From positions 1-64,000 of the forward strand of contig NZ_VIKT02000017.1 in assembly GCF_009371975.2 (NCBI RefSeq): DNA of 64,000 bases, in the 5' to 3' direction. Under the pieces are notes generated by a model. The model saw only the letters and a list, made by a program, of their open reading frames with translations, had not been told where the DNA came from and searched no databases. The position numbers were made by a program, and so were the translations under genes. Source of the stretch: Microcella pacifica (lineage in GTDB: Bacteria > Actinomycetota > Actinomycetes > Actinomycetales > Microbacteriaceae). Below are positions 1 through 64,000 of the stretch, one piece after another (position 1 is the first letter of the stretch; every line of letters starts with the position of its first letter).

Positions 1-115
1 GTTGATGCCTTTCGAGTTGGGGTAAGAGACTTCTCGAAGGATCACACGGTGACCGCGTTCACGTCAGCAACGACGTGCGCGACCACCGTGGGTTACACCA
101 CTATGCGGGACTCCA
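1..115 (-). mobile_element. Probable terminal region of an insertion sequence (partial)
   Basis: This stretch is less GC-rich than what follows and shows no coding similarity on the plus strand. Read on the minus strand it starts near the ABC-F remnant junction (about 112-118) with a segment containing AGTGGTGTAACCC. It ends at the window edge with GAAAGGCATCAAC, which looks like a ribosome binding site just before a start codon outside the window. That layout suits the left end of an IS whose transposase gene lies off the window. The transposase is not visible, so family and boundaries are inference. Confidence 0.3.
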
Positions 116-223
116 CTCGGCGAGCTCGAGGACGCGCTCGGCACCTACCCGGGCTCGGTCGTCGTCGCGAGCCACGACCGCTGGCTGCGTGCGCGCTGGA
201 GCGGCCCCACCCTCGCCGTCTGA
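116..223 (+). pseudogene. 3' remnant of an ABC-F family ATPase gene
   Basis: The frame ending with TGA at 221-223 reads LGELEDALGTYPGSVVVASHD and then RWLRARWSGPTLAV. This is the segment following Walker B in the second nucleotide-binding domain of ABC-F proteins, including the conserved SHDR switch and the C-terminal W-x-G. Upstream of about position 116 the similarity stops abruptly: none of the three frames shows the expected LDEPTNHLD motif, and this frame is closed by a stop at 50-52. Only about 35 codons remain. Loss of the 5' part fits insertion of the element to the left. Confidence 0.75.
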
Positions 224-232
224 CCGCCTCTC

Positions 233-323
233 CTCGACCAAACGACGGAGATGCGGCCGTTCCACCGGCCGCGGTGCGGGTTGAGCGTGTGGAACGCGTC
301 CGTTTCTCCGTCGTTTGGTCGAG
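233..323. repeat. Nested inverted repeat between the ABC-F remnant and pxpC
   Basis: CTCGACCAAACGACGGAGA at 233-251 is repeated as an exact reverse complement at 305-323. Inside lies a second perfect hairpin, GCGGCCG at 253-259 against CGGCCGC at 266-272. The structure lies between two convergent 3' ends, so it could act as a bidirectional terminator or be a small palindromic repeat element. There is no clear T-tract. Confidence 0.6.
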
Positions 324-325
324 GG

Positions 326-1237
326 TCAGGGGCGGCCGGCGACGAGGCGCAGGCGCACGGGCTGCCCGGGGCGCAGCTGGGCGAGACGGTCGAGCGAGGC
401 CTCCGTCACGACGAGCGCGACGGGGTACCCGCCCGTCACGGGGTGGTCGGGGCCCAGAACCGTGGGCGCGCCGTCGGGGGAGATCTGGATGCTCCCGCGC
501 AGCATCCCCTCGCTCGCGAGCTCCCCGTGCCGGGCGAGGTCGAGCCGGGCCCCCTCGAGCCGCACGCCCGTGCGGTCGCTGCGCGCCGACACCTGCCACT
601 CGACGCCGAGCAGCAGGTCGCGCGCGTCTGCCGTGAGCCACTCGAGCCGAGGGCCGGGGCGCACGTCGAGCTCGGCGAGACCCGTCGTGGGCGGGTCGAC
701 GGGCACGAGATCGGCGGGCGGCACAGGGTCCTCGGGCTCCGGCCCGATCGGCAGCACATCGCCGGCGGCGAGCGGCGCAGGCCCGAGCGCCGCGAGCGTG
801 TCGCGCGACCGCGACCCGAGCGTCTCGGCCATGGCGACACCGCCCCGCACGGCGACGGTGTAGCGCACGCCGTGCGTCGCGGGGCCCAGCTCGAGCTCGC
901 GCGGCAGCGACGTGCGCACGGCGGTGTGCGGATCGAGGAGCTCGCCGTCGAGGGTCACCAGCCCCCACGCGCCCGTCACGGCGAGCCAGCAGCCGGCGGG
1001 CAGCGCCAGGCGCACCCCGCCGAGCAGCACCTCGAGCGCCGCAGCGTGCTCGGGGTTGCCCACGAGCCGGTTCGAGAGGCGGTGAGCCGCGCGGTCGAAG
1101 GCGCCCGAACCGCTCACGCCGAGGTGCGCGAGGCCCCCGCGGCCGAGATCCTGCACGACGGCGCGACCGTCGGCGGCGAGCACCCGCACGACGGGGTGCG
1201 GGGCGGACGAGCTCGCGAGAGCGTCAGGGGAGCGCAT
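326..1237 (-). CDS. pxpC: 5-oxoprolinase subunit C (biotin-dependent carboxyltransferase-like)
   Basis: A 303-residue protein of the KipA/PxpC family. With PxpA and PxpB it forms the bacterial ATP-dependent 5-oxoprolinase that converts the metabolic by-product 5-oxoproline to glutamate. Family hallmarks are the N-terminal segment VQDLGRGGLAHLGVSGSGAF, then DRAAHRLSNRLVGNP, and the late GPDHPVTGGYP motif. The ATG at 1237-1235 shares one base with the stop of pxpB (TGATG), so translation is probably coupled. It is the last gene of the operon. Length and motifs are normal for the family. Confidence 0.9.
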   Translation of the reverse strand: MRSPDALASSSAPHPVVRVLAADGRAVVQDLGRGGLAHLGVSGSGAFDRAAHRLSNRLVGNPEHAAALEVLLGGVRLALPAGCWLAVTGAWGLVTLDGELLDPHTAVRTSLPRELELGPATHGVRYTVAVRGGVAMAETLGSRSRDTLAALGPAPLAAGDVLPIGPEPEDPVPPADLVPVDPPTTGLAELDVRPGPRLEWLTADARDLLLGVEWQVSARSDRTGVRLEGARLDLARHGELASEGMLRGSIQISPDGAPTVLGPDHPVTGGYPVALVVTEASLDRLAQLRPGQPVRLRLVAGRP

Positions 1238-1857
1238 CACGGCACCACCCGGGTGAAGCGCACGCGCGTGCCGGGGGTCACGAGGGCGGGGTCGCCGCGG
1301 GCCGCATCCCACAGCGCAGCGTCGGTCGTGCCGATGAGCTGCCAGCCGCCGGGAGAGCTGCGCGGGTAGATGCCGCAGTACTCGGCGGCGAGGGCCACGG
1401 CGCCGGCGGGAACTGTTGTGCGCGAGGTCGATCGTCGTGCCACGGGAGGGAGCGCCGCCGTGCCGTCGGCGGGTACCAGATAGGGGAAGCCCGGGGCGAA
1501 GCCGACGAACGCGCACACCCACTCGCGCGCGGCGTGCCGCTCGGCGACCTCCTCGGGCGAGCACGCCCACGCTTGCGCGACCACGGCCACATCCCCGCCG
1601 TCGTACCGCACCGGGATCTCGACCTCGGTGCCGGCCGGGAGCGCCGCCTCAGCGCGCGGGGCCGTTGTCAGCCAGTGCTCGAGGTGCCTGAGCCCGAGCA
1701 CGCCCGGGTCGATGCGCACGAGCACCGTGCGCGCGGCGGGGACGAGCTCGAGCACGCCCGGCGGCGCGTCCTGCCACGCCGCGAGCGCACCGAGCACCGC
1801 CTCCTGCGTGGCGAACTCGGCGAGCAGCGCACGATCTCCGTAGGGCAGCAGCCTCAT
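1237..1857 (-). CDS. pxpB: 5-oxoprolinase subunit B (KipI family)
   Basis: A 206-residue KipI/PxpB-family protein (allophanate hydrolase subunit 1-like), partner of PxpC in cytosolic 5-oxoprolinase. Visible features are the N-terminal MRLLPYGDRALLAEF and the central FVGFAPGFPYLV motif characteristic of the family. The chosen ATG overlaps the pxpA stop (ATGA at 1854-1857); the open frame extends upstream but only into pxpA. It sits between pxpA and pxpC with overlaps on both sides, which implies co-translation of the subunits. Confidence 0.9.
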   Translation of the reverse strand: MRLLPYGDRALLAEFATQEAVLGALAAWQDAPPGVLELVPAARTVLVRIDPGVLGLRHLEHWLTTAPRAEAALPAGTEVEIPVRYDGGDVAVVAQAWACSPEEVAERHAAREWVCAFVGFAPGFPYLVPADGTAALPPVARRSTSRTTVPAGAVALAAEYCGIYPRSSPGGWQLIGTTDAALWDAARGDPALVTPGTRVRFTRVVP

Positions 1858-2606
1858 GCGAAGGCGGCGATCCTGACCCCGGCGCGGGTGAGCGCGTGGC
1901 GCACGGCGTGCGCGAGCTGCACCGCCCCGACCGTGTCGCCGTGCACGCACAGCGAGTCGACGCGCACGTTCACCGTCGAGCCGTCGAGCGCCGTCACCTC
2001 ACCGTCGGTGACGATGCGCTCGGCCCGGTCGGCGACCTCCGACGGGTCGGTGATGACCGCACCCGGCAGCCCCCGGGGGGCGAGAGTGCCGTCGGCGAGG
2101 TAGGCGCGGTCGGCGAAGGCCTCGCGCACGAATCTCACGCCAGCGCGCGAGCAGGCCGTCTCCACGGCGGAGAGCGGCGGGCCGAGCACGGGCAGTGCGA
2201 GCGTGGCAGCGGCCTCCGCGACGACGTCAGCGACGGCCGGGTCGACGGCCATGCGCGTGTAGAGGGCGCCGTGCGGCTTGACGTAGGCGACGCGCGCGCC
2301 GATGCTCTCGGCGACGCCAACGAGGCCCCCCACCTGGTACAGGAGTTCCGCGCCGAGCTCCTCGGGCGCGATCTCCATGTCGCGACGCCCGAACCCGACG
2401 CGGTCGCGGTACGAGGGATGCGCGCCGATGGTCACCCCGTGGGCGAGAGCCGTGCGGCACGCCGTGAGCATGCCCAGCGGATCCCCGGCGTGGAAGCCGC
2501 AGGCGAGGTTCGCGCTCGACACGAGCGGCAGCATCGCCTCGTCGTCGCCCATCGTCCAGGCACCGAAGGATTCGCCGAGGTCGCTGTTGAGGTCGACGTG
2601 CGGCAT
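1854..2606 (-). CDS. pxpA: 5-oxoprolinase subunit A (LamB/YcsF family)
   Basis: A 250-residue LamB/YcsF protein, the first gene of the pxpABC operon. The N-terminus MPHVDLNSDLGESFGAW and the following CGFHAGDP, GAHPSY and YVKPHGALY segments are family signatures. PxpA is a cytosolic subunit required for 5-oxoproline ring opening. The start at 2606 lies about 100 bp from the divergent radical SAM gene, so the operon promoter must lie in that shared gap. It ends in a 4-nt overlap with pxpB. Confidence 0.93.
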   Translation of the reverse strand: MPHVDLNSDLGESFGAWTMGDDEAMLPLVSSANLACGFHAGDPLGMLTACRTALAHGVTIGAHPSYRDRVGFGRRDMEIAPEELGAELLYQVGGLVGVAESIGARVAYVKPHGALYTRMAVDPAVADVVAEAAATLALPVLGPPLSAVETACSRAGVRFVREAFADRAYLADGTLAPRGLPGAVITDPSEVADRAERIVTDGEVTALDGSTVNVRVDSLCVHGDTVGAVQLAHAVRHALTRAGVRIAAFA

Positions 2607-2659
2607 CCCCCGAGCCTACGACTGCGCGGGCGCCCCGTCACGGGTCGATGGTCCCCGAC

Positions 2660-2688
2660 TTGACGCGTGATCGAACGTATGTTCGACT
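2660..2688 (+). promoter_or_regulatory. SOS promoter with LexA box
   Basis: TCGAACGTATGTTCGA at 2671-2686 is a perfect 16-bp palindrome matching the actinobacterial/Gram-positive LexA operator (CGAAC-N4-GTTCG). A TTGACG hexamer at 2660-2665 could be the -35, placing the operator between -35 and a weak -10 near 2683-2688. The radical SAM gene follows with AGGAGG at 2695-2700 and ATG at 2707. LexA binding here would repress that gene until DNA damage; whether pxpA is also affected is unclear. Confidence 0.85.
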
Positions 2689-2706
2689 AGCGGCAGGAGG
2701 TGGGGC

Positions 2707-3816
2707 ATGCGGTGGAGCAGTCAGAAGCCGACCGCGCTCGCCGCCGACGCGCTGCCCGGCTTCGACTCGCCCGACAGCGCACTGGCACTCAGTGGGCTCG
2801 TGCGCACGGTGCGGCCGCCCGAGTTCGCGGGTCTCACGTTTCACGAGGTGCTCGCCAAGTCGGCCCTCAACCGCGTGCCCGGCGGAGGAGGCGGCCTGCC
2901 CTTCGGCTGGACGATCAACCCCTACCGCGGGTGCAGCCACGCGTGCGTGTACTGCTTCGCGCGGCCGACCCACGAGTACCTCGACCTCGACGCGGGGCGC
3001 GACTTCGACGCCCAGGTGGTCGTCAAGCTCAACGTGGCGGAGGTGCTCGCGCGCGAGCTCGCGCGACCCTCGTGGCAGCGCGACCCCGTTGCTCTCGGCA
3101 CGAACACGGACCCCTATCAGCGCGCGGAAGGCCGGTATGCCCTCATGCCTGGCATCATCGAGGCTCTCGCCGCGAGCGGCACGCCCCTGAGCATCCTCAC
3201 GAAGGGCACCCTGCTGCGCCGCGACCTGCCGCTGCTGCAGAGCGTGGCGCCGAGCGTGCCCGTCGACCTGAGCATGTCGATCGCCATCTACGATCACGAG
3301 CTGCAGCAGTCGATCGAGCCGGGAACCCCCTCGACGGATGCTCGGCTCGCGACCATCCGCGCCGCCGTCGATGCGGGCTTCACCCCGAGCGTGTTCCTCA
3401 TGCCCCTGCTGCCCGACCTCACCGACACGCGCGCGCACCTCGATGAGGCGTTCGCCCGCATCCGCGAGGCGGGGGCTCGCTCGGCCGTGCACTCCTCGCT
3501 GCGCCTGGGCCCGGGAGTGCGCGAGTGGTTCTTCGCCTGGCTCGAGCGGGAGCATCCGGATCGGGTCGAGAGGTACCGCGCGCTCTACAGCGACGGCCCT
3601 CACCCGCCGAAGGCGTACCGCGCGTGGCTCGCAGCGCGCGTCGACGAGGTGCGCCGCGCGCACGGCCTGCGCGCGCCCGCGCTCGACACGGCGACAGGCA
3701 CCGTGCGGTCTACCGCCCTCGCGGGGCCGCGGCAGCGAGCCGCCGCCTCGCGACGAGCAGTGCCACCCACGCCAGTCGCCGCGCCCGTGCGACCCGTTGC
3801 CGCAACGCTCTTCTGA
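2707..3816 (+). CDS. SOS-linked radical SAM protein, Rv2578c/SPL-like family
   Basis: A 369-residue radical SAM protein related to spore photoproduct lyase-like enzymes, of the group called Rv2578c family. The [4Fe-4S]-binding CxxxCxxC motif is CSHACVYC (about residues 78-85), preceded by the family segment INPYRGC. GTNTDPYQ and the SILTKGTLLRRD segment follow. The C-terminal 40 residues are Ala/Pro-rich and probably disordered. A perfect LexA box sits directly upstream, so a role in DNA damage response or repair is likely; the substrate is unknown. The ATG at 2707 has a strong AGGAGG at 6 nt spacing. Confidence 0.88.
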   Translation: MRWSSQKPTALAADALPGFDSPDSALALSGLVRTVRPPEFAGLTFHEVLAKSALNRVPGGGGGLPFGWTINPYRGCSHACVYCFARPTHEYLDLDAGRDFDAQVVVKLNVAEVLARELARPSWQRDPVALGTNTDPYQRAEGRYALMPGIIEALAASGTPLSILTKGTLLRRDLPLLQSVAPSVPVDLSMSIAIYDHELQQSIEPGTPSTDARLATIRAAVDAGFTPSVFLMPLLPDLTDTRAHLDEAFARIREAGARSAVHSSLRLGPGVREWFFAWLEREHPDRVERYRALYSDGPHPPKAYRAWLAARVDEVRRAHGLRAPALDTATGTVRSTALAGPRQRAAASRRAVPPTPVAAPVRPVAATLF

Positions 3817-3919
3817 CACGTCCCCCCCCCGGAGGTGGACTGGTCGTGCGGCTGCAGGCGAGTCATAATGCCTCGGGGGGCCGTGGGCCCTTGTTCTAGC
3901 GCGCGGGGAGGGGGAGGCG

Positions 3920-5107
3920 ATGCCGCTCGGTCTGCCCAGCCACCTTGCCGCGCGCACGACGACCAGGGCCGTCGCGCGCGCCGGCCACGCGATCGCCGCG
4001 GTGAGTCTCGTCTCCGTCGGAATCGTGGGGCTCTCCGTCGAGGTCTCGCTACCGGAGGTCGCGCTGTGGCCCGCGCTCCTGGCCCTCCTGCCCATGCTCG
4101 CCCTCCTCGTCATGCTCGACCGCACGCCCTCCCGCTTCATCGCCGGCTGCTACGTCGTCATCGGGGGGCTCGGCGTCTACCTCTCCACCCTCATCGTCTC
4201 GACAGAGCTCGGCGCGCCGATCGCTTACGACGACTACGTGGTGCAGTTGCTCAAGCTCGCGCTCATGATGGTCGTCGGTGTGACGCCGAAGGCGCGCGAC
4301 GCCATCGCGTGGACCACCCTCGGCTATGTCGCCGGTGAGCTCGCCACCTTCGCTGCCCTCGCGACTGTCGGAGCCGGATGGCAGTTCGACGGGACACCGC
4401 TAGCGATCTACCTCGCGATCGTCGGCACCCTCGCCGTGGTCGGCGCTGAGCGGTTCACGACGCGCGCCTCGCAGTCGGCGCTCTTCCGTGCGGCGAGGGA
4501 CGAGCAGCTGGCCGAAGTGCGTGCCGTCTTCGAGTCGCGGGCGACGGCGCTGCTGCACGACACCGTGCTCAATCAGCTCGCGGTCGTCACGGCGACGCCG
4601 GATGCTCGGCTCTCGCGCGAGGTGCGCGAGTCGATCGCGGCCGACCTCGCGATGATCGTCGGCGAGGAGTGGTTCGCCGTCGATGCGCCCAGCGACGGCA
4701 CAGCAGGGGCCCAGCGAGCCGAACTGCTGCGACGGGCGGTGGCGGAGGCCGGGGGAGAGCTCGAGGTCACCCTCGCGGGCGATCTGGACGCGCTCGAGAC
4801 TCTGCCGCGGGAGACCGCAGACGAACTCGTGAGGGCGATCGCCCAGTGCATCTCGAACGTTCGACGGCACGCGCAGACGACGCACGCCGAGATCGTGGTC
4901 GGCGCCTCTCCGGAGGAGCTCTCGGTCATGGTCATCGACGCGGGAGTCGGCTTCGACGTCGCCGGTCGCAGCGGGGGCCGGCTCGGGGTCGGGTCGAGCA
5001 TCATCGGGCGGCTCGACTCGATCGGGGGCGCCGCGACGGTGTGGTCGCAACCGGGCAAAGGGACGTCGGTCATGCTGCGCGTGCCCACGGGGGTACCACG
5101 ACGATGA
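3920..5107 (+). CDS. Membrane sensor histidine kinase
   Basis: A 395-residue protein with about six predicted membrane helices in residues 20-175 and no large extracellular domain. A short dimerisation helix carries the candidate phospho-acceptor H213 in LLHDTVLNQL. The HATPase domain has an N box around N313 (CISNVRRHA), a G1 box DAGVGFD (340-346) and a G2 region GRLGVGSSIIGRL, ending PGKGTSVMLRVP. This pattern belongs to the NarL-associated (HisKA_3-like) kinases. Its stop overlaps the next start by ATGA, and a LuxR-type regulator lies two genes downstream as its probable partner. The signal is unknown. Confidence 0.85.
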   Translation: MPLGLPSHLAARTTTRAVARAGHAIAAVSLVSVGIVGLSVEVSLPEVALWPALLALLPMLALLVMLDRTPSRFIAGCYVVIGGLGVYLSTLIVSTELGAPIAYDDYVVQLLKLALMMVVGVTPKARDAIAWTTLGYVAGELATFAALATVGAGWQFDGTPLAIYLAIVGTLAVVGAERFTTRASQSALFRAARDEQLAEVRAVFESRATALLHDTVLNQLAVVTATPDARLSREVRESIAADLAMIVGEEWFAVDAPSDGTAGAQRAELLRRAVAEAGGELEVTLAGDLDALETLPRETADELVRAIAQCISNVRRHAQTTHAEIVVGASPEELSVMVIDAGVGFDVAGRSGGRLGVGSSIIGRLDSIGGAATVWSQPGKGTSVMLRVPTGVPRR

Positions 5108-6321
5108 CGACACACTCCACGCTCGCGCGCCGAGAGCTCGCGCGCTTCCCCTGGGGAATCTCGGCGCGCGGTCTGCGGGCCGGTCGGGCCACGACCGAGC
5201 GCATCGATCCGCTCTCCGCCGTCGCCGCGCGGCCGGTCACCGGCGGCATCCTCGCCCTCGCCGTGGTGCTGCCGGTGCTCACGCTGCTCTCGCGTGGATC
5301 CGAAGTGACGTGGCTCGCAGGCTTCGTCCTCGCCACCGTGCTCGTCATCGCGACCGCCGCCATCATCCTCGACCGCACGCGAGCCCACCGATCGGTGTTC
5401 TCCGTGGCGTGGGGGCTGCTGATCTACCTTGTGCTCGGGGCAGTTCTCGCCCTCGCGGTCGCCTCCACGTACGGGGCCAACCTCTTGCTGCGCGACGACT
5501 GGGCGCCGCTCGTGGCGGGACTCATCCTGCTGTCACTCGCGCCCTATCGGCCGGCCCTCGAGCTCGCGACGGCCACGGCCAGTCTCACCGCGGTCTCGGC
5601 TCTTCTCGCCCTGCTGCAAGCACCCTTCGCCGCGTCGCCCGTGCCCCTGGCGACCTTCGCTGTGGCGGGCTCCAGCTCGCTCGCCTGCCTGGGTTTCGCC
5701 TCCGCCGCCTACGCCTTCTCCGTGAACGGCTCGATCCTCACCTGGCTCGAGCAGGCGTGGCGCTCCGCGGCAGCAACGGCTGTCGAGCAGCGCGGCGGGG
5801 TCGCGCGCTCGGTGCAGCAGCAGCGGGTGAGCCTCGTGAATCGCAAGGTCGTGCCCTTCTTCACTCGTATCGGCGCGGCGGAGACATTCGCGCCCGAGGA
5901 TCGGGAGGAGGCCCGCGAGCTCGCGCAGAGCATCCGCGCCCTCCTCGTGGCGGACGTTCAGCGAGGCTGGGCGCAGAGCCTCCTCGACGAGCTCTGCTCG
6001 CGGGCGCCCGAGGCCACCGTGAGCGGAATCGCCGACGACCCCGACGACGTGGGCCGCGGACTCACGACGGCGCAACGCACCCTCCTGCGCGCGATCGGCA
6101 TGCAAGCGGTCGAGCGCGTCGAAGCCTCGGCGATCGGGCTGCGCATTCGCGCAACGGCCACCGGGGCGAGCGTCCGGTGGTCCCTCACGACCCCCACCGG
6201 TGGTTCTCGTGCGGTGCGCGTGCTCAACCCCACCCTGCATCTCGTGCGCGGACTCACCCTTCGTTCGCGCGTCGAGGCCCAGGCCGACTCCGTGACTCTA
6301 GAGTTTGAGTATGGACACTGA
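5104..6321 (+). CDS. Membrane protein with degenerate histidine-kinase-like C-terminus
   Basis: A 405-residue protein placed between the kinase and regulator genes and overlapping both (4 nt upstream; 11 nt downstream). Residues about 45-210 hold five or six hydrophobic segments, like the neighbouring kinase. The following roughly 190-residue cytoplasmic part has a helix (VEQRGGVARSVQQQRV) where a dimerisation helix would be, but no phospho-acceptor His-Asp/Glu, no N box and no DxGxG box. The open frame continues upstream of 5104 only as an out-of-frame reading of the kinase gene. I read it as a pseudokinase-like accessory or sensory subunit; this is inference from position and layout. Confidence 0.6.
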   Translation: MTTHSTLARRELARFPWGISARGLRAGRATTERIDPLSAVAARPVTGGILALAVVLPVLTLLSRGSEVTWLAGFVLATVLVIATAAIILDRTRAHRSVFSVAWGLLIYLVLGAVLALAVASTYGANLLLRDDWAPLVAGLILLSLAPYRPALELATATASLTAVSALLALLQAPFAASPVPLATFAVAGSSSLACLGFASAAYAFSVNGSILTWLEQAWRSAAATAVEQRGGVARSVQQQRVSLVNRKVVPFFTRIGAAETFAPEDREEARELAQSIRALLVADVQRGWAQSLLDELCSRAPEATVSGIADDPDDVGRGLTTAQRTLLRAIGMQAVERVEASAIGLRIRATATGASVRWSLTTPTGGSRAVRVLNPTLHLVRGLTLRSRVEAQADSVTLEFEYGH

Positions 6322-6973
6322 CGCGAGGCTGGGCCGCCGGGTTCGCCTCGCCATCCTGGACGACCACGAACTGCTGCTCGACAGCCTGTCGAGCTGGATC
6401 GAGGGCAACGCCCCCGACTTCGAACTCGTGCTCACCGCACCCACGTGGTTCGAGCTCGTGCAGAGCGACCAGTTTCCGACCGACCTCGTCCTCCTCGACT
6501 TCCAGCTGCAAGAGCCCGTCTCGATCGAGGCGCGCGTACGCACCTGCCGCGCCGCGGGGGCCAAGGTCATCGTGCTCACGAGCCTCGACACCGACGAGGC
6601 GCGCGAGCGGGCGCTCGCCGCGGGTGCCGCCGCCTTCCTCTCCAAGGCCCTGCCCCTGAGCGAGGTCATGGAAGCCGCGCGCAGCGTCATGGGCATGGAG
6701 TCCTCCGGCGAGGCGGTGCGCGACTGGAGGCCGCTGCCGAGGGGAGCCGTGCATCCGGCCCGCCCGAAGCTCAGCATCAGCGAGCGCGAAGCCCTCGTGC
6801 TCTACGCGAGCGGGTTCAGCATGAGCGAGGTCGCGGCGAAGATGAACGTGCAGTACGAGACCGCCAAGACCTATGTGCGCCGAGTGCGCGAGAAGTACGC
6901 GAAAGCCGGGCGCCCCGCGAGCAGCAAGGCCGAGCTGATCCGCCGAGCGGCGGAGGACGGACACCTGCAGTAA
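6311..6973 (+). CDS. NarL/LuxR-type response regulator
   Basis: A 220-residue response regulator. The receiver domain has the acidic pair D17-D18 (AILDDHELL), phospho-acceptor D63 (LVLLDFQLQ), and the T/K region VLTSLD and FLSKALPLSE. A LuxR-type helix-turn-helix occupies about residues 150-215 (LSISEREALVLYASGFSMSE, then KTYVRRVREKY). ATG at 6311 is preferred to the TTG at 6305. It starts inside the preceding gene and ends at TAATG overlapping tdk. It probably receives phosphate from the kinase encoded at 3920-5107. Confidence 0.88.
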   Translation: MDTDARLGRRVRLAILDDHELLLDSLSSWIEGNAPDFELVLTAPTWFELVQSDQFPTDLVLLDFQLQEPVSIEARVRTCRAAGAKVIVLTSLDTDEARERALAAGAAAFLSKALPLSEVMEAARSVMGMESSGEAVRDWRPLPRGAVHPARPKLSISEREALVLYASGFSMSEVAAKMNVQYETAKTYVRRVREKYAKAGRPASSKAELIRRAAEDGHLQ

Positions 6974-7632
6974 TGGCCAAGCTCTACTTCCGCTACGGCG
7001 CCATGAACAGCGGCAAGAGCACCGCGCTGCTGCAGGCCGCCTACAACTACGAGGAGCGCGACCAGTCCGTCGTGCTCGCCAAGCCGCGCATCGACACCAA
7101 GGGCGACCAGACGATCGTGTCGCGCCTCGGCGTCACCCGGGCCGTCGACTTCACGATCGACGAGACCGACGACGTCTACACGCGCTTCCAAGCGCACCGG
7201 GCGTCGCTGCTGCGCGTGCGGCAGAGGGATGTCGCGTGCCTTCTCGTGGACGAGGCGCAATTCCTCACCCCGCCGCAGGTCGACGACCTGCTGCGCATCG
7301 CGATTCGCGAAGACATCCCGGTGCTCGCGTACGGCATCCGCACCGACTTCCAGACCGTCGCCTTTCCCGGTAGCCGCCGACTGCTCGAGATCTCCCACTC
7401 GCTCGAAGAGCTCAAGACCATCTGCCGCTGCGGCCGCAAAGCCGTCTTCAACGCCCGCTCCATCGATGGAGTCTTCGTCTTCGACGGCGACCAGGTCGCC
7501 ATCGACGGCGTCGACGTCGCCTACGAGAGCCTGTGCGGGGCGTGCTACCTCGACGAGTCGGGGGAGTCGCTCGCCTCCGGGTGGAAGGCGCCGGTGGGGC
7601 TGGAGCTCGAGCCCGATCCAGACTTCAGCTAG
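6973..7632 (+). CDS. tdk: Thymidine kinase (type II)
   Basis: A 219-residue type II thymidine kinase that phosphorylates thymidine to dTMP in the salvage pathway. The P-loop is GAMNSGKST (residues 9-17), the Walker B-like segment LLVDEAQFL, and the lasso region GIRTDFQTVAFPGS. Zinc ligands appear as CRCG (about 154-157) and LCGACY (near 190), so the structural zinc site looks complete. The ATG overlaps the regulator stop (TAATG), making it the last gene of the kinase/regulator unit; functional linkage is not obvious. Confidence 0.93.
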   Translation: MAKLYFRYGAMNSGKSTALLQAAYNYEERDQSVVLAKPRIDTKGDQTIVSRLGVTRAVDFTIDETDDVYTRFQAHRASLLRVRQRDVACLLVDEAQFLTPPQVDDLLRIAIREDIPVLAYGIRTDFQTVAFPGSRRLLEISHSLEELKTICRCGRKAVFNARSIDGVFVFDGDQVAIDGVDVAYESLCGACYLDESGESLASGWKAPVGLELEPDPDFS

Positions 7633-7730
7633 TCGCGGGCCGTTTCGGCCAGCGTCACCCGCCGGCCCCGCCCCGCGTAGCTCGTCCCGCCCCAGATTCG
7701 CCTCAAACGGTGCCGCGCGCGGAGCGCAAG

Positions 7731-7756
7731 CGCCCATTCGTGCCAGATCTGGCGGG
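7731..7756. repeat. Palindromic intergenic repeat (CCAGATCTGG type), copy 1
   Basis: CGCCCATTCGTGCCAGATCT begins this element and GGCGGG completes it; the core GCCAGATCTGGC is a perfect palindrome. The reverse complement of the element closely matches the left arm of the inverted pair at 31357-31385. It sits between the tdk stop and tRNA-Pro. The rest of 7633-7781 shows no gene. It may serve as a terminator or be a small dispersed repeat. Confidence 0.6.
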
Positions 7757-7781
7757 GTGTCGTTCCCGAGAGAGGACACTG

Positions 7782-7855
7782 TCGGGGTAACAGGATTTGA
7801 ACCTGCGACCTCGTCGTCCCGAACGACGCGCGCTACCAAGCTGCGCCATACCCCG
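7782..7855 (-). tRNA. tRNA-Pro (CGG)
   Basis: Read on the minus strand the sequence begins CGGGGTA, which pairs with TACCCCG at the 3' end. The anticodon stem CGTCG/CGACG encloses the loop TTCGGGA, giving anticodon CGG, and the T arm contains GGTTCAAATCC. The discriminator is A and no CCA is encoded. The gene lies alone between tdk and the metallophosphoesterase gene. Confidence 0.95.
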
Positions 7856-7880
7856 ATGCGCCCTCAGGGAGGGCGACCCG

Positions 7881-8831
7881 TCAAGAATAGCCGATGTCGT
7901 CGTCGACGAGAGTCACGAGCACCGCCTCGGGCGGGCAGGCGAAGCGCACAGGTGCGTAGATGGAGGCGCCCAGGCCCGCCGACACGTTCAGGTAGGCCGC
8001 TGACAGGGCGTGGTGCCACACGTGCAGTCCCCGCGCGTACTCGCGGGGAAGGTCGCAATTGGTGATGAGCGCACCCACGCCGGGCACGCACACCTGGCCT
8101 CCATGCGTGTGCCCTGCGAAGATGACGTCGGCGCCCTGCGTCGTGAAGGAGTCGAGCACGCGCTGGTACGGGGCGTGCGTGACACCGATCGTCACCGCGG
8201 GGTCATCGGTCGGGTCTTCGTCGAGCTCGCGCAGGGCATCCATGAGAGCCGGCAGCACGTCGAGGCGGTCCCAGCCGCGGTGCGCGTCGTTGGTGCCGAG
8301 CAGTTCGAGGCGCGAGCGCTTGAGGAAGAGCTGGGTGACGTCGTTGTTCAGGTTCAGCCACCCCAGCCGGTCGAGGAAGAAGCTCTCGAGCGCGTCGACG
8401 TCCAGCCGCGTCGCCTCCTCGGGGCGGTGCTGGGAGGGGCCGATGAGGTACCGCAGCGGGTTCTTGGGGCTGGGCGCGAAGTAGTCGTTCGAGCCGTGCA
8501 CGAACACGCCCGGGATGCCCGCGAAGGGTTCGAGCGCGCGGCGCAGAGCCGGCAGAGCGTCGAGGTGGCCCAGGCTGTCGCCGGTCATGACGACGAGATC
8601 GGGGTCCAGGCCTGCGAGGCCTCGCACCCACTCGACCTTGTCGCGCTGCCACGGGGCGAGGTGCAGGTCGCTCAGGTGCAGAACCCGGATCGGCTCAGCA
8701 CCCGGGGAGAGCACAGGGACGGTCTCTCGCCGCACGCGGTAGGCGCGGCGCTCGACGACCGTCGCGTACACGGCGACGGCCGCCGCGATCCCGAGGGATG
8801 CGGCGGCCGTTCCGCGAACGAGAGCGCTCAC
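7881..8831 (-). CDS. Membrane-anchored metallophosphoesterase
   Basis: A 316-residue YkuE/YaeI-type calcineurin-like phosphoesterase. An N-terminal hydrophobic segment (residues 6-25) should anchor or export it. Metal-binding motifs follow in order: HLSDLHL (D..H), MTGDSLGH, HGSNDY (the N of the usual GNHD is shifted), and FAGHTHGG. GTG at 8831 overlaps the stop of the PBP gene (GTGA), so it is translated after the PBP. Family members act on phosphodiesters or phosphomonoesters, in some bacteria on lipid intermediates; the substrate here is unknown. Confidence 0.85.
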   Translation of the reverse strand: MSALVRGTAAASLGIAAAVAVYATVVERRAYRVRRETVPVLSPGAEPIRVLHLSDLHLAPWQRDKVEWVRGLAGLDPDLVVMTGDSLGHLDALPALRRALEPFAGIPGVFVHGSNDYFAPSPKNPLRYLIGPSQHRPEEATRLDVDALESFFLDRLGWLNLNNDVTQLFLKRSRLELLGTNDAHRGWDRLDVLPALMDALRELDEDPTDDPAVTIGVTHAPYQRVLDSFTTQGADVIFAGHTHGGQVCVPGVGALITNCDLPREYARGLHVWHHALSAAYLNVSAGLGASIYAPVRFACPPEAVLVTLVDDDIGYS

Positions 8832-11371
8832 GAACAGTCGAGTCGCGAGACCGTCAACGTGATCGACTTCTCATACTTGACCTTCGAGCCTCCACTCGGA
8901 TTCTGCCCCGTGACGATGCCGTCCATGAGCGGATCGCCGCCTTCTTCCACCGGCGGGATCTCGGAGCAGGACTCGGAGACGTTCGTGAATCCGGCGTCCA
9001 CGAGGATGTCGCGGGCTTCCTCGAAGGTGTAACCGCCAGAGGAGACGTCGGGCAGCTCGATGAGGTTGCCGCGACTCGTCTCCACCTTCACGATCACACC
9101 GCGCGCGAGCAGGGTGCCCGGGGCGATCGACATGCTGGCCACGCGGCCCTCTTCGAGGTCGGAGTCGACCCGACCGGAGACCTCGAAGCCGAAGCCGAGA
9201 CCTTCGAGCAAGGACCGGGCGTTCTCCTCCGTCTCACCGCGCACGTCGGGCAGCTCGACACCCGAGCCGGTGAGGAGACGACCCGGGGGATCCGGGAAGG
9301 ACCCTCCCCCGTACTGGCCGTTCACGGCGGCCATGAGGGGCTGGAAGATGAGGTGACGCAAGCTTCCACCGCTCGGGTAGTTGCGCATCGGGAAGTCGCC
9401 GAGAATGTTGCCGACCCACACGGCGGTACCGACCTCGCGCGTGGCGCCCACGACCCAGGTCTGCTGCGAGCCGTCGGTGGTACCCGTCTTGCCGATGATC
9501 GGCACACCGTCCCGCGGGTTCGAGGCCACGCCCGTACCGCCGGACATCACGCCCTGCATCGCGTACGCGGCGGCGGCGGCGACCTCGGGATCGATGCCTT
9601 GACGGCAGTCAGGTGACTGGCCCGGCAACTCTTCGCCGTCCCTGGTGACGATGCGGTCGACGGCGACGGGCTCGCAGTAGCGACCGTCGTTCGCGATCGC
9701 CGCGAACGCTGCCGCCATCGTCATGGGCGCGATGTAGTTGGTGCCCAGCACCGAGGAGGGGTTCGTCTCGAGCGGCGCGCCATCGGCGCGGTGAACACCG
9801 ATGCTCTCCGCCGTCTGGCGGATACCGCACAGGTCGAGCTGCTGCGCGATCGCCACGAAGGCGGTGTTGACCGAGTCTGTCGTGGCGCGGTAGGCGCTCA
9901 TCGCCGGTGCCGCGGGCGCGTCGTTCTTCGGCGTCCACGGTCCGCCCCAGCCCCCCACGCATGTGTCTGTGAAGGAAGCCTGGTTGAAGGTGCGAACGGA
10001 AGAGTCCACGTACTCGTTCAGCCCGTGACCCTGCTTGAGCCACTCGAGGAGCGCGAAGACCTTGTAGGTCGATCCCGTCTGGAAGCCTTGCGAGCCGCCG
10101 TAGGGCTGATCGGTGTTGAAGTTGACGGCAGTAGTGCTGCGACCACCGCCCTCCAGGGTGTTGTCGAAGACCTTGTTCTGGGCCATCGTGATGATGCGAC
10201 CCGTGTCGGTTTCCACGGAGACGGCCGTGCCGCCGAGCTCGAGACGGGTCTCGTCGCGCGGGACGTACCTCCACACCTCGTCCTGCGCCACCTTCTGCAG
10301 CGACAGGTTGAGCGTCGTGTAGACGTCGAGCCCGCCGAGACGCCAGGCGTCGCGCCGGTCATCGACGGTCGCGCCGAGCGACTCCAAGTTGTCGACGTTC
10401 TCGACGACGAAGTCGCAGAAGAACTTGGCGTACCGGTGGCCCGCCATGCAGCCGTTCGAGGGCGGACTCGGGTTGACGAACTCCTCGTCGACCGGCTGGT
10501 CGATCGCCTCGCGGTGCTCCGCGGCGGTGATGTAGCCCTCGTCGAGCATCTCGTTGAGGATGAAGTCGCGTCGCCCCTGGTTGGCGGCGTAGTTCTCGGG
10601 GCTCTTGAGCGAGCGCGCGCCCGGCTGCTGGACGATCGCGATGAGGCTCGCCGCCTGCGCGATCGTCACGTCGGAGGCGGGTACGCCGAAGTACTCCTGC
10701 GCAGCGGCCTCGATTCCGTAGGTGTTGCCACCGAAACCGGCGATGTTCAAGTAGGCGAGAAGGATCTCGTTCTTGGTGTATTGCTTCTCGAGGCCGATCG
10801 CGAGCTTCGCCTCCTTGAGCTTGCGCTCGAGGCTCGTCTCCTGCGCGGCACGGATGGCTTCGAGCTGCTCCTCCTCGGAGTCGAGCTGCAGCGCCTCGTT
10901 GATGAAGAGGTTCTTGACGAGCTGCATGGTGAGCGTCGAGGCGCCCGACTCGATGTCTCCCGAGGCGACGTTGCCGATCGCGGCGCGCACGATGGACTGA
11001 ACGTCGACGCCGTTGTGCTCGTAGAAGCGGCGGTCCTCCCCGGCGAGAACGGCGTCCTTGATGTACTGCGAGACGTCGTCCCACCCGGCCTCTTCGCGGT
11101 TCTGGTAGTACACCGTTGCGATGCGCGTGTACCCGTCGTCCGGATCCGATGTCTTCTGAGCCCACAGCGTGTTGCGCTGCGACTGCTCGTCGATGCGGAT
11201 GTACTCGGGCAGACCCTCGAAGATGCCGATGGTGTTGGAGGCGGCCATTCCGGTGACCGCGAGCGCCGGGGTGACCATGACGGTCACGAGAACTCCGGCG
11301 AGTGCGCTGAGCCCGAGCATGCCGGCGAGTGCGCCGATGATGCCGGAGGCCTTCTGATTCTGGGCAGACAT
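8828..11371 (-). CDS. Bifunctional penicillin-binding protein with PASTA domains
   Basis: An 847-residue class A PBP for peptidoglycan polymerisation and cross-linking at the outer membrane face. There is one N-terminal membrane helix (about 10-40). The glycosyltransferase domain has catalytic E112 in GEDRRFYEH and SGASTLTMQLVKNLF. The transpeptidase domain has S434-TYK, S500-VN and K628-TG. Two PASTA repeats follow (about 706-765 and 772-845), starting at LPDVRGETEENARSLL and LPDVSSGGYTFEEARDIL. This matches PonA1/PonA2-type actinobacterial PBPs. The metallophosphoesterase gene overlaps its 3' end. Confidence 0.93.
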   Translation of the reverse strand: MSAQNQKASGIIGALAGMLGLSALAGVLVTVMVTPALAVTGMAASNTIGIFEGLPEYIRIDEQSQRNTLWAQKTSDPDDGYTRIATVYYQNREEAGWDDVSQYIKDAVLAGEDRRFYEHNGVDVQSIVRAAIGNVASGDIESGASTLTMQLVKNLFINEALQLDSEEEQLEAIRAAQETSLERKLKEAKLAIGLEKQYTKNEILLAYLNIAGFGGNTYGIEAAAQEYFGVPASDVTIAQAASLIAIVQQPGARSLKSPENYAANQGRRDFILNEMLDEGYITAAEHREAIDQPVDEEFVNPSPPSNGCMAGHRYAKFFCDFVVENVDNLESLGATVDDRRDAWRLGGLDVYTTLNLSLQKVAQDEVWRYVPRDETRLELGGTAVSVETDTGRIITMAQNKVFDNTLEGGGRSTTAVNFNTDQPYGGSQGFQTGSTYKVFALLEWLKQGHGLNEYVDSSVRTFNQASFTDTCVGGWGGPWTPKNDAPAAPAMSAYRATTDSVNTAFVAIAQQLDLCGIRQTAESIGVHRADGAPLETNPSSVLGTNYIAPMTMAAAFAAIANDGRYCEPVAVDRIVTRDGEELPGQSPDCRQGIDPEVAAAAAYAMQGVMSGGTGVASNPRDGVPIIGKTGTTDGSQQTWVVGATREVGTAVWVGNILGDFPMRNYPSGGSLRHLIFQPLMAAVNGQYGGGSFPDPPGRLLTGSGVELPDVRGETEENARSLLEGLGFGFEVSGRVDSDLEEGRVASMSIAPGTLLARGVIVKVETSRGNLIELPDVSSGGYTFEEARDILVDAGFTNVSESCSEIPPVEEGGDPLMDGIVTGQNPSGGSKVKYEKSITLTVSRLDCS

Positions 11372-11422
11372 ATGCTAGAGGGTACGGCACCTTGCCCCCC
11401 TTAACCCTGAACGGAGACCGAG

Positions 11423-11587
11423 ATGACGCAATGGGAGTACCTCACGACTCCGCTCATGATCCACACCACCCAGGCGATCCTCAACAACTGGGGTTCCGAC
11501 GGCTGGGAGCTCGTGCAGATCGTGCCCGGCCCGGAGGGCGGACTCGTCGCGTACTTCAAGCGTCCCCTCGAGGGCACCGCCGCATGA
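11423..11587 (+). CDS. Small DUF4177-like protein
   Basis: A 54-residue ORF beginning MTQWEYLTTPLMIHTTQAIL and ending YFKRPLEGTAA. The WEY start, the GSDGWELVQIVP core and the final YFKRP are the pattern of DUF4177 proteins, small cytosolic proteins of unknown function. ATG at 11423 has a GGAGA upstream, and the stop overlaps the next start (ATGA at 11584-11587), so it is co-translated with the RidA-like gene. This pair next to a class A PBP is common in actinobacteria. Confidence 0.8.
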   Translation: MTQWEYLTTPLMIHTTQAILNNWGSDGWELVQIVPGPEGGLVAYFKRPLEGTAA

Positions 11588-12045
11588 GCGGCATCGACGC
11601 GCGCCTGGCCGAGCTCGGCATCAGCATCCCGCAGCTGGCGAAGCCCGTCGCCGCCTACGTGCCTGCCGTCGTGACCGGCCACCTCGTGCACACGGCGGGG
11701 CAGCTGCCCTTCGTCGACGGTGCCCTGCCTGCGACCGGCAAGGTGGGTGATGAGGTGAGCGCCGAGGAAGCCGCGGGCTACGCCCGCACGTGCGTGCTCA
11801 ACGCCCTCGCGGCCGCGCAGAGCGTCATCGGCTCGCTCGATCGCGTGACGCGCATCGTGAAGGTCACGGGCTTCGTCGCGTCGGCTCCCGACTTCACCGG
11901 CCAGCCGACCGTGCTCAACGGCGCCTCCGAGGTGCTGGGCGAGATCTTCGGCGAGGCGGGGCAGCACGCGCGCAGCGCCGTCGGCGTCGCCGTACTGCCC
12001 CTGGATGCTCCGGTCGAGGTCGAGCTCATCCTCGAGTTCGCCTGA
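11584..12045 (+). CDS. RidA family protein
   Basis: A 153-residue YjgF/YER057c/UK114 protein. Family members hydrolyse reactive enamine/imine intermediates of PLP enzymes. Recognisable segments are HTAGQLPFVDGALPATGKVG (about 38-57), TCVLNALAAAQSVIGSLDRV, VLNGASEVLGEIFGEAGQHA and RSAVGVAVLPLDAPVEVELI. The Arg in ARSAVGVA near the C-terminus corresponds to the usual substrate-binding arginine. The longer open frame from 11392 only reads through the DUF4177 gene, so ATG 11584 is chosen. Confidence 0.88.
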   Translation: MSGIDARLAELGISIPQLAKPVAAYVPAVVTGHLVHTAGQLPFVDGALPATGKVGDEVSAEEAAGYARTCVLNALAAAQSVIGSLDRVTRIVKVTGFVASAPDFTGQPTVLNGASEVLGEIFGEAGQHARSAVGVAVLPLDAPVEVELILEFA

Positions 12046-12066
12046 GCCCGGCCGGGCCGCCGCCGG

Positions 12067-14019
<1,953 letters not shown>

Positions 14020-14215
14020 CATCATCCTTGAGTGTCGAATATCTGCGGACTGGCCTGGTCTGCCGCACCGGTGAGGAACACCGGCCATCATACGAGGATG
14101 CTCGTGGTGCGCGAGAGCGCCCGTCACGAACCGACACGGGCGGCGTATTCGTACCCCATCGGGGGACAATTCTGCGTGTCCGCCCTTTGGAGGACACATA
14201 AGTGCCCCGAAACGC

Positions 14216-14243
14216 TTGACCGGTCGATGCGCTGGCATACACT
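14216..14243 (+). promoter_or_regulatory. Promoter of the 6C RNA
   Basis: TTGACC at 14216-14221 and TACACT at 14238-14243 are separated by 16 bp, close to the actinobacterial housekeeping consensus. Transcription would begin near 14250, shortly before the two C-rich hairpins of the 6C RNA. The preceding 14026-14215 stretch shows no gene; it should contain the acsA promoter on the other strand. Confidence 0.65.
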
Positions 14244-14249
14244 GAGATC

Positions 14250-14390
14250 TGTCAGCAGCAAGCCTGACCTCGCAACGCGATCGATTCCCCCCAATCCCGT
14301 GTTGCTGTGGCGGCGCCCGCTTCCCCCCATTGTGGGCGCCGCCCCCGAACCACCCGAAGGCCCCTCCCCAGCGGAGGGGCCTTCGGCGTT
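14250..14390 (+). ncRNA. 6C RNA (actinobacterial small RNA, B11-like)
   Basis: Two hairpins each expose six cytosines in the loop, the defining feature of 6C RNA. The first pairs GCAAC (14272-14276) with GTTGC (14301-14305) and has GATT-CCCCCC-AATC at its tip (14283-14296). The second pairs GGCGGCGCCC (14309-14318) with GGGCGCCGCC (14334-14343) around a loop containing CCCCCC. A strong terminator hairpin follows at 14354-14386. The context, next to tad pilus genes and acsA, matches the position of the homologous mycobacterial B11 RNA. In known cases 6C RNAs act by pairing their C-rich loops with G-rich mRNA sites. The exact 5' end is inferred from the promoter. Confidence 0.85.
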
Positions 14391-14391
14391 T
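14354..14391 (+). terminator. Intrinsic terminator of the 6C RNA
   Basis: CCGAAGGCCCCTCC (14354-14367) pairs perfectly with GGAGGGGCCTTCGG (14373-14386) across the loop CCAGC, followed by CGTTTCT. It ends the small RNA before the pilus operon. Confidence 0.8.
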
Positions 14392-14448
14392 CTCCCCCGT
14401 GCTGCGACTGCGACTACGAGCCCGATCGTGCGGCTTCACGATGGCCGG

Positions 14449-15441
14449 GTGACCTCGTTCGTGCCGCGCGACCCGCGTCGCGGGGGTGAAGGGCCGGCCG
14501 TGCGTCCGTTGCCGTCGAACCTCGCCGAGCTTCTCGGCCCGCTCGCCGCCGCGGTGGCCGACGCACGGGCGACCGACGTGTTCGTGACGAGCGATGGCGC
14601 GGTGTGGAGCGACGACGGTGCCGGCAGCACGCGCGTGCCGGGCGTGCGCCTAGCCCCGACTGAGGCCCGAGACCTCGCCGTCCGGCTCATCGCCGATGGC
14701 GGCCGGCACGTGGATGAGGCGACGCCGACCGCTGATGTGCGGCTGGGCGAGGGCATCCGTGTGCACGTCGTGCTACCCCCTGTCGCGCGAGCGGGCACGG
14801 CGATCTCGCTGCGCCTGCCGCGTGTGCGGCGCGTGACGCTCGACAGCTGCGGCTTGCCCGCGCCCGTCATCTCCGCGCTGCGTGCGGCCCTCGAGGAGCG
14901 CCGCACGCTGCTCGTGACGGGCGCTACGGGCAGCGGCAAGACGACTCTCATGGCGGCCTGGCTCTCGGAGGCCTCGCCCCGCGACCGCATCGTGCTCATC
15001 GAGGATGTCGCGGAGGCTCCGGTGGAGCATCCTCACCTGGTTGCTCTCGAATGCCGACAGGCGAATCTGGAGGGGGCGGGGGAGATCGATCTCGCCCGTC
15101 TCGTGCGCGAGGCACTGCGGATGCGGCCGGACAGGCTCGCGGTAGGCGAGTGCCGCGGGGCAGAAGTGCGCGAGTTTCTCGCCGCGCTCAACACGGGTCA
15201 CCGCGGGGGAGCAGGCACGCTGCACGCCAACTCCCTCGCCGACGTGCCGAGCCGACTCGAGGCGATCGGCATGATCGCGGGCCTCGCGCCCGAGCCCCTC
15301 GCCCGGCAGGTGTGCAGCGGCATCGATCTGGCAGTGCACGTTCGGCGCACGATGGCGGGCGAGCGCACGGCGGCGCTGGGCAGCTTCGGCCTCGACGCAC
15401 GGGAGCGGCTCACGATCATCCCCCTCGAGGATGCTCGGTGA
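14449..15441 (+). CDS. TadA/CpaF-type secretion ATPase
   Basis: A 330-residue VirB11-like ATPase powering a Flp/tad-type pilus or secretion system at the cytoplasmic membrane. Walker A is GATGSGKTT, the Asp box IVLIEDVAEAP, Walker B region RPDRLAVGECRGAE, and the His box TGHRGGAGTLHANS. It is the first gene of a five-gene cluster (ATPase, T2SF membrane protein, DUF4244, TadE-like, TadE/TadG-like). GTG 14449 (VTSFVPRD) is chosen; GTG 14428 is also possible. The long frame from 14032 crosses the 6C RNA and is rejected as start. Order matches the mycobacterial Rv3659c region. Confidence 0.85.
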   Translation: MTSFVPRDPRRGGEGPAVRPLPSNLAELLGPLAAAVADARATDVFVTSDGAVWSDDGAGSTRVPGVRLAPTEARDLAVRLIADGGRHVDEATPTADVRLGEGIRVHVVLPPVARAGTAISLRLPRVRRVTLDSCGLPAPVISALRAALEERRTLLVTGATGSGKTTLMAAWLSEASPRDRIVLIEDVAEAPVEHPHLVALECRQANLEGAGEIDLARLVREALRMRPDRLAVGECRGAEVREFLAALNTGHRGGAGTLHANSLADVPSRLEAIGMIAGLAPEPLARQVCSGIDLAVHVRRTMAGERTAALGSFGLDARERLTIIPLEDAR

Positions 15442-16337
15442 CAGCCGCACCACCCACGAGGGTCGCGGCGCACGTGCATCGGCTCGCCGTGCTCCTCGCC
15501 GCGGGAATCGCGCCGGCCTCCGCGTGGCGCCACATCGCGGCCGAGGGTGACGACGAGACCCTCGACCGCGTCGTCGCGCAGCTCGACAGCGCTCCGGACG
15601 CGGCGCTCGCGCTCGAGCGTGCGGCTCCCGCGCAGGACGCATCGTGGGCGGGGCTGCTGGCCGCGTGGCGAGTCGCGGCCGCGAGCGGCGCGCCCCTTGC
15701 ACCCGCACTGACGGCCTTCGCGGGGGCGATCCGCGACCGGCAGGAGGCGTCCCGCGATATCGAGATCGCGCTCGCCGGCCCGAAGGCCACGGCGCGCATC
15801 GTGCTCCTGCTGCCCGCGTGCGCCATCGTGCTCGCGCTCCTGCTCGGGGTCGACGTGCTCGGCACCCTCGCTCAGCCGCTCGGTCTCACGAGCACGGTGC
15901 TCGGAATCGCACTCCTGCTCCTGGCGCGGCGGTGGATGCGCCGTATGCTGCAGGCCGCAGCGCCGCCGCCGCCCACGGCGGGGCTCGCGCTCGACCTGCT
16001 CGCCGTCGCCGCGGGCGGCGGCGGCTCACCCGAGGCGGCTCTCGTGCTCGTGACGGGGGAGCTCGACCGCGCATCCCTCACGGTCGACGAGGCCGAAGCG
16101 GCTGCCGCGCAATCCCTCGTGCGGCTCTCGCGCCGGTCTGGTGCGCCCTTGGGCGCGCTGTGCCGCGCGGAGGCCGTGGAACGTCGTGCGGATGCTCGCG
16201 CGAGCGCGCGCAGCAGTGCGGAGCGACTCGCCGTGCGCCTCATGCTGCCCCTGGGTGCGTGCGTCCTGCCCTCCTTCGTCCTGCTCGGTGTCGTGCCGCT
16301 CCTGCTCGGGCTGCTCTCCTCCACACCCCTCTCATGA
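15438..16337 (+). CDS. Type II secretion F family protein (TadB/TadC-like)
   Basis: A 299-residue integral membrane protein with hydrophobic segments near residues 117-140, 145-165 and at the C-terminus (268-295), typical of the T2SF platform proteins that work with TadA ATPases. The GTG start overlaps the ATPase stop by GTGA. Only one T2SF gene is present here, whereas many tad loci have both tadB and tadC; actinobacterial loci often carry a single or fused gene. Confidence 0.75.
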   Translation: MTAAPPTRVAAHVHRLAVLLAAGIAPASAWRHIAAEGDDETLDRVVAQLDSAPDAALALERAAPAQDASWAGLLAAWRVAAASGAPLAPALTAFAGAIRDRQEASRDIEIALAGPKATARIVLLLPACAIVLALLLGVDVLGTLAQPLGLTSTVLGIALLLLARRWMRRMLQAAAPPPPTAGLALDLLAVAAGGGGSPEAALVLVTGELDRASLTVDEAEAAAAQSLVRLSRRSGAPLGALCRAEAVERRADARASARSSAERLAVRLMLPLGACVLPSFVLLGVVPLLLGLLSSTPLS

Positions 16338-16458
16338 GGCGTGCTCTGCCCTGATGGGTCGCCGTGGGTGTGGCGGCGAGACGGGCATCTCAGACTGAAC
16401 GGGTTCGTGCCACTGGACCGCCCGCCCTCGGCGGGCACGATCGCCCAAGGAGCACACC

Positions 16459-16692
16459 ATGAGCACAGCCCTCCCGTCCCCCCGCCCGCCCGCCGAGTCC
16501 CGCTGGACGAGAACGGCTCGCCGTCGTGGGCAGGTACGACTCGCCGACGATCGCGGCGCGGCGACGGCCGAGTACGCGATCGCGACCATGGCGGCGGTCG
16601 GCTTCGCGAGCCTGCTCGTCGTCATCATGCAGAGCGACGAGGTGCGCGGCATCCTCACCGACCTCGTGCGCACCGCGCTCACCGTCGGGTGA
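16459..16692 (+). CDS. DUF4244 protein, probable pilin-like subunit
   Basis: A 77-residue protein with a basic N-terminus, the segment DDRGAATAEYAIATMAAVGF, and one hydrophobic helix followed by a short tail. The G-x-x-T-x-E-Y arrangement before a hydrophobic helix resembles prepilin/TadE N-termini, and the family (DUF4244) always lies in this cluster. Its ATG has AAGGAG upstream. It is likely the major small subunit of the tad-like structure; this role is inferred from context. Confidence 0.78.
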   Translation: MSTALPSPRPPAESRWTRTARRRGQVRLADDRGAATAEYAIATMAAVGFASLLVVIMQSDEVRGILTDLVRTALTVG

Positions 16693-17012
16693 GAGACGAC
16701 CGCGGGGCGGCCACGGCCGAGGTCGCGGTCGCCCTCCCCGTCGTGGCCCTCGTGCTCGTCGCCTGCCTGGGCGGCCTGCTCGCCGGCACGGAACTCGTGC
16801 GTCTGCAGTCGGCGGCGGCGGACGCCGCACGACTGCTCGGTCGGGGTGAGTCCTCGGCGCTGCAGCACATGCAGCAGGTGGTGCCCGGCGCGACGGTCCT
16901 GGTGAGGCGCTCCGACGGCCTCGTGTGCGTCGAGGCGCGCTCGGCCCCTCGAGTGCTCGGTGTGCCGGTCGAGGTGAGCGCCACCTCGTGCGCCCTGGAC
17001 GGAGAGTGGTGA
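16689..17012 (+). CDS. TadE-like pilus assembly protein
   Basis: A 107-residue protein starting VRDDRGAATAEVAVALPVVA, with the TadE-type Gly/Ala-T-x-E motif ahead of a single hydrophobic helix and a short extracytoplasmic domain with two Cys (near residues 77 and 101). GTG 16689 overlaps the previous stop. TadE-like proteins are minor pseudopilins processed by a prepilin peptidase. No peptidase gene is visible nearby. Confidence 0.75.
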   Translation: MRDDRGAATAEVAVALPVVALVLVACLGGLLAGTELVRLQSAAADAARLLGRGESSALQHMQQVVPGATVLVRRSDGLVCVEARSAPRVLGVPVEVSATSCALDGEW

Positions 17013-17401
17013 GGCGCGCGAACGGTTCGCGCACAGACCGCGGCGCCGGCACCCCGCTCGTGCTCGGCGTGCTCGCTGCCGTGCTGATCGCCGGGCTCGC
17101 GCTCGTCAGCGCCGCGAGCGCCGTCGCCGGTGCACAGCGTGTCGGCGCGGGGGCCGACGCCGCCGCACTCGCGGCGGCTGACGTGATGCTCGGGTGGGTC
17201 GCCGGCGACCCGTGCGACATGGCGGCGCGGGTTGCACAGGCCCACGACGCTGCCCTCGTGGGCTGTCGCGCCGAGGGTCTCAGCATGATCGTGACGGTGC
17301 GCGTGACTGTCCTCGGCGTGGCCGTGCAACGGTCGGCACGGGCCGGGCCTCCCGGTGCCCGTGAGGTGCGCACTCGCGCACCCTGTGTATGGTGTGGCTG
17401 A
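17009..17401 (+). CDS. Rv3654c-like TadE/TadG-type helical protein
   Basis: A 130-residue protein with DRGAGTPLVLGVLAAVLIAG at its N-terminus, a membrane helix (about 13-38) and a short region with three Cys (two near residues 70-85, one at the end). It overlaps the TadE-like gene by 4 nt. The GAGADAAALAAAD motif is typical of the Flp pilus-assembly TadE/G-like family in actinobacterial helicase/secretion neighbourhoods. It closes the tad-like operon. An alternative GTG start lies three bases upstream. Confidence 0.68.
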   Translation: MRRANGSRTDRGAGTPLVLGVLAAVLIAGLALVSAASAVAGAQRVGAGADAAALAAADVMLGWVAGDPCDMAARVAQAHDAALVGCRAEGLSMIVTVRVTVLGVAVQRSARAGPPGAREVRTRAPCVWCG

Positions 17402-17481
17402 TCGCGGCTTCGCGCCGTGCACCCCGCCGCGGTGCGGATCCCATCCCCGCGGCATCGAGAGCGACAGTAAAGAGGAGCACC

Positions 17482-20301
17482 GTGTCAGGAGCCAAGAAGC
17501 TGGTCATCGTCGAGTCGCCTGCCAAGGCGAAGACGATCGGCAAGTACCTCGGCGACGACTACGAGGTGCAGGCCTCTGTCGGCCACATCCGCGACCTCAT
17601 CGAGCCCAAGAACCTGCCCCCCGAGCTCAAGAAGGGCCCCCTCGGCAAGTTCTCCATCGACGTCGAGAACGGCTTCGAGCCCTACTACGTGGTCTCCGAC
17701 GCGAAGAAGAAGACCGTCGCCGACCTCAAGCGAGCCCTCAAGGGCGCCGACGAGCTCTGGCTCGCGACAGATGAGGACCGCGAGGGGGAGGCCATCGCCT
17801 GGCACCTGCTCGAAGTTCTCAAGCCCAAGGTTCCCGTCAAGCGCATGGTCTTCCACGAGATCACCTCCGAGGCGATCCAGCGTGCCGTCGAGGCGACGCG
17901 CGACCTCGACACCGCACTCGTTGACGCGCAGGAGACCCGCCGCATCCTCGACCGCCTCTACGGCTACGAGGTGAGCCCTGTGCTGTGGCGCAAGGTGGGC
18001 CCCGGGCTCAGCGCCGGACGCGTGCAGTCGGCCGCGACGCGGCTCGTCGTCGACCGCGAGCGCGAGCGCCTCGCCTTCGTCACCGCGAACTACTGGGACC
18101 TCGATACGACGCTCGCCTCCGCCGGCGGAGACACCCCCTTCACGGCGCGACTCGGCAAACTCGATGGCAAGAAGGTCGCCACCGGGCGCGACTTCACCGA
18201 CCGCGGTGAGCTCAAGTCGGCCGAAACGGTCGCCCTCGATGAATCCACGACCACCTCGCTCGCCGCAGCGCTGCGCGACCCGGACCTCGCCGTCACGGTC
18301 GCGAACGTCGAATCGAAGCCGTACACGAGGCGACCCGCAGCACCGTTCACGACGTCGACGCTCCAGCAGGAGGCGGGCCGCAAGCTGCGGTTCACCGCCC
18401 GCCAGACGATGTCGGTCGCCCAGTCGCTCTACGAGAACGGCTACATCACCTACATGCGCACCGACTCGGTGACGCTCTCCCAGCAGGCCATCGACGCGGC
18501 ACGCTCGCAGGCCACCCAGCTGTACGGCGCGGACAGCATCCCCGAGAACCCCCGCACCTACTCCGGCAAGTCGAAGAACGCGCAGGAGGCCCACGAGGCC
18601 GTGCGCCCCGCTGGCGACGTCTTCCGCACCCCGAGCGAGCTCGAGGGCGCCCTGCGGGGCAACGACTGGAAGCTCTACGACCTCATCTGGAAGCGCACCG
18701 TCGCGAGCCAGATGGCCGACGCGCGCGGGCAGACCGCCTCCGTCACCATCCACGCGGGCCCCACGCCGCAGAGCGCGACCCCCGCCGGAGTCGTCGCCGA
18801 GTTCGCGGCGAGCGGCACCGTCATCACCTTCCGCGGCTTCCTCGCCGCCTACGAGGAGAGCCGGGACGAGGAGCGCAACGCCGACGAGCGCACCGAGCCC
18901 GCCGAGTCCAAGCTGCCCCCGCTCGAGGTGGGGCAGAGCCTCACCGTCGTCGAGGTCGAGCCCAAGGGGCACGAGACGAGCCCGCCCCCGCGCTACACCG
19001 AGGCGAGCCTCGTGAAGGCGCTCGAGGAGCGCGGCATCGGCCGCCCCTCGACCTACGCCGCCATCATCTCCACGATCGTCGACCGCGGCTACGTCACCCC
19101 GCGCGGCTCCGCCCTCGTGCCCAACTGGATCGCCTTCTCGGTCGTGCGACTGCTCGAGGAGAACTTCGCCGACCTCGTCGAATACGACTTCACGGCCGCC
19201 ATGGAGGCCGACCTCGACCGCATCGCCAACGGCGAGGCCGACCGCACCGAGTGGCTCACCGGCTTCTACTTCGGTGACGCCCACCAGCCGGGCCTGCGCC
19301 CCGTGATCGACAACCTCGGCGAGATCGACGCGAAGACCCTCAACTCGATGCCGCTCACCGACACCATCACGCTGCGCATCGGCAAGTACGGCCCCTACCT
19401 CGAGCTCGACGAAGGCGGGGAGACGCCGCGACGCGTCAACATTCCCGAAGAGCTCGCGCCCGACGAGCTCACCGCCGCCAAAGCCCAAGAGCTCGCCGAC
19501 GCCCCCGTCATCGGCGACCGCGTGCTCGGGGTGAACCCGGAGACGGGCAAGAACGTCGTCGCCAAGACCGGGCGCTTCGGCCCCTACGTCACCGAGGTCG
19601 ACCCCGAGCCGGAGGAGCCCGCCCAGCCCAGTGCTGCGGAGTCCACTGCCGCCGAGCCCGCCGTCGACCCTGCCACCGGCGAAGTGCTCGAGCCGGCACC
19701 GAAGAAGAAGGCGGCGCCCAAGAAGAAGGCGGGCGAGAAGCCGCGCACGGCATCCCTCTTCAAGGACATGGACCCCGAGACCGTCGACCTCGCGACCGCA
19801 CTGCGCCTGCTCGACCTGCCCCGCGTCGTCGGAGACGACCCGGAGAGCGGCGAGCCGATCACGGCGCAGAACGGCCGCTACGGCCCCTACCTCAAGAAGG
19901 GCACCGACTCGCGCTCGCTCGACGAGGAGAGCCAGATCTTCGACATCGACCTCGCGGGAGCCCTCGCCAAGTTCGCCGAGCCGAAGTACGGCGCCCGCAA
20001 GGCCGCGAGCGCCCTCAAGGAATTCGACGCCGACCCGGTCAGCGGCAAGCCGATCAAGCTCAAGGACGGCCGATTCGGCCCCTACGTGACCGACGGCGAG
20101 ACCAACGCGACCGTGCCGCGCGGCGAAGACCCGATGGAGGTCGACTTCGACCGCGCCGTGCAGCTCATCGCCGATAAGCGCGCCAAGGGCCCCGCCAAGA
20201 AGCCCGCCAAGCGCGCCTCTGCCGCAACCAAGAAGGCGCCGGCCAAGAAGGCCACGGGCGCGTCGAAGGCCGCGCCGAAGACTGCACCGAAGAAGAAGTG
20301 A
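17482..20301 (+). CDS. topA: DNA topoisomerase I
   Basis: A 939-residue type IA topoisomerase relaxing negative supercoils. The Toprim domain starts KLVIVESPAKAKTIGKYLG and contains DEDREGEAIAWHL; the catalytic tyrosine is Y324 in YITYMRTDS. Instead of zinc fingers it carries three repeat domains with the pattern GRFGPYVT / GRYGPYLK, and a Lys/Ala-rich tail, as in other actinobacteria. GTG 17482 with GAGGAG at 17472 is chosen over upstream positions in frame, which overlap the pilus gene. tmk and holB follow closely, suggesting one operon. Confidence 0.95.
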   Translation: MSGAKKLVIVESPAKAKTIGKYLGDDYEVQASVGHIRDLIEPKNLPPELKKGPLGKFSIDVENGFEPYYVVSDAKKKTVADLKRALKGADELWLATDEDREGEAIAWHLLEVLKPKVPVKRMVFHEITSEAIQRAVEATRDLDTALVDAQETRRILDRLYGYEVSPVLWRKVGPGLSAGRVQSAATRLVVDRERERLAFVTANYWDLDTTLASAGGDTPFTARLGKLDGKKVATGRDFTDRGELKSAETVALDESTTTSLAAALRDPDLAVTVANVESKPYTRRPAAPFTTSTLQQEAGRKLRFTARQTMSVAQSLYENGYITYMRTDSVTLSQQAIDAARSQATQLYGADSIPENPRTYSGKSKNAQEAHEAVRPAGDVFRTPSELEGALRGNDWKLYDLIWKRTVASQMADARGQTASVTIHAGPTPQSATPAGVVAEFAASGTVITFRGFLAAYEESRDEERNADERTEPAESKLPPLEVGQSLTVVEVEPKGHETSPPPRYTEASLVKALEERGIGRPSTYAAIISTIVDRGYVTPRGSALVPNWIAFSVVRLLEENFADLVEYDFTAAMEADLDRIANGEADRTEWLTGFYFGDAHQPGLRPVIDNLGEIDAKTLNSMPLTDTITLRIGKYGPYLELDEGGETPRRVNIPEELAPDELTAAKAQELADAPVIGDRVLGVNPETGKNVVAKTGRFGPYVTEVDPEPEEPAQPSAAESTAAEPAVDPATGEVLEPAPKKKAAPKKKAGEKPRTASLFKDMDPETVDLATALRLLDLPRVVGDDPESGEPITAQNGRYGPYLKKGTDSRSLDEESQIFDIDLAGALAKFAEPKYGARKAASALKEFDADPVSGKPIKLKDGRFGPYVTDGETNATVPRGEDPMEVDFDRAVQLIADKRAKGPAKKPAKRASAATKKAPAKKATGASKAAPKTAPKKK

Positions 20302-20311
20302 GCCGCAGCGC

Positions 20312-20932
20312 ATGACCGGGCTCTTCCTGACCCTCGAAGGCGGTGACGGCTCCGGCAAGAGCACCCAGATGGGCGCCCTCACCGCGTGGCTCGAGCAGCA
20401 GGGGCGCACGGTCGTGCAGTCGCGCGAGCCCGGCGGCACCGACCTCGGCCTCGAGCTGCGCGAGATCGTGCTGCACCGCCGAGGGTTCATCGCCCCGCGC
20501 GCCGAAGCTCTGCTCTACGCCGCCGATCGCGCGCACCACATCGCGACCGTCGTGCGCCCCGCGCTCGAGCGCGGCGACGTCGTCATCCAAGACCGCTACC
20601 TCGACTCCTCCGTCGCCTACCAGGGCGCGGGGCGGGTGCTCAAGGCACGCGAGGTGCGCGACCTCTCCCTGTGGGCCACCGAAGGGCTGCTGCCCGACCT
20701 CACCGTGCTGCTCGACCTCGACCCGGCCGTCGGCCGCGAACGCCTCACCGAGAGCCGCACCCGCTACGACCGTCTCGAGGCGGAGGAGGCCGACTTCCAC
20801 GAGCGGGTGCGAGCCGCGTACCTCGCGCTCGCCGAGGCCGAGCCCGAGCGGTTCCTCGTGCTCAATGCGACCCGGCCCGTCGAGGAGCTGCAGCAGAGCA
20901 TCCGAGACCGGGTGTCGCACCTGCTCGCCTAG
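20312..20932 (+). CDS. tmk: Thymidylate kinase
   Basis: A 206-residue dTMP kinase making dTDP. It has the P-loop LEGGDGSGKST (residues 8-18), the DR(Y/H) motif DRYLDSSVAYQGAGR and a lid with ESRTRYDRLE. It starts 10 nt after topA. Together with tdk at 6973-7632 the window encodes both steps from thymidine to dTDP. Confidence 0.95.
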   Translation: MTGLFLTLEGGDGSGKSTQMGALTAWLEQQGRTVVQSREPGGTDLGLELREIVLHRRGFIAPRAEALLYAADRAHHIATVVRPALERGDVVIQDRYLDSSVAYQGAGRVLKAREVRDLSLWATEGLLPDLTVLLDLDPAVGRERLTESRTRYDRLEAEEADFHERVRAAYLALAEAEPERFLVLNATRPVEELQQSIRDRVSHLLA

Positions 20933-20941
20933 AGTGGCCGC

Positions 20942-22105
20942 ATGAGCGCGTGGGACGAGCTGACCGGGCAGGAGGCGGCCATCCGCGCTCTGCAGGAGGC
21001 CGCGGCCGACCCCGACTCGATGACCCACTCGTGGCTCATCACGGGCCCGCCCGGCTCCGGGCGCTCCAACCTCGCCTACGCCTTCGCGACTGCCCTGCTC
21101 AGCGGGCTCACCCCCGACCCCGCCGTGACCGCGACGACGGAGGCGCAGGTCGCCGCGCGCACCCATCCCGACCTCGCCGTGCTCGCGACCGACCGCGTCA
21201 TCATCTCGATCGACGAAGTGCGGCAGCTCGTCTCGCAGAGCCAGTTCTCGCCCTCCGTCGCGCCCTATCGCGTCATCGTCATCGAAGACGCCGACCGCAT
21301 GACCGAGCGCACCTCCAACGTGCTCCTCAAGGCTCTGGAAGAGCCGCCGCCGCGCACCGTGTGGATCCTCTGCGCGCCGAGCGCCGCCGACCTCATCCCC
21401 ACCATCCGTTCCCGCGTGCGCACCGTGCGCCTGCGCGTGCCGAGCGTCGCCGAGGTCGCCGACCTGCTCGTGCGCCGCGATGGCATCGCCCCCGCGCTCG
21501 CCGAGCAGGCCGCTCGAGAGGCGCAGACCCACATCGGCATGGCGCTGCGCCTCGCGACCGATCCGGATGCCCGTGCCCGCCGCACGCGCAGCCTCGAGCT
21601 CGCTCTCGGCGTGACCTCGGTGAGCGGGGCCGTGCTCGCCGCCGAGCAGCTCGTCGCGATCGCTACGGAAGACGCGAAGGCGTTCACGGTCGAGCGAGAG
21701 GCGGAGGAGCGCGAGGCCGCCCTACGGCAGCTCGGCGTCGAACCCGGGGGCACCGTTCCGCCCGCCCTGCGGTCGACGCTCAAGAACCTCGAGGAGGACC
21801 AGAAGAGGCGTGCGACGCGCTCCGTGCGCGACGGCGTCGACCGCGTGCTCGTCGACCTGCTGTCGCTCTACCGCGACATCCTTCTCGTCCAGCTCGGTGC
21901 GGGTCTCGAGCTCGTCAACGAGTCGCTGCGCCCCGCCGTGGAGGGCGCGGCGCAGACCCTGAGCCCGGCTGCCGCCCTCGGCGCGATGGACGCCATCGCC
22001 CTTGCCCGGCACCGCGTCGCCGGCAACACACCGCCGGCACTCGCGCTCGAGGCGATGATGGTCGCGGCGAGCGGCAGGGTTCCCGCACTAGGCTCACTCG
22101 CGTGA
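20942..22105 (+). CDS. holB: DNA polymerase III subunit delta'
   Basis: A 387-residue clamp-loader subunit. The nucleotide-binding fold shows GPPGSGRSNLAYAFA, the region IIEDADRMTERTSNVLLKAL, and the arginine-containing TIRSRVRTVRL sensor. In the P-loop the usual GKS/T is GRS, consistent with delta' being a non-hydrolysing stator. It starts 9 nt after tmk, a conserved tmk-holB pair, and its stop overlaps the start of the next gene. Confidence 0.92.
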   Translation: MSAWDELTGQEAAIRALQEAAADPDSMTHSWLITGPPGSGRSNLAYAFATALLSGLTPDPAVTATTEAQVAARTHPDLAVLATDRVIISIDEVRQLVSQSQFSPSVAPYRVIVIEDADRMTERTSNVLLKALEEPPPRTVWILCAPSAADLIPTIRSRVRTVRLRVPSVAEVADLLVRRDGIAPALAEQAAREAQTHIGMALRLATDPDARARRTRSLELALGVTSVSGAVLAAEQLVAIATEDAKAFTVEREAEEREAALRQLGVEPGGTVPPALRSTLKNLEEDQKRRATRSVRDGVDRVLVDLLSLYRDILLVQLGAGLELVNESLRPAVEGAAQTLSPAAALGAMDAIALARHRVAGNTPPALALEAMMVAASGRVPALGSLA

Positions 22106-23643
22106 CGCGACGCCCCCTTCTCGCCAGCCTCCTCCTCGTTCCCGTGCTGCTGCTCAGCGGGTGCGTGCCCCCGTGGCTCGCCACCGTCCTCGGCGGGGGC
22201 GACACCTCCACCCCGACGGGCGAAGAGGTCGCCGACGAGCTGCGGCCCTACTACACGCAGGTTCTCTCGTGGCGGGACTGCGGCGGCGGTGCGCAGTGCT
22301 CGACGGCACTCGCGCCCCTCGACTGGCAGAACCCGGGTGCGGGCGAGGACGTCGAGCTCGCCCTCGTGCGCCACCCGGCCACGAGCGGCGTGGCTCAGGG
22401 GTCGCTGTTCATCAACCCGGGTGGTCCGGGCGCCTCCGGGTTCGATTTCGTGCGCGACAGCGTCGACTTCGCGGTGAGCACCGAGCTGCGCGAGCAGTTC
22501 GACGTCGTCGGCTGGGACCCTCGCGGGGTTGGCCGCTCGAGCGCCGTGACCTGCTACACCGAGACGAGCGAGCAGGACGAGTTCATCTACGGAATCCCCG
22601 ACTCCGAGCCGGGAACCCCCGAGTGGGAGGCGGAGGTCGTCGACGCGTCCCTCGACTTCATCGCCGCGTGCGAGCAGAACACCGGCCCGTTGCTCGAGTT
22701 CGTCGACACCGAGAGCACGGTGCAGGATCTCGACCTGCTGCGCGCGATCGTCGGCGACGAGGCCCTCCACTACTTCGGTTACTCCTACGGCACCGAGATC
22801 GGCGCGCGGTACGCCGACCGGTTCCCCGACAAGGTCGGTCGCCTCGTGCTCGACGGGGCGACCGACCCCACGACGACGACCTTCGAGGTCGTCCTCGCCC
22901 AGTCCGCCGGGTTCGAACAGGCGCTGCGCGCCTACCTCGAAGGATGCCCGAGCCTCGGCGAGTGCCCCTTCACGGGCGGTGTAGAGGAGAGCCTCGACCT
23001 CATCCGCGAGCTGTACGACCGCCTGGGCGAGGAGCCCATCGAGGCCGAGGACGGCCGCTTCTTCGACAGCGCCGTGCTCGACATCGCCATCGCGACGGCT
23101 CTCTACGACGATGGCTCGTGGAGCTTCCTCAGCGAGATGTTCAGCGAGCTGCGCACCGGCGAGGTCGCCACGGGCTTCCTGCTCGCCGACTTCTACTACG
23201 GCCGCGAGGGTGGGCGCTACGTCGACAACTCGCTCGAAGCGTTCATCGCCATCAACTGCCTCGACTATCCGGTCGAGACCGACCGCGACGTCATCGCCGC
23301 GCAGAACGAGCGCATTCGGGAGGTCGCCCCGACCACGGCCGACCCCTCGCCCCTCGGCGACGTCATCTGCGCCAACTGGCCGCACGCCTTCGAGGGCGAC
23401 CTCGAGCCCGTGCGCGCCGCCGGCGCGCCGCCGATCCTCGTCATCGGCACGACCGGCGACCCTGCCACTCCGTACGAGTGGGCCGAGGCGCTCGCCGAGC
23501 AGCTCGAGAGCGGCGTGCTCATCACCTACGTCGGGGAGGGCCACATCGCCTACGACGAGGGCGACCCGTGCATCAACGGGCTCGTCGACGACTACCTGCT
23601 CACGGGCGAGGTGCCCGCGAGCGATCCGGTCTGCAACGGGTAA
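22102..23643 (+). CDS. Secreted TAP-like alpha/beta hydrolase lipoprotein
   Basis: A 513-residue protein related to the Streptomyces tripeptidyl aminopeptidase/SlpD family. A lipoprotein signal ends LLLSGC with the lipid-attached Cys near residue 18. The oxyanion region is INPGGPGASGF, the nucleophile Ser lies in GYSYGTEIG, and the acid and base are in GTTGDPATP and GEGHIAY. The TAP-like C-terminal domain is present. It probably cleaves peptides outside the membrane. GTG 22102 overlaps the holB stop (GTGA). Confidence 0.87.
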   Translation: MTRRPLLASLLLVPVLLLSGCVPPWLATVLGGGDTSTPTGEEVADELRPYYTQVLSWRDCGGGAQCSTALAPLDWQNPGAGEDVELALVRHPATSGVAQGSLFINPGGPGASGFDFVRDSVDFAVSTELREQFDVVGWDPRGVGRSSAVTCYTETSEQDEFIYGIPDSEPGTPEWEAEVVDASLDFIAACEQNTGPLLEFVDTESTVQDLDLLRAIVGDEALHYFGYSYGTEIGARYADRFPDKVGRLVLDGATDPTTTTFEVVLAQSAGFEQALRAYLEGCPSLGECPFTGGVEESLDLIRELYDRLGEEPIEAEDGRFFDSAVLDIAIATALYDDGSWSFLSEMFSELRTGEVATGFLLADFYYGREGGRYVDNSLEAFIAINCLDYPVETDRDVIAAQNERIREVAPTTADPSPLGDVICANWPHAFEGDLEPVRAAGAPPILVIGTTGDPATPYEWAEALAEQLESGVLITYVGEGHIAYDEGDPCINGLVDDYLLTGEVPASDPVCNG

Positions 23644-23709
23644 CGGGTGTGCGCGCTCGCCCGCGCGATGGGATAAACTCGTGAGCCGTGCCCGGTGGAA
23701 CCGGGTCAC

Positions 23710-23782
23710 GCCGCCTTAGCTCAGTCGGCAGAGCGATTCACTCGTAATGAATAGGTCCCGGGTTCGATTCCCGGAGGCGGCC
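23710..23782 (+). tRNA. tRNA-Thr (CGT)
   Basis: The acceptor arms GCCGCCT and AGGCGGC pair fully. The D arm is TAGCTCAGTCGGCAGAGC. The anticodon loop CTCGTAA in the stem ATTCA/TGAAT gives CGT, and the T arm is CCGGGTTCGATTCCCGG. No CCA is encoded. It is followed about 60 bp downstream by a second partial copy of its 3' end. Confidence 0.96.
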
Positions 23783-23841
23783 CGCAATCTCAGTTCACCG
23801 GCGAGAGTCATTCCCGGTGCGCCGAGGCTGACGCCTCGCGG

Positions 23842-23864
23842 GGTTCGATTCCCGTCAGGCGGCC
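23842..23864 (+). repeat. Partial second copy of the tRNA-Thr 3' end
   Basis: GGTTCGATTCCCG at 23842-23854 and AGGCGGCC at 23857-23864 repeat the T loop and acceptor 3' strand of tRNA-Thr (23761-23773 and 23775-23782) in the same order and spacing apart from one base. No 5' half matches. Such 3'-end duplicates arise when elements integrate into tRNA genes, or from decay of a tandem tRNA. Confidence 0.6.
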
Positions 23865-23897
23865 CCAGCAGATTCTCCGCGTTCGCGAATTCCGAGG

Positions 23898-24929
23898 ATG
23901 CCCGTGATCCAACCCGCGCATCCTCCCGGCCGCCTCGCGGGCCCGCTCGGCACCGCGCTCGCCGTCGCGGCGACGGTGCTCGCCGGCGTGGGCGTCGCGA
24001 CGCAGTCGCGCGTCAACGGCGAGCTCGGGCAGCGCTTCGACGATGGCTTCACGGCGGCGCTCGTCTCCTTCTCCTCCGGCTGGGTGCTGCTCCTCGTGAT
24101 CGTGCTGTCGACCCGGCGCGGTCGTGATGCGGTGCGGCGCATCCCTGCGGCGTTGCGCGCCGGCGAGCTGCCCTGGTGGATGCTGCTCGGCGGTGCGGCC
24201 GGTGGCTTCTTCGTGCTCTCGCAGGGCCTCGTGGCGGGCATCCTCGGGGTGGCGATCTTCACCGTCGCGCTCGTCTCCGGGCAGACAGTGACGGGAATGG
24301 TCGCGGATGCCCGGGGTTTCGCCGGCGCGCGTGTGACACCTCCGACGCTCGCGCGCCTGAGCGGCGCGGCACTCACGGTGCTCGCCGTGGTCGTCGCCGT
24401 GGCGGGCGACCTGGGCGGGAGCATCCCGTGGCCGGCGCTCATCCTTCCGCTGCTCGCAGGAGTCGGCGCGGGTATGCAGCAGGCGATGAACGGCCGTGTG
24501 CGGCAGGTGAGCGGCTCGCCGCTCGCGGCGACCCTCGTGAACTTCACGGTCGGCACGGCCGCACTCCTCGTCGTGACCGTCATCAGCCTCGCTGTGAACG
24601 GTCTGCCCGCCGAGCCGCCGACCGAGGCGTACCTCTACGCGGGAGGCGCTGTCGGCGTCGTGTTCATCGCGATCCAGTCCGCCGCGGTCGCGCGCGTCGG
24701 CGTGCTGCTGCTCGGCATGTGCCTCGTGCTCGGCCAGCTCATGGCGGCGGTCGTGTTCGACTCCGTCGCCGCTATCGGCCCGGCGCTGCAGCCTCAGACG
24801 GTCGCGGCCGTCGTGCTCACCGCGGTGGGCATCGTGGTGGCGACGCTCGACCGCTGGCGGCGGCCGCGCACTCTGCTCGCGACGTCACCCGCGCCGGGCC
24901 CTGCTGGGCCTACTCCTCGTCGGCCGTGA
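23898..24929 (+). CDS. DMT family transporter (YdcZ/DUF606 type)
   Basis: A 343-residue protein with about ten hydrophobic segments arranged as two homologous halves, each containing a segment like GVGVATQSRVNGELGQRF or GVGAGMQQAMNGRVRQVSGS. This repeated Q-x-x-x-N-G pattern marks the DUF606/YdcZ branch of drug/metabolite transporters. It sits in the cytoplasmic membrane with unknown substrate. ATG 23898 is chosen. Its last 20 bp overlap the end of msrB on the opposite strand. Confidence 0.82.
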   Translation: MPVIQPAHPPGRLAGPLGTALAVAATVLAGVGVATQSRVNGELGQRFDDGFTAALVSFSSGWVLLLVIVLSTRRGRDAVRRIPAALRAGELPWWMLLGGAAGGFFVLSQGLVAGILGVAIFTVALVSGQTVTGMVADARGFAGARVTPPTLARLSGAALTVLAVVVAVAGDLGGSIPWPALILPLLAGVGAGMQQAMNGRVRQVSGSPLAATLVNFTVGTAALLVVTVISLAVNGLPAEPPTEAYLYAGGAVGVVFIAIQSAAVARVGVLLLGMCLVLGQLMAAVVFDSVAAIGPALQPQTVAAVVLTAVGIVVATLDRWRRPRTLLATSPAPGPAGPTPRRP

Positions 24930-25344
24930 AGCCGAGCGCGAGCGAGTTCATGCAGTAGCGGTCGCCCGTAGGGGTGCCGAAGCCGTCGGGGAACACGTGC
25001 CCCAGGTGCGAGCCGCACGCGGCGCAGCGCACCTCGGTGCGGGTCATGCCCAGAGAGTTGTCCTCGAGCAGCTCGACGGCGTCCGGGCGCACCGACTCGT
25101 AGAAGCTCGGCCAACCGCAGCCCGAGTCGAACTTGGTGCCCGCCTGGAAGAGTTCGGCGTTGCACGCGCCGCACGTGTAGATGCCGCTGCGGCTCTCGTC
25201 GAGCAGCTCTCCCGTCCAGGCGCGCTCGGTGCCGGCCTCGCGCAGCACCTGGTAGCGCTCCTCGCCGAGCTCGGCCCGCCACTCGTCCTCGGTCTTCTGC
25301 ACGGCGTAGGTCTGCTCGTTCTGGGCGGTCGTGTCGTCACTCAT
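24910..25344 (-). CDS. msrB: Peptide-methionine (R)-S-oxide reductase
   Basis: A 144-residue MsrB that reduces methionine-R-sulfoxide in proteins. Zinc ligands are in CGACN and CAACGSHLGHVF; the substrate region is FDSGCGWPSFYESV, and the catalytic Cys is the one in RYCMNSLAL near the C-terminus. All key residues are present. It converges with the transporter gene and is divergent from the acetyltransferase gene. Confidence 0.94.
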   Translation of the reverse strand: MSDDTTAQNEQTYAVQKTEDEWRAELGEERYQVLREAGTERAWTGELLDESRSGIYTCGACNAELFQAGTKFDSGCGWPSFYESVRPDAVELLEDNSLGMTRTEVRCAACGSHLGHVFPDGFGTPTGDRYCMNSLALGFTADEE

Positions 25345-25406
25345 GGGGTTCCCCGCTTCTCGCCCGGCCTCGGGCGGTTGGTCTGCACCCCATTAAACTC
25401 GCATTC

Positions 25407-25874
25407 GTGCCCGAGACTTCCCCGATGCTGCGAACGTGGGGCGAGCTGAGCCTCGACGAGTTCTTCGAGATCGCGCGCGTGCGCACCGAAGTGTTCTTCC
25501 TCGAGCAGCGCATCGACGAGGAGGAGCTCGACGAGCGCGACCGCGAGGAGACCACCGAGCACGTCTGGATCTCCGACGATCGCGGCGTGGCCGCCTACCT
25601 GCGCGTCGTCGTCGACGAACAGCCTCAGGAGGGCAATCGGGATGCCCGGCGCCTCATCGGCCGCGTCGTCACCCGCGCCGACTGTCGCGGGCAGGGGCTC
25701 GCCCGGCGCCTCATCGAGCACGTGATCGAGCGGCACGGCCACGAGCCGTTGGCGCTGCACTCCCAGAGCTACATCCAGCCGCTGTACGCCGCGCTCGGCT
25801 TCGAGCCGTACGGCGACGAGTACGTCGAGGCGGGCATCCCGCACGTCTCTATGTACCGCGCCGCGACCGCATAG
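25407..25874 (+). CDS. GNAT family N-acetyltransferase (ElaA-like)
   Basis: A 155-residue GNAT acyltransferase. The ElaA-type N-terminal segment is FEIARVRTEVFFLEQRIDEE; the acetyl-CoA binding motif is RVVTRADCRGQGLARRLIEH, and the C-terminal part reads LHSQSYIQPLYAALGFEPYG followed by EAGIPHVSM. Substrate unknown. GTG 25407 is the start. Confidence 0.87.
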   Translation: MPETSPMLRTWGELSLDEFFEIARVRTEVFFLEQRIDEEELDERDREETTEHVWISDDRGVAAYLRVVVDEQPQEGNRDARRLIGRVVTRADCRGQGLARRLIEHVIERHGHEPLALHSQSYIQPLYAALGFEPYGDEYVEAGIPHVSMYRAATA

Positions 25875-25959
25875 CGCCTTCGAAGGTGCGACGGCTAGCC
25901 TGACCGGAGTTCTCCGGCGCGGCGACGCGCCCTCAGCCTGCCGCACAGAAGGGCCCCTC

Positions 25960-26742
25960 GTGCTCCGTTGCTCCCGCCGCCGACTCGGCGCTGCCGGTGT
26001 TTCCCTCGCGGTCGCCGCGGCGGTGGGACTGGGCCTCGCGGTCGGTGCTGAGGCGGGCGGCGCGGCGGCGTCCTCCGTCGACGAGTGCGCGGTGCAGGAT
26101 GCTCGGCTCGAGTGGGGCTTCAAAGAGAGCTTCCGCGCCTACGTGAGCGGCTCGATCGCGAACGGCGAGTGGCAGGCGGCCGACGGCGCGACCTACGCGA
26201 CGCCCTCGTTCACGTTCGGGGAAGGCTCCGGCGCGGTCGCCGCCGGCTCGGCGACGGCCGAGCTGCTTTTCGCGGGCAGCATCCGCTTCACCGGCCACGG
26301 CGACATTCTCGACACGACGGTGAGCGAGCCGCGCGTCACGCTCGCCGATGCCGCGTCGGGGCTGCTCGTGCTCGACGTCGTCGGCACGACGCAGGAGGGC
26401 GACGAGGTCGCTGCCCAGGGGGTCGAGTTCGCGACCCTCGACCTGACTGCGGCTACGCGCTCCATGGCGGACGGAGTGCTGACCATCGACAGCATCGCGG
26501 CCGCCCTCACCGAGGAGGGCGCGGCTGCCTTCGGCACCTACCCGGCAGGGGAGCCGCTCGACCCGATCACGATCGTCGCATCGCTCGACCCGGCGTGCGC
26601 GACGGAGATCGAGGCCGACCTCGCGGCGGTCGGCGCGGCCTCGTGGGTCGAGCCCGCGCTCGCCGGGGCGGGCATCGTCCTCGCCCTCTCGGGTCTCACG
26701 GTGGGCGGGATCGTGGTCGTGCGCCGGCGCCGCGCACCGTGA
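25960..26742 (+). CDS. HtaA-domain surface protein (haem-binding)
   Basis: A 260-residue protein with a signal peptide (about 1-38), one HtaA domain beginning LEWGFKESFRAYVSGSIANG, and a C-terminal membrane helix (about 230-253) followed by RRRR, anchoring it to the membrane. HtaA domains bind haem in corynebacteria and related actinobacteria and pass it to HmuT-type transporters. A HmuT-like lipoprotein gene lies 1 kb downstream. The upstream region has TAGCCTGACC (about 25902), a DtxR-box half-site only. Confidence 0.82.
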   Translation: MLRCSRRRLGAAGVSLAVAAAVGLGLAVGAEAGGAAASSVDECAVQDARLEWGFKESFRAYVSGSIANGEWQAADGATYATPSFTFGEGSGAVAAGSATAELLFAGSIRFTGHGDILDTTVSEPRVTLADAASGLLVLDVVGTTQEGDEVAAQGVEFATLDLTAATRSMADGVLTIDSIAAALTEEGAAAFGTYPAGEPLDPITIVASLDPACATEIEADLAAVGAASWVEPALAGAGIVLALSGLTVGGIVVVRRRRAP

Positions 26743-26794
26743 GCATGCCGGGTTCCACGGCCGACCGGGCACACTCGCGTGACACAATGCGGGC

Positions 26795-27790
26795 GTGAGC
26801 ACGACCGCCGAGCGCTACCGGCGCTTCGCCCGGGAGGCGGCGCCCCGGTCGCCCACCTATGCGGGCTGGGCGGAGGCGCTCGCCGCCGAAGAGGCGAGCA
26901 TCTCGCTCATCGACGAGCTGCCCGTCGCGAGCCGTCAACCCGTGCTCATCCTCACCGCCGCGCGGTTCGCGGGCCTCGCACCGCACGAGAGCATTGCGCC
27001 GTGGCTGGATGAGCATTGGGCGGAGGTGGCCGACATCGCCCGGCAGCGCGCAACGCAGACCAACGACCCGCGGCGCACCGGGCCGCTCGTGGCCGCACTG
27101 GAGCGCATCGAGGGGCCGATTGCTCTCCTCGAAGTCGGAGCATCCGCGGGTCTCACGCTCCTGCCCGACCGCTACAGTCATGTGTTCGAACGGGGTGGCG
27201 CTCTCCACCGCCTCGATCCGGAGGGCGGCAGGTCGGCGCTCGAGCTGCGCTGCGTTCTCGGGGAGGGCGTGCCGGTGCCGACCCGCCTGCCCCGCATCGT
27301 CTGGCGTGCCGGGCTCGAGCGGCAGCCTCTGCCCTGGGGCGATGCGGAGGCGGAGCGCTGGCTGCGCACGCTCGTCTGGCCGGAGGAGCATGACCGAGCG
27401 CTCCAGCTCGATCAGGCCATGACGATCGTGCGTCGCGAGCCGCCAAGGCTCGTCGCGGGCGACGCCCTCGACGGGTTGCCCGCTCTCGCCGCGGAAGCGC
27501 CGAGCGACGCGACGCTCATCGTGTGGAGCCCCGCTGTACTCGTCTACCTCGACCCGGCGCGGCGCGAGCTGTTCCACGACCTCGCCACGGCCTTGCCCGG
27601 GCACTGGATCTCGCTCGACGGCCGCCGCGTTCTCGAGCGCGTGGGAGCGAGCGCCGATGCCCTCCTGCCCGGCGCGGACGACGACTTCATCCTCAGCGTC
27701 GACGGCATCGCGACCGCCGCCGTCTCACCCCACGGCGATCGCCTCGAGCGCTGGGCGAGCGAGGGGCGGCCTCAGGAGTCTGGAGCGTAG
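26795..27790 (+). CDS. DUF2332 family protein
   Basis: A 331-residue cytosolic protein of DUF2332, a family of unknown function. Recognisable parts are RYRRFAREAAPRSPTYAGWA at the N-terminus, TQTNDPRRTGPL, the segment LLEVGASAGLTLLPDRYSH that resembles a methyltransferase glycine motif, and a late LDGRRVLERVGASADALLPG region. The family is often annotated as possibly SAM-dependent; this is unproven. It lies between the two haem-uptake genes and overlaps the 3' end of the lipoprotein gene. Confidence 0.82.
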   Translation: MSTTAERYRRFAREAAPRSPTYAGWAEALAAEEASISLIDELPVASRQPVLILTAARFAGLAPHESIAPWLDEHWAEVADIARQRATQTNDPRRTGPLVAALERIEGPIALLEVGASAGLTLLPDRYSHVFERGGALHRLDPEGGRSALELRCVLGEGVPVPTRLPRIVWRAGLERQPLPWGDAEAERWLRTLVWPEEHDRALQLDQAMTIVRREPPRLVAGDALDGLPALAAEAPSDATLIVWSPAVLVYLDPARRELFHDLATALPGHWISLDGRRVLERVGASADALLPGADDDFILSVDGIATAAVSPHGDRLERWASEGRPQESGA

Positions 27791-28875
27791 ATCGCGCGGG
27801 CGAGGGCGTCGAGCATGAGCGGCGTGCGTGGCCCGAAGCTCAGAATCTCGCCGTCGGCCATGTCGACGAAACGACGGTTCTCTCCCGCGCGGGTCAGGCC
27901 GATCGCGGGCTTCGCGGCGAGGAGCCCCTCGACCCCGCCGACACTCTCGAGCCCGTCAGTCATGACGAGGATGAGGTCGGGGTCGGCGGCGATGAGTGCC
28001 TCATCCGTCATGGGGCGCAGGCCTTGCCAGCCGATCTCGCCGGCCACATCGATGCCCCCGACGCCCTCGATGAGCTCGTCGGCCCCCGACTCCTCGCCGA
28101 AGAGGTAGTAGATGCGCGAGGCGCCACGCAGGTAGAGGAAGAGGATGCGTACGCGATCGGCGGCGTCGGTCGGCGCGAGGGCGGCGATCTCGTCGACGAC
28201 GGCGTCGACCTCGGCGTCGAGCTGCGTGGCCAGCACCTCGCCCGTCTCGGGCGCGCCGAGCGCCGCGGCCACCTGCCGCGCGAGCTCGGCGGGGGCGCCG
28301 AGCCCTGGCTCAGCATCCACGTAGATCACCGTCACGCCCGCATCGCGCAACTGCACGACCACGTCGGTCGGCCCGATCGTGCCGTCGGTGATGACGATGC
28401 TCGGCCGTAGCGCGAGCACCGACTCGCTGTTGATGGCGTGGCCGCTGCTCGTCACGACGGGAAGGTCGGCGGCCTCGGGAAAGGTCGTCGAGATGTCGCG
28501 CCCGACGACCGAGTCGCCGAACCCGAGCGCGAACACGGTCGAGGCGATCGACCCGGCGATGTCGAGCGGCAGGATGCGGCTCGTGTCGTCGACGGTCACC
28601 ACGACATCGCCCGCCAGATCGCGGGAGACGACGGTCGTCGGCAGCTGCTGCGCCGGGGCCTCGGCGACGGGCGTGATCGACGCCGTCTCGAGTACCGCGG
28701 TCGACGGGCCGCGGTAGTCCCGCGGGTTCTCGAGCACGTCGAGCTCGGCGAGCGGCGGTCGAGGAGCGATCGACGCGGGCGACTCTGCCACGGGCCCCGC
28801 TGCGCCGGTCGTGCAGGCCGAGAGCACGGCGACGCACAGGAGCGTCGCGAGCGCGCGGGGAAGCAGAGAGGTCAT
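27772..28875 (-). CDS. Haem ABC transporter substrate-binding lipoprotein (HmuT-like)
   Basis: A 367-residue lipoprotein: signal MTSLLPRALATLLCVAVLSA then the lipobox Cys at residue 21. The rest is a class III periplasmic-binding fold (two lobes linked by a helix) with the HmuT-type segments SSGHAINSESVLALRPSIVI, VDAEPGLGAPAELARQVAAA and FLYLRGASRIYYL. It should capture haem, or another iron chelate, for an ABC importer. No permease or ATPase gene is adjacent. A 14/19 match to the DtxR box lies 44 bp upstream. The longer open frame to 30249 is spurious. Confidence 0.85.
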   Translation of the reverse strand: MTSLLPRALATLLCVAVLSACTTGAAGPVAESPASIAPRPPLAELDVLENPRDYRGPSTAVLETASITPVAEAPAQQLPTTVVSRDLAGDVVVTVDDTSRILPLDIAGSIASTVFALGFGDSVVGRDISTTFPEAADLPVVTSSGHAINSESVLALRPSIVITDGTIGPTDVVVQLRDAGVTVIYVDAEPGLGAPAELARQVAAALGAPETGEVLATQLDAEVDAVVDEIAALAPTDAADRVRILFLYLRGASRIYYLFGEESGADELIEGVGGIDVAGEIGWQGLRPMTDEALIAADPDLILVMTDGLESVGGVEGLLAAKPAIGLTRAGENRRFVDMADGEILSFGPRTPLMLDALARAIYAPDS

Positions 28876-28918
28876 GGGAGTCCGAACGGGGGCTGGGGCG
28901 TGCGTGGGACGACGCCGA

Positions 28919-28937
28919 TCAAGTGAGGCAACCCTAA
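28919..28937 (-). promoter_or_regulatory. Putative DtxR/IdeR box upstream of the haem lipoprotein gene
   Basis: On the minus strand the site reads TTAGGGTTGCCTCACTTGA, matching 14 of 19 positions of the DtxR/IdeR consensus TTAGGTTAGSCTAACCTAA. It is centred about 53 bp before the ATG, a position suited to repression by an iron-loaded regulator. Confidence 0.6.
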
Positions 28938-29012
28938 CCGAGTTGTCTGAGCGCCTGCGCGACCGTGGGCGAGCCGCCACGATCGGGCCCGTGAGGCTCC
29001 TAGGGTGTGGGT

Positions 29013-29285
29013 ATGGATGCCCGATCCGACGCCCTCGACGAGCCCGCGCGCCGCGTGCTCGAGTTCGAGCGCGACTGGTGGGGCCACAGCGGCGCCAAGG
29101 AGCTGCGCATCCGGCGTGACTTCGGCTGGAGCGCCGCCCGCTACTATCAGGTGCTGAACGCCGTGATCGACACCGATGTCGCCGCACGCTATGACCCTGT
29201 GCTGGTCGGACGCCTGCGGGAGGTGCGGCAGCAGCGCTCCCAGCAGCGCCGCACGCGGCGCACCTCGACGACCGGCGCCGCCTGA
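29013..29285 (+). CDS. DUF3263 protein
   Basis: A 90-residue small basic protein of DUF3263. The conserved part is ALDEPARRVLEFERDWWGHS, followed by a helix-turn-helix-like region AKELRIRRDFGWSAARYYQV and an Arg/Gln-rich tail. Function unknown; the family resembles small DNA-binding proteins. ATG 29013 is preferred to GTG 29007. It precedes the LytR_C gene by 31 bp, a pairing common in actinobacteria. Confidence 0.82.
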   Translation: MDARSDALDEPARRVLEFERDWWGHSGAKELRIRRDFGWSAARYYQVLNAVIDTDVAARYDPVLVGRLREVRQQRSQQRRTRRTSTTGAA

Positions 29286-29316
29286 CCCGCCCCCACCTCA
29301 GCCGAAAGGCTCCACG

Positions 29317-29892
29317 ATGGCCGAGTACGACCCCGATCGTTTCGACGACGTGCCCGACTCCCTCGGGCGCGTCGGCGCGCACCGGGCGCCTCGTCGACGG
29401 GGCCGCGGCTGGATCGCGGTGGCGTGGGCCCTGCTCGCGAGCGGCGTGCTCGTCGTCGCCGGGCTCTACAGCCTCTCCTTGGTGAGCGACAGCGTGACGT
29501 TCGAGATTCCGGGTTTCTCCGAGCCCGAGCCCATGCCGACCCCCGAGCCCACGCCGACCATGACGCCCACGGCGGAACCGGTCGTGGACCCGAGCGAGGT
29601 CGAGCTTCCCAGCGGGTTCACGATCACCGTCCTCAACGCGACCCCGTTCGCGGGCCTCGCCGCCGAGGGCGGCACCGAGCTCTCCGAGGCCGGCTGGCCC
29701 GTCGGCACGACGACGAATGCCGCGCAGGACGACTTCCCCGACACGGTCGTGTTCTACTCCGACCCGGCCAACGAGGGTCTCGCCCGAGGCATCGCCCAGC
29801 AGTTGCGCGTGGCCGATGTCGAGCTCTCCGACGCCTTCCCCGGTGCTCCCATCACCGTCGTGCTCGGGTCGGACTACGCGGCACGCGGCTGA
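29317..29892 (+). CDS. LytR C-terminal domain membrane protein
   Basis: A 191-residue protein with a 35-residue cytosolic start, one membrane helix (about 36-58), a Pro/Thr/Glu-rich spacer (MPTPEPTPTMTPT) and a C-terminal LytR_C domain beginning FTITVLNATPFAGLA. LytR_C domains occur in cell-wall polymer attachment proteins, but here the catalytic LytR-CpsA-Psr domain is absent. It is probably exposed at the cell-wall side. The start at 29317 follows GAAAGG. Confidence 0.83.
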   Translation: MAEYDPDRFDDVPDSLGRVGAHRAPRRRGRGWIAVAWALLASGVLVVAGLYSLSLVSDSVTFEIPGFSEPEPMPTPEPTPTMTPTAEPVVDPSEVELPSGFTITVLNATPFAGLAAEGGTELSEAGWPVGTTTNAAQDDFPDTVVFYSDPANEGLARGIAQQLRVADVELSDAFPGAPITVVLGSDYAARG

Positions 29893-30021
29893 GGCCCGGC
29901 CCCGGGCATCCCGAATCGGCGTTACGCCGACGTTTCGACTCTGTGAAGAGTGCTCGCGACCCCTGGTGACGGTCGTGCGGGCGTGGTTAGCATCGCCCCA
30001 CGCACAGCAAGGAGTCACCGC

Positions 30022-30225
30022 ATGACCAAGGGAACCGTCAAGTGGTTCAACGCCGAGAAAGGCTTCGGCTTCATCACGCTCGAGGGAGGGGAGCAGGACG
30101 TCTTCGTCCACTACTCCGCCATCGACATGCCCGGCTACAAGGTTCTCGAAGAGGGTCAGGCGGTGAGCTTCGAGGTCGGAACCGGCACGAAGGGTCCCCA
30201 GGCCGAAGGCGTCACCGTCATCTGA
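30022..30225 (+). CDS. Cold-shock protein
   Basis: A 67-residue CspA-type nucleic-acid chaperone. RNP1 is KGFGFITL and RNP2 is DVFVHYSAI; the N-terminal [11 protein letters not shown] is canonical. AAGGAG at 30009 sits upstream of the ATG. It is a single-domain protein, unlike the extended cold-shock protein at 42051-42431. The 130-bp gap before it holds the short hairpin CGGCG-TTA-CGCCG but no gene. Confidence 0.95.
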
Positions 30226-30283
30226 CGGCGCGTCCGCTTCGCGCCTCACCGCCCGCTTCCGCCTGCGCGGTTACGCTGTGGCC

Positions 30284-31324
30284 ATGAGGATGCCCGCACG
30301 CAGTCGCTGGATGGCAGCAGTCGGCGTGCTCGCGGCCCTTGCCCTCGCCTCCGGGTGCGCGGCCGAGCGCGAGCTGCCCGTGCCGACCGCCACACCCGAG
30401 TACGTGCCGGTCTTCGAGGAGCCCGAGCCCTACGCCCTCGCCCCGCTCACGGGGGAGCAGGTCGCGGTCGACGCGCTCGACCACCCCTCGATCGCGGCCA
30501 AGATCGACAACAACATCAACGCCCGCCCCCAGATCGGACTGGGGCGGGCTGACATCGTCTACGAGATCCTCGTGGAGGGCGGCGCCACGCGGCACATCGC
30601 GGTATGGCACTCCGACATTCCCGACGAGATCGGCCCGATCCGCTCCGTGCGCCCGGTCGACCCCGACATCGTGTCGCCGCTCGGCGGCATCATCGCGTAC
30701 TCGGGTGGGCAGTACCGGTTCGTCGTCGCGATGCAGAACGCTCCCGTGTACAACGCGATCCACGGGCAGGCCGACACTGCGGAGACCATCTTCCGCGGCA
30801 CCAACGCCCCGGCCCCGCACAACGTGATCGTGCGCGCGCCGCAGATCGTGGCGCAGCAGCGCAAGCTCGACCCGCCGCCCCAACTGTTCGCCTTCGCGGA
30901 GAGCGTCGCCGCGGCGACCGCCACGAAGGAGGGTTCGCCCACAGCCCGCATCGGGCTGCAGTTCTCCGTCGGCAACACTCCTGCGTGGGAGTGGAACGCC
31001 GAGAGCGAGCGCTGGGTGCGCTTCATGCACGGCGGCGCCGTCGATCGGGATGCCTCGGGCGACCAGCTCGCCGCCGTCAACGTCGTGACGCTCCGGGTGC
31101 CCGTGCAGGTCATCCAGAGCATCCCGACGGTCGGGCTGCGGGGCTCGGGCGAGGCGTGGGTCTCCACGGGCGGCGCGACCGTGCGGGCCCAGTGGTCGAA
31201 GAGCGGCCTCACCGACACGATCCGCCTGATCGACGAGCACGGCGTCGCCGTGCGCCTCGCGCCCGGCAACACCTGGGTCGAGCTCGTCCCCCTCGCCGGT
31301 GACGTGAGCTTCCGCGCCCCCTAG
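30284..31324 (+). CDS. DUF3048 (YerB-like) lipoprotein
   Basis: A 346-residue lipoprotein with signal ending ALALASGC (Cys near residue 24) and a DUF3048/YerB domain. Family segments include IAAKIDNNINARPQIGLGRA, DIVYEILVEGGATRHIAVWH and IGPIRSVRPVD in the first half, and a C-terminal domain with VNVVTLRV and GKG-like replacements. It is exported and membrane-tethered; the function is unknown. GTG 30278 is an alternative start six bases upstream. Confidence 0.85.
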   Translation: MRMPARSRWMAAVGVLAALALASGCAAERELPVPTATPEYVPVFEEPEPYALAPLTGEQVAVDALDHPSIAAKIDNNINARPQIGLGRADIVYEILVEGGATRHIAVWHSDIPDEIGPIRSVRPVDPDIVSPLGGIIAYSGGQYRFVVAMQNAPVYNAIHGQADTAETIFRGTNAPAPHNVIVRAPQIVAQQRKLDPPPQLFAFAESVAAATATKEGSPTARIGLQFSVGNTPAWEWNAESERWVRFMHGGAVDRDASGDQLAAVNVVTLRVPVQVIQSIPTVGLRGSGEAWVSTGGATVRAQWSKSGLTDTIRLIDEHGVAVRLAPGNTWVELVPLAGDVSFRAP

Positions 31325-31356
31325 CCCACCCGCTTCCCGCCCTTTCCCGCCGTTTC

Positions 31357-31423
31357 CCGCCAGATCTGGCGCGAATGGGCGCTCGTCACATGCCAGAGCG
31401 CCCATTCGAGTCAGATCTGGCCC
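31357..31423. repeat. Palindromic intergenic repeat (CCAGATCTGG type), inverted pair
   Basis: The left arm is CCAGATCTGGCGCGAATGGG plus CGCTC (31361-31385). Its imperfect reverse complement is at 31396-31420, matching at 23 of 25 positions. Between them is a short loop region. The left arm also matches, reversed, the single copy at 7731-7756. Each arm contains its own small palindrome around AGATCT. The position after the DUF3048 stop and before the groEL operators suggests a transcription terminator or a dispersed repeat. Confidence 0.65.
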
Positions 31424-31440
31424 ACGGCGGGTCGTGGCGG

Positions 31441-31467
31441 CTTGCACTCGGAGGGTGCGAGTGCCAG
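31441..31467 (+). promoter_or_regulatory. CIRCE operator 1
   Basis: CTTGCACTC-N9-GAGTGCCAG is a near-consensus HrcA operator (TTAGCACTC-N9-GAGTGCTAA). Together with the second copy 33 bp downstream it should repress groEL in the absence of heat stress. Confidence 0.85.
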
Positions 31468-31473
31468 AATCAG

Positions 31474-31500
31474 TTAGCACTCGTGATTGCCGAGTGCCAG
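31474..31500 (+). promoter_or_regulatory. CIRCE operator 2
   Basis: TTAGCACTC-N9-GAGTGCCAG has a perfect left arm and one arm with two changes. It lies 43 bp before the groEL ATG. The hrcA gene is not in this window. Confidence 0.92.
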
Positions 31501-31515
31501 AGCTACTGCACGTGA

Positions 31516-33171
<1,656 letters not shown>

Positions 33172-33194
33172 TCCGGCCAGCTCACCGCACCGAC

Positions 33195-33234
33195 AACGGG
33201 GCGGCTTCCCTCACGGGAGGCCGCCCCGTTTCGC
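33195..33234 (+). terminator. groEL terminator
   Basis: AACGGGGCGGCTTCCC pairs with GGGAGGCCGCCCCGTT across a TCAC loop, with one T-G pair, followed by TCG. It may also serve the convergent haem oxygenase gene. Confidence 0.82.
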
Positions 33235-33246
33235 GTGCGGGGGTGC

Positions 33247-33284
33247 GTGAGAGCGACAGGCGCGTGTGAGAGCGACGGGCGCGT
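33247..33284. repeat. Tandem 19-bp repeat
   Basis: GTGAGAGCGACAGGCGCGT at 33247-33265 is followed directly by GTGAGAGCGACGGGCGCGT at 33266-33284, one base different. It lies between the groEL terminator and the end of the haem oxygenase gene. No function is evident. Confidence 0.7.
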
Positions 33285-33335
33285 GTGCGAATGGCCAACA
33301 GCATCAACGACCGGTGCGCGGGCTGCGCGAGGCGC

Positions 33336-33995
33336 TCAGGCGGCGTCGCGCGCCTCGGCGAGGCCGACGAAGAGCTCGGTGTTGAAGTCGTACGCGACCA
33401 TGACCTCGTCGATGACGCGCTCGCGCTCCTCCTCGCTCCAGCCGACTGCGTCGAGCTGCGCCCGGTAGGTGCTCTTGAAGGCGCCTGGGTCGGCGATCCG
33501 GTCGAAGAGGTAGAAGCCGATGCCGTTGGTCTCGAACCCGAATCGCCGCGCCATGACCTTGGCGATGTACTGGCCGCCGGAGAGATCGCCGAGGTAGCGC
33601 GTGTAGTGGTGGGCGATGTAGCCCGCGGGCCAGGTGGCGGCCACCTCGAGGATGCGCGCCGCGTACCGGCGAGTGATGTCGAGCGGCGCGATGCGCGCGC
33701 GCCAGTCGTCGCCGAGCAGAAACGCCAGGTCGCTCTCGAGCGCGGGCAGGCGGGTGAGCGCGGGTGAGAGGAAGGGTGCGACGGCGGGGTTCGCGCGCAT
33801 CGCCGGCTGCACGCTCTCCAGGGCCTCGTAGATGAAGTAGTGCTGCTCGACGAGGGCCACGTAGTCCTCACGGGAGCCGACCCCCGTCATGAGGTCGCTC
33901 ATGAACGTGGCGCTCTCGCTGCTGCTGTGCCCGCGAGCGGTGCGCTCGCGCACGAGGCGCGAGAAGGGGATGACGTCGGTCTCGGGTGCGGTCAC
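33336..33995 (-). CDS. Haem oxygenase (biliverdin-producing)
   Basis: A 219-residue HmuO-type haem oxygenase that opens haem to biliverdin, CO and Fe2+. The proximal His is in TARGHSSSESATFMSDL (residue about 23), the distal glycine-rich helix is YTRYLGDLSGGQYIAKVMAR, and the fold helices VALVEQHYFIYEAL and FEFETNG-like FGFETNGIGFYLF are present. A 15/19 DtxR box lies 14 bp before the ATG, so it is very likely iron-repressed. It provides iron from haem imported by the HtaA/HmuT proteins. The DUF2470 gene lies directly upstream on the same strand. Confidence 0.93.
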   Translation of the reverse strand: MTAPETDVIPFSRLVRERTARGHSSSESATFMSDLMTGVGSREDYVALVEQHYFIYEALESVQPAMRANPAVAPFLSPALTRLPALESDLAFLLGDDWRARIAPLDITRRYAARILEVAATWPAGYIAHHYTRYLGDLSGGQYIAKVMARRFGFETNGIGFYLFDRIADPGAFKSTYRAQLDAVGWSEEERERVIDEVMVAYDFNTELFVGLAEARDAA

Positions 33996-34008
33996 GTTGG
34001 TCTCCAGG

Positions 34009-34027
34009 CTAGGTAAGGCGCACCTAA
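34009..34027 (-). promoter_or_regulatory. DtxR/IdeR box upstream of haem oxygenase
   Basis: The forward sequence CTAGGTAAGGCGCACCTAA, read on the minus strand, matches 15 of 19 consensus positions of the DtxR box, with near-perfect outer arms. It lies just before the haem oxygenase ATG and would block transcription when iron is sufficient. Confidence 0.78.
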
Positions 34028-34075
34028 CCTATCGCTCCCGCGTCCGACGCGCCAGGGTTCGGGCGCGAGCAAGCG

Positions 34076-34444
34076 CTAGTCGTGCTCGCGCGGCTCGACG
34101 CCCAGAGCGGCGCAGGCGCGATCGTAGAGGACGACGATCTCGCGTCGGATCTCCGGTCGTGCGCTGATGGGCGTGCTCCACATCACGCGCAGGGCGCGCT
34201 CGCCGGGCCATACGAGATCCCCCTCTGCGTTCGGATCAGCCTGCACCGCGGCCGCCGTGACGTCGTCTGCCCCAGTCGAGTAGACCCAGTGCCCGGCGTG
34301 CCCATCGACGCCGACCATGCGCGCACGCACGGCCGAGCGATCGCCGAAAGCGCGCGCGATGAGCAGGTTGTCGTCGGCGTGGTCGCCGTTCATGTGGGCG
34401 AGCACCCCCGCGACGACGGCGGGGTCGAAATCGGTCACGCCCAC
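34076..34444 (-). CDS. DUF2470 protein (HugZ-like C-terminal domain)
   Basis: A 122-residue protein with the DUF2470 signature VLAHMNGDHADDNLLIARAF, the domain found at the C-terminus of haem-degrading HugZ proteins and in haem oxygenase-like proteins. Stand-alone versions occur beside haem oxygenase in actinobacteria. It ends 80 bp upstream of the haem oxygenase start on the same strand. A role in haem binding or degradation is likely from context but not shown. Confidence 0.82.
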   Translation of the reverse strand: MGVTDFDPAVVAGVLAHMNGDHADDNLLIARAFGDRSAVRARMVGVDGHAGHWVYSTGADDVTAAAVQADPNAEGDLVWPGERALRVMWSTPISARPEIRREIVVLYDRACAALGVEPREHD

Positions 34445-34467
34445 CAGCCTACGGCGCTGAGCAGGGG

Positions 34468-34758
34468 TCAGCGCAGGAAGAGCCGGGCGTTCTGATGCTC
34501 GATCTCCGCGTAGTGCTGTCCCGCGTGCGCGAGTGCCTCGGTCAGGGCACCGAGCGACTGCTCGACGCGCTGCTGCGTCGCGCTCCAGTCGGCGACGAGG
34601 GATTGGAAGGCGCTCGCGGCCGAGCCCGTCCAGGAGCCCTGCAGCGACACGAGCTGATTCTGCAGCGCGGCGACCTCCGCCTGGATGCGCCCGATCGACC
34701 CGCGGGCGGCGCCCGTCGTCGAGATCACCGCGTCGCTGTCCACCTGGTATCGAGTCAT
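34468..34758 (-). CDS. WXG100 family protein (ESAT-6-like)
   Basis: A 96-residue protein predicted as a helical hairpin with the central W-x-G in LQGSWTGSAASAF (W43-T-G45), the standard length for WXG100 substrates of type VII secretion. The C-terminal helix contains YAEIEHQNARLF, a possible YxxxE-like export signal (Y85-A-E-I-E). No EccC ATPase or partner WXG100 gene is adjacent, so it is an orphan substrate or structural partner. Confidence 0.9.
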   Translation of the reverse strand: MTRYQVDSDAVISTTGAARGSIGRIQAEVAALQNQLVSLQGSWTGSAASAFQSLVADWSATQQRVEQSLGALTEALAHAGQHYAEIEHQNARLFLR

Positions 34759-34820
34759 GAGAGCCTCCTCGGTTCGTGCGAGGGCCAGCCCCTCGCGGAA
34801 CAGCAGAGTAGAAGCGCCCG

Positions 34821-36566
34821 TCAGGTGCCCGAGGCCGCGTCGGCCGCCTGCGCGACGCTCGGCGTCTCGTCGGTCTTGGGGAGGAGCGGCAGGGTGACGC
34901 GGAAGGTGGCGCCGCCGCCCGGCGTTTCGACCACGTCGATGCGGCCGTGGTGATGGTCGACGATGGAGGCGGCGATCGCGAGACCGAGACCCGAACCGCC
35001 CGTGTCCCGGGCGCGCGAGGAATCGGCGCGGAAGAAGCGCTGGAAGATCTTGTCTTTCAACTGCGGGGGGATGCCCTCGCCATGGTCGACGACCGCGATC
35101 GTGCCGAGGCGCAGGAGAGGGTCAGCCCCGACCGCGATCTCGAGCGGAGAGCCCTCGGGTGTGAAGCGCACTGCGTTGCCGATGAGGTTGGTGATCACCT
35201 GGCGCAGCTTGTTCTCCTCGCCGAGCACAACGGCGCCGACGGCGGGCGCGGGCGGCGTGGAGACCTCGGGAGCCTCGCGCTCGGTCGCCGTGGAGCGGCC
35301 CCGGCGGCGACGCAGCCGCGCGAGAGCTGAGCCGGCCAGCGCGATCGCCCCGGTGGGGGCAGGGGCGCTCGGCGACTCGGCGGGGTCGGCGTGAGTGGCG
35401 CGGCTCGTGGGCCCGGGAGCGTCGGCCGCGGCATCCTGCTCGATCGCCTCGCCCTCGGGCTCGTACTCGTCGAGCACGACCGTCACCTCGCGGTCCGGCG
35501 CACCCGCCATGGCGTCGAGGGCCGCATCGCGCGCAAGGTCGGCCAGGTCGACGGGCCCCAGCTCGAGAGGGCGGGACTCGTCGAGCCGCGCGAGCTCGAG
35601 CAGGTCGGCCACGAGGGCCCCCATTCGCACGGCCTCCTTCTCGATGCGCTCCATAGCCTGCGCGACATCCTCGGGCTTCTGCAGGGCGCCCATGCGGTAC
35701 AACTCGGCATAGCCGCGCACCGAGACGAGGGGAGTGCGCAGCTCGTGGCTGGCATCGCCGACGAAGCGTCGCATCTGGCTGATCGTCGCCGCGCGGTCGG
35801 CGAATGCCCGGTCGATGCGGGAGAGCATCGTGTTGAGAGAGCGGTTGAGGCGGCCGACCTCGGTGTTGGGCGTCGCCCCGCCCAGCCGCTGGCTGAAATC
35901 GCCCCCCGCGAACCGTGCGGCCGTCGCCTCCACGTCGCGCAGCGGTCGGAACGTGGAGGTCACGAGCAGGCGCGTGAGCGCAGCGCTCAGGATGACCACG
36001 ACGAGACCGAAGCCCAAGAAGATCGAGGCGAACGACCCGATCACGCCGTTCGTGTCGGCCAGGTCGGCGCCGATCACGAGGGTCGCGGCGTGCGTCGTCT
36101 CCGACTCGCGGTCGACGACGGCGAGAGGGAAGGTCGCGACGCGCCACTGGGTCGTGCGGTCCTGGCTCGCGACGGTGATGCCGCCCTCGACGCGCTCGAG
36201 GTAGTCGGCGGTCAGTCGCGAGACGTCGGGAGCGCGATCACGGCTCGCGGAGCCCACATTGTCGTCGATGATGACGCCGTCACCGGCGACGGCGCCGAAG
36301 TAGAACTGGCTCGAGAAGACAGACGGGGTCAACTCGTCGAAGGAGGCGAAGTCTTCGAGGCTGAACGTCGCGGGCGACTGCGGCACCTGCTCCTCGGCGA
36401 CCTGCAGCAGCTGGCGGTCGACCTCGTCGACGAGCGTGCGCTGCAGCACCGTGAGGGTGCCCATGCCGACGACGAGGAGACCGACGGTGACGACGAGGAC
36501 GGTCACGCCGGTGATCTTGGAGCGGAGGGAGATGCCCTCCCACCACTGCGTCAGCTGCTCATGCAT
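34821..36566 (-). CDS. OmpR-family partner sensor histidine kinase
   Basis: A 581-residue membrane kinase. It has membrane helices at about 18-42 and 177-203, a 130-residue extracellular sensor between, a HAMP domain (about 204-255), phospho-acceptor H274 in DASHELRTPL, N box NLIGNAVRFTPEG (about 460-472), G1 VVDHGEGIP and G2 TGGSGLGLAI. Unusually, about 75 residues of Ala/Pro/Arg-rich sequence (roughly 369-443) are inserted between the first strands of the HATPase domain and the N box. The regulator gene lies 12 bp upstream on the same strand. The signal is unknown. Confidence 0.92.
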   Translation of the reverse strand: MHEQLTQWWEGISLRSKITGVTVLVVTVGLLVVGMGTLTVLQRTLVDEVDRQLLQVAEEQVPQSPATFSLEDFASFDELTPSVFSSQFYFGAVAGDGVIIDDNVGSASRDRAPDVSRLTADYLERVEGGITVASQDRTTQWRVATFPLAVVDRESETTHAATLVIGADLADTNGVIGSFASIFLGFGLVVVILSAALTRLLVTSTFRPLRDVEATAARFAGGDFSQRLGGATPNTEVGRLNRSLNTMLSRIDRAFADRAATISQMRRFVGDASHELRTPLVSVRGYAELYRMGALQKPEDVAQAMERIEKEAVRMGALVADLLELARLDESRPLELGPVDLADLARDAALDAMAGAPDREVTVVLDEYEPEGEAIEQDAAADAPGPTSRATHADPAESPSAPAPTGAIALAGSALARLRRRRGRSTATEREAPEVSTPPAPAVGAVVLGEENKLRQVITNLIGNAVRFTPEGSPLEIAVGADPLLRLGTIAVVDHGEGIPPQLKDKIFQRFFRADSSRARDTGGSGLGLAIAASIVDHHHGRIDVVETPGGGATFRVTLPLLPKTDETPSVAQAADAASGT

Positions 36567-36578
36567 CGAGAGCCAAGG

Positions 36579-37271
36579 CTAGACCTTGGCCGCCTTGAGC
36601 ATGTAGCCGAACCCGCGCTTGGTCTGGATGAGCGGCTCGTCGGTGTGCTGGTCGAGCTTGCGGCGCAGGTACGAGATGTAGCTCTCGACGATGCCGGCGT
36701 CGCCGTTGAAGTCGTACTCCCACACATGGTCGAGAATCTGCGCCTTCGACAGCACGCGGTTGGGGTTGAGCATGAGGTAGCGCAAGAGCTTGAACTCGGT
36801 GGGGCTCAGCTCGATGACGGCGTCGCCGACGGTCACCTCGTGCGTGTCCTGATCCATGATGAGTTCGCCCGTGCGGATGACGGCGTCGTCCTCCTCCTGC
36901 ATGGTGCGGCGCAGGATCGCCTTGATGCGCGCGACGATCTCGTCGAGGCTGAACGGCTTGGTGACGTAATCGTCGCCGCCGACGGTGAGACCCATGATCT
37001 TGTCGTCGGTGTCGTCCTTCGCGGTGAGGAAGAGGATGGGGCTCGTGTAGCCGCTCGACCGCAGGCGCTTCGTAACGCCGAACCCGTTGATGTCGGGCAG
37101 CATGACGTCGAGGATGATGAGGTCGGGCTCCTCCTCCAGCACGGCGGAGATCGCCTGCGCTCCGTTGCCGACGGCCCGCACGGCGAACCCGGCAAAGCGC
37201 AGGCTCGTGGTCAGCAGGTCGCGGATGTTCGGCTCGTCGTCGACGATGAGAATCTTGGGTCCGTCAGGCAT
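36579..37271 (-). CDS. OmpR-family response regulator
   Basis: A 230-residue regulator. The receiver has the acidic pair D11-D12 (LIVDDEPNI), phospho-acceptor D55 (LIILDVMLPD), T82-A and K105 (VTKPFSLDEI). The winged-helix output domain ends GFGYMLK, with DGDAGIVESYISYLRRKLD-like recognition region. ATG 37271 (MPDGPKILIV) is preferred to the upstream start at 37316. It forms an operon with the following kinase and resembles actinobacterial TcrA/MprA-type regulators. Confidence 0.93.
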   Translation of the reverse strand: MPDGPKILIVDDEPNIRDLLTTSLRFAGFAVRAVGNGAQAISAVLEEEPDLIILDVMLPDINGFGVTKRLRSSGYTSPILFLTAKDDTDDKIMGLTVGGDDYVTKPFSLDEIVARIKAILRRTMQEEDDAVIRTGELIMDQDTHEVTVGDAVIELSPTEFKLLRYLMLNPNRVLSKAQILDHVWEYDFNGDAGIVESYISYLRRKLDQHTDEPLIQTKRGFGYMLKAAKV

Positions 37272-37387
37272 GGGGCCATTCTCTGCGCGTTTGTTGTGGG
37301 TTTCCTGAACGCCCAAAGAGCGCCGACGGTCTCGTCCGCTTCCATCGATTCCTCATCATTGTCGGATGCTCCGCCTAGGGTTCCCGT

Positions 37388-38089
37388 ATGAACATCGTCC
37401 TCATCCCCGGCTTCTGGCTCGACGGCGCTTCGTGGTCGGGCGTGACACCCACCCTCGCGCGGGCCGGCCACACCGTCCACACTCCCACCCTGCCCGGCAA
37501 GCGCCCGGGTGATCGGGCGCTCTCGGGCATCGGGCTGCACGACCACGTCGACGCCGTCCTCGAGATCGTCGATGCCATCGCGTCGCCCGTCGTGCTCGTC
37601 GGGCACTCGGGTGGCGGCAGCATCGCGTGGGCCGCGGCCGATGCGCGCCCCGCCGACATCGCCCGCGTCGTCTTCGTCGACGCTCTGCCGTTCCCCGACG
37701 GCAGCGTCATCAACGACGAGCTGCCGGTGGAGGGCGATCGCATTCCCCTGCCCGAGTGGAACTTCTTCGAGGCGGAAGACCTCGTCGATCTGGACGACGC
37801 CCTCCGCGAGCGGTTCCGCGCCATCGCCGTTCCGGAGCCTGCCGCGGTCGCTACCGACCCCCAGACACTGCACCATGAGGCGCGCTTCGCCGTACCTGTG
37901 ACGGTCATCGCGTGCGAGTTCCCCGAAGCGATGCTGCGGCAGGCGATCACCTCCGGCGCGCCGTGGGCGAGCGAGCTCGGCCGCCTCGAGCAGCTGGAGA
38001 TCATCGAGCTGCCCACCGGCCATTGGCCGCAGTTCACGAAGCCCGTCGAGCTGGGGCAGAGCATCCTCGCAGCGGTCGAGCGCGCCTAA
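37388..38089 (+). CDS. Alpha/beta hydrolase
   Basis: A 233-residue serine hydrolase. The N-terminus MNIVLIPGFWLDGASW carries the oxyanion residues, the nucleophile Ser is in VGHSGGGSIA (about residue 79), and the catalytic His is in LPTGHWPQF. It is cytosolic, with substrate unknown. It is alone between the regulator gene (divergent) and XPB (convergent). Confidence 0.82.
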   Translation: MNIVLIPGFWLDGASWSGVTPTLARAGHTVHTPTLPGKRPGDRALSGIGLHDHVDAVLEIVDAIASPVVLVGHSGGGSIAWAAADARPADIARVVFVDALPFPDGSVINDELPVEGDRIPLPEWNFFEAEDLVDLDDALRERFRAIAVPEPAAVATDPQTLHHEARFAVPVTVIACEFPEAMLRQAITSGAPWASELGRLEQLEIIELPTGHWPQFTKPVELGQSILAAVERA

Positions 38090-38098
38090 GGGGCTGTT

Positions 38099-39748
38099 CT
38101 ACGCAGCAGCCGCGATCGCGCTCGCGTCGACGATCTCGTAGCTGTACCCCTGCTCGGCGAGGAAGCGCTGGCGGTTCTGCGCGAAGTCCTGGTCGACGGT
38201 GTCGCGTGCGACGAGAGTGTAGAAGCTCGCGGGGATTCCGCTCTGCTTCGGCCGCAGCAGGCGCCCGAGGCGCTGCGCCTCCTCCTGGCGGGAGCCGAAG
38301 GAGCCCGACACCTGGATCGCGACCGTGGCCTCGGGGAGGTCCACCGAGAAGTTGGCGACCTTGGAGACGACGAGCACCGGAGTGCGGCCATCCCGAAATT
38401 CCTGATAGAGCCGCTCGCGCTCCGCGACGGACGTGGAGCCCGTGAGCTGGGGAACATCCAAGGCATCGGCGAGCTCCTCGATCTGGTCGAGGTACTGGCC
38501 GATGATGAGGATGCGCTCGCCGGAGTGCTGCGCCACGAGACGCTTCACGATGTCGAGCTTGGCGGGTGCCGTCGCCGCGAGCCGATAGCGCTGGTCGTCG
38601 GCGCTCGCCGCATACTCGAGGCGCTCGCTCGCCGGCAGGTCGACGCGCACCTCGAAGCAGCTCGCGGGCGAGATGAAGCCCTGCGCCTCGATCTCCTTCC
38701 ACGGGGCGTCGAAGCGCTTCGGGCCGATGAGGCTGAAGACGTCGCCCTCCCGGCCGTCCTCCCGCACGAGCGTCGCCGTGAGGCCCAGGCGGCGACGGGC
38801 CTGCAGTTCGGCCGTGAGCTTGAAGACCGGCGCGGGCAGCAGGTGCACCTCGTCGTAGACGATGAGGCCCCAGTCGAGGGCGTCGAGCAGGGCGAGGTGG
38901 GCGTACTCGCCCTTTCGCTTGGCGGTGAGGATCTGGTAGGTCGCGATCGTGACCGGCTTGACCTCTTTCACCTGGCCCGAGTACTCGCCGATCTCCTCCT
39001 CGGTGAGGCTCGTGCGGGCGAGCAGCTCGGCCCGCCACTGCCGCGCCGAGACCGTATTGGTCACGAGGATGAGCGTCGTCGTGCCGGCCTGCGCCATCGC
39101 GCCAGCGCCGACGAGAGTCTTTCCAGCGCCGCAGGGCAGCACGACGACGCCGGAGCCGCCCACGAAGAACTGGTCGATCGCGTGCTGCTGGTACGGCCTC
39201 AGCCCCCAGTCAGCGAGGTCGAGGTCGATCGCGTGCGGCGTGCCGGGGGTGTACCCGGCGAGGTCTTCGGCGGGCCAGCCGATCTTGACGAGCTCCTGCT
39301 TCACCTGCCCACGAGCCCACGCGGCGAGCTCGTAGCTGTGCTGGTCGATGCGGCGCGCCAGTAGCGGGGCCACCTTGCGGTTGGAGGCGATCTCGGTGAG
39401 CACGGCCGTATCGGTCGACCGCAGCACGAGCATCCCGTCATCGTCCCGCTCGATCACGAGTCGCCCGTACCGGCCCACCGTCTCGGTGATGTCGGTCGCG
39501 ACCGACTGCGGCACCGGATACTTGGAGTAGCGGTCGAGCACGGCGAGCATCTCGGCCGCCTCGTGGCCGGCTGCGCGCGCGTTCCACAGCCCCAGCCGGG
39601 TGATGCGATAAGTGTGCACATGCTCGGGTGCGCGCTCGAGCTCGGCGAACACCGCGAGGGCGTGGCGGGCCTCCTCGGCCTGGCCGTTGGCGACCTCCAG
39701 CAGCACGGTGCGGTCGCTCTGAACGATGAGGGGGCCGTCAGGATTCAT
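38099..39748 (-). CDS. DNA repair helicase XPB
   Basis: A 549-residue superfamily 2 helicase of the bacterial XPB group, an ATP-dependent 3'-5' DNA helicase. Motif Q region LRPYQQHAIDQF, motif I LPCGAGKTLVGAG, motif II YDEVHLLP (DEVH), motif III LTATLVREDGREGD with the adjacent RED motif, and motif VI QEEAQRLGRLLRP are all visible. The XPB-N partner gene lies directly upstream on the same strand. The pair corresponds to mycobacterial Rv0861c/Rv0862c. Confidence 0.95.
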   Translation of the reverse strand: MNPDGPLIVQSDRTVLLEVANGQAEEARHALAVFAELERAPEHVHTYRITRLGLWNARAAGHEAAEMLAVLDRYSKYPVPQSVATDITETVGRYGRLVIERDDDGMLVLRSTDTAVLTEIASNRKVAPLLARRIDQHSYELAAWARGQVKQELVKIGWPAEDLAGYTPGTPHAIDLDLADWGLRPYQQHAIDQFFVGGSGVVVLPCGAGKTLVGAGAMAQAGTTTLILVTNTVSARQWRAELLARTSLTEEEIGEYSGQVKEVKPVTIATYQILTAKRKGEYAHLALLDALDWGLIVYDEVHLLPAPVFKLTAELQARRRLGLTATLVREDGREGDVFSLIGPKRFDAPWKEIEAQGFISPASCFEVRVDLPASERLEYAASADDQRYRLAATAPAKLDIVKRLVAQHSGERILIIGQYLDQIEELADALDVPQLTGSTSVAERERLYQEFRDGRTPVLVVSKVANFSVDLPEATVAIQVSGSFGSRQEEAQRLGRLLRPKQSGIPASFYTLVARDTVDQDFAQNRQRFLAEQGYSYEIVDASAIAAAA

Positions 39749-39817
39749 AACGGGCCAGTCTAGAGCGCGCGGCTGAGAGCGCCGGTACGGGATGCGCGGC
39801 GCGCGCCGCGCGGGCCG

Positions 39818-41665
39818 CTACTCGAGCGGCTCGAGGCCCGTGATGCTCGCGATCGGCAGGGTGCGCTCGACATCGGCGTCGCGATCCCGCCCGCGCACGC
39901 GCCCCGCGGCGATGCCGGTCGGCTCGAGGTCGAAGGAGCGCTCGCTGCCGTCGGGCAGCCGCACGGTCGCACGCACGGCGAGCTTGCCTCGCACGGCGAG
40001 CTCCCACTGGCGCCCCACCCACGCGTCGTCGCCGTCGGTGCCGACGGTCGAGCCGCTGCGGATGCGTGCCACGGCGTCGGCGACAGAGTCCGTGACGCTC
40101 ACGGGCGCGACGGGCCGGGTACGGCCCGGGCGCTCTGGAGCGGGGAAGCCGTCGGCGGGGGCCGCGGGGTAGCGCGCGTCGATGAGGGTCCACAGCACGA
40201 CGGCGGGCTCGAAGCGGCTCACCGCACGGCCCGGGCTCGACAGCTGCAGCCCGAGCGGCGCAGTGGCGGCGTCGACCAGCAGCGAGTCCAGCAGCAGGCG
40301 ATCCTCACTCGTCACGAGGGTGCGGGCACCACCTCGCTCGCCCTCGTTGGCGGGTGCCACGCGAACGCTGCCGTAGCGCGCGGCGGTCTCGCGGATCAGG
40401 TACTCGACCGGTTGCGGAACACCCGTGAGCGACAGCTGCTCGAGGAACGCCAGCAGCTCCTCCGCCGACTCGCCGAGAGCGACGGCCCGCGTGACGCTGT
40501 CGGCGGTGACCCGGTAGCGGCCGGCCAGCCCCGCGCTCTCCACGTCGGCGAGACGACGAAGCCGCTCGTCGAGGTGCGCCGCGAGCGGGCCGGGGGAGAC
40601 CACGGTGAGGTCGTGCTGCAGGTACACCTGGTCGACATCGGGCGGCACGAGCGGCGCGAGCACGGCGCTGGCCGCGGCCGCGCCCCGACTCAGGAGCACC
40701 GCGCCCATGGTGCTCGCGCGGCCGTCGGCCGTCACCCCGAGGCGCTCGCCCTGCGCGCCGCGGCGCGCCATCCTCGCATCGAGCGCGTCACCGCCGGCGG
40801 GGTACAGCCAGTGCACGAAGTCGGTGAGCGCGGCACCCCAGCGCGCGAGGGGGCGCGAGGCGAGAAGCTCGACGAGCTCGACGGGCAGCAGCGCCACCCA
40901 GGCCTCGGCGACGTGCTGCCAGCGGTCGGCGAGAGGCGCACGTCGCCACTCGTCGGAGCGAGTCGTCGCCCGCGTGAAGCCCTCGTCGTCCTCCACGAGG
41001 TCGGCGAGGGCGGCCAGATCGAGCAGGAGGGGCAGCTCGTCGAGCTCGACTCCCGCGACCTCGGCGAGCCGCTTCGCGTCGGGCAGCGAGAGCCCGCCGC
41101 GGGCGAGCAGCCGCCCGGGCACCTCCGCGAGGGCGAGAACGATCTCGGTGAGCTGCGTCGTCGTCGTGAAGGCGCGCTCGGCTGCGCCGCGATCGACGGA
41201 GGCCCGGTCGGCGTCGTCCACTGCATCGAGAGAGACCGGCGGATGCTCGGACGTCAGCGCCACGGAGCCGGGAAGACCGCGCTGCGGCCACTGGGCGAGC
41301 TCGGCGACCACCGTCGGCCAGACCGTGACGGTGTCGTCGACGAGGTCGATGAGTACAGCATCCAGAGCAGCATGAAGGTCGCTGCGCACCTGCTCGACCG
41401 GGCGGTCCAGCCGCCGCGCGACCTCGGTGACCGGCATCGACTCCGCCTCGCCCGCGGTCACGAGCGCGGCGAGCGTCGGCCTGGTCTGGCGCGCGAGTGC
41501 GATGCCGATCGCCGCAGGGTCGAGCAGCGCCTCGGCGAGGTCGAAGATGTCGCGCAGCGACGTCGGGGAGATTGAGCGCTCACGGATGATGCGCGTCACA
41601 CTCGCGTCATCGAGGTCGCGCAGTCGCGCGGCGAGCGCGAGGGAGGCTGAGCTAGTTGCCGGCAT
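39818..41665 (-). CDS. Helicase XPB/Ssl2 N-terminal-domain protein
   Basis: A 615-residue protein of the Rv0862c group, carrying an N-terminal region with two or three winged-helix-like repeats and a C-terminal XPB/Ssl2 N-terminal domain with the segment VDQVYLQHDLTVVSPGPLAA. There is no ATPase motif. It is always adjacent to XPB and is probably its partner or substrate-recognition subunit; this is inference. ATG 41665 (MPATSSASL) is chosen; an earlier start at 41695 lies within the upstream membrane-protein gene, which it overlaps by 14 nt. Confidence 0.82.
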   Translation of the reverse strand: MPATSSASLALAARLRDLDDASVTRIIRERSISPTSLRDIFDLAEALLDPAAIGIALARQTRPTLAALVTAGEAESMPVTEVARRLDRPVEQVRSDLHAALDAVLIDLVDDTVTVWPTVVAELAQWPQRGLPGSVALTSEHPPVSLDAVDDADRASVDRGAAERAFTTTTQLTEIVLALAEVPGRLLARGGLSLPDAKRLAEVAGVELDELPLLLDLAALADLVEDDEGFTRATTRSDEWRRAPLADRWQHVAEAWVALLPVELVELLASRPLARWGAALTDFVHWLYPAGGDALDARMARRGAQGERLGVTADGRASTMGAVLLSRGAAAASAVLAPLVPPDVDQVYLQHDLTVVSPGPLAAHLDERLRRLADVESAGLAGRYRVTADSVTRAVALGESAEELLAFLEQLSLTGVPQPVEYLIRETAARYGSVRVAPANEGERGGARTLVTSEDRLLLDSLLVDAATAPLGLQLSSPGRAVSRFEPAVVLWTLIDARYPAAPADGFPAPERPGRTRPVAPVSVTDSVADAVARIRSGSTVGTDGDDAWVGRQWELAVRGKLAVRATVRLPDGSERSFDLEPTGIAAGRVRGRDRDADVERTLPIASITGLEPLE

Positions 41666-41903
41666 CCTTGGCAGCTCGCCCCCGGCGCACAGCACTGACG
41701 ACGAGCAGCACGATGATGAGGACGAAGCCGATCGGCAGGCCGACGAGCGGCATCATCGTCACGAGAGGCCAGATGCCCTCGGCGAAGTCGCCCCGTTCGA
41801 GACCCGCCGCAGTGCCGGCGATGAGGGCGACGAAGCTCGCGAGGCTCAGCAGGATGACGCCTGCGACCATGTAGGCGAGCACGCGCTCGACGCGGTTGCT
41901 CAT
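41652..41903 (-). CDS. Small multidrug-exporter-like membrane protein of unknown function
   Basis: An 83-residue protein with two hydrophobic segments (about 9-30 and 43-67) and a basic C-terminal tail (VRRGRAAKDAGN). No family is recognised with confidence; the topology does not establish transport. It precedes and overlaps the XPB-N gene. ATG 41903 is used; GTG near 41924 would add a few residues. Small two-helix membrane proteins of this kind are common in this neighbourhood. Confidence 0.65.
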   Translation of the reverse strand: MSNRVERVLAYMVAGVILLSLASFVALIAGTAAGLERGDFAEGIWPLVTMMPLVGLPIGFVLIIVLLVVSAVRRGRAAKDAGN

Positions 41904-42050
41904 CACGAACGATTCTTCTGGCACCCGTCCAGGGTAGTGCCGCATGCTGAAAGGCTCGTACCCCGTTTCCTGGGGCCATCCTGCGGCGGTATCCTCGGGG
42001 TTCGAGCACTGCGCTCGACACGACAGCGAACGCGAGGGGACACAACGCTC

Positions 42051-42431
42051 ATGCCCACCGGCAAGGTCAAGTTCTACGACCAGGAGAAAGGGTTCGGCTT
42101 CATCGCGTCCGACGACGGCGATGAGGTCTTCCTGCACGCCTCCGCCCTGCCCGAGGGGGCGGTGGTCAAGGCCGGCACCCGACTCGAGTTCGGCGTCGCC
42201 GACGGCAAGCGAGGCGCACAGGCACTGTCGGTGCGCGTGCTCGAGAGCCGGCCGACACTGAGCACCCTCAACCGCAAGTCGGCCGACGACATGGCCGTCA
42301 TCATCGAAGACCTCGTCGGCCTGCTCGACGGCATCGGTGCCAACCTCAAGCGGGGCCGCTACCCCGACGCCGCGCACGGTCGCAAGATCGCCACTGTGCT
42401 GCGCAAGGTCGCGGACGATCTCGATGCCTAG
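42051..42431 (+). CDS. Cold-shock protein with C-terminal extension (CspB-like)
   Basis: A 126-residue protein. Residues 1-66 form a cold-shock domain (GKVKFYDQEKGFGFIASDDG, then DEVFLHASAL). Residues 67-126 are a helical extension with SADDMAVIIEDLVGLLDGIG. The architecture is that of mycobacterial Rv0871 (CspB), about twice the size of ordinary Csps. It overlaps the DUF3027 gene, as in related actinobacteria. Confidence 0.9.
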   Translation: MPTGKVKFYDQEKGFGFIASDDGDEVFLHASALPEGAVVKAGTRLEFGVADGKRGAQALSVRVLESRPTLSTLNRKSADDMAVIIEDLVGLLDGIGANLKRGRYPDAAHGRKIATVLRKVADDLDA

Positions 42432-42912
42432 AGGCGCGCGCGGCGCGACCACGACGGCGGCAGCGCCCGTCGTCGAGGCGAGCGTGCTCGAGCCGATCGC
42501 CCGCGCGGCGCTCGAGGAGATCACTCCGGCGACGACGATCGGGGCCCTGCGCGACGTGACCGTGGCCGACGACGTCGCGACGGTGCGTTTCGCCACGCGG
42601 CAGGGCGGCTACCTCGGCTGGTTCTGGACGGTCTCGCTCGCGGTCAACCCCGGGCTCGAGCCGAGCGTGCTCGAGACCGAGCTCATGCCCGGCGAGGGCG
42701 CGCTCACGGCGCCCGACTGGGTGCCGTGGTCGGACAGGCTCGAGGACTACCTCGCGCAGCAGGCCGCCGACGCCGAGTCGGAGGGTGACGACGACTCGGA
42801 CGGCGACGACGACCACGATCACGACGAGCACGACCTGCACGGCGACGACGGGGACGACGTCTTCGACGGCGTCGACATCGACGCGCACGACGACACGGTC
42901 GACGACGACTAG
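42424..42912 (+). CDS. DUF3027 protein with acidic His/Asp-rich tail
   Basis: A 162-residue protein. The folded part carries the DUF3027 segments PIARAALEEITP, GGYLGWFWTVSL and ELMPGEGALTAPDWVPWSDR. From about residue 120 to the end it is almost entirely Asp, Glu and His (for example GDDDHDHDEHDLHGDDGDD). The start ATG 42424 overlaps the stop of the cold-shock gene. Function unknown; the tail could bind metal ions or be a DNA-mimic-like acidic segment. Confidence 0.83.
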   Translation: MPRGARGATTTAAAPVVEASVLEPIARAALEEITPATTIGALRDVTVADDVATVRFATRQGGYLGWFWTVSLAVNPGLEPSVLETELMPGEGALTAPDWVPWSDRLEDYLAQQAADAESEGDDDSDGDDDHDHDEHDLHGDDGDDVFDGVDIDAHDDTVDDD

Positions 42913-42955
42913 CCTGCTCGGTTCCCGGCGCCCCGGGCTGCGACGCCGTACCCCG

Positions 42956-43015
42956 TCACGCCGTTTGTGACAAGTCACGCCGAACGTTCGGCCCCGGTTG
43001 TCACGAACGGCGTGA
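42956..43015. repeat. Palindromic repeat flanking the nuclease-like gene, left copy
   Basis: TCACGCCGTTTGTGACAA at 42956-42973 has its near-exact reverse complement at 42998-43015 (one mismatch). Between the arms is the palindrome CGAACGTTCGG. A second copy lies at 44141-44199 on the far side of the following gene. It could be a MITE-like element, a terminator or a protein-binding site. Confidence 0.75.
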
Positions 43016-43117
43016 GTTGATCGCTCGGCGCTCCTCCCCAGGGACGTCGCACGGGTAAGGCTCCGCCGTTCCCCGCAGCGTTGCGCCTCCTCTCGACGCG
43101 TGAGGGACATTGCTCGC

Positions 43118-44068
43118 ATGCTCACCCCGCTCGACAACAGTGCTCTCGTCTTCCCGCAGCGCGAACTCGATCTCGGTATCCGGCGAGGGGTCTACCGTGG
43201 CGCGCGGGACGGTGAGTTTCTCAAGCTCGCGCCGGGCGTCTACGTGCGGGGCGACACCTGGAATGAGCTGGGCGTCGATGAGCGCTACTGCTTGAGGGTT
43301 CGCGCGGCGTGGGAGCGAGCTGCTTCATCCGACGTGCTGAGTCACTGGTCAGCAGCAGCACTGTGGCAGCTGCCCATCCTTGGTCGGTGGCCGAAGGATG
43401 TCCACGTCGTCGGCAGTGCGACCTCGAACAGTCGCTCGACGTCGGTCTTGCGCAGGCACACGGACTCCTGGGGCGCACACCCGGTGCACCTCGACGGGAT
43501 GCGTCTCACCGCTCTCGGCCGAACAGTGGTGGACATGGCGCGAGTCGCCCGGTTCCCTGTCGCTGTCGCGATGGGGGACGCCGCACTGTGGCGTGCCGCG
43601 AATCCCCAAGACGCGGAGGGACTCGCGGGTGCATCACTCGAGGAGCTTGAGGAGCTGTGGTCGCTCCTCGACCACGGGAGGGGTTTCGCGCGAGCGCGAC
43701 GCGTGCTCGACTTCATCGACGGGCGCGCGAACCGGCCGGGGGAGTCCCTCAGCCGCGTCACGATGCACGCTCTCGGTGTTCCGACTCCCGAGCTGCAGCA
43801 CACCGTCTTCGGGCCGACCGGGCGTCGTTACGAGCTCGACTTCTACTGGCCCGAGTTCAACGTCGGTGCCGAGTTCGACGGGCGGGCGAAGTACACCGAT
43901 CCGCGCTATCTCGCCGGGCGCACACCCGATCAGGCCGTGTATGAGGAGAAGCTACGCGAGGACGAGATCCGGCCGCAGCTGCACGGCTACGGCCGCTGGG
44001 ACTGGAGCGTGGCGGGCTCGGAGGTTGCGCTCGCTCGACGCTTGCGCCGCATCGGCGTGCGATGGTGA
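43118..44068 (+). CDS. AbiEi/DUF559-like predicted nuclease protein
   Basis: A 316-residue protein. The N-terminal region (LKLAPGVYVRGDTWNELGV) resembles the AbiEi-type antitoxin domain found in many actinobacterial proteins. The C-terminal 110 residues resemble a Vsr/DUF559 endonuclease fold: E209 (NRPGESLSRV), D241 (YELDFYWPEF), E252 and D254-G (VGAEFDGRAKY) with K258 after, fitting a PD-(D/E)xK site. ATG 43118 with GAGGGA at 43103 is preferred; GTG 43100 is possible. The gene is flanked by two copies of one palindromic repeat. No toxin or methylase partner is visible. Confidence 0.7.
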   Translation: MLTPLDNSALVFPQRELDLGIRRGVYRGARDGEFLKLAPGVYVRGDTWNELGVDERYCLRVRAAWERAASSDVLSHWSAAALWQLPILGRWPKDVHVVGSATSNSRSTSVLRRHTDSWGAHPVHLDGMRLTALGRTVVDMARVARFPVAVAMGDAALWRAANPQDAEGLAGASLEELEELWSLLDHGRGFARARRVLDFIDGRANRPGESLSRVTMHALGVPTPELQHTVFGPTGRRYELDFYWPEFNVGAEFDGRAKYTDPRYLAGRTPDQAVYEEKLREDEIRPQLHGYGRWDWSVAGSEVALARRLRRIGVRW

Positions 44069-44140
44069 GCCGCACGAATCAGTCGAAACCTGGGTCGCTG
44101 GGGTGTTGCGGGTGCGATCGACGCTTGGCGGATGACTGGG

Positions 44141-44199
44141 TCACGCCGTTAGTGACAACTGTGATCGAACGTTCGGCGTGTTTTGTCACAAACGGCGTG
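44141..44199. repeat. Palindromic repeat flanking the nuclease-like gene, right copy
   Basis: TCACGCCGTTAGTGACAA opens and TTGTCACAAACGGCGTG closes this copy, with CGAACGTTCGGCG in the middle, as in the copy at 42956-43015. Arms and core match the left copy almost base for base; spacer bases differ. It lies between the nuclease-like gene and DUF2530. Confidence 0.75.
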
Positions 44200-44249
44200 C
44201 CGGAGCGGCACGGGCTGGATCGGCGCGGGAGGGGCGCGGCGCGTGCGAC

Positions 44250-44483
44250 TCAGGGGCGGGCGCGACGCGAGACGAGCAGCCCGGCGAGACCGAGCACGAG
44301 GCCGAGCGCGATCGTCGCGAGCGTCTGAACCGGGTCGAAGGCGATCGGGGTGGCGAGCATCCCGAGCACGATGATGAGTGCCGCGAGCCAGAGGCCGAGG
44401 CCGACCTGGAAGGCGAGCACGTCGTTGGTGCGCAGCGGCTCGGGCTGCGGCCGACGCTTCTCGTGCGGAACCCAGAGCCTCAT
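44250..44483 (-). CDS. DUF2530 membrane protein
   Basis: A 77-residue protein beginning MRLWVPHEKRRPQPEPLRTN, with two membrane helices (about 24-46 and 53-72) and a basic end. This is the DUF2530 pattern, unknown function. It starts 5 bp after the serC stop on the same strand and is probably co-transcribed with it, as in other actinobacteria. Confidence 0.85.
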   Translation of the reverse strand: MRLWVPHEKRRPQPEPLRTNDVLAFQVGLGLWLAALIIVLGMLATPIAFDPVQTLATIALGLVLGLAGLLVSRRARP

Positions 44484-44488
44484 GGCGC

Positions 44489-45613
<1,125 letters not shown>

Positions 45614-45717
45614 CTACTGAGCGGCTGCGGGGGCGCGGTGCGGAGCATCCGGTGACGGAGCCCGCCGACGCCGCACGCGGCAGTCGGTCGCCGATGCCGA
45701 ACGCTCATGCCGAACGA

Positions 45718-45736
45718 TTAGGCTGGGCGAACGATC
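45718..45736 (+). promoter_or_regulatory. Weak DtxR-box-like site and direct repeats upstream of dtxR
   Basis: TTAGGCTGGGCGAACGATC matches 12 of 19 DtxR consensus positions, mostly in the left half. Immediately upstream ATGCCGAACG occurs twice (45694-45703 and 45707-45716) with a 13-bp period. The two together suggest a control region for dtxR, possibly autoregulatory; the box alone is weak. Confidence 0.35.
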
Positions 45737-45760
45737 GCGTGCGTGTAAGGAGACAGGCCC

Positions 45761-46450
45761 ATGACCGACCTCGTCGACACGACGGAGATGTACCTGCGCA
45801 CGATCCTCGATCTGGAGGAGGAGAACATCGTTCCCCTCCGGGCGCGTATCTCTGAGCGCCTCGGGCACTCCGGCCCCACCGTCTCGCAGACGATCGCGCG
45901 CATGGAGCGCGACGGTCTCGTGCGCGTGGAGGGCGACCGCCATCTGGAGCTCACGGCGGAGGGCCGCCACAAGGCGGTGTCGGTCATGCGCAAGCACCGG
46001 CTCGCCGAGCGCCTGCTGGCCGACGTGATCGGTCTCGACTGGGCGTACGTGCACGACGAGGCATGCCGTTGGGAGCACGTCATGAGCGAGCAGGTGGAGC
46101 GCCGCCTCATGACGCTGCTGGACGGGCCGACCGAGTCGCCGTACGGCAACCCGATTCCCGGCATGGAGGAGCTGGGGGGTGCGCCCGCCGTCGACTTCCT
46201 GGACGGCGTCATCTCGCTCACGCACGCGACGGCGGCGGGGATGCGGCAGTGCACGATCCGGCGCCTGTCTGAGCCCGTCCAATTCGATCCCGACCTCTTG
46301 CACCAGCTGTTCGAGGCGGGGGTCGTACCGGGCGCGCAGGCCAGGATCCGGTCCGAGCCGAACGGCTACATCGCCGTGGATGTCGACGGTCGCGCCGAGG
46401 GCATCGAGCTGCCGGCGGAGGTCGCGCAGCACATCTACGTGGACGAGTGA
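45761..46450 (+). CDS. DtxR/IdeR-family iron-dependent regulator
   Basis: A 229-residue regulator. The N-terminal winged helix is LVDTTEMYLRTILDLEEENI to LELTAEG with the recognition region GHSGPTVSQTIARMERDGLV. The dimerisation/metal domain has HRLAERLLADVIGLDW and the ligands of site 2 in DEACRWEHVMSEQVERRL (C, E, H). The C-terminal SH3-like domain is present (GYIAVDVDGRAEGIELP). Its length and motifs match DtxR/IdeR rather than MntR. Boxes for it precede the haem lipoprotein and haem oxygenase genes in this window. Confidence 0.92.
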   Translation: MTDLVDTTEMYLRTILDLEEENIVPLRARISERLGHSGPTVSQTIARMERDGLVRVEGDRHLELTAEGRHKAVSVMRKHRLAERLLADVIGLDWAYVHDEACRWEHVMSEQVERRLMTLLDGPTESPYGNPIPGMEELGGAPAVDFLDGVISLTHATAAGMRQCTIRRLSEPVQFDPDLLHQLFEAGVVPGAQARIRSEPNGYIAVDVDGRAEGIELPAEVAQHIYVDE

Positions 46451-46565
46451 GCTTTCACCACCATATGTAGTGCCAGCGCGTCGTTTTGTGACCTTCCCGT
46501 TACCTCGCGTGCACTCACCCAGTCGCGCATCTGACACCCAGGGTCGCGCGGCAGGAGGTTGATCT

Positions 46566-47255
46566 GTGACTACCCATGCCCGTGGCTCTGTGAAGAGCAC
46601 CCTGACGAATGTCGCCGCTCTCGCACTCGCGACGGCGTTCGTCGCCACGTTCGCTCTTTCCGGCACGTCCCTGCAGGGGCCGGCCAACGCGCAGAGCTCG
46701 GCGAGCGCGGAGGCGATGGCGCAGCTGCGCGCGACCGAGTCGCAGACGATCTCAATCAGCGCGACGGCCGACGTGGCACAAGACCTCTCGCGTGACGAGT
46801 TCGACGCGACGAGCGTCGCCGAGTTGCGCCGTGTCCAGCTCGCCGCCGCTGCGCCCGTCTGGAGCGGCCCGACGGTCGGCGACTTCATCGCCAACCCGCC
46901 GTACCCGAACTTCAGCCTCGACCAGGTCGTGCAGGTGGGTCTGCAGTACCAGGGCGTTCCCTACCGCTGGGGCGGCGATACCCCGGCGGGCTTCGACTGC
47001 TCGGGCTTCGTGCAGTACGTGTACGCGCAGTTCGGTATCTCTCTCCCGCACAGCGTGCGCGGCCAGGCGGCGATGGGCACGCCCATCTCACGAGCCGATG
47101 CCCGCGCGGGTGACATCGTGATCTTCAACGACATGTCGCACAACGGCATCTACATGGGCGGCGGCCAGATTCTGGACGCACCGTACGCGGGCAAGAGCGT
47201 GACGGTGCGCCCGCTGTGGACGGACGCCTACTACATCGTGCGCCTCGGCATCTAG
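46566..47255 (+). CDS. NlpC/P60 (C40) peptidoglycan hydrolase
   Basis: A 229-residue secreted hydrolase with a signal peptide (about 1-43), a linker of about 65 residues and a C-terminal NlpC/P60 domain. The catalytic Cys is in AGFDCSGFVQYVYAQFG and the His in MSHNGIYMGGGQI; the third residue follows in the next strand. It probably cleaves peptidoglycan stem peptides. GTG 46566 has CAGGAGG upstream. The preceding 115 bp shows a plausible promoter region but no riboswitch that I can recognise. Confidence 0.92.
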   Translation: MTTHARGSVKSTLTNVAALALATAFVATFALSGTSLQGPANAQSSASAEAMAQLRATESQTISISATADVAQDLSRDEFDATSVAELRRVQLAAAAPVWSGPTVGDFIANPPYPNFSLDQVVQVGLQYQGVPYRWGGDTPAGFDCSGFVQYVYAQFGISLPHSVRGQAAMGTPISRADARAGDIVIFNDMSHNGIYMGGGQILDAPYAGKSVTVRPLWTDAYYIVRLGI

Positions 47256-47376
47256 TGCTCGAGTCGCGCGGCGCAGGGTGAACGCCGCGTGAACCGGCGC
47301 GCCTCGCAGCGCACATACTCGGTTTCTCGGTTAGCCTGAAGTTCTTGGTGCCGCACGGGGCACTGGAGGAGAGGCC

Positions 47377-47493
47377 ATGAGTGAGCGACGGGACATCCAA
47401 ACCGTGGATGCGCGCGCCGTTTTTCGCATAGCCGTCAGCGTTCGCTGGATCGCGCCCTGTCGCGGTTCTGCGGGATCGAGCACTGCCGTCTGA
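47377..47493 (+). CDS. Short leader-type ORF
   Basis: A 38-codon ORF, MSERRDIQTVDARAVFRIAV and further to SSTAV, with GGAGGAGAGG 7-12 nt before its ATG. Its TGA stop (47491-47493) falls inside the loop of a strong intrinsic terminator, so ribosomes finishing it would disturb the hairpin. It matches no family I recognise. It may be a leader peptide attenuating the HNH gene downstream or a small protein in its own transcript. The rest of 47256-47606 holds only TAGCCT near 47332, a possible -10. Confidence 0.5.
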   Translation: MSERRDIQTVDARAVFRIAVSVRWIAPCRGSAGSSTAV

Positions 47494-47510
47494 CGGCAGT
47501 GCTTTTTTTG
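47479..47510 (+). terminator. Strong intrinsic terminator upstream of the HNH gene
   Basis: AGCACTGCCGTC (47479-47490) and GACGGCAGTGCT (47492-47503) are perfect complements with one base between, so at least nine pairs form around a short loop. Seven T's follow. It lies 100 bp before the HNH gene on the same strand. Confidence 0.88.
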
Positions 47511-47606
47511 TGCCCGAAAGGGCCGCGTTGACCCTCGCGCCGTGATGCGCCGGGAACCGATGGAACGCCCGCAGGCCATGCGGGCCCGTTCGACAGGAGC
47601 CTGTCA

Positions 47607-48104
47607 ATGCGCACACTCGTCCTCAACGCGGGGTTCGAGCCACTCGCCGTGGTGTCGTTTCGCCGAGCCCTCGTTCTGGTCATGAACGACAAGGCGACGG
47701 TGCTCGCCTCGGATGGCGAGCACCCGGTCTTCGGCATTCACGACGCGTGGGACCGCCCGAGCGTCATCGTGCTGCGCCGGTACGTGCGCATTCCGCATGC
47801 GCGCCGCGTGCCGCTCACCCGCCGCGGGGTGCTGCGCCGCGACGGCAACCGCTGCGCGTACTGCGATGCGCACGCGACAACGATCGACCACGTGCTACCC
47901 CGCTCGCGCGGCGGCGCCGACACGTGGGAGAACCTCGTCGCCTGCTGCCTCAAGTGCAACAACATCAAGGGCGACCGCACGCCAGCCGAGATGCGCTGGG
48001 AGCTACTGTTCACCCCGAAGGCGCCGCACGGCACCTCGTGGCTCGTGCGCGGCATCGAGCGCCCCCAGCCCGCGTGGGACGAGTACTTGGCGCCTGCCGC
48101 GTAG
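47607..48104 (+). CDS. HNH endonuclease
   Basis: A 165-residue HNH nuclease of the stand-alone actinobacterial type. The HNH motif region is [20 protein letters not shown] (first Cys pair and His), then [20 protein letters not shown] (Asn and second Cys pair and final N/K). The N-terminal half [20 protein letters not shown] is conserved in this family. ATG 47607 has CAGGAG upstream. Its role is unknown; such genes are widely conserved housekeeping-type neighbours rather than mobile. Confidence 0.9.
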
Positions 48105-48222
48105 GGTGCCGTGGCGCGCCTGGCTGCGCTGGTCTGCTTCACGACCGGGTTGCCGAGGGCAGCGGGGACGCGTTCGGGCTCTGTGCCTCGCGGGGCATGT
48201 GCCGCAGGAGGCACATAGCCCG

Positions 48223-49167
48223 TCAGCGCGCGCCGAGCATGCCGCGCAGGGCCTCGACCTGGCGGGCGACGAAGTCGCGCGAGACCGCGGCCTTCGGCTC
48301 GGCCGCGTCGAAGCCGTGGTACGCGCCCGGAATCACGTGCAGCTCGCACGGCACACCCGCTTCAGTGAGGCGACGAGCGAACTCGAGGTCTTCGTCGTGG
48401 AAGAGGTCCCACGTGCCGACGCCGATCCAGGTCGGCGGCAGGCCGCTGAGATCGGCACGACGGGCCGGCACGGCGAGCTCGAGAGCCGCGGCATCCAGGG
48501 GAGTGGCGGCGGGACCCGCCGTGCCGGCGCCGAGGTACATGCCCCAGCCCAGGCGGTTGCTGGGGCCGTTCCAGAGGCGCAGCATGCGCGGGTGGGCGGC
48601 CGCGGATTCGTCGGTGCGGTCATCCAGCATCGGGTACGCGAGTACCTGACCGGCGAGCGCGACCTCCCCGCGGTCGCGGGCGAGCAGGCCGAGGGATGCG
48701 GCGAGCCCGCCTCCGGCGCTCTCGCCGATCACGGCGATGCGCGCGGGGTCGACATCGGGCTGCGCGGCGAGCCACCGGAGCGCGGCGTAGCAATCCTCGA
48801 GCGGTGTCGGGTAGGGGTGCTCGGGCGGCATGCGGTAGTCGACGCTCGCCGCCACGACTCCGAGCTCGTCGGCCACGCGCCGACAGAGCGGATCGCCCTG
48901 GGTGGCCGAGCCGATGATGAGGCCTCCGCCGTGGAGGTGGAGGATCGCGGGGCGGCGAGTGCGAGCATCCGTCGCCGCTGGCCGGTGCACGCGCACAGTG
49001 ACGCCATCACCGAGGTCGACGCGCTCGCCGTGCTTCGGCGCTCGTCCGCGCCCGATGCGCGTGAGCGCGCGCAGCAGCCGGCGGTTGCCCCGCGTGGCCG
49101 AGGTGCGCGGTGTGAACCGCGCGCGCGTGAGGTCGGGGTGAAAGGCGGGGGAGTCGTCGTTGACCAT
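48223..49167 (-). CDS. Alpha/beta hydrolase, HSL-type esterase
   Basis: A 314-residue esterase of the hormone-sensitive lipase group. It has the HGGG oxyanion motif LHLHGGGLIIGSA, the nucleophile in GESAGGGLAASLG, the acid in TWDLFHDEDLEF and the base in PGAYHGFD. It is cytosolic with no signal peptide. The gap before it (48105-48222) shows nothing of note. Confidence 0.88.
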   Translation of the reverse strand: MVNDDSPAFHPDLTRARFTPRTSATRGNRRLLRALTRIGRGRAPKHGERVDLGDGVTVRVHRPAATDARTRRPAILHLHGGGLIIGSATQGDPLCRRVADELGVVAASVDYRMPPEHPYPTPLEDCYAALRWLAAQPDVDPARIAVIGESAGGGLAASLGLLARDRGEVALAGQVLAYPMLDDRTDESAAAHPRMLRLWNGPSNRLGWGMYLGAGTAGPAATPLDAAALELAVPARRADLSGLPPTWIGVGTWDLFHDEDLEFARRLTEAGVPCELHVIPGAYHGFDAAEPKAAVSRDFVARQVEALRGMLGAR

Positions 49168-49205
49168 GCACTGAATCTAGTTCGCGGTGGCGCTACCCTG
49201 GCGGC

Positions 49206-49745
49206 ATGCCGGTGAGCCGTTTCGAGAGCCCGTTGACGGGAGGGCATCCGAACTCGCTGGGCAACACCGTGAGCGTCGTCGATGAGGTGCTGGCTGATCG
49301 CGCTCTGCTCGCCGAGCTCGTGGCCTGTTATCGCAGCGAGGATGCCGTGGTGCGGCTGCGCGTCTCGAGCGCGGTCAAGCGGGTCGCACAGCAGCAGCCC
49401 GAGTGGGTGGCGGCTCATATCGATGACCTGCTCGGCTGGGTCGCCCAGGTCGATCAGGCCTCGACCAAGTGGACGCTCTCGATTCTCTTCGTGCTGCTCG
49501 ACGCCCACATGACCCCGCCCCAGCGCGATGCGGCCATCGCCCTGATGAAGGCGAACCTGCACTACGACGACTGGATCGTGCAGAACACCACCGCCGAGTC
49601 GCTCGCACACTTCGCCCGGCAGCGCCCCGAGCTTGCCGCGTGGCTCCTGCCCGAGCTGCGCACGATGACGACGAGCCGCCACAAGTCGGTGCGCGGTCGC
49701 GCCCAGAAGTTGCTGACGTCGCTGGGCATCCCTGAGCCACCCTGA
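49206..49745 (+). CDS. HEAT-repeat-like protein
   Basis: A 179-residue all-helical protein with repeated pairs such as LRVSSAVKRVAQQQPEWVAA and QNTTAESLAHFARQRPELAA, the HEAT/armadillo pattern of about 35-40 residues per repeat. It is probably a protein-binding scaffold; a link to any pathway is not shown. It is divergent from the esterase. Confidence 0.7.
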   Translation: MPVSRFESPLTGGHPNSLGNTVSVVDEVLADRALLAELVACYRSEDAVVRLRVSSAVKRVAQQQPEWVAAHIDDLLGWVAQVDQASTKWTLSILFVLLDAHMTPPQRDAAIALMKANLHYDDWIVQNTTAESLAHFARQRPELAAWLLPELRTMTTSRHKSVRGRAQKLLTSLGIPEPP

Positions 49746-49792
49746 GGACTCGCTCGCGCCGTCGAGGCTGGGCGGACTTCTACACTCGCCCT

Positions 49793-50203
49793 ATGGCCTC
49801 GTCGAACTCGGCAGCGATGACCGACCTCGTCCGCGCGCTCGACGATGACACGCGTGAACAGGTGCAACTGCTGCGCGACACCATCGGCTCGCTCGACGTG
49901 GACCTGACCGAGCACATCAAGTGGAACGCCCCGAGCTACATGCTCGACGGCGAAGACCGCATCACCATGAACCTGCGCAACAAGCAGGGGCTCGTGAAGC
50001 TCGTGCTGCACATGGGCGCGACGCGGCCGGAAGACAGGAAGGGCGCGCCGGTGCTGCTCGCGGATGAGGGGATCGTCGAGTGGGCATCCGACATTCGGGG
50101 GTTCGTGACGTTCGCCGACCTGGCCGACGTTCGCGCGAAAGAGGCCGGGCTTCGGCGCGTGCTGTCGAGCTGGCTCGCGATCGATCATCGGGCGCCTGAG
50201 TAG
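49793..50203 (+). CDS. DUF1801 domain protein
   Basis: A 136-residue protein with the DUF1801/YdhG-like core EHIKWNAPSYMLDGEDRITM and the ending WASDIRGFVTFADLADVRAK. Family members are small cytosolic proteins of unknown function. It starts 47 bp after the HEAT-repeat gene on the same strand. Confidence 0.82.
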   Translation: MASSNSAAMTDLVRALDDDTREQVQLLRDTIGSLDVDLTEHIKWNAPSYMLDGEDRITMNLRNKQGLVKLVLHMGATRPEDRKGAPVLLADEGIVEWASDIRGFVTFADLADVRAKEAGLRRVLSSWLAIDHRAPE

Positions 50204-50235
50204 CGAACGGGGGCTAAAGAATGTTTCGCTCATGT

Positions 50236-50261
50236 TGTCGAATCTGGTCGACCTGTTCGTC
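50236..50261 (+). promoter_or_regulatory. Putative ECF42-type promoter
   Basis: TGTCGA at 50236-50241 and CGTC at 50258-50261 are separated by 16 bp. This is the motif reported for ECF42 sigma factors (TGTCGA at -35, CG(A/T)C at -10). It precedes the YCII gene, whose downstream neighbour encodes the matching sigma factor, implying autoregulation. Confidence 0.7.
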
Positions 50262-50311
50262 ATCTGAGTGAGAGCAAGCAGATCGCTGGCCCGAGAGAGA
50301 AAGAAACGACT

Positions 50312-50674
50312 ATGGAATTCATGATCCTCATCCACGGCGACGAGTCCAGCCCGCGTCTCGCCCCCGGCGACCCCGGCTTCGACGAGTTCATGGGCGCGTG
50401 GTTCGCCTACAACCAGTCGCTCATCGAGGGCGGCCACTGGGTCAGTGGCGCCAACCTCGCCCCGACGAGCTCGGCCACGACGCTGCGCTTGACGCCGGGC
50501 AAGGCGACCGAGATCGTCGACGGCCCCTTCGCCGAGACGAAAGAGCAGTTCGGCGGCTACTACCTGATCTCGGCCGAGAACCTCGACGAGGCCATCGAGC
50601 TCGCGAAGAAGCTGCCCATGGATAACGGCTCGCTCGAGATTCGCCCGGTCGCGTTCCGGCCCGACGCAGGCTAA
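50312..50674 (+). CDS. YCII/DGPF domain protein
   Basis: A 120-residue YciI-like protein with EFMILIHGDESSPRLA at the start and the DGPFAETKEQFGGYYLI motif (the D-G-P-F of DGPF proteins). It precedes an ECF sigma gene by 7 bp and follows a matching ECF-type promoter. Such pairs define the ECF42 group; the biochemical role of the DGPF protein is not known. Confidence 0.9.
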   Translation: MEFMILIHGDESSPRLAPGDPGFDEFMGAWFAYNQSLIEGGHWVSGANLAPTSSATTLRLTPGKATEIVDGPFAETKEQFGGYYLISAENLDEAIELAKKLPMDNGSLEIRPVAFRPDAG

Positions 50675-50681
50675 CCACAGC

Positions 50682-51935
50682 GTGACCACTTCGGCGGAGA
50701 TCGCCGACGCCGTCACCCGGTTGGCGCGTGAGGAGAGCGGGCGCGTGCTCGCCCTCCTCACGCGTCGCTGTGGCGACCTCGACGCCGCCGATGATGCGGT
50801 TCAGGATGCCCTCATCACAGCCCTGACCGCGTGGCAGTCGGGCATTCCCGAGCGCCCGGCCGCATGGCTCTACACCGTGGCCCGCAACACGGTGATCGAC
50901 CAGGTGCGGCGAGACCGAGCATCCCGTCGCCGACTGCACGATGCTGCGCCCGAACTGACCGCGCACCACGCGACGACCGACGCAGAGGAGGAGGACGACC
51001 TGATCATGGATGCTTCTTCTCTCGGCGACGAACGCCTCAGGTTGCTCTTGCTCTGCTGCCATCCGGCGCTCGACCGTGACACGCAAGTGGCACTGACCCT
51101 GCGACTGGCGGGCGGATTGACCGCCGCCGAAGTCGCGGCCGCCTACCTGCTGCCCGAGGCCACGCTCACGCAGCGCGTCGTGCGCGCCAAGCGCAAGATT
51201 CGCGAGGCGGGAATGCCGCTCTCGATTCCTGCCAACCTTGACGAGCGCGTGGACGCGCTGTTGCGGGTGCTCTACCTGATCTTCAACGAGGGCTACCTCT
51301 CGCGCGGCGCTGCGCACGTGACGCGCGTCGACCTCATAACCGAAGCGATTCGGCTGACGCGCCAGGTGGTCGACGAGTTGCCCGCGAGCGCGGAAGCCGA
51401 AGGACTGCTCGCCCTCCAGCTCTATCATCACGCGCGCTCGGCCACCCGCATCGACGGGCTCGGCGAGCTCGTGCTGCTCGAGCACCAAGACCGCACCGGC
51501 TGGAACCTCGACGTCATCACCGAGGCCAACGCCTGGCTGCGCAGCGCGATGACGCGCATGTCGCCCGGACCTTACCAAGTGCAGGCGATCATCGCCGGCC
51601 ATCACGCCAACGCGCGCACGGCCGCGGACACTGACTGGGCGGCGATCGCCGAGCTGTATGCGCAACTGGGGCGCATGGCCCCCAACCCCGTCGTCGAGCT
51701 CAACCGCGCCGTCGCGATCGCCATGGCTGACGGCTCGCTCGCCGGTCTCGCCGTGCTCGACCGCTTGACCGGGCTCGACGACTACCACCTGTTCCACGCG
51801 ACGCGGGGTGAACTGCTCGCCCGCGCGGGTCGCCCCGCGGCGGCGAGCTTCGAGCGCGCGCTGCAGCTCGCGAGCAACGAGGCCGAGCGGCGGCACCTTG
51901 CGCGGCGGGCCGCCGAAACAGCCACGGTGCGGTGA
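50682..51935 (+). CDS. ECF42-like RNA polymerase sigma factor with C-terminal extension
   Basis: A 417-residue sigma factor: region 2 (DLDAADDAVQDALITALTAW, then PERPAAWLYTVARN), region 4 (LRLAGGLTAAEVAAAYLLPE then VVRAKRKIREA) and a roughly 230-residue C-terminal helical extension with TPR-like content (LYHHARSATRIDGLGELVLL; QVQAIIAGHHANARTAAD; DYHLFHATRGELLARAGRPA). No anti-sigma gene is present; in ECF42 proteins the extension is thought to regulate activity. The start is GTG 50682. Confidence 0.92.
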   Translation: MTTSAEIADAVTRLAREESGRVLALLTRRCGDLDAADDAVQDALITALTAWQSGIPERPAAWLYTVARNTVIDQVRRDRASRRRLHDAAPELTAHHATTDAEEEDDLIMDASSLGDERLRLLLLCCHPALDRDTQVALTLRLAGGLTAAEVAAAYLLPEATLTQRVVRAKRKIREAGMPLSIPANLDERVDALLRVLYLIFNEGYLSRGAAHVTRVDLITEAIRLTRQVVDELPASAEAEGLLALQLYHHARSATRIDGLGELVLLEHQDRTGWNLDVITEANAWLRSAMTRMSPGPYQVQAIIAGHHANARTAADTDWAAIAELYAQLGRMAPNPVVELNRAVAIAMADGSLAGLAVLDRLTGLDDYHLFHATRGELLARAGRPAAASFERALQLASNEAERRHLARRAAETATVR

Positions 51936-51956
51936 CGCAGGGCCTGGCCCTCATCG

Positions 51957-52925
51957 TCAGCGTGCGGCGTGGGCGGCGAGTCGCCGCAACCCTTCGTCGA
52001 TGCTCACGGTCGGCGCCCAGTCCAGCGCGCGCCGGGTCTCGCGCTGGTCGAACCAGTGCGCGGTCGACAACTGTTCCGCGAGGAATCGGGTCATGGGCGG
52101 CTCGTCGGTACCCGGCCGAAGCGCCCATGCGCGTTCGATGAGGGAGCCGGCGGCGCGGGCGATGCCGGCCGGCAGGCTCCACTGCGGGGGGCGAACGTTG
52201 GATGCCCGACACATGCTGATGAGCAGCTCGCCGACGGGTCGCGGCTCGCCGTTGGTGAGCACGTACGCGCGACCGTGCGCGTGCTCGGCCCGGTGCAGTG
52301 CGGCCACGAGGCCGCTCGCGGCGTTATCGATATAGGTCGAGTCGATGAGGGCGCGACCGCCGTCGAGCAGTGGCAGTCTTCCGCGGCGCGCGCGGTCGAG
52401 GATGCGACCCACGAGCTGCGGGTCGCCCGGCCCCCAGACGAGGTGCGGCCGGATGACGACAACGCGCATCGCGTGAGAGTCACGATCGAGGGCCAGCAGC
52501 TCGGCCTCGGCTTTCGTGCGGGCGTACTCGCCTCGCGCGTGCGCGGGAGACGCCGGTTCGGCGCCGACGCCCTCGAGGGCACTCCCCGAGTGGGCGACCG
52601 AGGGGGAGGAGACGTTCACGAACCGCGAGACTCCGCGATGCTCGGCCTCGTCGAGCAGCAGCCGCGTGCCCTCGACGTTCACGGATCGGAATTCGGCCGG
52701 GTCGCCGGCGAGCGACACCTTAGCGGCGAGGTGAATGACCCCCTCGACTCCCTCGAGGGTGCGCGAGAGCGCATCCCGATCGGTGATCGAGCCGAGCACG
52801 TCTGTGGCGCCCATGACGCCGGATGCGCGCCTCTGCAGCGTGCGCACCTCGTGCCCTGCGGCGACGAGGTCGCGTGCGACCGCCCGGCCCAAGTAGCCGG
52901 AGGCACCGGTGACGGCGACGATCAC
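51957..52925 (-). CDS. oleD: NAD(P)-dependent reductase of olefin biosynthesis (OleD)
   Basis: A 322-residue short-chain-dehydrogenase-like (3beta-HSD type) protein. The nucleotide-binding motif is VAVTGASGYLGRAVARDL and the catalytic pair is in a YARTKAEAE segment (Y-x-x-x-K). GTG 52925 overlaps the oleBC stop by GTGA. In the olefin pathway OleD reduces 2-alkyl-3-keto acids made by OleA, giving the beta-hydroxy acid used by OleC. It closes the operon and converges with the sigma gene. Confidence 0.88.
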   Translation of the reverse strand: MIVAVTGASGYLGRAVARDLVAAGHEVRTLQRRASGVMGATDVLGSITDRDALSRTLEGVEGVIHLAAKVSLAGDPAEFRSVNVEGTRLLLDEAEHRGVSRFVNVSSPSVAHSGSALEGVGAEPASPAHARGEYARTKAEAELLALDRDSHAMRVVVIRPHLVWGPGDPQLVGRILDRARRGRLPLLDGGRALIDSTYIDNAASGLVAALHRAEHAHGRAYVLTNGEPRPVGELLISMCRASNVRPPQWSLPAGIARAAGSLIERAWALRPGTDEPPMTRFLAEQLSTAHWFDQRETRRALDWAPTVSIDEGLRRLAAHAAR

Positions 52926-55576
52926 GGTGACGTGATCCGTCCGCCGGCGAGTGTGCGCTCGGCCCACACCGACAGGCGCGTGCGGTCGATCTTCGAGTTG
53001 TGTCGAATGTCGGTCGGCAGGCTCGGCACGGCAAGCACCGCGACGAGCGGCACGCTGGAGCGCTCGCGAATGTCGCCGGTCACGTCGGGAGCGGCGAGGC
53101 CGGGGCGGGTGACCGCGGGAAGAGTCTCGATGACGGCGACAGCCTGCCGCAGCCCGGCGGGGCCGACGCCGACGAGCGCCGCGCGGCGCACGAACGCAGA
53201 GCCCTCGATTTGCTGCTCGGGCCCGACGGGGGCGAGGGGCCCCTCAGCGGTCGTCAGCACGTGCGGCAGGCGCCCCTCGATCCAGAGGCGCCCCTCGGCG
53301 TCGAGGTGCCCGACATCGCCCGTGCGGTGCCAGCGGCCGTCGTCGGGGGTATTGAGCGTCGAGATCCGGTCGGTCAGCCAGAGACGGTCGTAGGCAGTCT
53401 TCAGGTGGGCGGCCGAGATCACGACCTCGCCGAGAACTCCGGGCGTCGAGCGCGGGGCTCCGACGGCGGCGCCGTCGGCATCCAGCGCACTGATGAGCAC
53501 TCGGTTCGCACCGATCGGTGAGCCCACGCAAACGCCGCGGTCTGCGGCGCCCCCGACCGCGCGAATGCCGTCGAGGGTCACGTCGGTCATGAGCAGGCAC
53601 TCGGTCATGCCGTAGGGCGTGTGCGGCTCGGCGTTCGGCATGAGCTCGGCCGCGGCCGCGAGCAGCGCTTCGCCGACGGGTGCGCCCGTCGACAGGAAGG
53701 TGCGCACGGTGGCGAGGGCGGCGCGGTCGTCGGCGTCGAGCGCGCCGGCGGTCGCGACCACGTTGAGAATGGCTGCGGGGGAGAGGAAGACGATGCGCGA
53801 ATCGGATGCCCGCACCGCCGCCGCGACCGCGCGCGCGGTCAGCGTGCGCGGTGCCGAGACGTCCATCGCGGGTGTCGCCGAGCGAGTGCCGAGCGCCGGG
53901 CCGAGCAGGGCGAAGGGCGCGAATCCCGTCACGAGCCCTGTCTCCTCGTCGATGCCGAAGTGGGCGGCGAGCACGTCGCGCAAGGCGGAGAGCTGCCGGT
54001 GGGTGTAGGCGACCCCCTTGGCCGGGCCCGTCGAGCCGGAGGTGAAGAGAATCGCTGCTGGGTCATCGGCTGCGGGCTCTACGGGCAGCGGCGCGCTCGT
54101 GCCCCGCTCGACGATCTCACCCAGCGTGTAGTCGACGGCGAGCAGGCGACGGCTCGCCCAGGGCAGCCGTGCGACCGAGATGCGCATGCCCGGCCACCCG
54201 AGCGCCCGGGCCGCGGCGAGCCCCCGCGCCTCGCCGATGATGACGTCGGGCCAGGCTCCGCGCACGGCTCGAGACAGCCCCTGCACCCCGAGCCCCGCGT
54301 CGGCGACGACCACGACGGCACCCATGCGCAGGCAGCCATAGACGATGGCCGTGAGCGTCGGGCCGGGCGGGACGAGCACCGAGACGCGGTGACCCTTCTG
54401 CACTCCGACGCTGGCGAGCCCCGCAGCGATACGCCGCACGCGGTCGTCGAGCTGCTGCCAACTGACGTGTCGCTCGCCGCCGCCGCGCACGGCCATGTCG
54501 ATGACGGCGTCGTCAGCATCGGCGCGACGGTTGTCGAGAGCGGCCCAGAGCGGGGTGAACGACGCGGACATGTCGGTGTCGGTGTCGGGCGCTGTTGCCG
54601 TGCCGCTCGTCGTCCCTCGCTCGCTGAGCCAGTCGAGAACTGCTCCCGCGTAATCGCGCTCCTCGGCGATCAGGTGCCCGGCCCCTTCGAAGCGGTGCAC
54701 GTCGGCATGCGGAAGTCGGTCGACGAGGTCGTCGAGGTAGCGATCGCCGAAGATCGGGTCGCGCGGGCCCCACAGCAGCAGCGCGGGCACGGTCAGCTTG
54801 GCGACGCCGGCGGCGATGCGCTGCAGCTCGGCGAAGCTCTCGTGACGGGCATCCGTCGGGATGTCGGCGACGAAGCCGCCGATGCCGCGCCGACGCTCGG
54901 CGGAACCATACGGGGCTCGGTACGCGTCGCGCACGGCCGGATCGAGCGCGGGCCGCGCGAGCCTGAGCGTCGTGTTGAGAAAGGCCGACGTCGTCTCTGT
55001 CGAGGCCGCCAGCACCCCGCGGGTTCCTGCGAGGCGCAGTGGTGCGGGTATCGGCACACCGGCCGGGTGGTGCGCGGCCGTGTTGAGCGACATGACGCCG
55101 GCGAGGAGGTCGGGATGATCGACCGCCCATCCGAAGGCGACGACGCCGCCCCAATCGTGGCCGAGCGTCACGACGGGCCCATCCAGAGCGAGCGAGTCGG
55201 TGAAGTCGGCCAGATCGCGCACGCGCTGAGCGAGGGGGCGGGTGACCCCCGTGCGGGCCGAGAATCCCATGTCGAGCTGGTCGACGGCGATCACGCGCCA
55301 GGCCGGCTGGCCAGCGTCGGCCGCGCGCACCGACGCCGAGACGAGGTCGCGCCAGAGGTAGCTCCACGTGGGGTTGCCGTGCACGGCGAGGATCGTGCCG
55401 ACCGGGCGAACCCCGAGCTTCTGCAACTCGTCGAGGGTGTCCAGGTAGTGCCATTCGTGCGCCGAGCCCGAGCGGGAGTCGGGCACGAGACGGGTTCGGC
55501 TCCAGCGCGGGTCGAGGCCGGGCATCTCGAGGGGCACCCTATTGCTGCCGAGCACCGGCTTGCGGTGCTCGCTCAC
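52922..55576 (-). CDS. oleBC: OleBC fusion: beta-lactone decarboxylase and synthetase
   Basis: An 884-residue fusion. Residues about 1-325 are an alpha/beta hydrolase (OleB) with nucleophile Asp in TLGHDWGGVVAFG and the base in GAGHLIAEERD. Residues about 340-884 are an AMP-dependent synthetase (OleC) with LFTSGSTGPAKG and the YGMTE motif PYGMTECLLMT. OleC makes a beta-lactone from the beta-hydroxy acid; OleB decarboxylates it to the alkene. In actinobacteria such as Micrococcus these two are naturally fused. GTG start overlaps oleA by GTGA. Confidence 0.93.
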   Translation of the reverse strand: MSEHRKPVLGSNRVPLEMPGLDPRWSRTRLVPDSRSGSAHEWHYLDTLDELQKLGVRPVGTILAVHGNPTWSYLWRDLVSASVRAADAGQPAWRVIAVDQLDMGFSARTGVTRPLAQRVRDLADFTDSLALDGPVVTLGHDWGGVVAFGWAVDHPDLLAGVMSLNTAAHHPAGVPIPAPLRLAGTRGVLAASTETTSAFLNTTLRLARPALDPAVRDAYRAPYGSAERRRGIGGFVADIPTDARHESFAELQRIAAGVAKLTVPALLLWGPRDPIFGDRYLDDLVDRLPHADVHRFEGAGHLIAEERDYAGAVLDWLSERGTTSGTATAPDTDTDMSASFTPLWAALDNRRADADDAVIDMAVRGGGERHVSWQQLDDRVRRIAAGLASVGVQKGHRVSVLVPPGPTLTAIVYGCLRMGAVVVVADAGLGVQGLSRAVRGAWPDVIIGEARGLAAARALGWPGMRISVARLPWASRRLLAVDYTLGEIVERGTSAPLPVEPAADDPAAILFTSGSTGPAKGVAYTHRQLSALRDVLAAHFGIDEETGLVTGFAPFALLGPALGTRSATPAMDVSAPRTLTARAVAAAVRASDSRIVFLSPAAILNVVATAGALDADDRAALATVRTFLSTGAPVGEALLAAAAELMPNAEPHTPYGMTECLLMTDVTLDGIRAVGGAADRGVCVGSPIGANRVLISALDADGAAVGAPRSTPGVLGEVVISAAHLKTAYDRLWLTDRISTLNTPDDGRWHRTGDVGHLDAEGRLWIEGRLPHVLTTAEGPLAPVGPEQQIEGSAFVRRAALVGVGPAGLRQAVAVIETLPAVTRPGLAAPDVTGDIRERSSVPLVAVLAVPSLPTDIRHNSKIDRTRLSVWAERTLAGGRITSP

Positions 55577-56595
55577 CAGGCCAGCTCGAGCATGGCGGTG
55601 TTGAGCCCCGAACCGACGCCGACGAGCAGCACCCGGTCACCGGTGCTCAGGCTCGCCTGCTCGCGATCGAGCGTGATGGGCACGGATGCGGGACCAATGT
55701 TGCCGAGCGTTGGAAAGGTGGTCGGCACGCGCGAACGGTCGAGCCCCACGGCCTTGATGATCGAGTCCGTGTGGATGGAGGAGACCTGGTGGGTGATGTA
55801 GCGGCTCATGCTCGACCAGTCCCAGTCGCTCGACGCTTCCTTCCACGCGGAGACGACGAGGTCGAGACCGCCCTTGAGCAGCGCCTTCGCATCGGTGAAC
55901 ATGCCATCGACGCTGCCGACGCAGAGACGGTGGAATTCGGTGGCTGCACGCGTCACGCCGCCCATGATGCGGTGACTGTCCGGGTGCTCATCGGCTCGCC
56001 CCAGCACGGCCGCCGCCGAGCCACTGCCGAGCGTGAGCGTCGCAAACTCGCTCATGAACTCGTCGCGGCCGCCATCGGTCTGCAGCAACCGCTCGATCGT
56101 GTTCACCTGAATCTCGTCGGCGTCCTCGCCGGCAACGACGATCGCGTGCCGAATCTGACCCGACTGAATCATGGTCGCGGCAAGCGACATGCCGTTGATG
56201 AAGCCGAGGCAGGCGTTGGCGACGTCGAAGTTGACGGCAGAACTCGGCAGCCCGAGGCCGTGGTGCAGCGCGACCGCGACCGAGGGCTCGAGGTTGGGGC
56301 GGCTGACCGACGTATTGATGAGCAGGCCCACGTCGCCGGGCTCGACGCCCGCCCGGGCGAGCGCCGTGGCGCCCGCGGTGATCGTTGCGGCATCGACCGT
56401 TTCGCCGGCCGCCCAATTGCGTCGCTCGTGCACCCCGGCGACGCGGCGCAGCAAACCAGGGCGAAGGTTCAAGCGCCGCAGTGACGGCTCGAGGCGGGCC
56501 TCGATCTCGTCGGATGTCGTCACCCTGCTCGGAAGCACGCTGGCGACAGAGAGCAGCGCGACATTGTCGAAGCGGGCAGTGGCATTGCCGTGCAC
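55573..56595 (-). CDS. oleA: OleA, acyl-CoA condensing thiolase-fold enzyme
   Basis: A 340-residue KAS III-like enzyme. Catalytic Cys129 is in NACLGF, His269 in RYITHQVSSIH, Asn299 in TLGNIGPAS, and a Glu in SRPNLEPSVA (E103) corresponds to the extra base OleA uses. It condenses two fatty acyl-CoAs to a 2-alkyl-3-ketoacid, the first step of long-chain olefin synthesis. GTG 56595 has GGAGG 4-8 nt upstream. It heads the oleA-oleBC-oleD operon. Confidence 0.92.
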   Translation of the reverse strand: MHGNATARFDNVALLSVASVLPSRVTTSDEIEARLEPSLRRLNLRPGLLRRVAGVHERRNWAAGETVDAATITAGATALARAGVEPGDVGLLINTSVSRPNLEPSVAVALHHGLGLPSSAVNFDVANACLGFINGMSLAATMIQSGQIRHAIVVAGEDADEIQVNTIERLLQTDGGRDEFMSEFATLTLGSGSAAAVLGRADEHPDSHRIMGGVTRAATEFHRLCVGSVDGMFTDAKALLKGGLDLVVSAWKEASSDWDWSSMSRYITHQVSSIHTDSIIKAVGLDRSRVPTTFPTLGNIGPASVPITLDREQASLSTGDRVLLVGVGSGLNTAMLELAW

Positions 56596-56703
56596 GGAAC
56601 CTCCATGGGCGGATCGAAGTACGGCCCTCTAGAGTTCTATCTCACATTTCCTCGTAGAGGATGCACCAGGGGTCCTCGCAGAGGGGCACGACGCCGCCCT
56701 CGG

Positions 56704-58551
56704 TCAGCGACCGCCGCCGCCTCCACCCCCGCCGCCTCCGCCGGAGAACCCGCCGCCGAACGAGCCGCCCGAGAAGCTGCCGCCCCCGCTGCCCGACCAC
56801 GAGGAGCTCGAGGCGGGCGCCGTGGTCGTCGCGGTCATCCCGCGCACGGCCGAGGCGAAGAGGGCGACCTCGAAGCCGCTGCGGCCCACGAACCAGTCGG
56901 GAGACTCGCCCGTGGCGGCGACGTGCAGCTCGAGCTCGCGCATCCACTGATCTTCGACGCCCCAGACGACCGCCCACGGCAGCAGCTTCTCGTACAGCTT
57001 CACGAGCTCGAGCTCGTCGCCCACGTCGATGCGCTCGGCGCCCTGGGGGCTCTGCAGCATGCGCAACCTGTCCTGCTCGGCCACCGTGAGGTAGAGCTTC
57101 ATGCCCTCGAGGTGGTCGCGTGCCTCGCGGCCCTTCTCCGTTAGCTGAAGCGGTCGCAGTGCGAGCGCGAAGGCGACGATCCCCGCCACGAACGTGACGG
57201 GGATTGCCAGCAGGGCGAAGGGACTCGCGTCGTTGAAGACCTCCACCGAGATGCCGACCGTGATGAAGGCCGCGAATCCGATCACCATCTGCGCCACGAC
57301 CGTGAGCCAACCGAATCCAATGCCACTCGGCTTTCGCTGGAAGCCCTCGGTGACGAGCGAGGCGCGCGCCTCGGTGGACAACTTCGTGAGGCGCGCTCCG
57401 AGGGCGGAATCGTAGGTGCCGTACTCGCGCAGCTCGCCGGCGTCGCGCGTGCGACCGAAGAGGGCGGTGAGCACCGCGCGGTCGAGCACGTCGGTGCGGT
57501 CGTCACTGAGGTACTGCAGCGTGTACGGGGCTGCATCTTTTTCGACGGAGTAGGCAAGGATGCGCAGATTCTTGCGTACGGCCAGCCTGACGACGGCGGC
57601 AGGAATCGCCGAGGTGGATCGCCCCAGCAGTTGCGCAGACTGGAGGATGTCGATGCCGGAAGGCTCGGTGTACTGCGGAATGATGACGCCGCGCCCTTTC
57701 GCGCCGCCTCCCGCGCGCACGCGGGACACGATCGAGGCGACAAGGGCGCCCGCGCTTGCGAGACCCAGCCCGCCCGAGACGAGGTGCATCCACCACGGCA
57801 GCGGGGGCGGGGGCGGCGGAGCTATCGGGCGCACCGGATCAGGCGTGAGGAACGTGCCCGGCTCGAAGCCGATCGCGACCGTGACCGTCTCCCCGGGTGC
57901 GAGGTCGGCGGCGCTCGCCGTGAAGGTCGTGCCGTCTTCGTCGATCATGCACTGCTCGTCCTCGCCGAACGCGCCGACATAGCACGCGGCATTGCCCGTG
58001 AGTGCTTCGGCGACGTCCGGGGCGAGGGTCACCGTCGCGCTCACCTCGCCGAACGGCTGCTGCCAGCCGGTGCCGTTGACGTCCCAGTAGAACTCGTCGG
58101 ATGCGGTGTCGTCGAAGGAGCGCACGACGTTCTGCTGCGTGTAGGAGATGACGTAGGTCTGCACGCCGCGCACGAACTCGTCGGTGCCGAGGGCGAGCTC
58201 GACGAAGTCGCCCGACGGGTACGACTCGAAGAACACCGGGTCGCCGTTCGCATCCGTGACGCCGTTGATTCTCGTGTTGAGCGGCACGCCGTCGTAGTCG
58301 TCGGGGATGGCGCGGATAATGCCGCGGTTCTGATCGAAGTCGGGGAAGCGGGCGACGATCGTCTCGACGACGTCGAGCGTGGCGGTGCCGTCGGCCTCGC
58401 GGCTGAGCGTGTAGTCGGCGTCGAAGGAGTCGAAGGTGAAGTCGCTCACGTCGCTCTTCAGCGCAGTGGCGATCGCGGCCGTCGGCGTGAGGGTGAGGGC
58501 GAACCCGGCGGCGAGCGCGAGGGTGAGGGCGAACCGTGCGGGTGTGCGCAT
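56704..58551 (-). CDS. DUF2207 membrane protein
   Basis: A 615-residue protein with a signal peptide, an N-terminal extracytoplasmic region (about 30-260) containing the DUF2207 pattern RNGVTD-like and RGIIRAIPDDYDG, a Pro-rich stretch, membrane helices (about 275-295, 415-455) and a Gly/Ser-rich C-terminal tail (GGGSFSGGSFGGGFSGGGGG). Function unknown; widespread in actinobacteria. ATG 58551 (MRTPARFALTL) is the start; the upstream extension is spurious. The tail and lack of catalytic motifs are typical for the family. Confidence 0.88.
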   Translation of the reverse strand: MRTPARFALTLALAAGFALTLTPTAAIATALKSDVSDFTFDSFDADYTLSREADGTATLDVVETIVARFPDFDQNRGIIRAIPDDYDGVPLNTRINGVTDANGDPVFFESYPSGDFVELALGTDEFVRGVQTYVISYTQQNVVRSFDDTASDEFYWDVNGTGWQQPFGEVSATVTLAPDVAEALTGNAACYVGAFGEDEQCMIDEDGTTFTASAADLAPGETVTVAIGFEPGTFLTPDPVRPIAPPPPPPLPWWMHLVSGGLGLASAGALVASIVSRVRAGGGAKGRGVIIPQYTEPSGIDILQSAQLLGRSTSAIPAAVVRLAVRKNLRILAYSVEKDAAPYTLQYLSDDRTDVLDRAVLTALFGRTRDAGELREYGTYDSALGARLTKLSTEARASLVTEGFQRKPSGIGFGWLTVVAQMVIGFAAFITVGISVEVFNDASPFALLAIPVTFVAGIVAFALALRPLQLTEKGREARDHLEGMKLYLTVAEQDRLRMLQSPQGAERIDVGDELELVKLYEKLLPWAVVWGVEDQWMRELELHVAATGESPDWFVGRSGFEVALFASAVRGMTATTTAPASSSSWSGSGGGSFSGGSFGGGFSGGGGGGGGGGGR

Positions 58552-58615
58552 GCCGGCAACACTAGCGAGCATCGCTCGAACGCTCAGGAAGGAGAGCCTC
58601 CGGCAAGATGGCCTC

Positions 58616-58978
58616 ATGAGCAACGAGCACGGCGAGCACGGAGCGGCCGACGCTCTCGCCCGCCGCCGCGCCGAGGCTGCCGCCCGAGTCGAGCAACTTC
58701 GCCACGAGCTGCGCGCTGTGCAGAGTGCGCGATCGAACAATTCGGACGACGACGAGCATGATCCTGAGGGCGCCACGATGTCGCAGGCCTGGTCGCAGGT
58801 CTCGGGCGTGCTCGACTCTGCGGTGCGCGAGCTCGACGAGCTCGACACCGCGCTCGAGCGGGTGGCGACGGGCGACTACGGAATCTGCCGGCGGTGCGGG
58901 CGGGCCATCGACCCGGCCCGACTGGATGCTCGGCCCGCGGCCGCGCTCTGCATCGACTGCGCGCGGCTCGCCGGCTGA
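58616..58978 (+). CDS. TraR/DksA family zinc-finger protein
   Basis: A 120-residue protein with a coiled-coil N-terminal half (RRRAEAAARVEQLRHELRAV; LDSAVRELDELDTALERVAT), the DksA motif GDYGICRRCGRAIDPARLDA and the second zinc pair CIDCARL, a complete four-cysteine zinc finger. DksA-like proteins bind the RNA polymerase secondary channel; short actinobacterial versions are mostly uncharacterised. ATG 58616 has AAGGAG upstream. Confidence 0.87.
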   Translation: MSNEHGEHGAADALARRRAEAAARVEQLRHELRAVQSARSNNSDDDEHDPEGATMSQAWSQVSGVLDSAVRELDELDTALERVATGDYGICRRCGRAIDPARLDARPAAALCIDCARLAG

Positions 58979-59011
58979 GCGCTGGCACTCCTGCTTTAGA
59001 GTGGATGCACC

Positions 59012-59083
59012 GCCTCTGTAGCTCAATGGAAGAGCAGTTCCGTCCTAAGGAAAGGGTTGGGGGTTCGAGTCCCTCCAGGGGCA
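59012..59083 (+). tRNA. tRNA-Arg (CCT)
   Basis: The acceptor stem is GCCTCTG paired with CAGGGGC (one G-T pair). The anticodon loop GTCCTAA yields CCT, and the T arm holds GGGTTCGAGTCCC. No CCA. The gene sits at the left border of the lower-GC region carrying the giant Rhs-like gene, a common position for integrated DNA. Confidence 0.93.
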
Positions 59084-59209
59084 CTGCTATTCCGGTCGGC
59101 TATTCCGATCGGTACTCCGCTTGCCACCTCCGCGAGTCTGCGCCCTGGCGCGTTCCTTCTCTCGTCCAGCATTGCGCGCTCGTCCGATCCTTGGGCGGAC
59201 GACCATCGA

Positions 59210-59238
59210 TTGGCTTGCGCGCCGTGTCCTCCTAAATG
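59210..59238 (+). promoter_or_regulatory. Possible promoter of the Rhs-like gene
   Basis: TTGGCT at 59210-59215 and TAAATG at 59233-59238 are 17 bp apart. The gene starts about 100 bp downstream. The surrounding 59084-59340 stretch is less GC-rich, contains TATTCCGGTCGGC and a near repeat TATTCCGATCGG just after the tRNA, and no gene that I recognise. Confidence 0.4.
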
Positions 59239-59340
59239 CTGACAGGCGATGTTCTCTCATGAACCCTAGAGTCAAGCCTGATCCACCCTCACCTCTGCGG
59301 GTAGCTCACTTCACCCCTTCTTCAGTTCAGGAGCTCCGCC

Positions 59341-62300
59341 GTGGTTGGTCGGCTGTCATGGATGCGCGTAATCGGTGTGGCGACGGGGTTCTCTCTCGTC
59401 GTCGGCCTGTCGGTCTTGCCGGGGACGGAGGCGATGGCTGCGGCCGAAGAGTCGTCGCCGTCTCCGAGCTTGCTGCTGGACCCTGACCGTCCAGCGCCTG
59501 CGCTGGAGACGCCCGATTTCGAGGTTCCCGCGACGGAGTTCCCCGAGGGGGAGTTCGATGCCGCGGCGCCGGTGGCGGCGGCGGAGCCGGTGAAGTTCGT
59601 CGGCGGGGGCGATAAGGCGGTTCCACAGCTGGATGCTGCTGACCTCGCGAGCTTGCCGGTGGTGGAGAAGGACGAGTTCTCCACGACGTACGACCGCGGG
59701 GACGGTGTGCTGGCTGAGGTGATCAGTCAGGAGCAGGTGCACATTCTCAACGATGAGGGCGAGTTCGTCGATATTGCGACGTCGGCGTCGTACGTCGATG
59801 GTCGGTGGGTGGTGGATCCGCATCCGATGTCGCCGAGTTTCGCCGGTTCGGCCTCTGACACGGACGTGGTGCGTTTCAGCATGGACGGCTACACGGTCGG
59901 CTTCACGCTCATGGGTGCCCGCAATGCGCAGATCGAGTCGCCGTGGTTCCCGTGGTTCCAGGGGCCGCGCGATGAGGTCCGCTACCCGGACGTGTTCGAG
60001 AACGTCGACCTGTCATACACAGTGTCGGGCAACTCGATCAAGGAGATCCTCGAGCTGAGCGAAGCACCGGCTGCGGGCGAGAACTCGTGGACGTGGTTCG
60101 TGACCGCGAACGCGTTGAGCATGGACACGGATGAGTCCGGCGACATTCTGTTCCTCAATCGGTATGACGAGGTCGAGTTCGTCATTCCGGCGCCGATCAT
60201 GTGGGATTCGGCCGGCATCGATGAGGTGCGCGAGCCGGCCTTGACGAACGTCGATACGACCATCACCGAAGGGGACGGCGGCTGGTACGTGACGATGTCC
60301 GCCGATGAGGCGTGGCTGAAAGACGACGACCGCGTCTATCCGGTGTTCGTCGACCCCACGGCAGAGCCGACACAGTGGAACCGTTACGCGAGCTCCTACA
60401 AGGCGTACCAGAACACCGGCGCGTCGCGCACGGACGCCATTCACGTCGGCAACTCTCGTGCCGGTGGGGACACGCTGTGGCGCACGGTGGTGCGCTACCC
60501 GCACTCGCCCAACACGACTCGTCAGGTGATTGACGCGTACGTGTCGGCGGCGTACGACGGGTACGGCACGACGTCGACGCAGAACGTGCGCGTCTATTCG
60601 GCCTCCTGCACGAGTGGCTTCAGCTGCTTGGGCACCCAGTTCGGGTCGTTCAACATCGGGTCGGGCACGGCGCAGTGGAGCACTGATCCGTTCGATGTGT
60701 GGATGGCCGATCGTCTTCGCGACGGACGCGACTACACCGACCTCGTGTTCCGCGGTTCGGAGTCAGCCGGCGCCTACACCTATAAGCAGTTGGACGCCGC
60801 CCTGGTGATCTTCTTCAAGTACTACCCGCAGCCCTCGATACCTGCGAATTCCCCGGTCGCGGGTGGTGTGAACGCTCCGCTGCGACCGACGTTCAAGGTC
60901 GAGGCAACTCACACGAGCGGCTACGACATGCAGTATGCGGTGGAAGTCATCAAGGCGGCATCTACAGGATCCGGTCCGGCATCGGGTGCGGTGTCGTTGG
61001 GTCGCACGCCATGGCAGGACTCCAAAGACGTCGTCTACACGCAGGACCTGGAGCCGAACACGCGGTACGTGTGGAAGGCGTGGGCGAAGGACGACTACGA
61101 CGGCTTCAACAACATCCCCACGCAACGCTCGACCAGTTGGGGTGGCGCGTTCACAACGCAGACGACGCCGCCACCGCAGCCGACGGAGGCTTCAGCGATT
61201 CCTGCCGGTGATGATGCGGTGGTGATTTCAACCACACCGACCTTCCACGTCGATACCGTGGACCCCACGGGCAACGAGGGTGAGATCAAGTATCAGTTCC
61301 GCATTGCGACTGGTGATGATGCCAAAGACGGCATGATCGTGGAGTCGGGGTGGATCGATGAGAACGAGTGGACGCCGCCGGCGGGCGCCTTGCAGAACGG
61401 CAACACGTACACGTGGCAGGCGATGACGCGTGACGATATCGACGAGAACATGCGCCCGGAGTGGGTAAACAGTTTCCGCGTCGATCAGCGTTTGGGCACG
61501 TCTGGTCCGTCTCCGTTTGATGCGGCGGGGCCGGCGACGGTGAACTTGGCCAACGGCAATCTGGCGTTGAACTTCTCCTCCCCGATGGTCTCCACTGTCG
61601 GCGGCAGTATGGGGTTGAACTTCACCTACAACTCCCAGTCGCCGGTGGCCTATCAGCCGGGTTTGGATGCGGAGTACTTCAACGTGGACTCGTTCACGAA
61701 CCCTCCTTCTTCGTTCCCGGCAGGGGAGCCGCAGTTGCAGCGCGTGGATTCTGCGGTGAACTTCAACTGGGGTGAGAACAGCGCCCCCGGTAGCGGTGTC
61801 ACCAAGGACTACTTCCTGGCTCGGTGGAGTGGGTTCATCTCGGTTCCGGCGACGGGGGAGTACAAATTCGGGTTCAGTCGCGACGACGGCGCCCGACTGA
61901 CCATCGACGGCAGCCTGGTGTACAACCAGTGGAATGCCGCCCACACCAAGGACTGGGCGGCCGAAAGCGTCTTCCTCGTCGGCGGCACACGGATTCCGGT
62001 ACTCATTGAGTTCGCGGAGCGTCGCGGGGCGGCGCAGATCGAGATGCTCTCCAAGTTCGTCGCCTCAGGCACGGACATTCCCACGCCGAGCTTCACCGGG
62101 GTGGCGGAGAAGAAGGTTCCGGCGAGCTGGTTCAGCCGCGACGCCTCGATCCTGCCCGGCGGGTGGGCCTCCAGCGCTCCGATCGCCGGCAATGGTGGGT
62201 TCTTCACCTCCGCGCAGGTGAACGACAACTCGATCGTGCTCACCGACGTCTCCGGCAGCGTGCACACCTTCACACGCAAGGCCGACAAGTCGTGGAAGCC

Positions 62301-64000
62301 GCCCAGTGATGCCTACGGCACCATCGCCGTGGACTCCTCCGGCAAAGTCACCTACACCGACCTGGCCGGCTACACGCACGCCTTCGCCTCCAACGGCAAC
62401 CTGACGTCCTCCTCCGGCCCGTCCGAGGTGACCCGCCCGGCTGAGCCTCAAGCGCAGTATGACGGCAACTCGCGACGGGTAACGAAGATCGTCGACCCCG
62501 TATCGAAGACCGGCACCAACGCGTGGGGTCGGGAGCTGAAGTTCTACTACGGCGGAGACTCCCAGTGCGTCTCCGGTGCGGGCGAGGGTTACGGGGATGC
62601 GCCGGAGGGGATGCTGTGCCAGATCGTCTATCCGACGCAGGGCAGTGTTGTTGCTCCAACCACTGACCTGTTCTACACGACGGTGGAGACCGGTGATGAC
62701 GAGGTGGCGTTCCTGTCCGCCATTCGCGATCCCGGCAACGAGTGGACCGTGTTCGACTACGACTCCAGCGGCAAGTTGTCATCGATCACCGACTCGACGG
62801 GCAACGACTACCTGACCTACTACGAAGCCAACGTCAACGCTGACACCTCGGCGATCGACGACCTGATCCGCACCGACATCAGCTACGACGTCGAGGGGCG
62901 TGTGAGGCAGGTGCTGCTGCCTAGCGCTGATCCCGAGCAGGCGACCCAGCGCACCGGTCGCGTATATGAGTACGATGACGCCACGAACACCACGCAGGCG
63001 TTCGCCTACGCTCCGGGTTCGGGCAACAACGTGCTGCTGTCGACGGTGACCTACGACGACATCTGGCGTGCAACCTCGACCACGTCGCCGATGGGCATCA
63101 CCTCCTCGCAGCAGTGGCACCCCTCCAAGGACATGCTGGTCGCCTCGATCGACCCGGCGGGGCGGAAGTCGACCACGGTCTACGACCGTGAAGACCGACC
63201 AGTCGCCTCCTACGGTCCAGCACCCTCGGGCTGCTTCACCGGCGCGGAGCCCAACGGCACATGTACTGATGAGCCTGTGCCGGCGTCGACGACCGGGTAC
63301 GACGAGGGGTGGCAGGGTCTGCAGGTGCAGTACTGGGATAACCGGTACCTGTCCGGTCAGCCCAAGGACTTCACCTTGGAAATACCGGCCTACGCGGCCG
63401 GCAACGGTGTCGACCTCTACTTGGAGGGCGCGGGATTCCCCACCAACCCCTCGAGGGGTGATGACTGGAGCATCCGCCTGATCGGTGAGATCGAGTTCCC
63501 GTCGGTGGGTGACTGGACGTTGACGACCTACGCCGATGACGGCACCCGCGTGTGGGTGGACGACATCCTTGTCCTGGATGACTGGAGTACGACCGGATCG
63601 ACCAAGGAGACCACCAAGGCATTCTTGCCGGTGTCGATTACCTCCTCAGATGACCGGACGCGGTCGATCCGTATCGACCACTATGAGGACAACGGCAACG
63701 CCCGCTTGAAGCTGGGATGGTCGAACGACGGTGGTAACACCATCACGGCGGTCCCCTTGACGGCCCTCAAGCCCGCCTATGGGCTTGCTACGAGCTCGAC
63801 AGTCAACGAGTCCACACCTACCGAACCAGACACGGATATCACCTCGTTGACGACCGAGACCGGCTACTCGCACCCCTGGCTGGGCGCCGCCACCGAGGTG
63901 TCGGTGGATCCGAACGGCCTGAATCTCACGACGAAGACGGCATTCGAGCCGGAGTCCGCCTCAGCAGGATGGCTGCGCCGCATCGAGAAGCGCCTGCCGA
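59341..64000 (+). CDS. Giant secreted Rhs/YD-repeat-type protein with PA14 domains (3' truncated by window)
   Basis: The frame stays open from GTG 59341 (AGGAG about 10 nt before) to the window end, over 1550 codons. An export signal ends near EAMAAAEES (residue about 36). Next comes a beta-rich region typical of Rhs-like wall proteins, with a DNRLRE-like segment near residues 345-480 (YASSYKAYQNTG), Fn3-like stretches, then a first PA14 domain near 773-910 (FSRDDGARLTIDG), RHS-type segments such as YDDIWRATSTTSPMG and YDREDRPVASYGPAPSG, and a second PA14 domain near 1325-1465 (TYADDGTRVWVDDIL). The C-terminal toxin or processing domain is outside the window. Codon and base use are visibly less GC-rich than in neighbours. 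ATG 59362 is an alternative start. Confidence 0.85.
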   Translation, partial: MVGRLSWMRVIGVATGFSLVVGLSVLPGTEAMAAAEESSPSPSLLLDPDRPAPALETPDFEVPATEFPEGEFDAAAPVAAAEPVKFVGGGDKAVPQLDAADLASLPVVEKDEFSTTYDRGDGVLAEVISQEQVHILNDEGEFVDIATSASYVDGRWVVDPHPMSPSFAGSASDTDVVRFSMDGYTVGFTLMGARNAQIESPWFPWFQGPRDEVRYPDVFENVDLSYTVSGNSIKEILELSEAPAAGENSWTWFVTANALSMDTDESGDILFLNRYDEVEFVIPAPIMWDSAGIDEVREPALTNVDTTITEGDGGWYVTMSADEAWLKDDDRVYPVFVDPTAEPTQWNRYASSYKAYQNTGASRTDAIHVGNSRAGGDTLWRTVVRYPHSPNTTRQVIDAYVSAAYDGYGTTSTQNVRVYSASCTSGFSCLGTQFGSFNIGSGTAQWSTDPFDVWMADRLRDGRDYTDLVFRGSESAGAYTYKQLDAALVIFFKYYPQPSIPANSPVAGGVNAPLRPTFKVEATHTSGYDMQYAVEVIKAASTGSGPASGAVSLGRTPWQDSKDVVYTQDLEPNTRYVWKAWAKDDYDGFNNIPTQRSTSWGGAFTTQTTPPPQPTEASAIPAGDDAVVISTTPTFHVDTVDPTGNEGEIKYQFRIATGDDAKDGMIVESGWIDENEWTPPAGALQNGNTYTWQAMTRDDIDENMRPEWVNSFRVDQRLGTSGPSPFDAAGPATVNLANGNLALNFSSPMVSTVGGSMGLNFTYNSQSPVAYQPGLDAEYFNVDSFTNPPSSFPAGEPQLQRVDSAVNFNWGENSAPGSGVTKDYFLARWSGFISVPATGEYKFGFSRDDGARLTIDGSLVYNQWNAAHTKDWAAESVFLVGGTRIPVLIEFAERRGAAQIEMLSKFVASGTDIPTPSFTGVAEKKVPASWFSRDASILPGGWASSAPIAGNGGFFTSAQVNDNSIVLTDVSGSVHTFTRKADKSWKPPSDAYGTIAVDSSGKVTYTDLAGYTHAFASNGNLTSSSGPSEVTRPAEPQAQYDGNSRRVTKIVDPVSKTGTNAWGRELKFYYGGDSQCVSGAGEGYGDAPEGMLCQIVYPTQGSVVAPTTDLFYTTVETGDDEVAFLSAIRDPGNEWTVFDYDSSGKLSSITDSTGNDYLTYYEANVNADTSAIDDLIRTDISYDVEGRVRQVLLPSADPEQATQRTGRVYEYDDATNTTQAFAYAPGSGNNVLLSTVTYDDIWRATSTTSPMGITSSQQWHPSKDMLVASIDPAGRKSTTVYDREDRPVASYGPAPSGCFTGAEPNGTCTDEPVPASTTGYDEGWQGLQVQYWDNRYLSGQPKDFTLEIPAYAAGNGVDLYLEGAGFPTNPSRGDDWSIRLIGEIEFPSVGDWTLTTYADDGTRVWVDDILVLDDWSTTGSTKETTKAFLPVSITSSDDRTRSIRIDHYEDNGNARLKLGWSNDGGNTITAVPLTALKPAYGLATSSTVNESTPTEPDTDITSLTTETGYSHPWLGAATEVSVDPNGLNLTTKTAFEPESASAGWLRRIEKRLP

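Follow-up and report, generated by a model that had tools for sequence, protein, structure and literature searches.

A gene for a predicted nuclease in the actinobacterium Microcella pacifica lies between two copies of one long palindrome, and an association between this nuclease family and its flanking palindromes is very likely. The partnership is real and widespread, and it is undescribed in the open-licence PMC literature that we searched: no description of the pairing appears among the matches listed. The suggestion in the first-pass annotation that nuclease and repeats could form an undescribed unit is partly supported. REPtrons are coding sequences bordered by palindromes, with enzymes that co-evolve with them, as PMC8266576 describes. 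We lean, with somewhat better than even confidence, towards reading the nuclease gene and its two palindromes as a unit of a REPtron-like system whose enzyme is unrelated to RAYTs. This nuclease family is a candidate for the enzyme that spreads short palindromic repeats in actinobacterial genomes without a RAYT, and each homologue comes with a predicted target.

The bracketed gene and its home locus

The window, by which we mean the whole 64,000-nucleotide stretch analysed, contains a left palindrome of 60 bp at 42956..43015 and a right palindrome of 60 bp at 44141..44200, neither assigned to a strand and both recognised by motif search, self-complementarity, RNA folding and a covariance model. 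Their arm motif, TCACGCCGTT-N-GTGACAA, occurs with 0 mismatches at 42956 (+), 42998 (−) and 44141 (+) and with 1 mismatch at 44183 (−), against a shuffle expectation of 0.16 matches; elsewhere in the window it matches just once, at a half-site at 36041 with 3 mismatches. In direct register the two elements have 78% identity, their starts lie 1185 bp apart, and the left one is an inverted repeat of 30-nt arms that are 80% complementary, with zero gap between them. Both fold better than shuffles on the + strand (z −6.2 for the left element, −2.8 for the right). The left palindrome begins 43 bp past the stop codon of a DUF3027 gene and is followed after 102 bp by the nuclease start, and the right palindrome begins 72 bp past the nuclease stop. 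Coordinates, arm matches and direct identity together confirm the earlier claim of two elements of about 60 bp bracketing the gene. That no other copy occurs in the window remains correct for the TCACGCCGTT family, but not for palindromes in general, as an unrelated family is present at 31359-31421. This second family (GCCAGATCTGGCGCGAATGGGCGCT...) lies 34 bp past a stop codon, has a half copy at 7729-7751, and also adjoins another AbiEi/DUF559-like gene in the same genome (L020 899-963 and 3023-3096), which matches the family HMM with an E-value of 4.5e-18. Searches of Rfam gave zero matches at the palindrome sites.

The bracketed gene (43118..44068, + strand, with an alternative GTG start 18 bp upstream at 43100) encodes a protein of 316 aa. 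PADLOC identifies residues 27-144 as AbiEi-like (E 2.7e-9); Pfam gave zero matches on the window protein, and Pfam AbiEi_4 was found in 2/20 homologues. An AlphaFold2 model reached a pLDDT of 94 when built from an alignment of 73 sequences (8 of the 80 homologues described below, L183, L199, L211, L223, L235, L238, L250 and L251, are left out). Foldseek searches of the PDB with this model returned AbiEi (6y8q, E 4.9e-5), Rv2827c (1zel, E 8e-4), and the Vsr endonuclease (1vsr, E 0.05, probability 0.94, TM-score 0.45 by target length), with TM-scores that are modest (0.39-0.45 by target length), as expected when each PDB match covers one half of the protein at a time. Residues E209, D241, D254, K258, E277, R280, and four more are invariant in the 73 aligned sequences, and we take E209, D241, D254, and K258 to form a PD-(D/E)XK-type site, in which the acidic residues and the lysine follow the order of that motif. 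The PADLOC and Foldseek matches and the invariant residues thus point to a modelled protein that joins an AbiEi-like N-terminal half (residues ~1-190, boundary approximate; 43118..43690, +) to a Vsr/DUF559-like C-terminal half (residues ~200-316; 43715..44065, +) and is a predicted nuclease, as the initial description of an AbiEi-like front and a PD-(D/E)xK-like back had anticipated.

The neighbours of the window gene are a cold-shock domain gene, the DUF3027 gene (Pfam PF11228; 42427..42912, +), a small membrane-protein-like gene with no Pfam match (44250..44483, −), which is presumably DUF2530, and a class-V aminotransferase gene (44489..45604, −), which we take to be serC. With no AbiEii toxin partner adjoining the gene, a toxin-antitoxin operon is ruled out at this position, and there is no DNA methylase among the named neighbours. 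Carriage by a phage or plasmid was likewise rejected: no phage match was obtained, and the plasmid records were two from Tsukamurella only.

Using the aminotransferase gene as a marker, we located the locus in 26/26 genomes of the genus that were searched. The DUF3027 gene and the small gene border it on the left and right in filled and empty sites alike. The nuclease lies between them in eight of the 26 genomes, and 14 of the 26 have an empty home locus, where −30 to +45 bp separate the stop codons of the two neighbours, too little for a palindrome; G018 has other sequence between the neighbours, and these counts leave out G009, G011, and G024. This comparison of filled and empty sites, proposed as a check in the first-pass annotation, shows the unit present or absent as a block. 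Among the eight filled loci, left-right resemblance has a mean of 34.6 within a genome versus 17.1 between genomes, with 10/56 between-genome values at or above the lowest within-genome value. This comparison used a longer right region for G021, so that its far copy, which sits one gene further on, past the small gene, was included. The left copies of G003 (z −1.1) and G025 (z −0.4) have decayed.

Matched palindromes across the nuclease family

Scanning species genomes gave 277 relatives, of which the best 80 were kept. These 80 span Microcella, Cryobacterium, Frigoribacterium, Curtobacterium, Microbacterium, Arthrobacter, Cellulomonas, Nocardia, Rhodococcus, Pseudonocardia, Actinomyces, and others, and 73 of the 80 loci had usable flanks (7 were dropped for short flanks or N runs). 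Palindromes with a score of at least 14 are present on both sides at 31/73 loci and on at least one side at 62/73, and at three of the 73 loci neither side holds a palindrome that reaches score 12. The both-side figure compares with 0/933 windows of the same geometry, which are mainly coding DNA, and with 1/81 other genes that have an intergenic gap at each end, defined with a crude home-made gene caller. At a threshold of 12, both sides score in 0.62 of the 73 loci, 0.02 of the 933 windows, and 7/81 control genes. Left and right copies also match each other, with a similarity of at least 25 at 45/73 loci versus 32/933 windows, 2/81 genes, and 5/575 cross-pairings. When both sides are required to score at least 12 and left-right similarity at least 20, two cases are found in the 81-gene control, and these are one A. 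oris gene in two genomes. That gene, presumably acetyltransferase-like (L243 4049-4585, L251 3864-4400), is bracketed by highly similar sequence, with left-right scores of 69 and 123. Strong left copies at the nuclease loci end a median of 182 bp ahead of the aligned start (46 loci), and right and left copies have median spans of 68 and 65 bp, respectively.

A link between the nuclease family and its flanking palindromes is strongly supported by these sequence comparisons, because in other genera and families the homologue is often flanked by a matched pair of palindromes of its own, different in sequence, and because the 14 resolved empty home loci have no room for a palindrome. The family also offers a natural set of long, differing, putative DNA recognition sequences paired with proteins.

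Palindrome similarity tracks protein identity, with r 0.62 across 2410 pairs from 70 loci that have a palindrome score of at least 12, known same-genome pairs left out; 0/1000 permutations reach this r. Palindromes are common (score at least 20) to 18/18 pairs with at least 70% protein identity, to ~4/11 pairs at 60-70%, and to ~1/83 at 45-50%, and the shared fraction is 0.00 after rounding in the other identity bins below 60%. Part of this covariation reflects inheritance in place, because 31/34 homologue pairs with at least 55% identity share every comparable flank. L192 and L201 are 69% identical and share flanks, yet have unrelated palindromes. The Actinomyces nucleases L243 and L246 are 76% identical and share palindromes but not flanks, the clearest relocation. 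Cryobacterium sp. N22 encodes two nucleases (L196 and L216) that are 38% identical and have unrelated palindromes, each of which is common to that nuclease's orthologues in other species.

Solitary copies and likeness to known systems

The pattern extends beyond what the first-pass annotation noticed. A covariance model built from five copies found seven own-genome sites at E <1e-9, the next best having an E-value of 0.0136 (150 of 305 first-look candidates were scored). These are the window pair and five more, solitary copies outside the window, on C1, C7, C14, C21, and C23, a total that is few by REP standards. The sister species G003 has a nuclease 94% identical to that of the window, the same palindrome pair with the same 1185 bp spacing, and four additional palindrome sites of at least 60 bits. 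One set of sites was found with a model built on own-genome copies and is biased toward those copies. The solitary copies on C1, C7, and C21 have orthologous copies in G003, those on C14 and C23 are missing from it, and a G003 copy at 1654268 is missing from the own genome. Three solitary copies thus occur in one sister species and not in the other, which amounts to presence/absence turnover. No clean target duplication was seen at the solitary-copy junctions, which are blurred, with at least 20 neighbouring bases also differing, and none can be claimed between filled and empty sites, where the flanking intergenic DNA is too diverged.

Scattered copies often accompany the family. Joined searches with 14 flanking palindromes in their 14 genomes gave 10-72 rows in 12/14, a row being a match on either strand to any of the 14 palindromes, with at most 35 candidates scored per genome, and where two flanking copies on two strands yield at most four rows; G060 (7 rows) and G065 (6 rows) may hold few or zero solitary copies. 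Within the genus, a search with 18 lineage palindromes against 26 genomes gave 58 non-flanking sites, merged by hand over strands and with matches beside nuclease genes left out. Of these sites, 41 carry the palindrome type of the genome's own nuclease, compared with a mean of 5.9 and a maximum of 15 after shuffling, and 17 do not; at E 1e-5 or better the own type accounts for 25/29 (type groups were assigned by judgement and E-values are rounded). Palindromes are present in G006 and G010, in which there are zero nuclease matches at 1e-20, and relics, gaps in the assembly or independent spread may account for this. Hidden nucleases at the palindrome sites of G006 and G015 were considered and rejected, as the family HMM found none there. 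In two genomes, two palindrome families adjoin within one intergenic gap (L326 1406-1715 in G014; L330 1309-1484 in G005), and an EamA transporter gene of G021 lies between the two copies of a separate palindrome (TCCCGAAGTGTAGGAGGT...; L070 1732-3180).

The positions of these copies bear on an alternative that we consider improbable, namely that the palindromes serve as ordinary (bidirectional) terminators or as hairpins at transcript ends, and flank this gene because it was inserted between two others. Own-genome solitary copies start 14-86 bp past the stop of an upstream + gene, and of the 17 family copies examined in A. oris G069, 11 are set between genes that converge, 5 between genes in tandem, and 0 between genes that diverge (one is unplaced; genes in both cases are from the crude caller); strong hairpins at both window elements agree with such a role. 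However, a scan for intrinsic terminators that requires a T-run finds none at the palindrome sites, and terminators leave unexplained the matching of left and right copies, their differences between lineages, the existence of single and bracketed alleles, and why this nuclease family is bracketed far more frequently than other genes. The first-pass annotation had asked for a search of the genome and its relatives, and had held that palindromes scattered as terminators with no link to this gene would speak against a unit. The search did find solitary copies scattered after stop codons, but the palindromes are not unconnected to the nuclease family, because the scattered copies mostly match their own nuclease type.

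An operator role is a little less probable again. The left copy would serve autoregulation by the AbiEi-like protein, the other copies would be decoys, a regulon or relics, and the nuclease half would act elsewhere, for example in phage defence. The PADLOC AbiEi matches are in line with this, and according to PMC3985639, AbiEi of Streptococcus agalactiae represses its own promoter by binding inverted repeats there, of up to 23 bp with mismatches. Yet the copies sit after genes, not before them, the second copy lies close behind the nuclease stop (strong right copies start a median of 12 bp past it at 47 loci), and the window gene has no adjoining toxin partner.

Returning to the REPtron-like reading, the system looks like a REPtron by anatomy and not by enzyme. 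The coding sequence is bordered by palindromes, and extragenic copies are many (seven sites in the own genome, the 10-72 rows above in 12/14 others). Palindrome-bordered genes, numerous extragenic palindromes, covariation of enzyme and palindrome, and a gene whose behaviour is close to that of a resident housekeeping gene are traits that it shares with RAYT/TnpA-REP genes and their REP/REPIN palindromes (PMC8266576, PMC3116915). The enzyme here, by contrast, is AbiEi plus a Vsr-like PD-(D/E)XK and not an HUH/Y1 transposase, and the system is found in Actinomycetota. It is not a REPtron by enzyme because the defining Y1 transposase is absent: the Y1_Tnp/RAYT domain PF01797 was missing from 17/18 genomes searched, which also led us to reject a RAYT acting from elsewhere in the genome. 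TIRtrons and GTAG/CGTC REPs likewise comprise a gene within long inverted repeats, some of which form moderate genome families, but their enzymes are RAYT-like tyrosine transposases, and the main text of PMC3733652, which describes them, does not contain the words "actinobacter", "Mycobacterium" or "Streptomyces".

The two halves of the protein have separate counterparts. The AbiEi fold characteristic of AbiE type IV toxin-antitoxin systems (antitoxin AbiEi, 6y8q) is found by PADLOC and Foldseek in the N-terminal half, and AbiEi binds long inverted repeats (PMC3985639). In contrast to those systems, the window protein adds a nuclease-like half and has no adjoining toxin partner, and its palindromes occur on both sides as well as scattered. 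The C-terminal half shares the fold of the Vsr very-short-patch repair endonuclease (1vsr), but is fused to an AbiEi-like half, bracketed by palindromes, and not accompanied by a DNA methylase among the named neighbours in the window.

Under the REPtron-like reading, the AbiEi-like half would bind the long palindrome, which is plausible by analogy because the S. agalactiae protein binds long inverted repeats. The Vsr-like half may then nick or cut the palindrome, or its hairpin or cruciform form. Repair from another copy would spread the palindromes and homogenise them within a genome, and could also copy the DNA between two palindromes, whether the nuclease gene or other cargo, into a solitary palindrome. 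Solitary palindromes might, in addition, act as transcript ends. Findings that weigh against this reading are the flanks common to most close homologues, the palindromes of G006 and G010, the 17 scattered sites of other types, the decayed flank copies, the blurred insertion junctions, and the E-value and low TM-scores of the Vsr match.

Bracketed cargo in Actinomyces

The genes bracketed by palindrome pairs in A. oris G069 include the nuclease, a gene with a PIN domain (PF01850), and a ParD/ParE-like pair (PF03693 just below cut-off, PF05016 above). Mutual nearest neighbours make up 3/5 of the bracketing pairs, and the nuclease pair is not among them. For five sites we set G069 against as many as six relatives, which were picked from 15 genomes for informative flank-match spacing. 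At the ParD/ParE site, where seven genomes were compared, G069 has palindrome-cargo-palindrome, and G076 and G074 have one palindrome with the cargo absent, between flanks that are 90-95% identical. The same site has one palindrome and ~1.2 kb of other DNA in G082 and G079, one palindrome in G083, in which the right-flank match is absent in the stretch, and no palindrome in G077. The nuclease site, compared in five genomes, is filled in G069, G076, G074, and G083, and G079 has a single family palindrome and no nuclease. At a third site, compared in six genomes, one palindrome is present in G069 and in G076, two in G083 around 1.9 kb of genes, and none of score 13 in G074 or G082; the right-flank match of G077 is absent in the stretch. 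A single palindrome thus alternates with palindrome-cargo-palindrome at 3/5 sites, and the PIN and acetyltransferase-like sites are uninformative. This alternation agrees with an insertion that duplicates the palindrome it enters, or with a deletion between two copies. The small mobile cassette envisaged in the first-pass annotation is therefore borne out in part: presence or absence as a block and the three alternating Actinomyces sites agree with it, whereas the flanks shared by 31/34 homologue pairs and the missing clean target duplication do not.

Homing endonucleases have a site without the gene and the same site with it, and a split recognition site. The present system shares gene-free and gene-carrying versions of one site, but has a whole palindrome on each side of the gene instead of a split site. 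We consider it unlikely that the element is one of homing only, with the nuclease cutting solitary palindromes, the gene or cargo being copied in by recombination and something else spreading the palindromes. The 4/5 filled genomes and the single palindrome of G079 at the nuclease site, the G069, G076, and G074 alleles of the ParDE-like site, and the nearest-neighbour pattern of the bracketing pairs accord with it, but the 14 resolved empty sites of the window's genus carry no palindrome and no other spreading enzyme was found, the RAYT domain being absent from 17/18 genomes.

Palindrome pairs may offer a route for the movement of small gene cassettes. More tentatively, we suggest that the REPtron-like unit belongs to a new class of elements in Actinomycetota, in which palindromes would be both self-spreading and docking sites, and an AbiEi-Vsr-like nuclease would cut, spread, and homogenise its own palindrome family, moving itself and cassettes such as toxin-antitoxin pairs and other genes, with several nuclease/palindrome specificities per genome. 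A different palindrome pair of G069 (CACTTCGACCAAAACTTCA...; L293 3356-5000) surrounds a gene whose product has SLFN_AlbA_2 and RecG-C-like domains.
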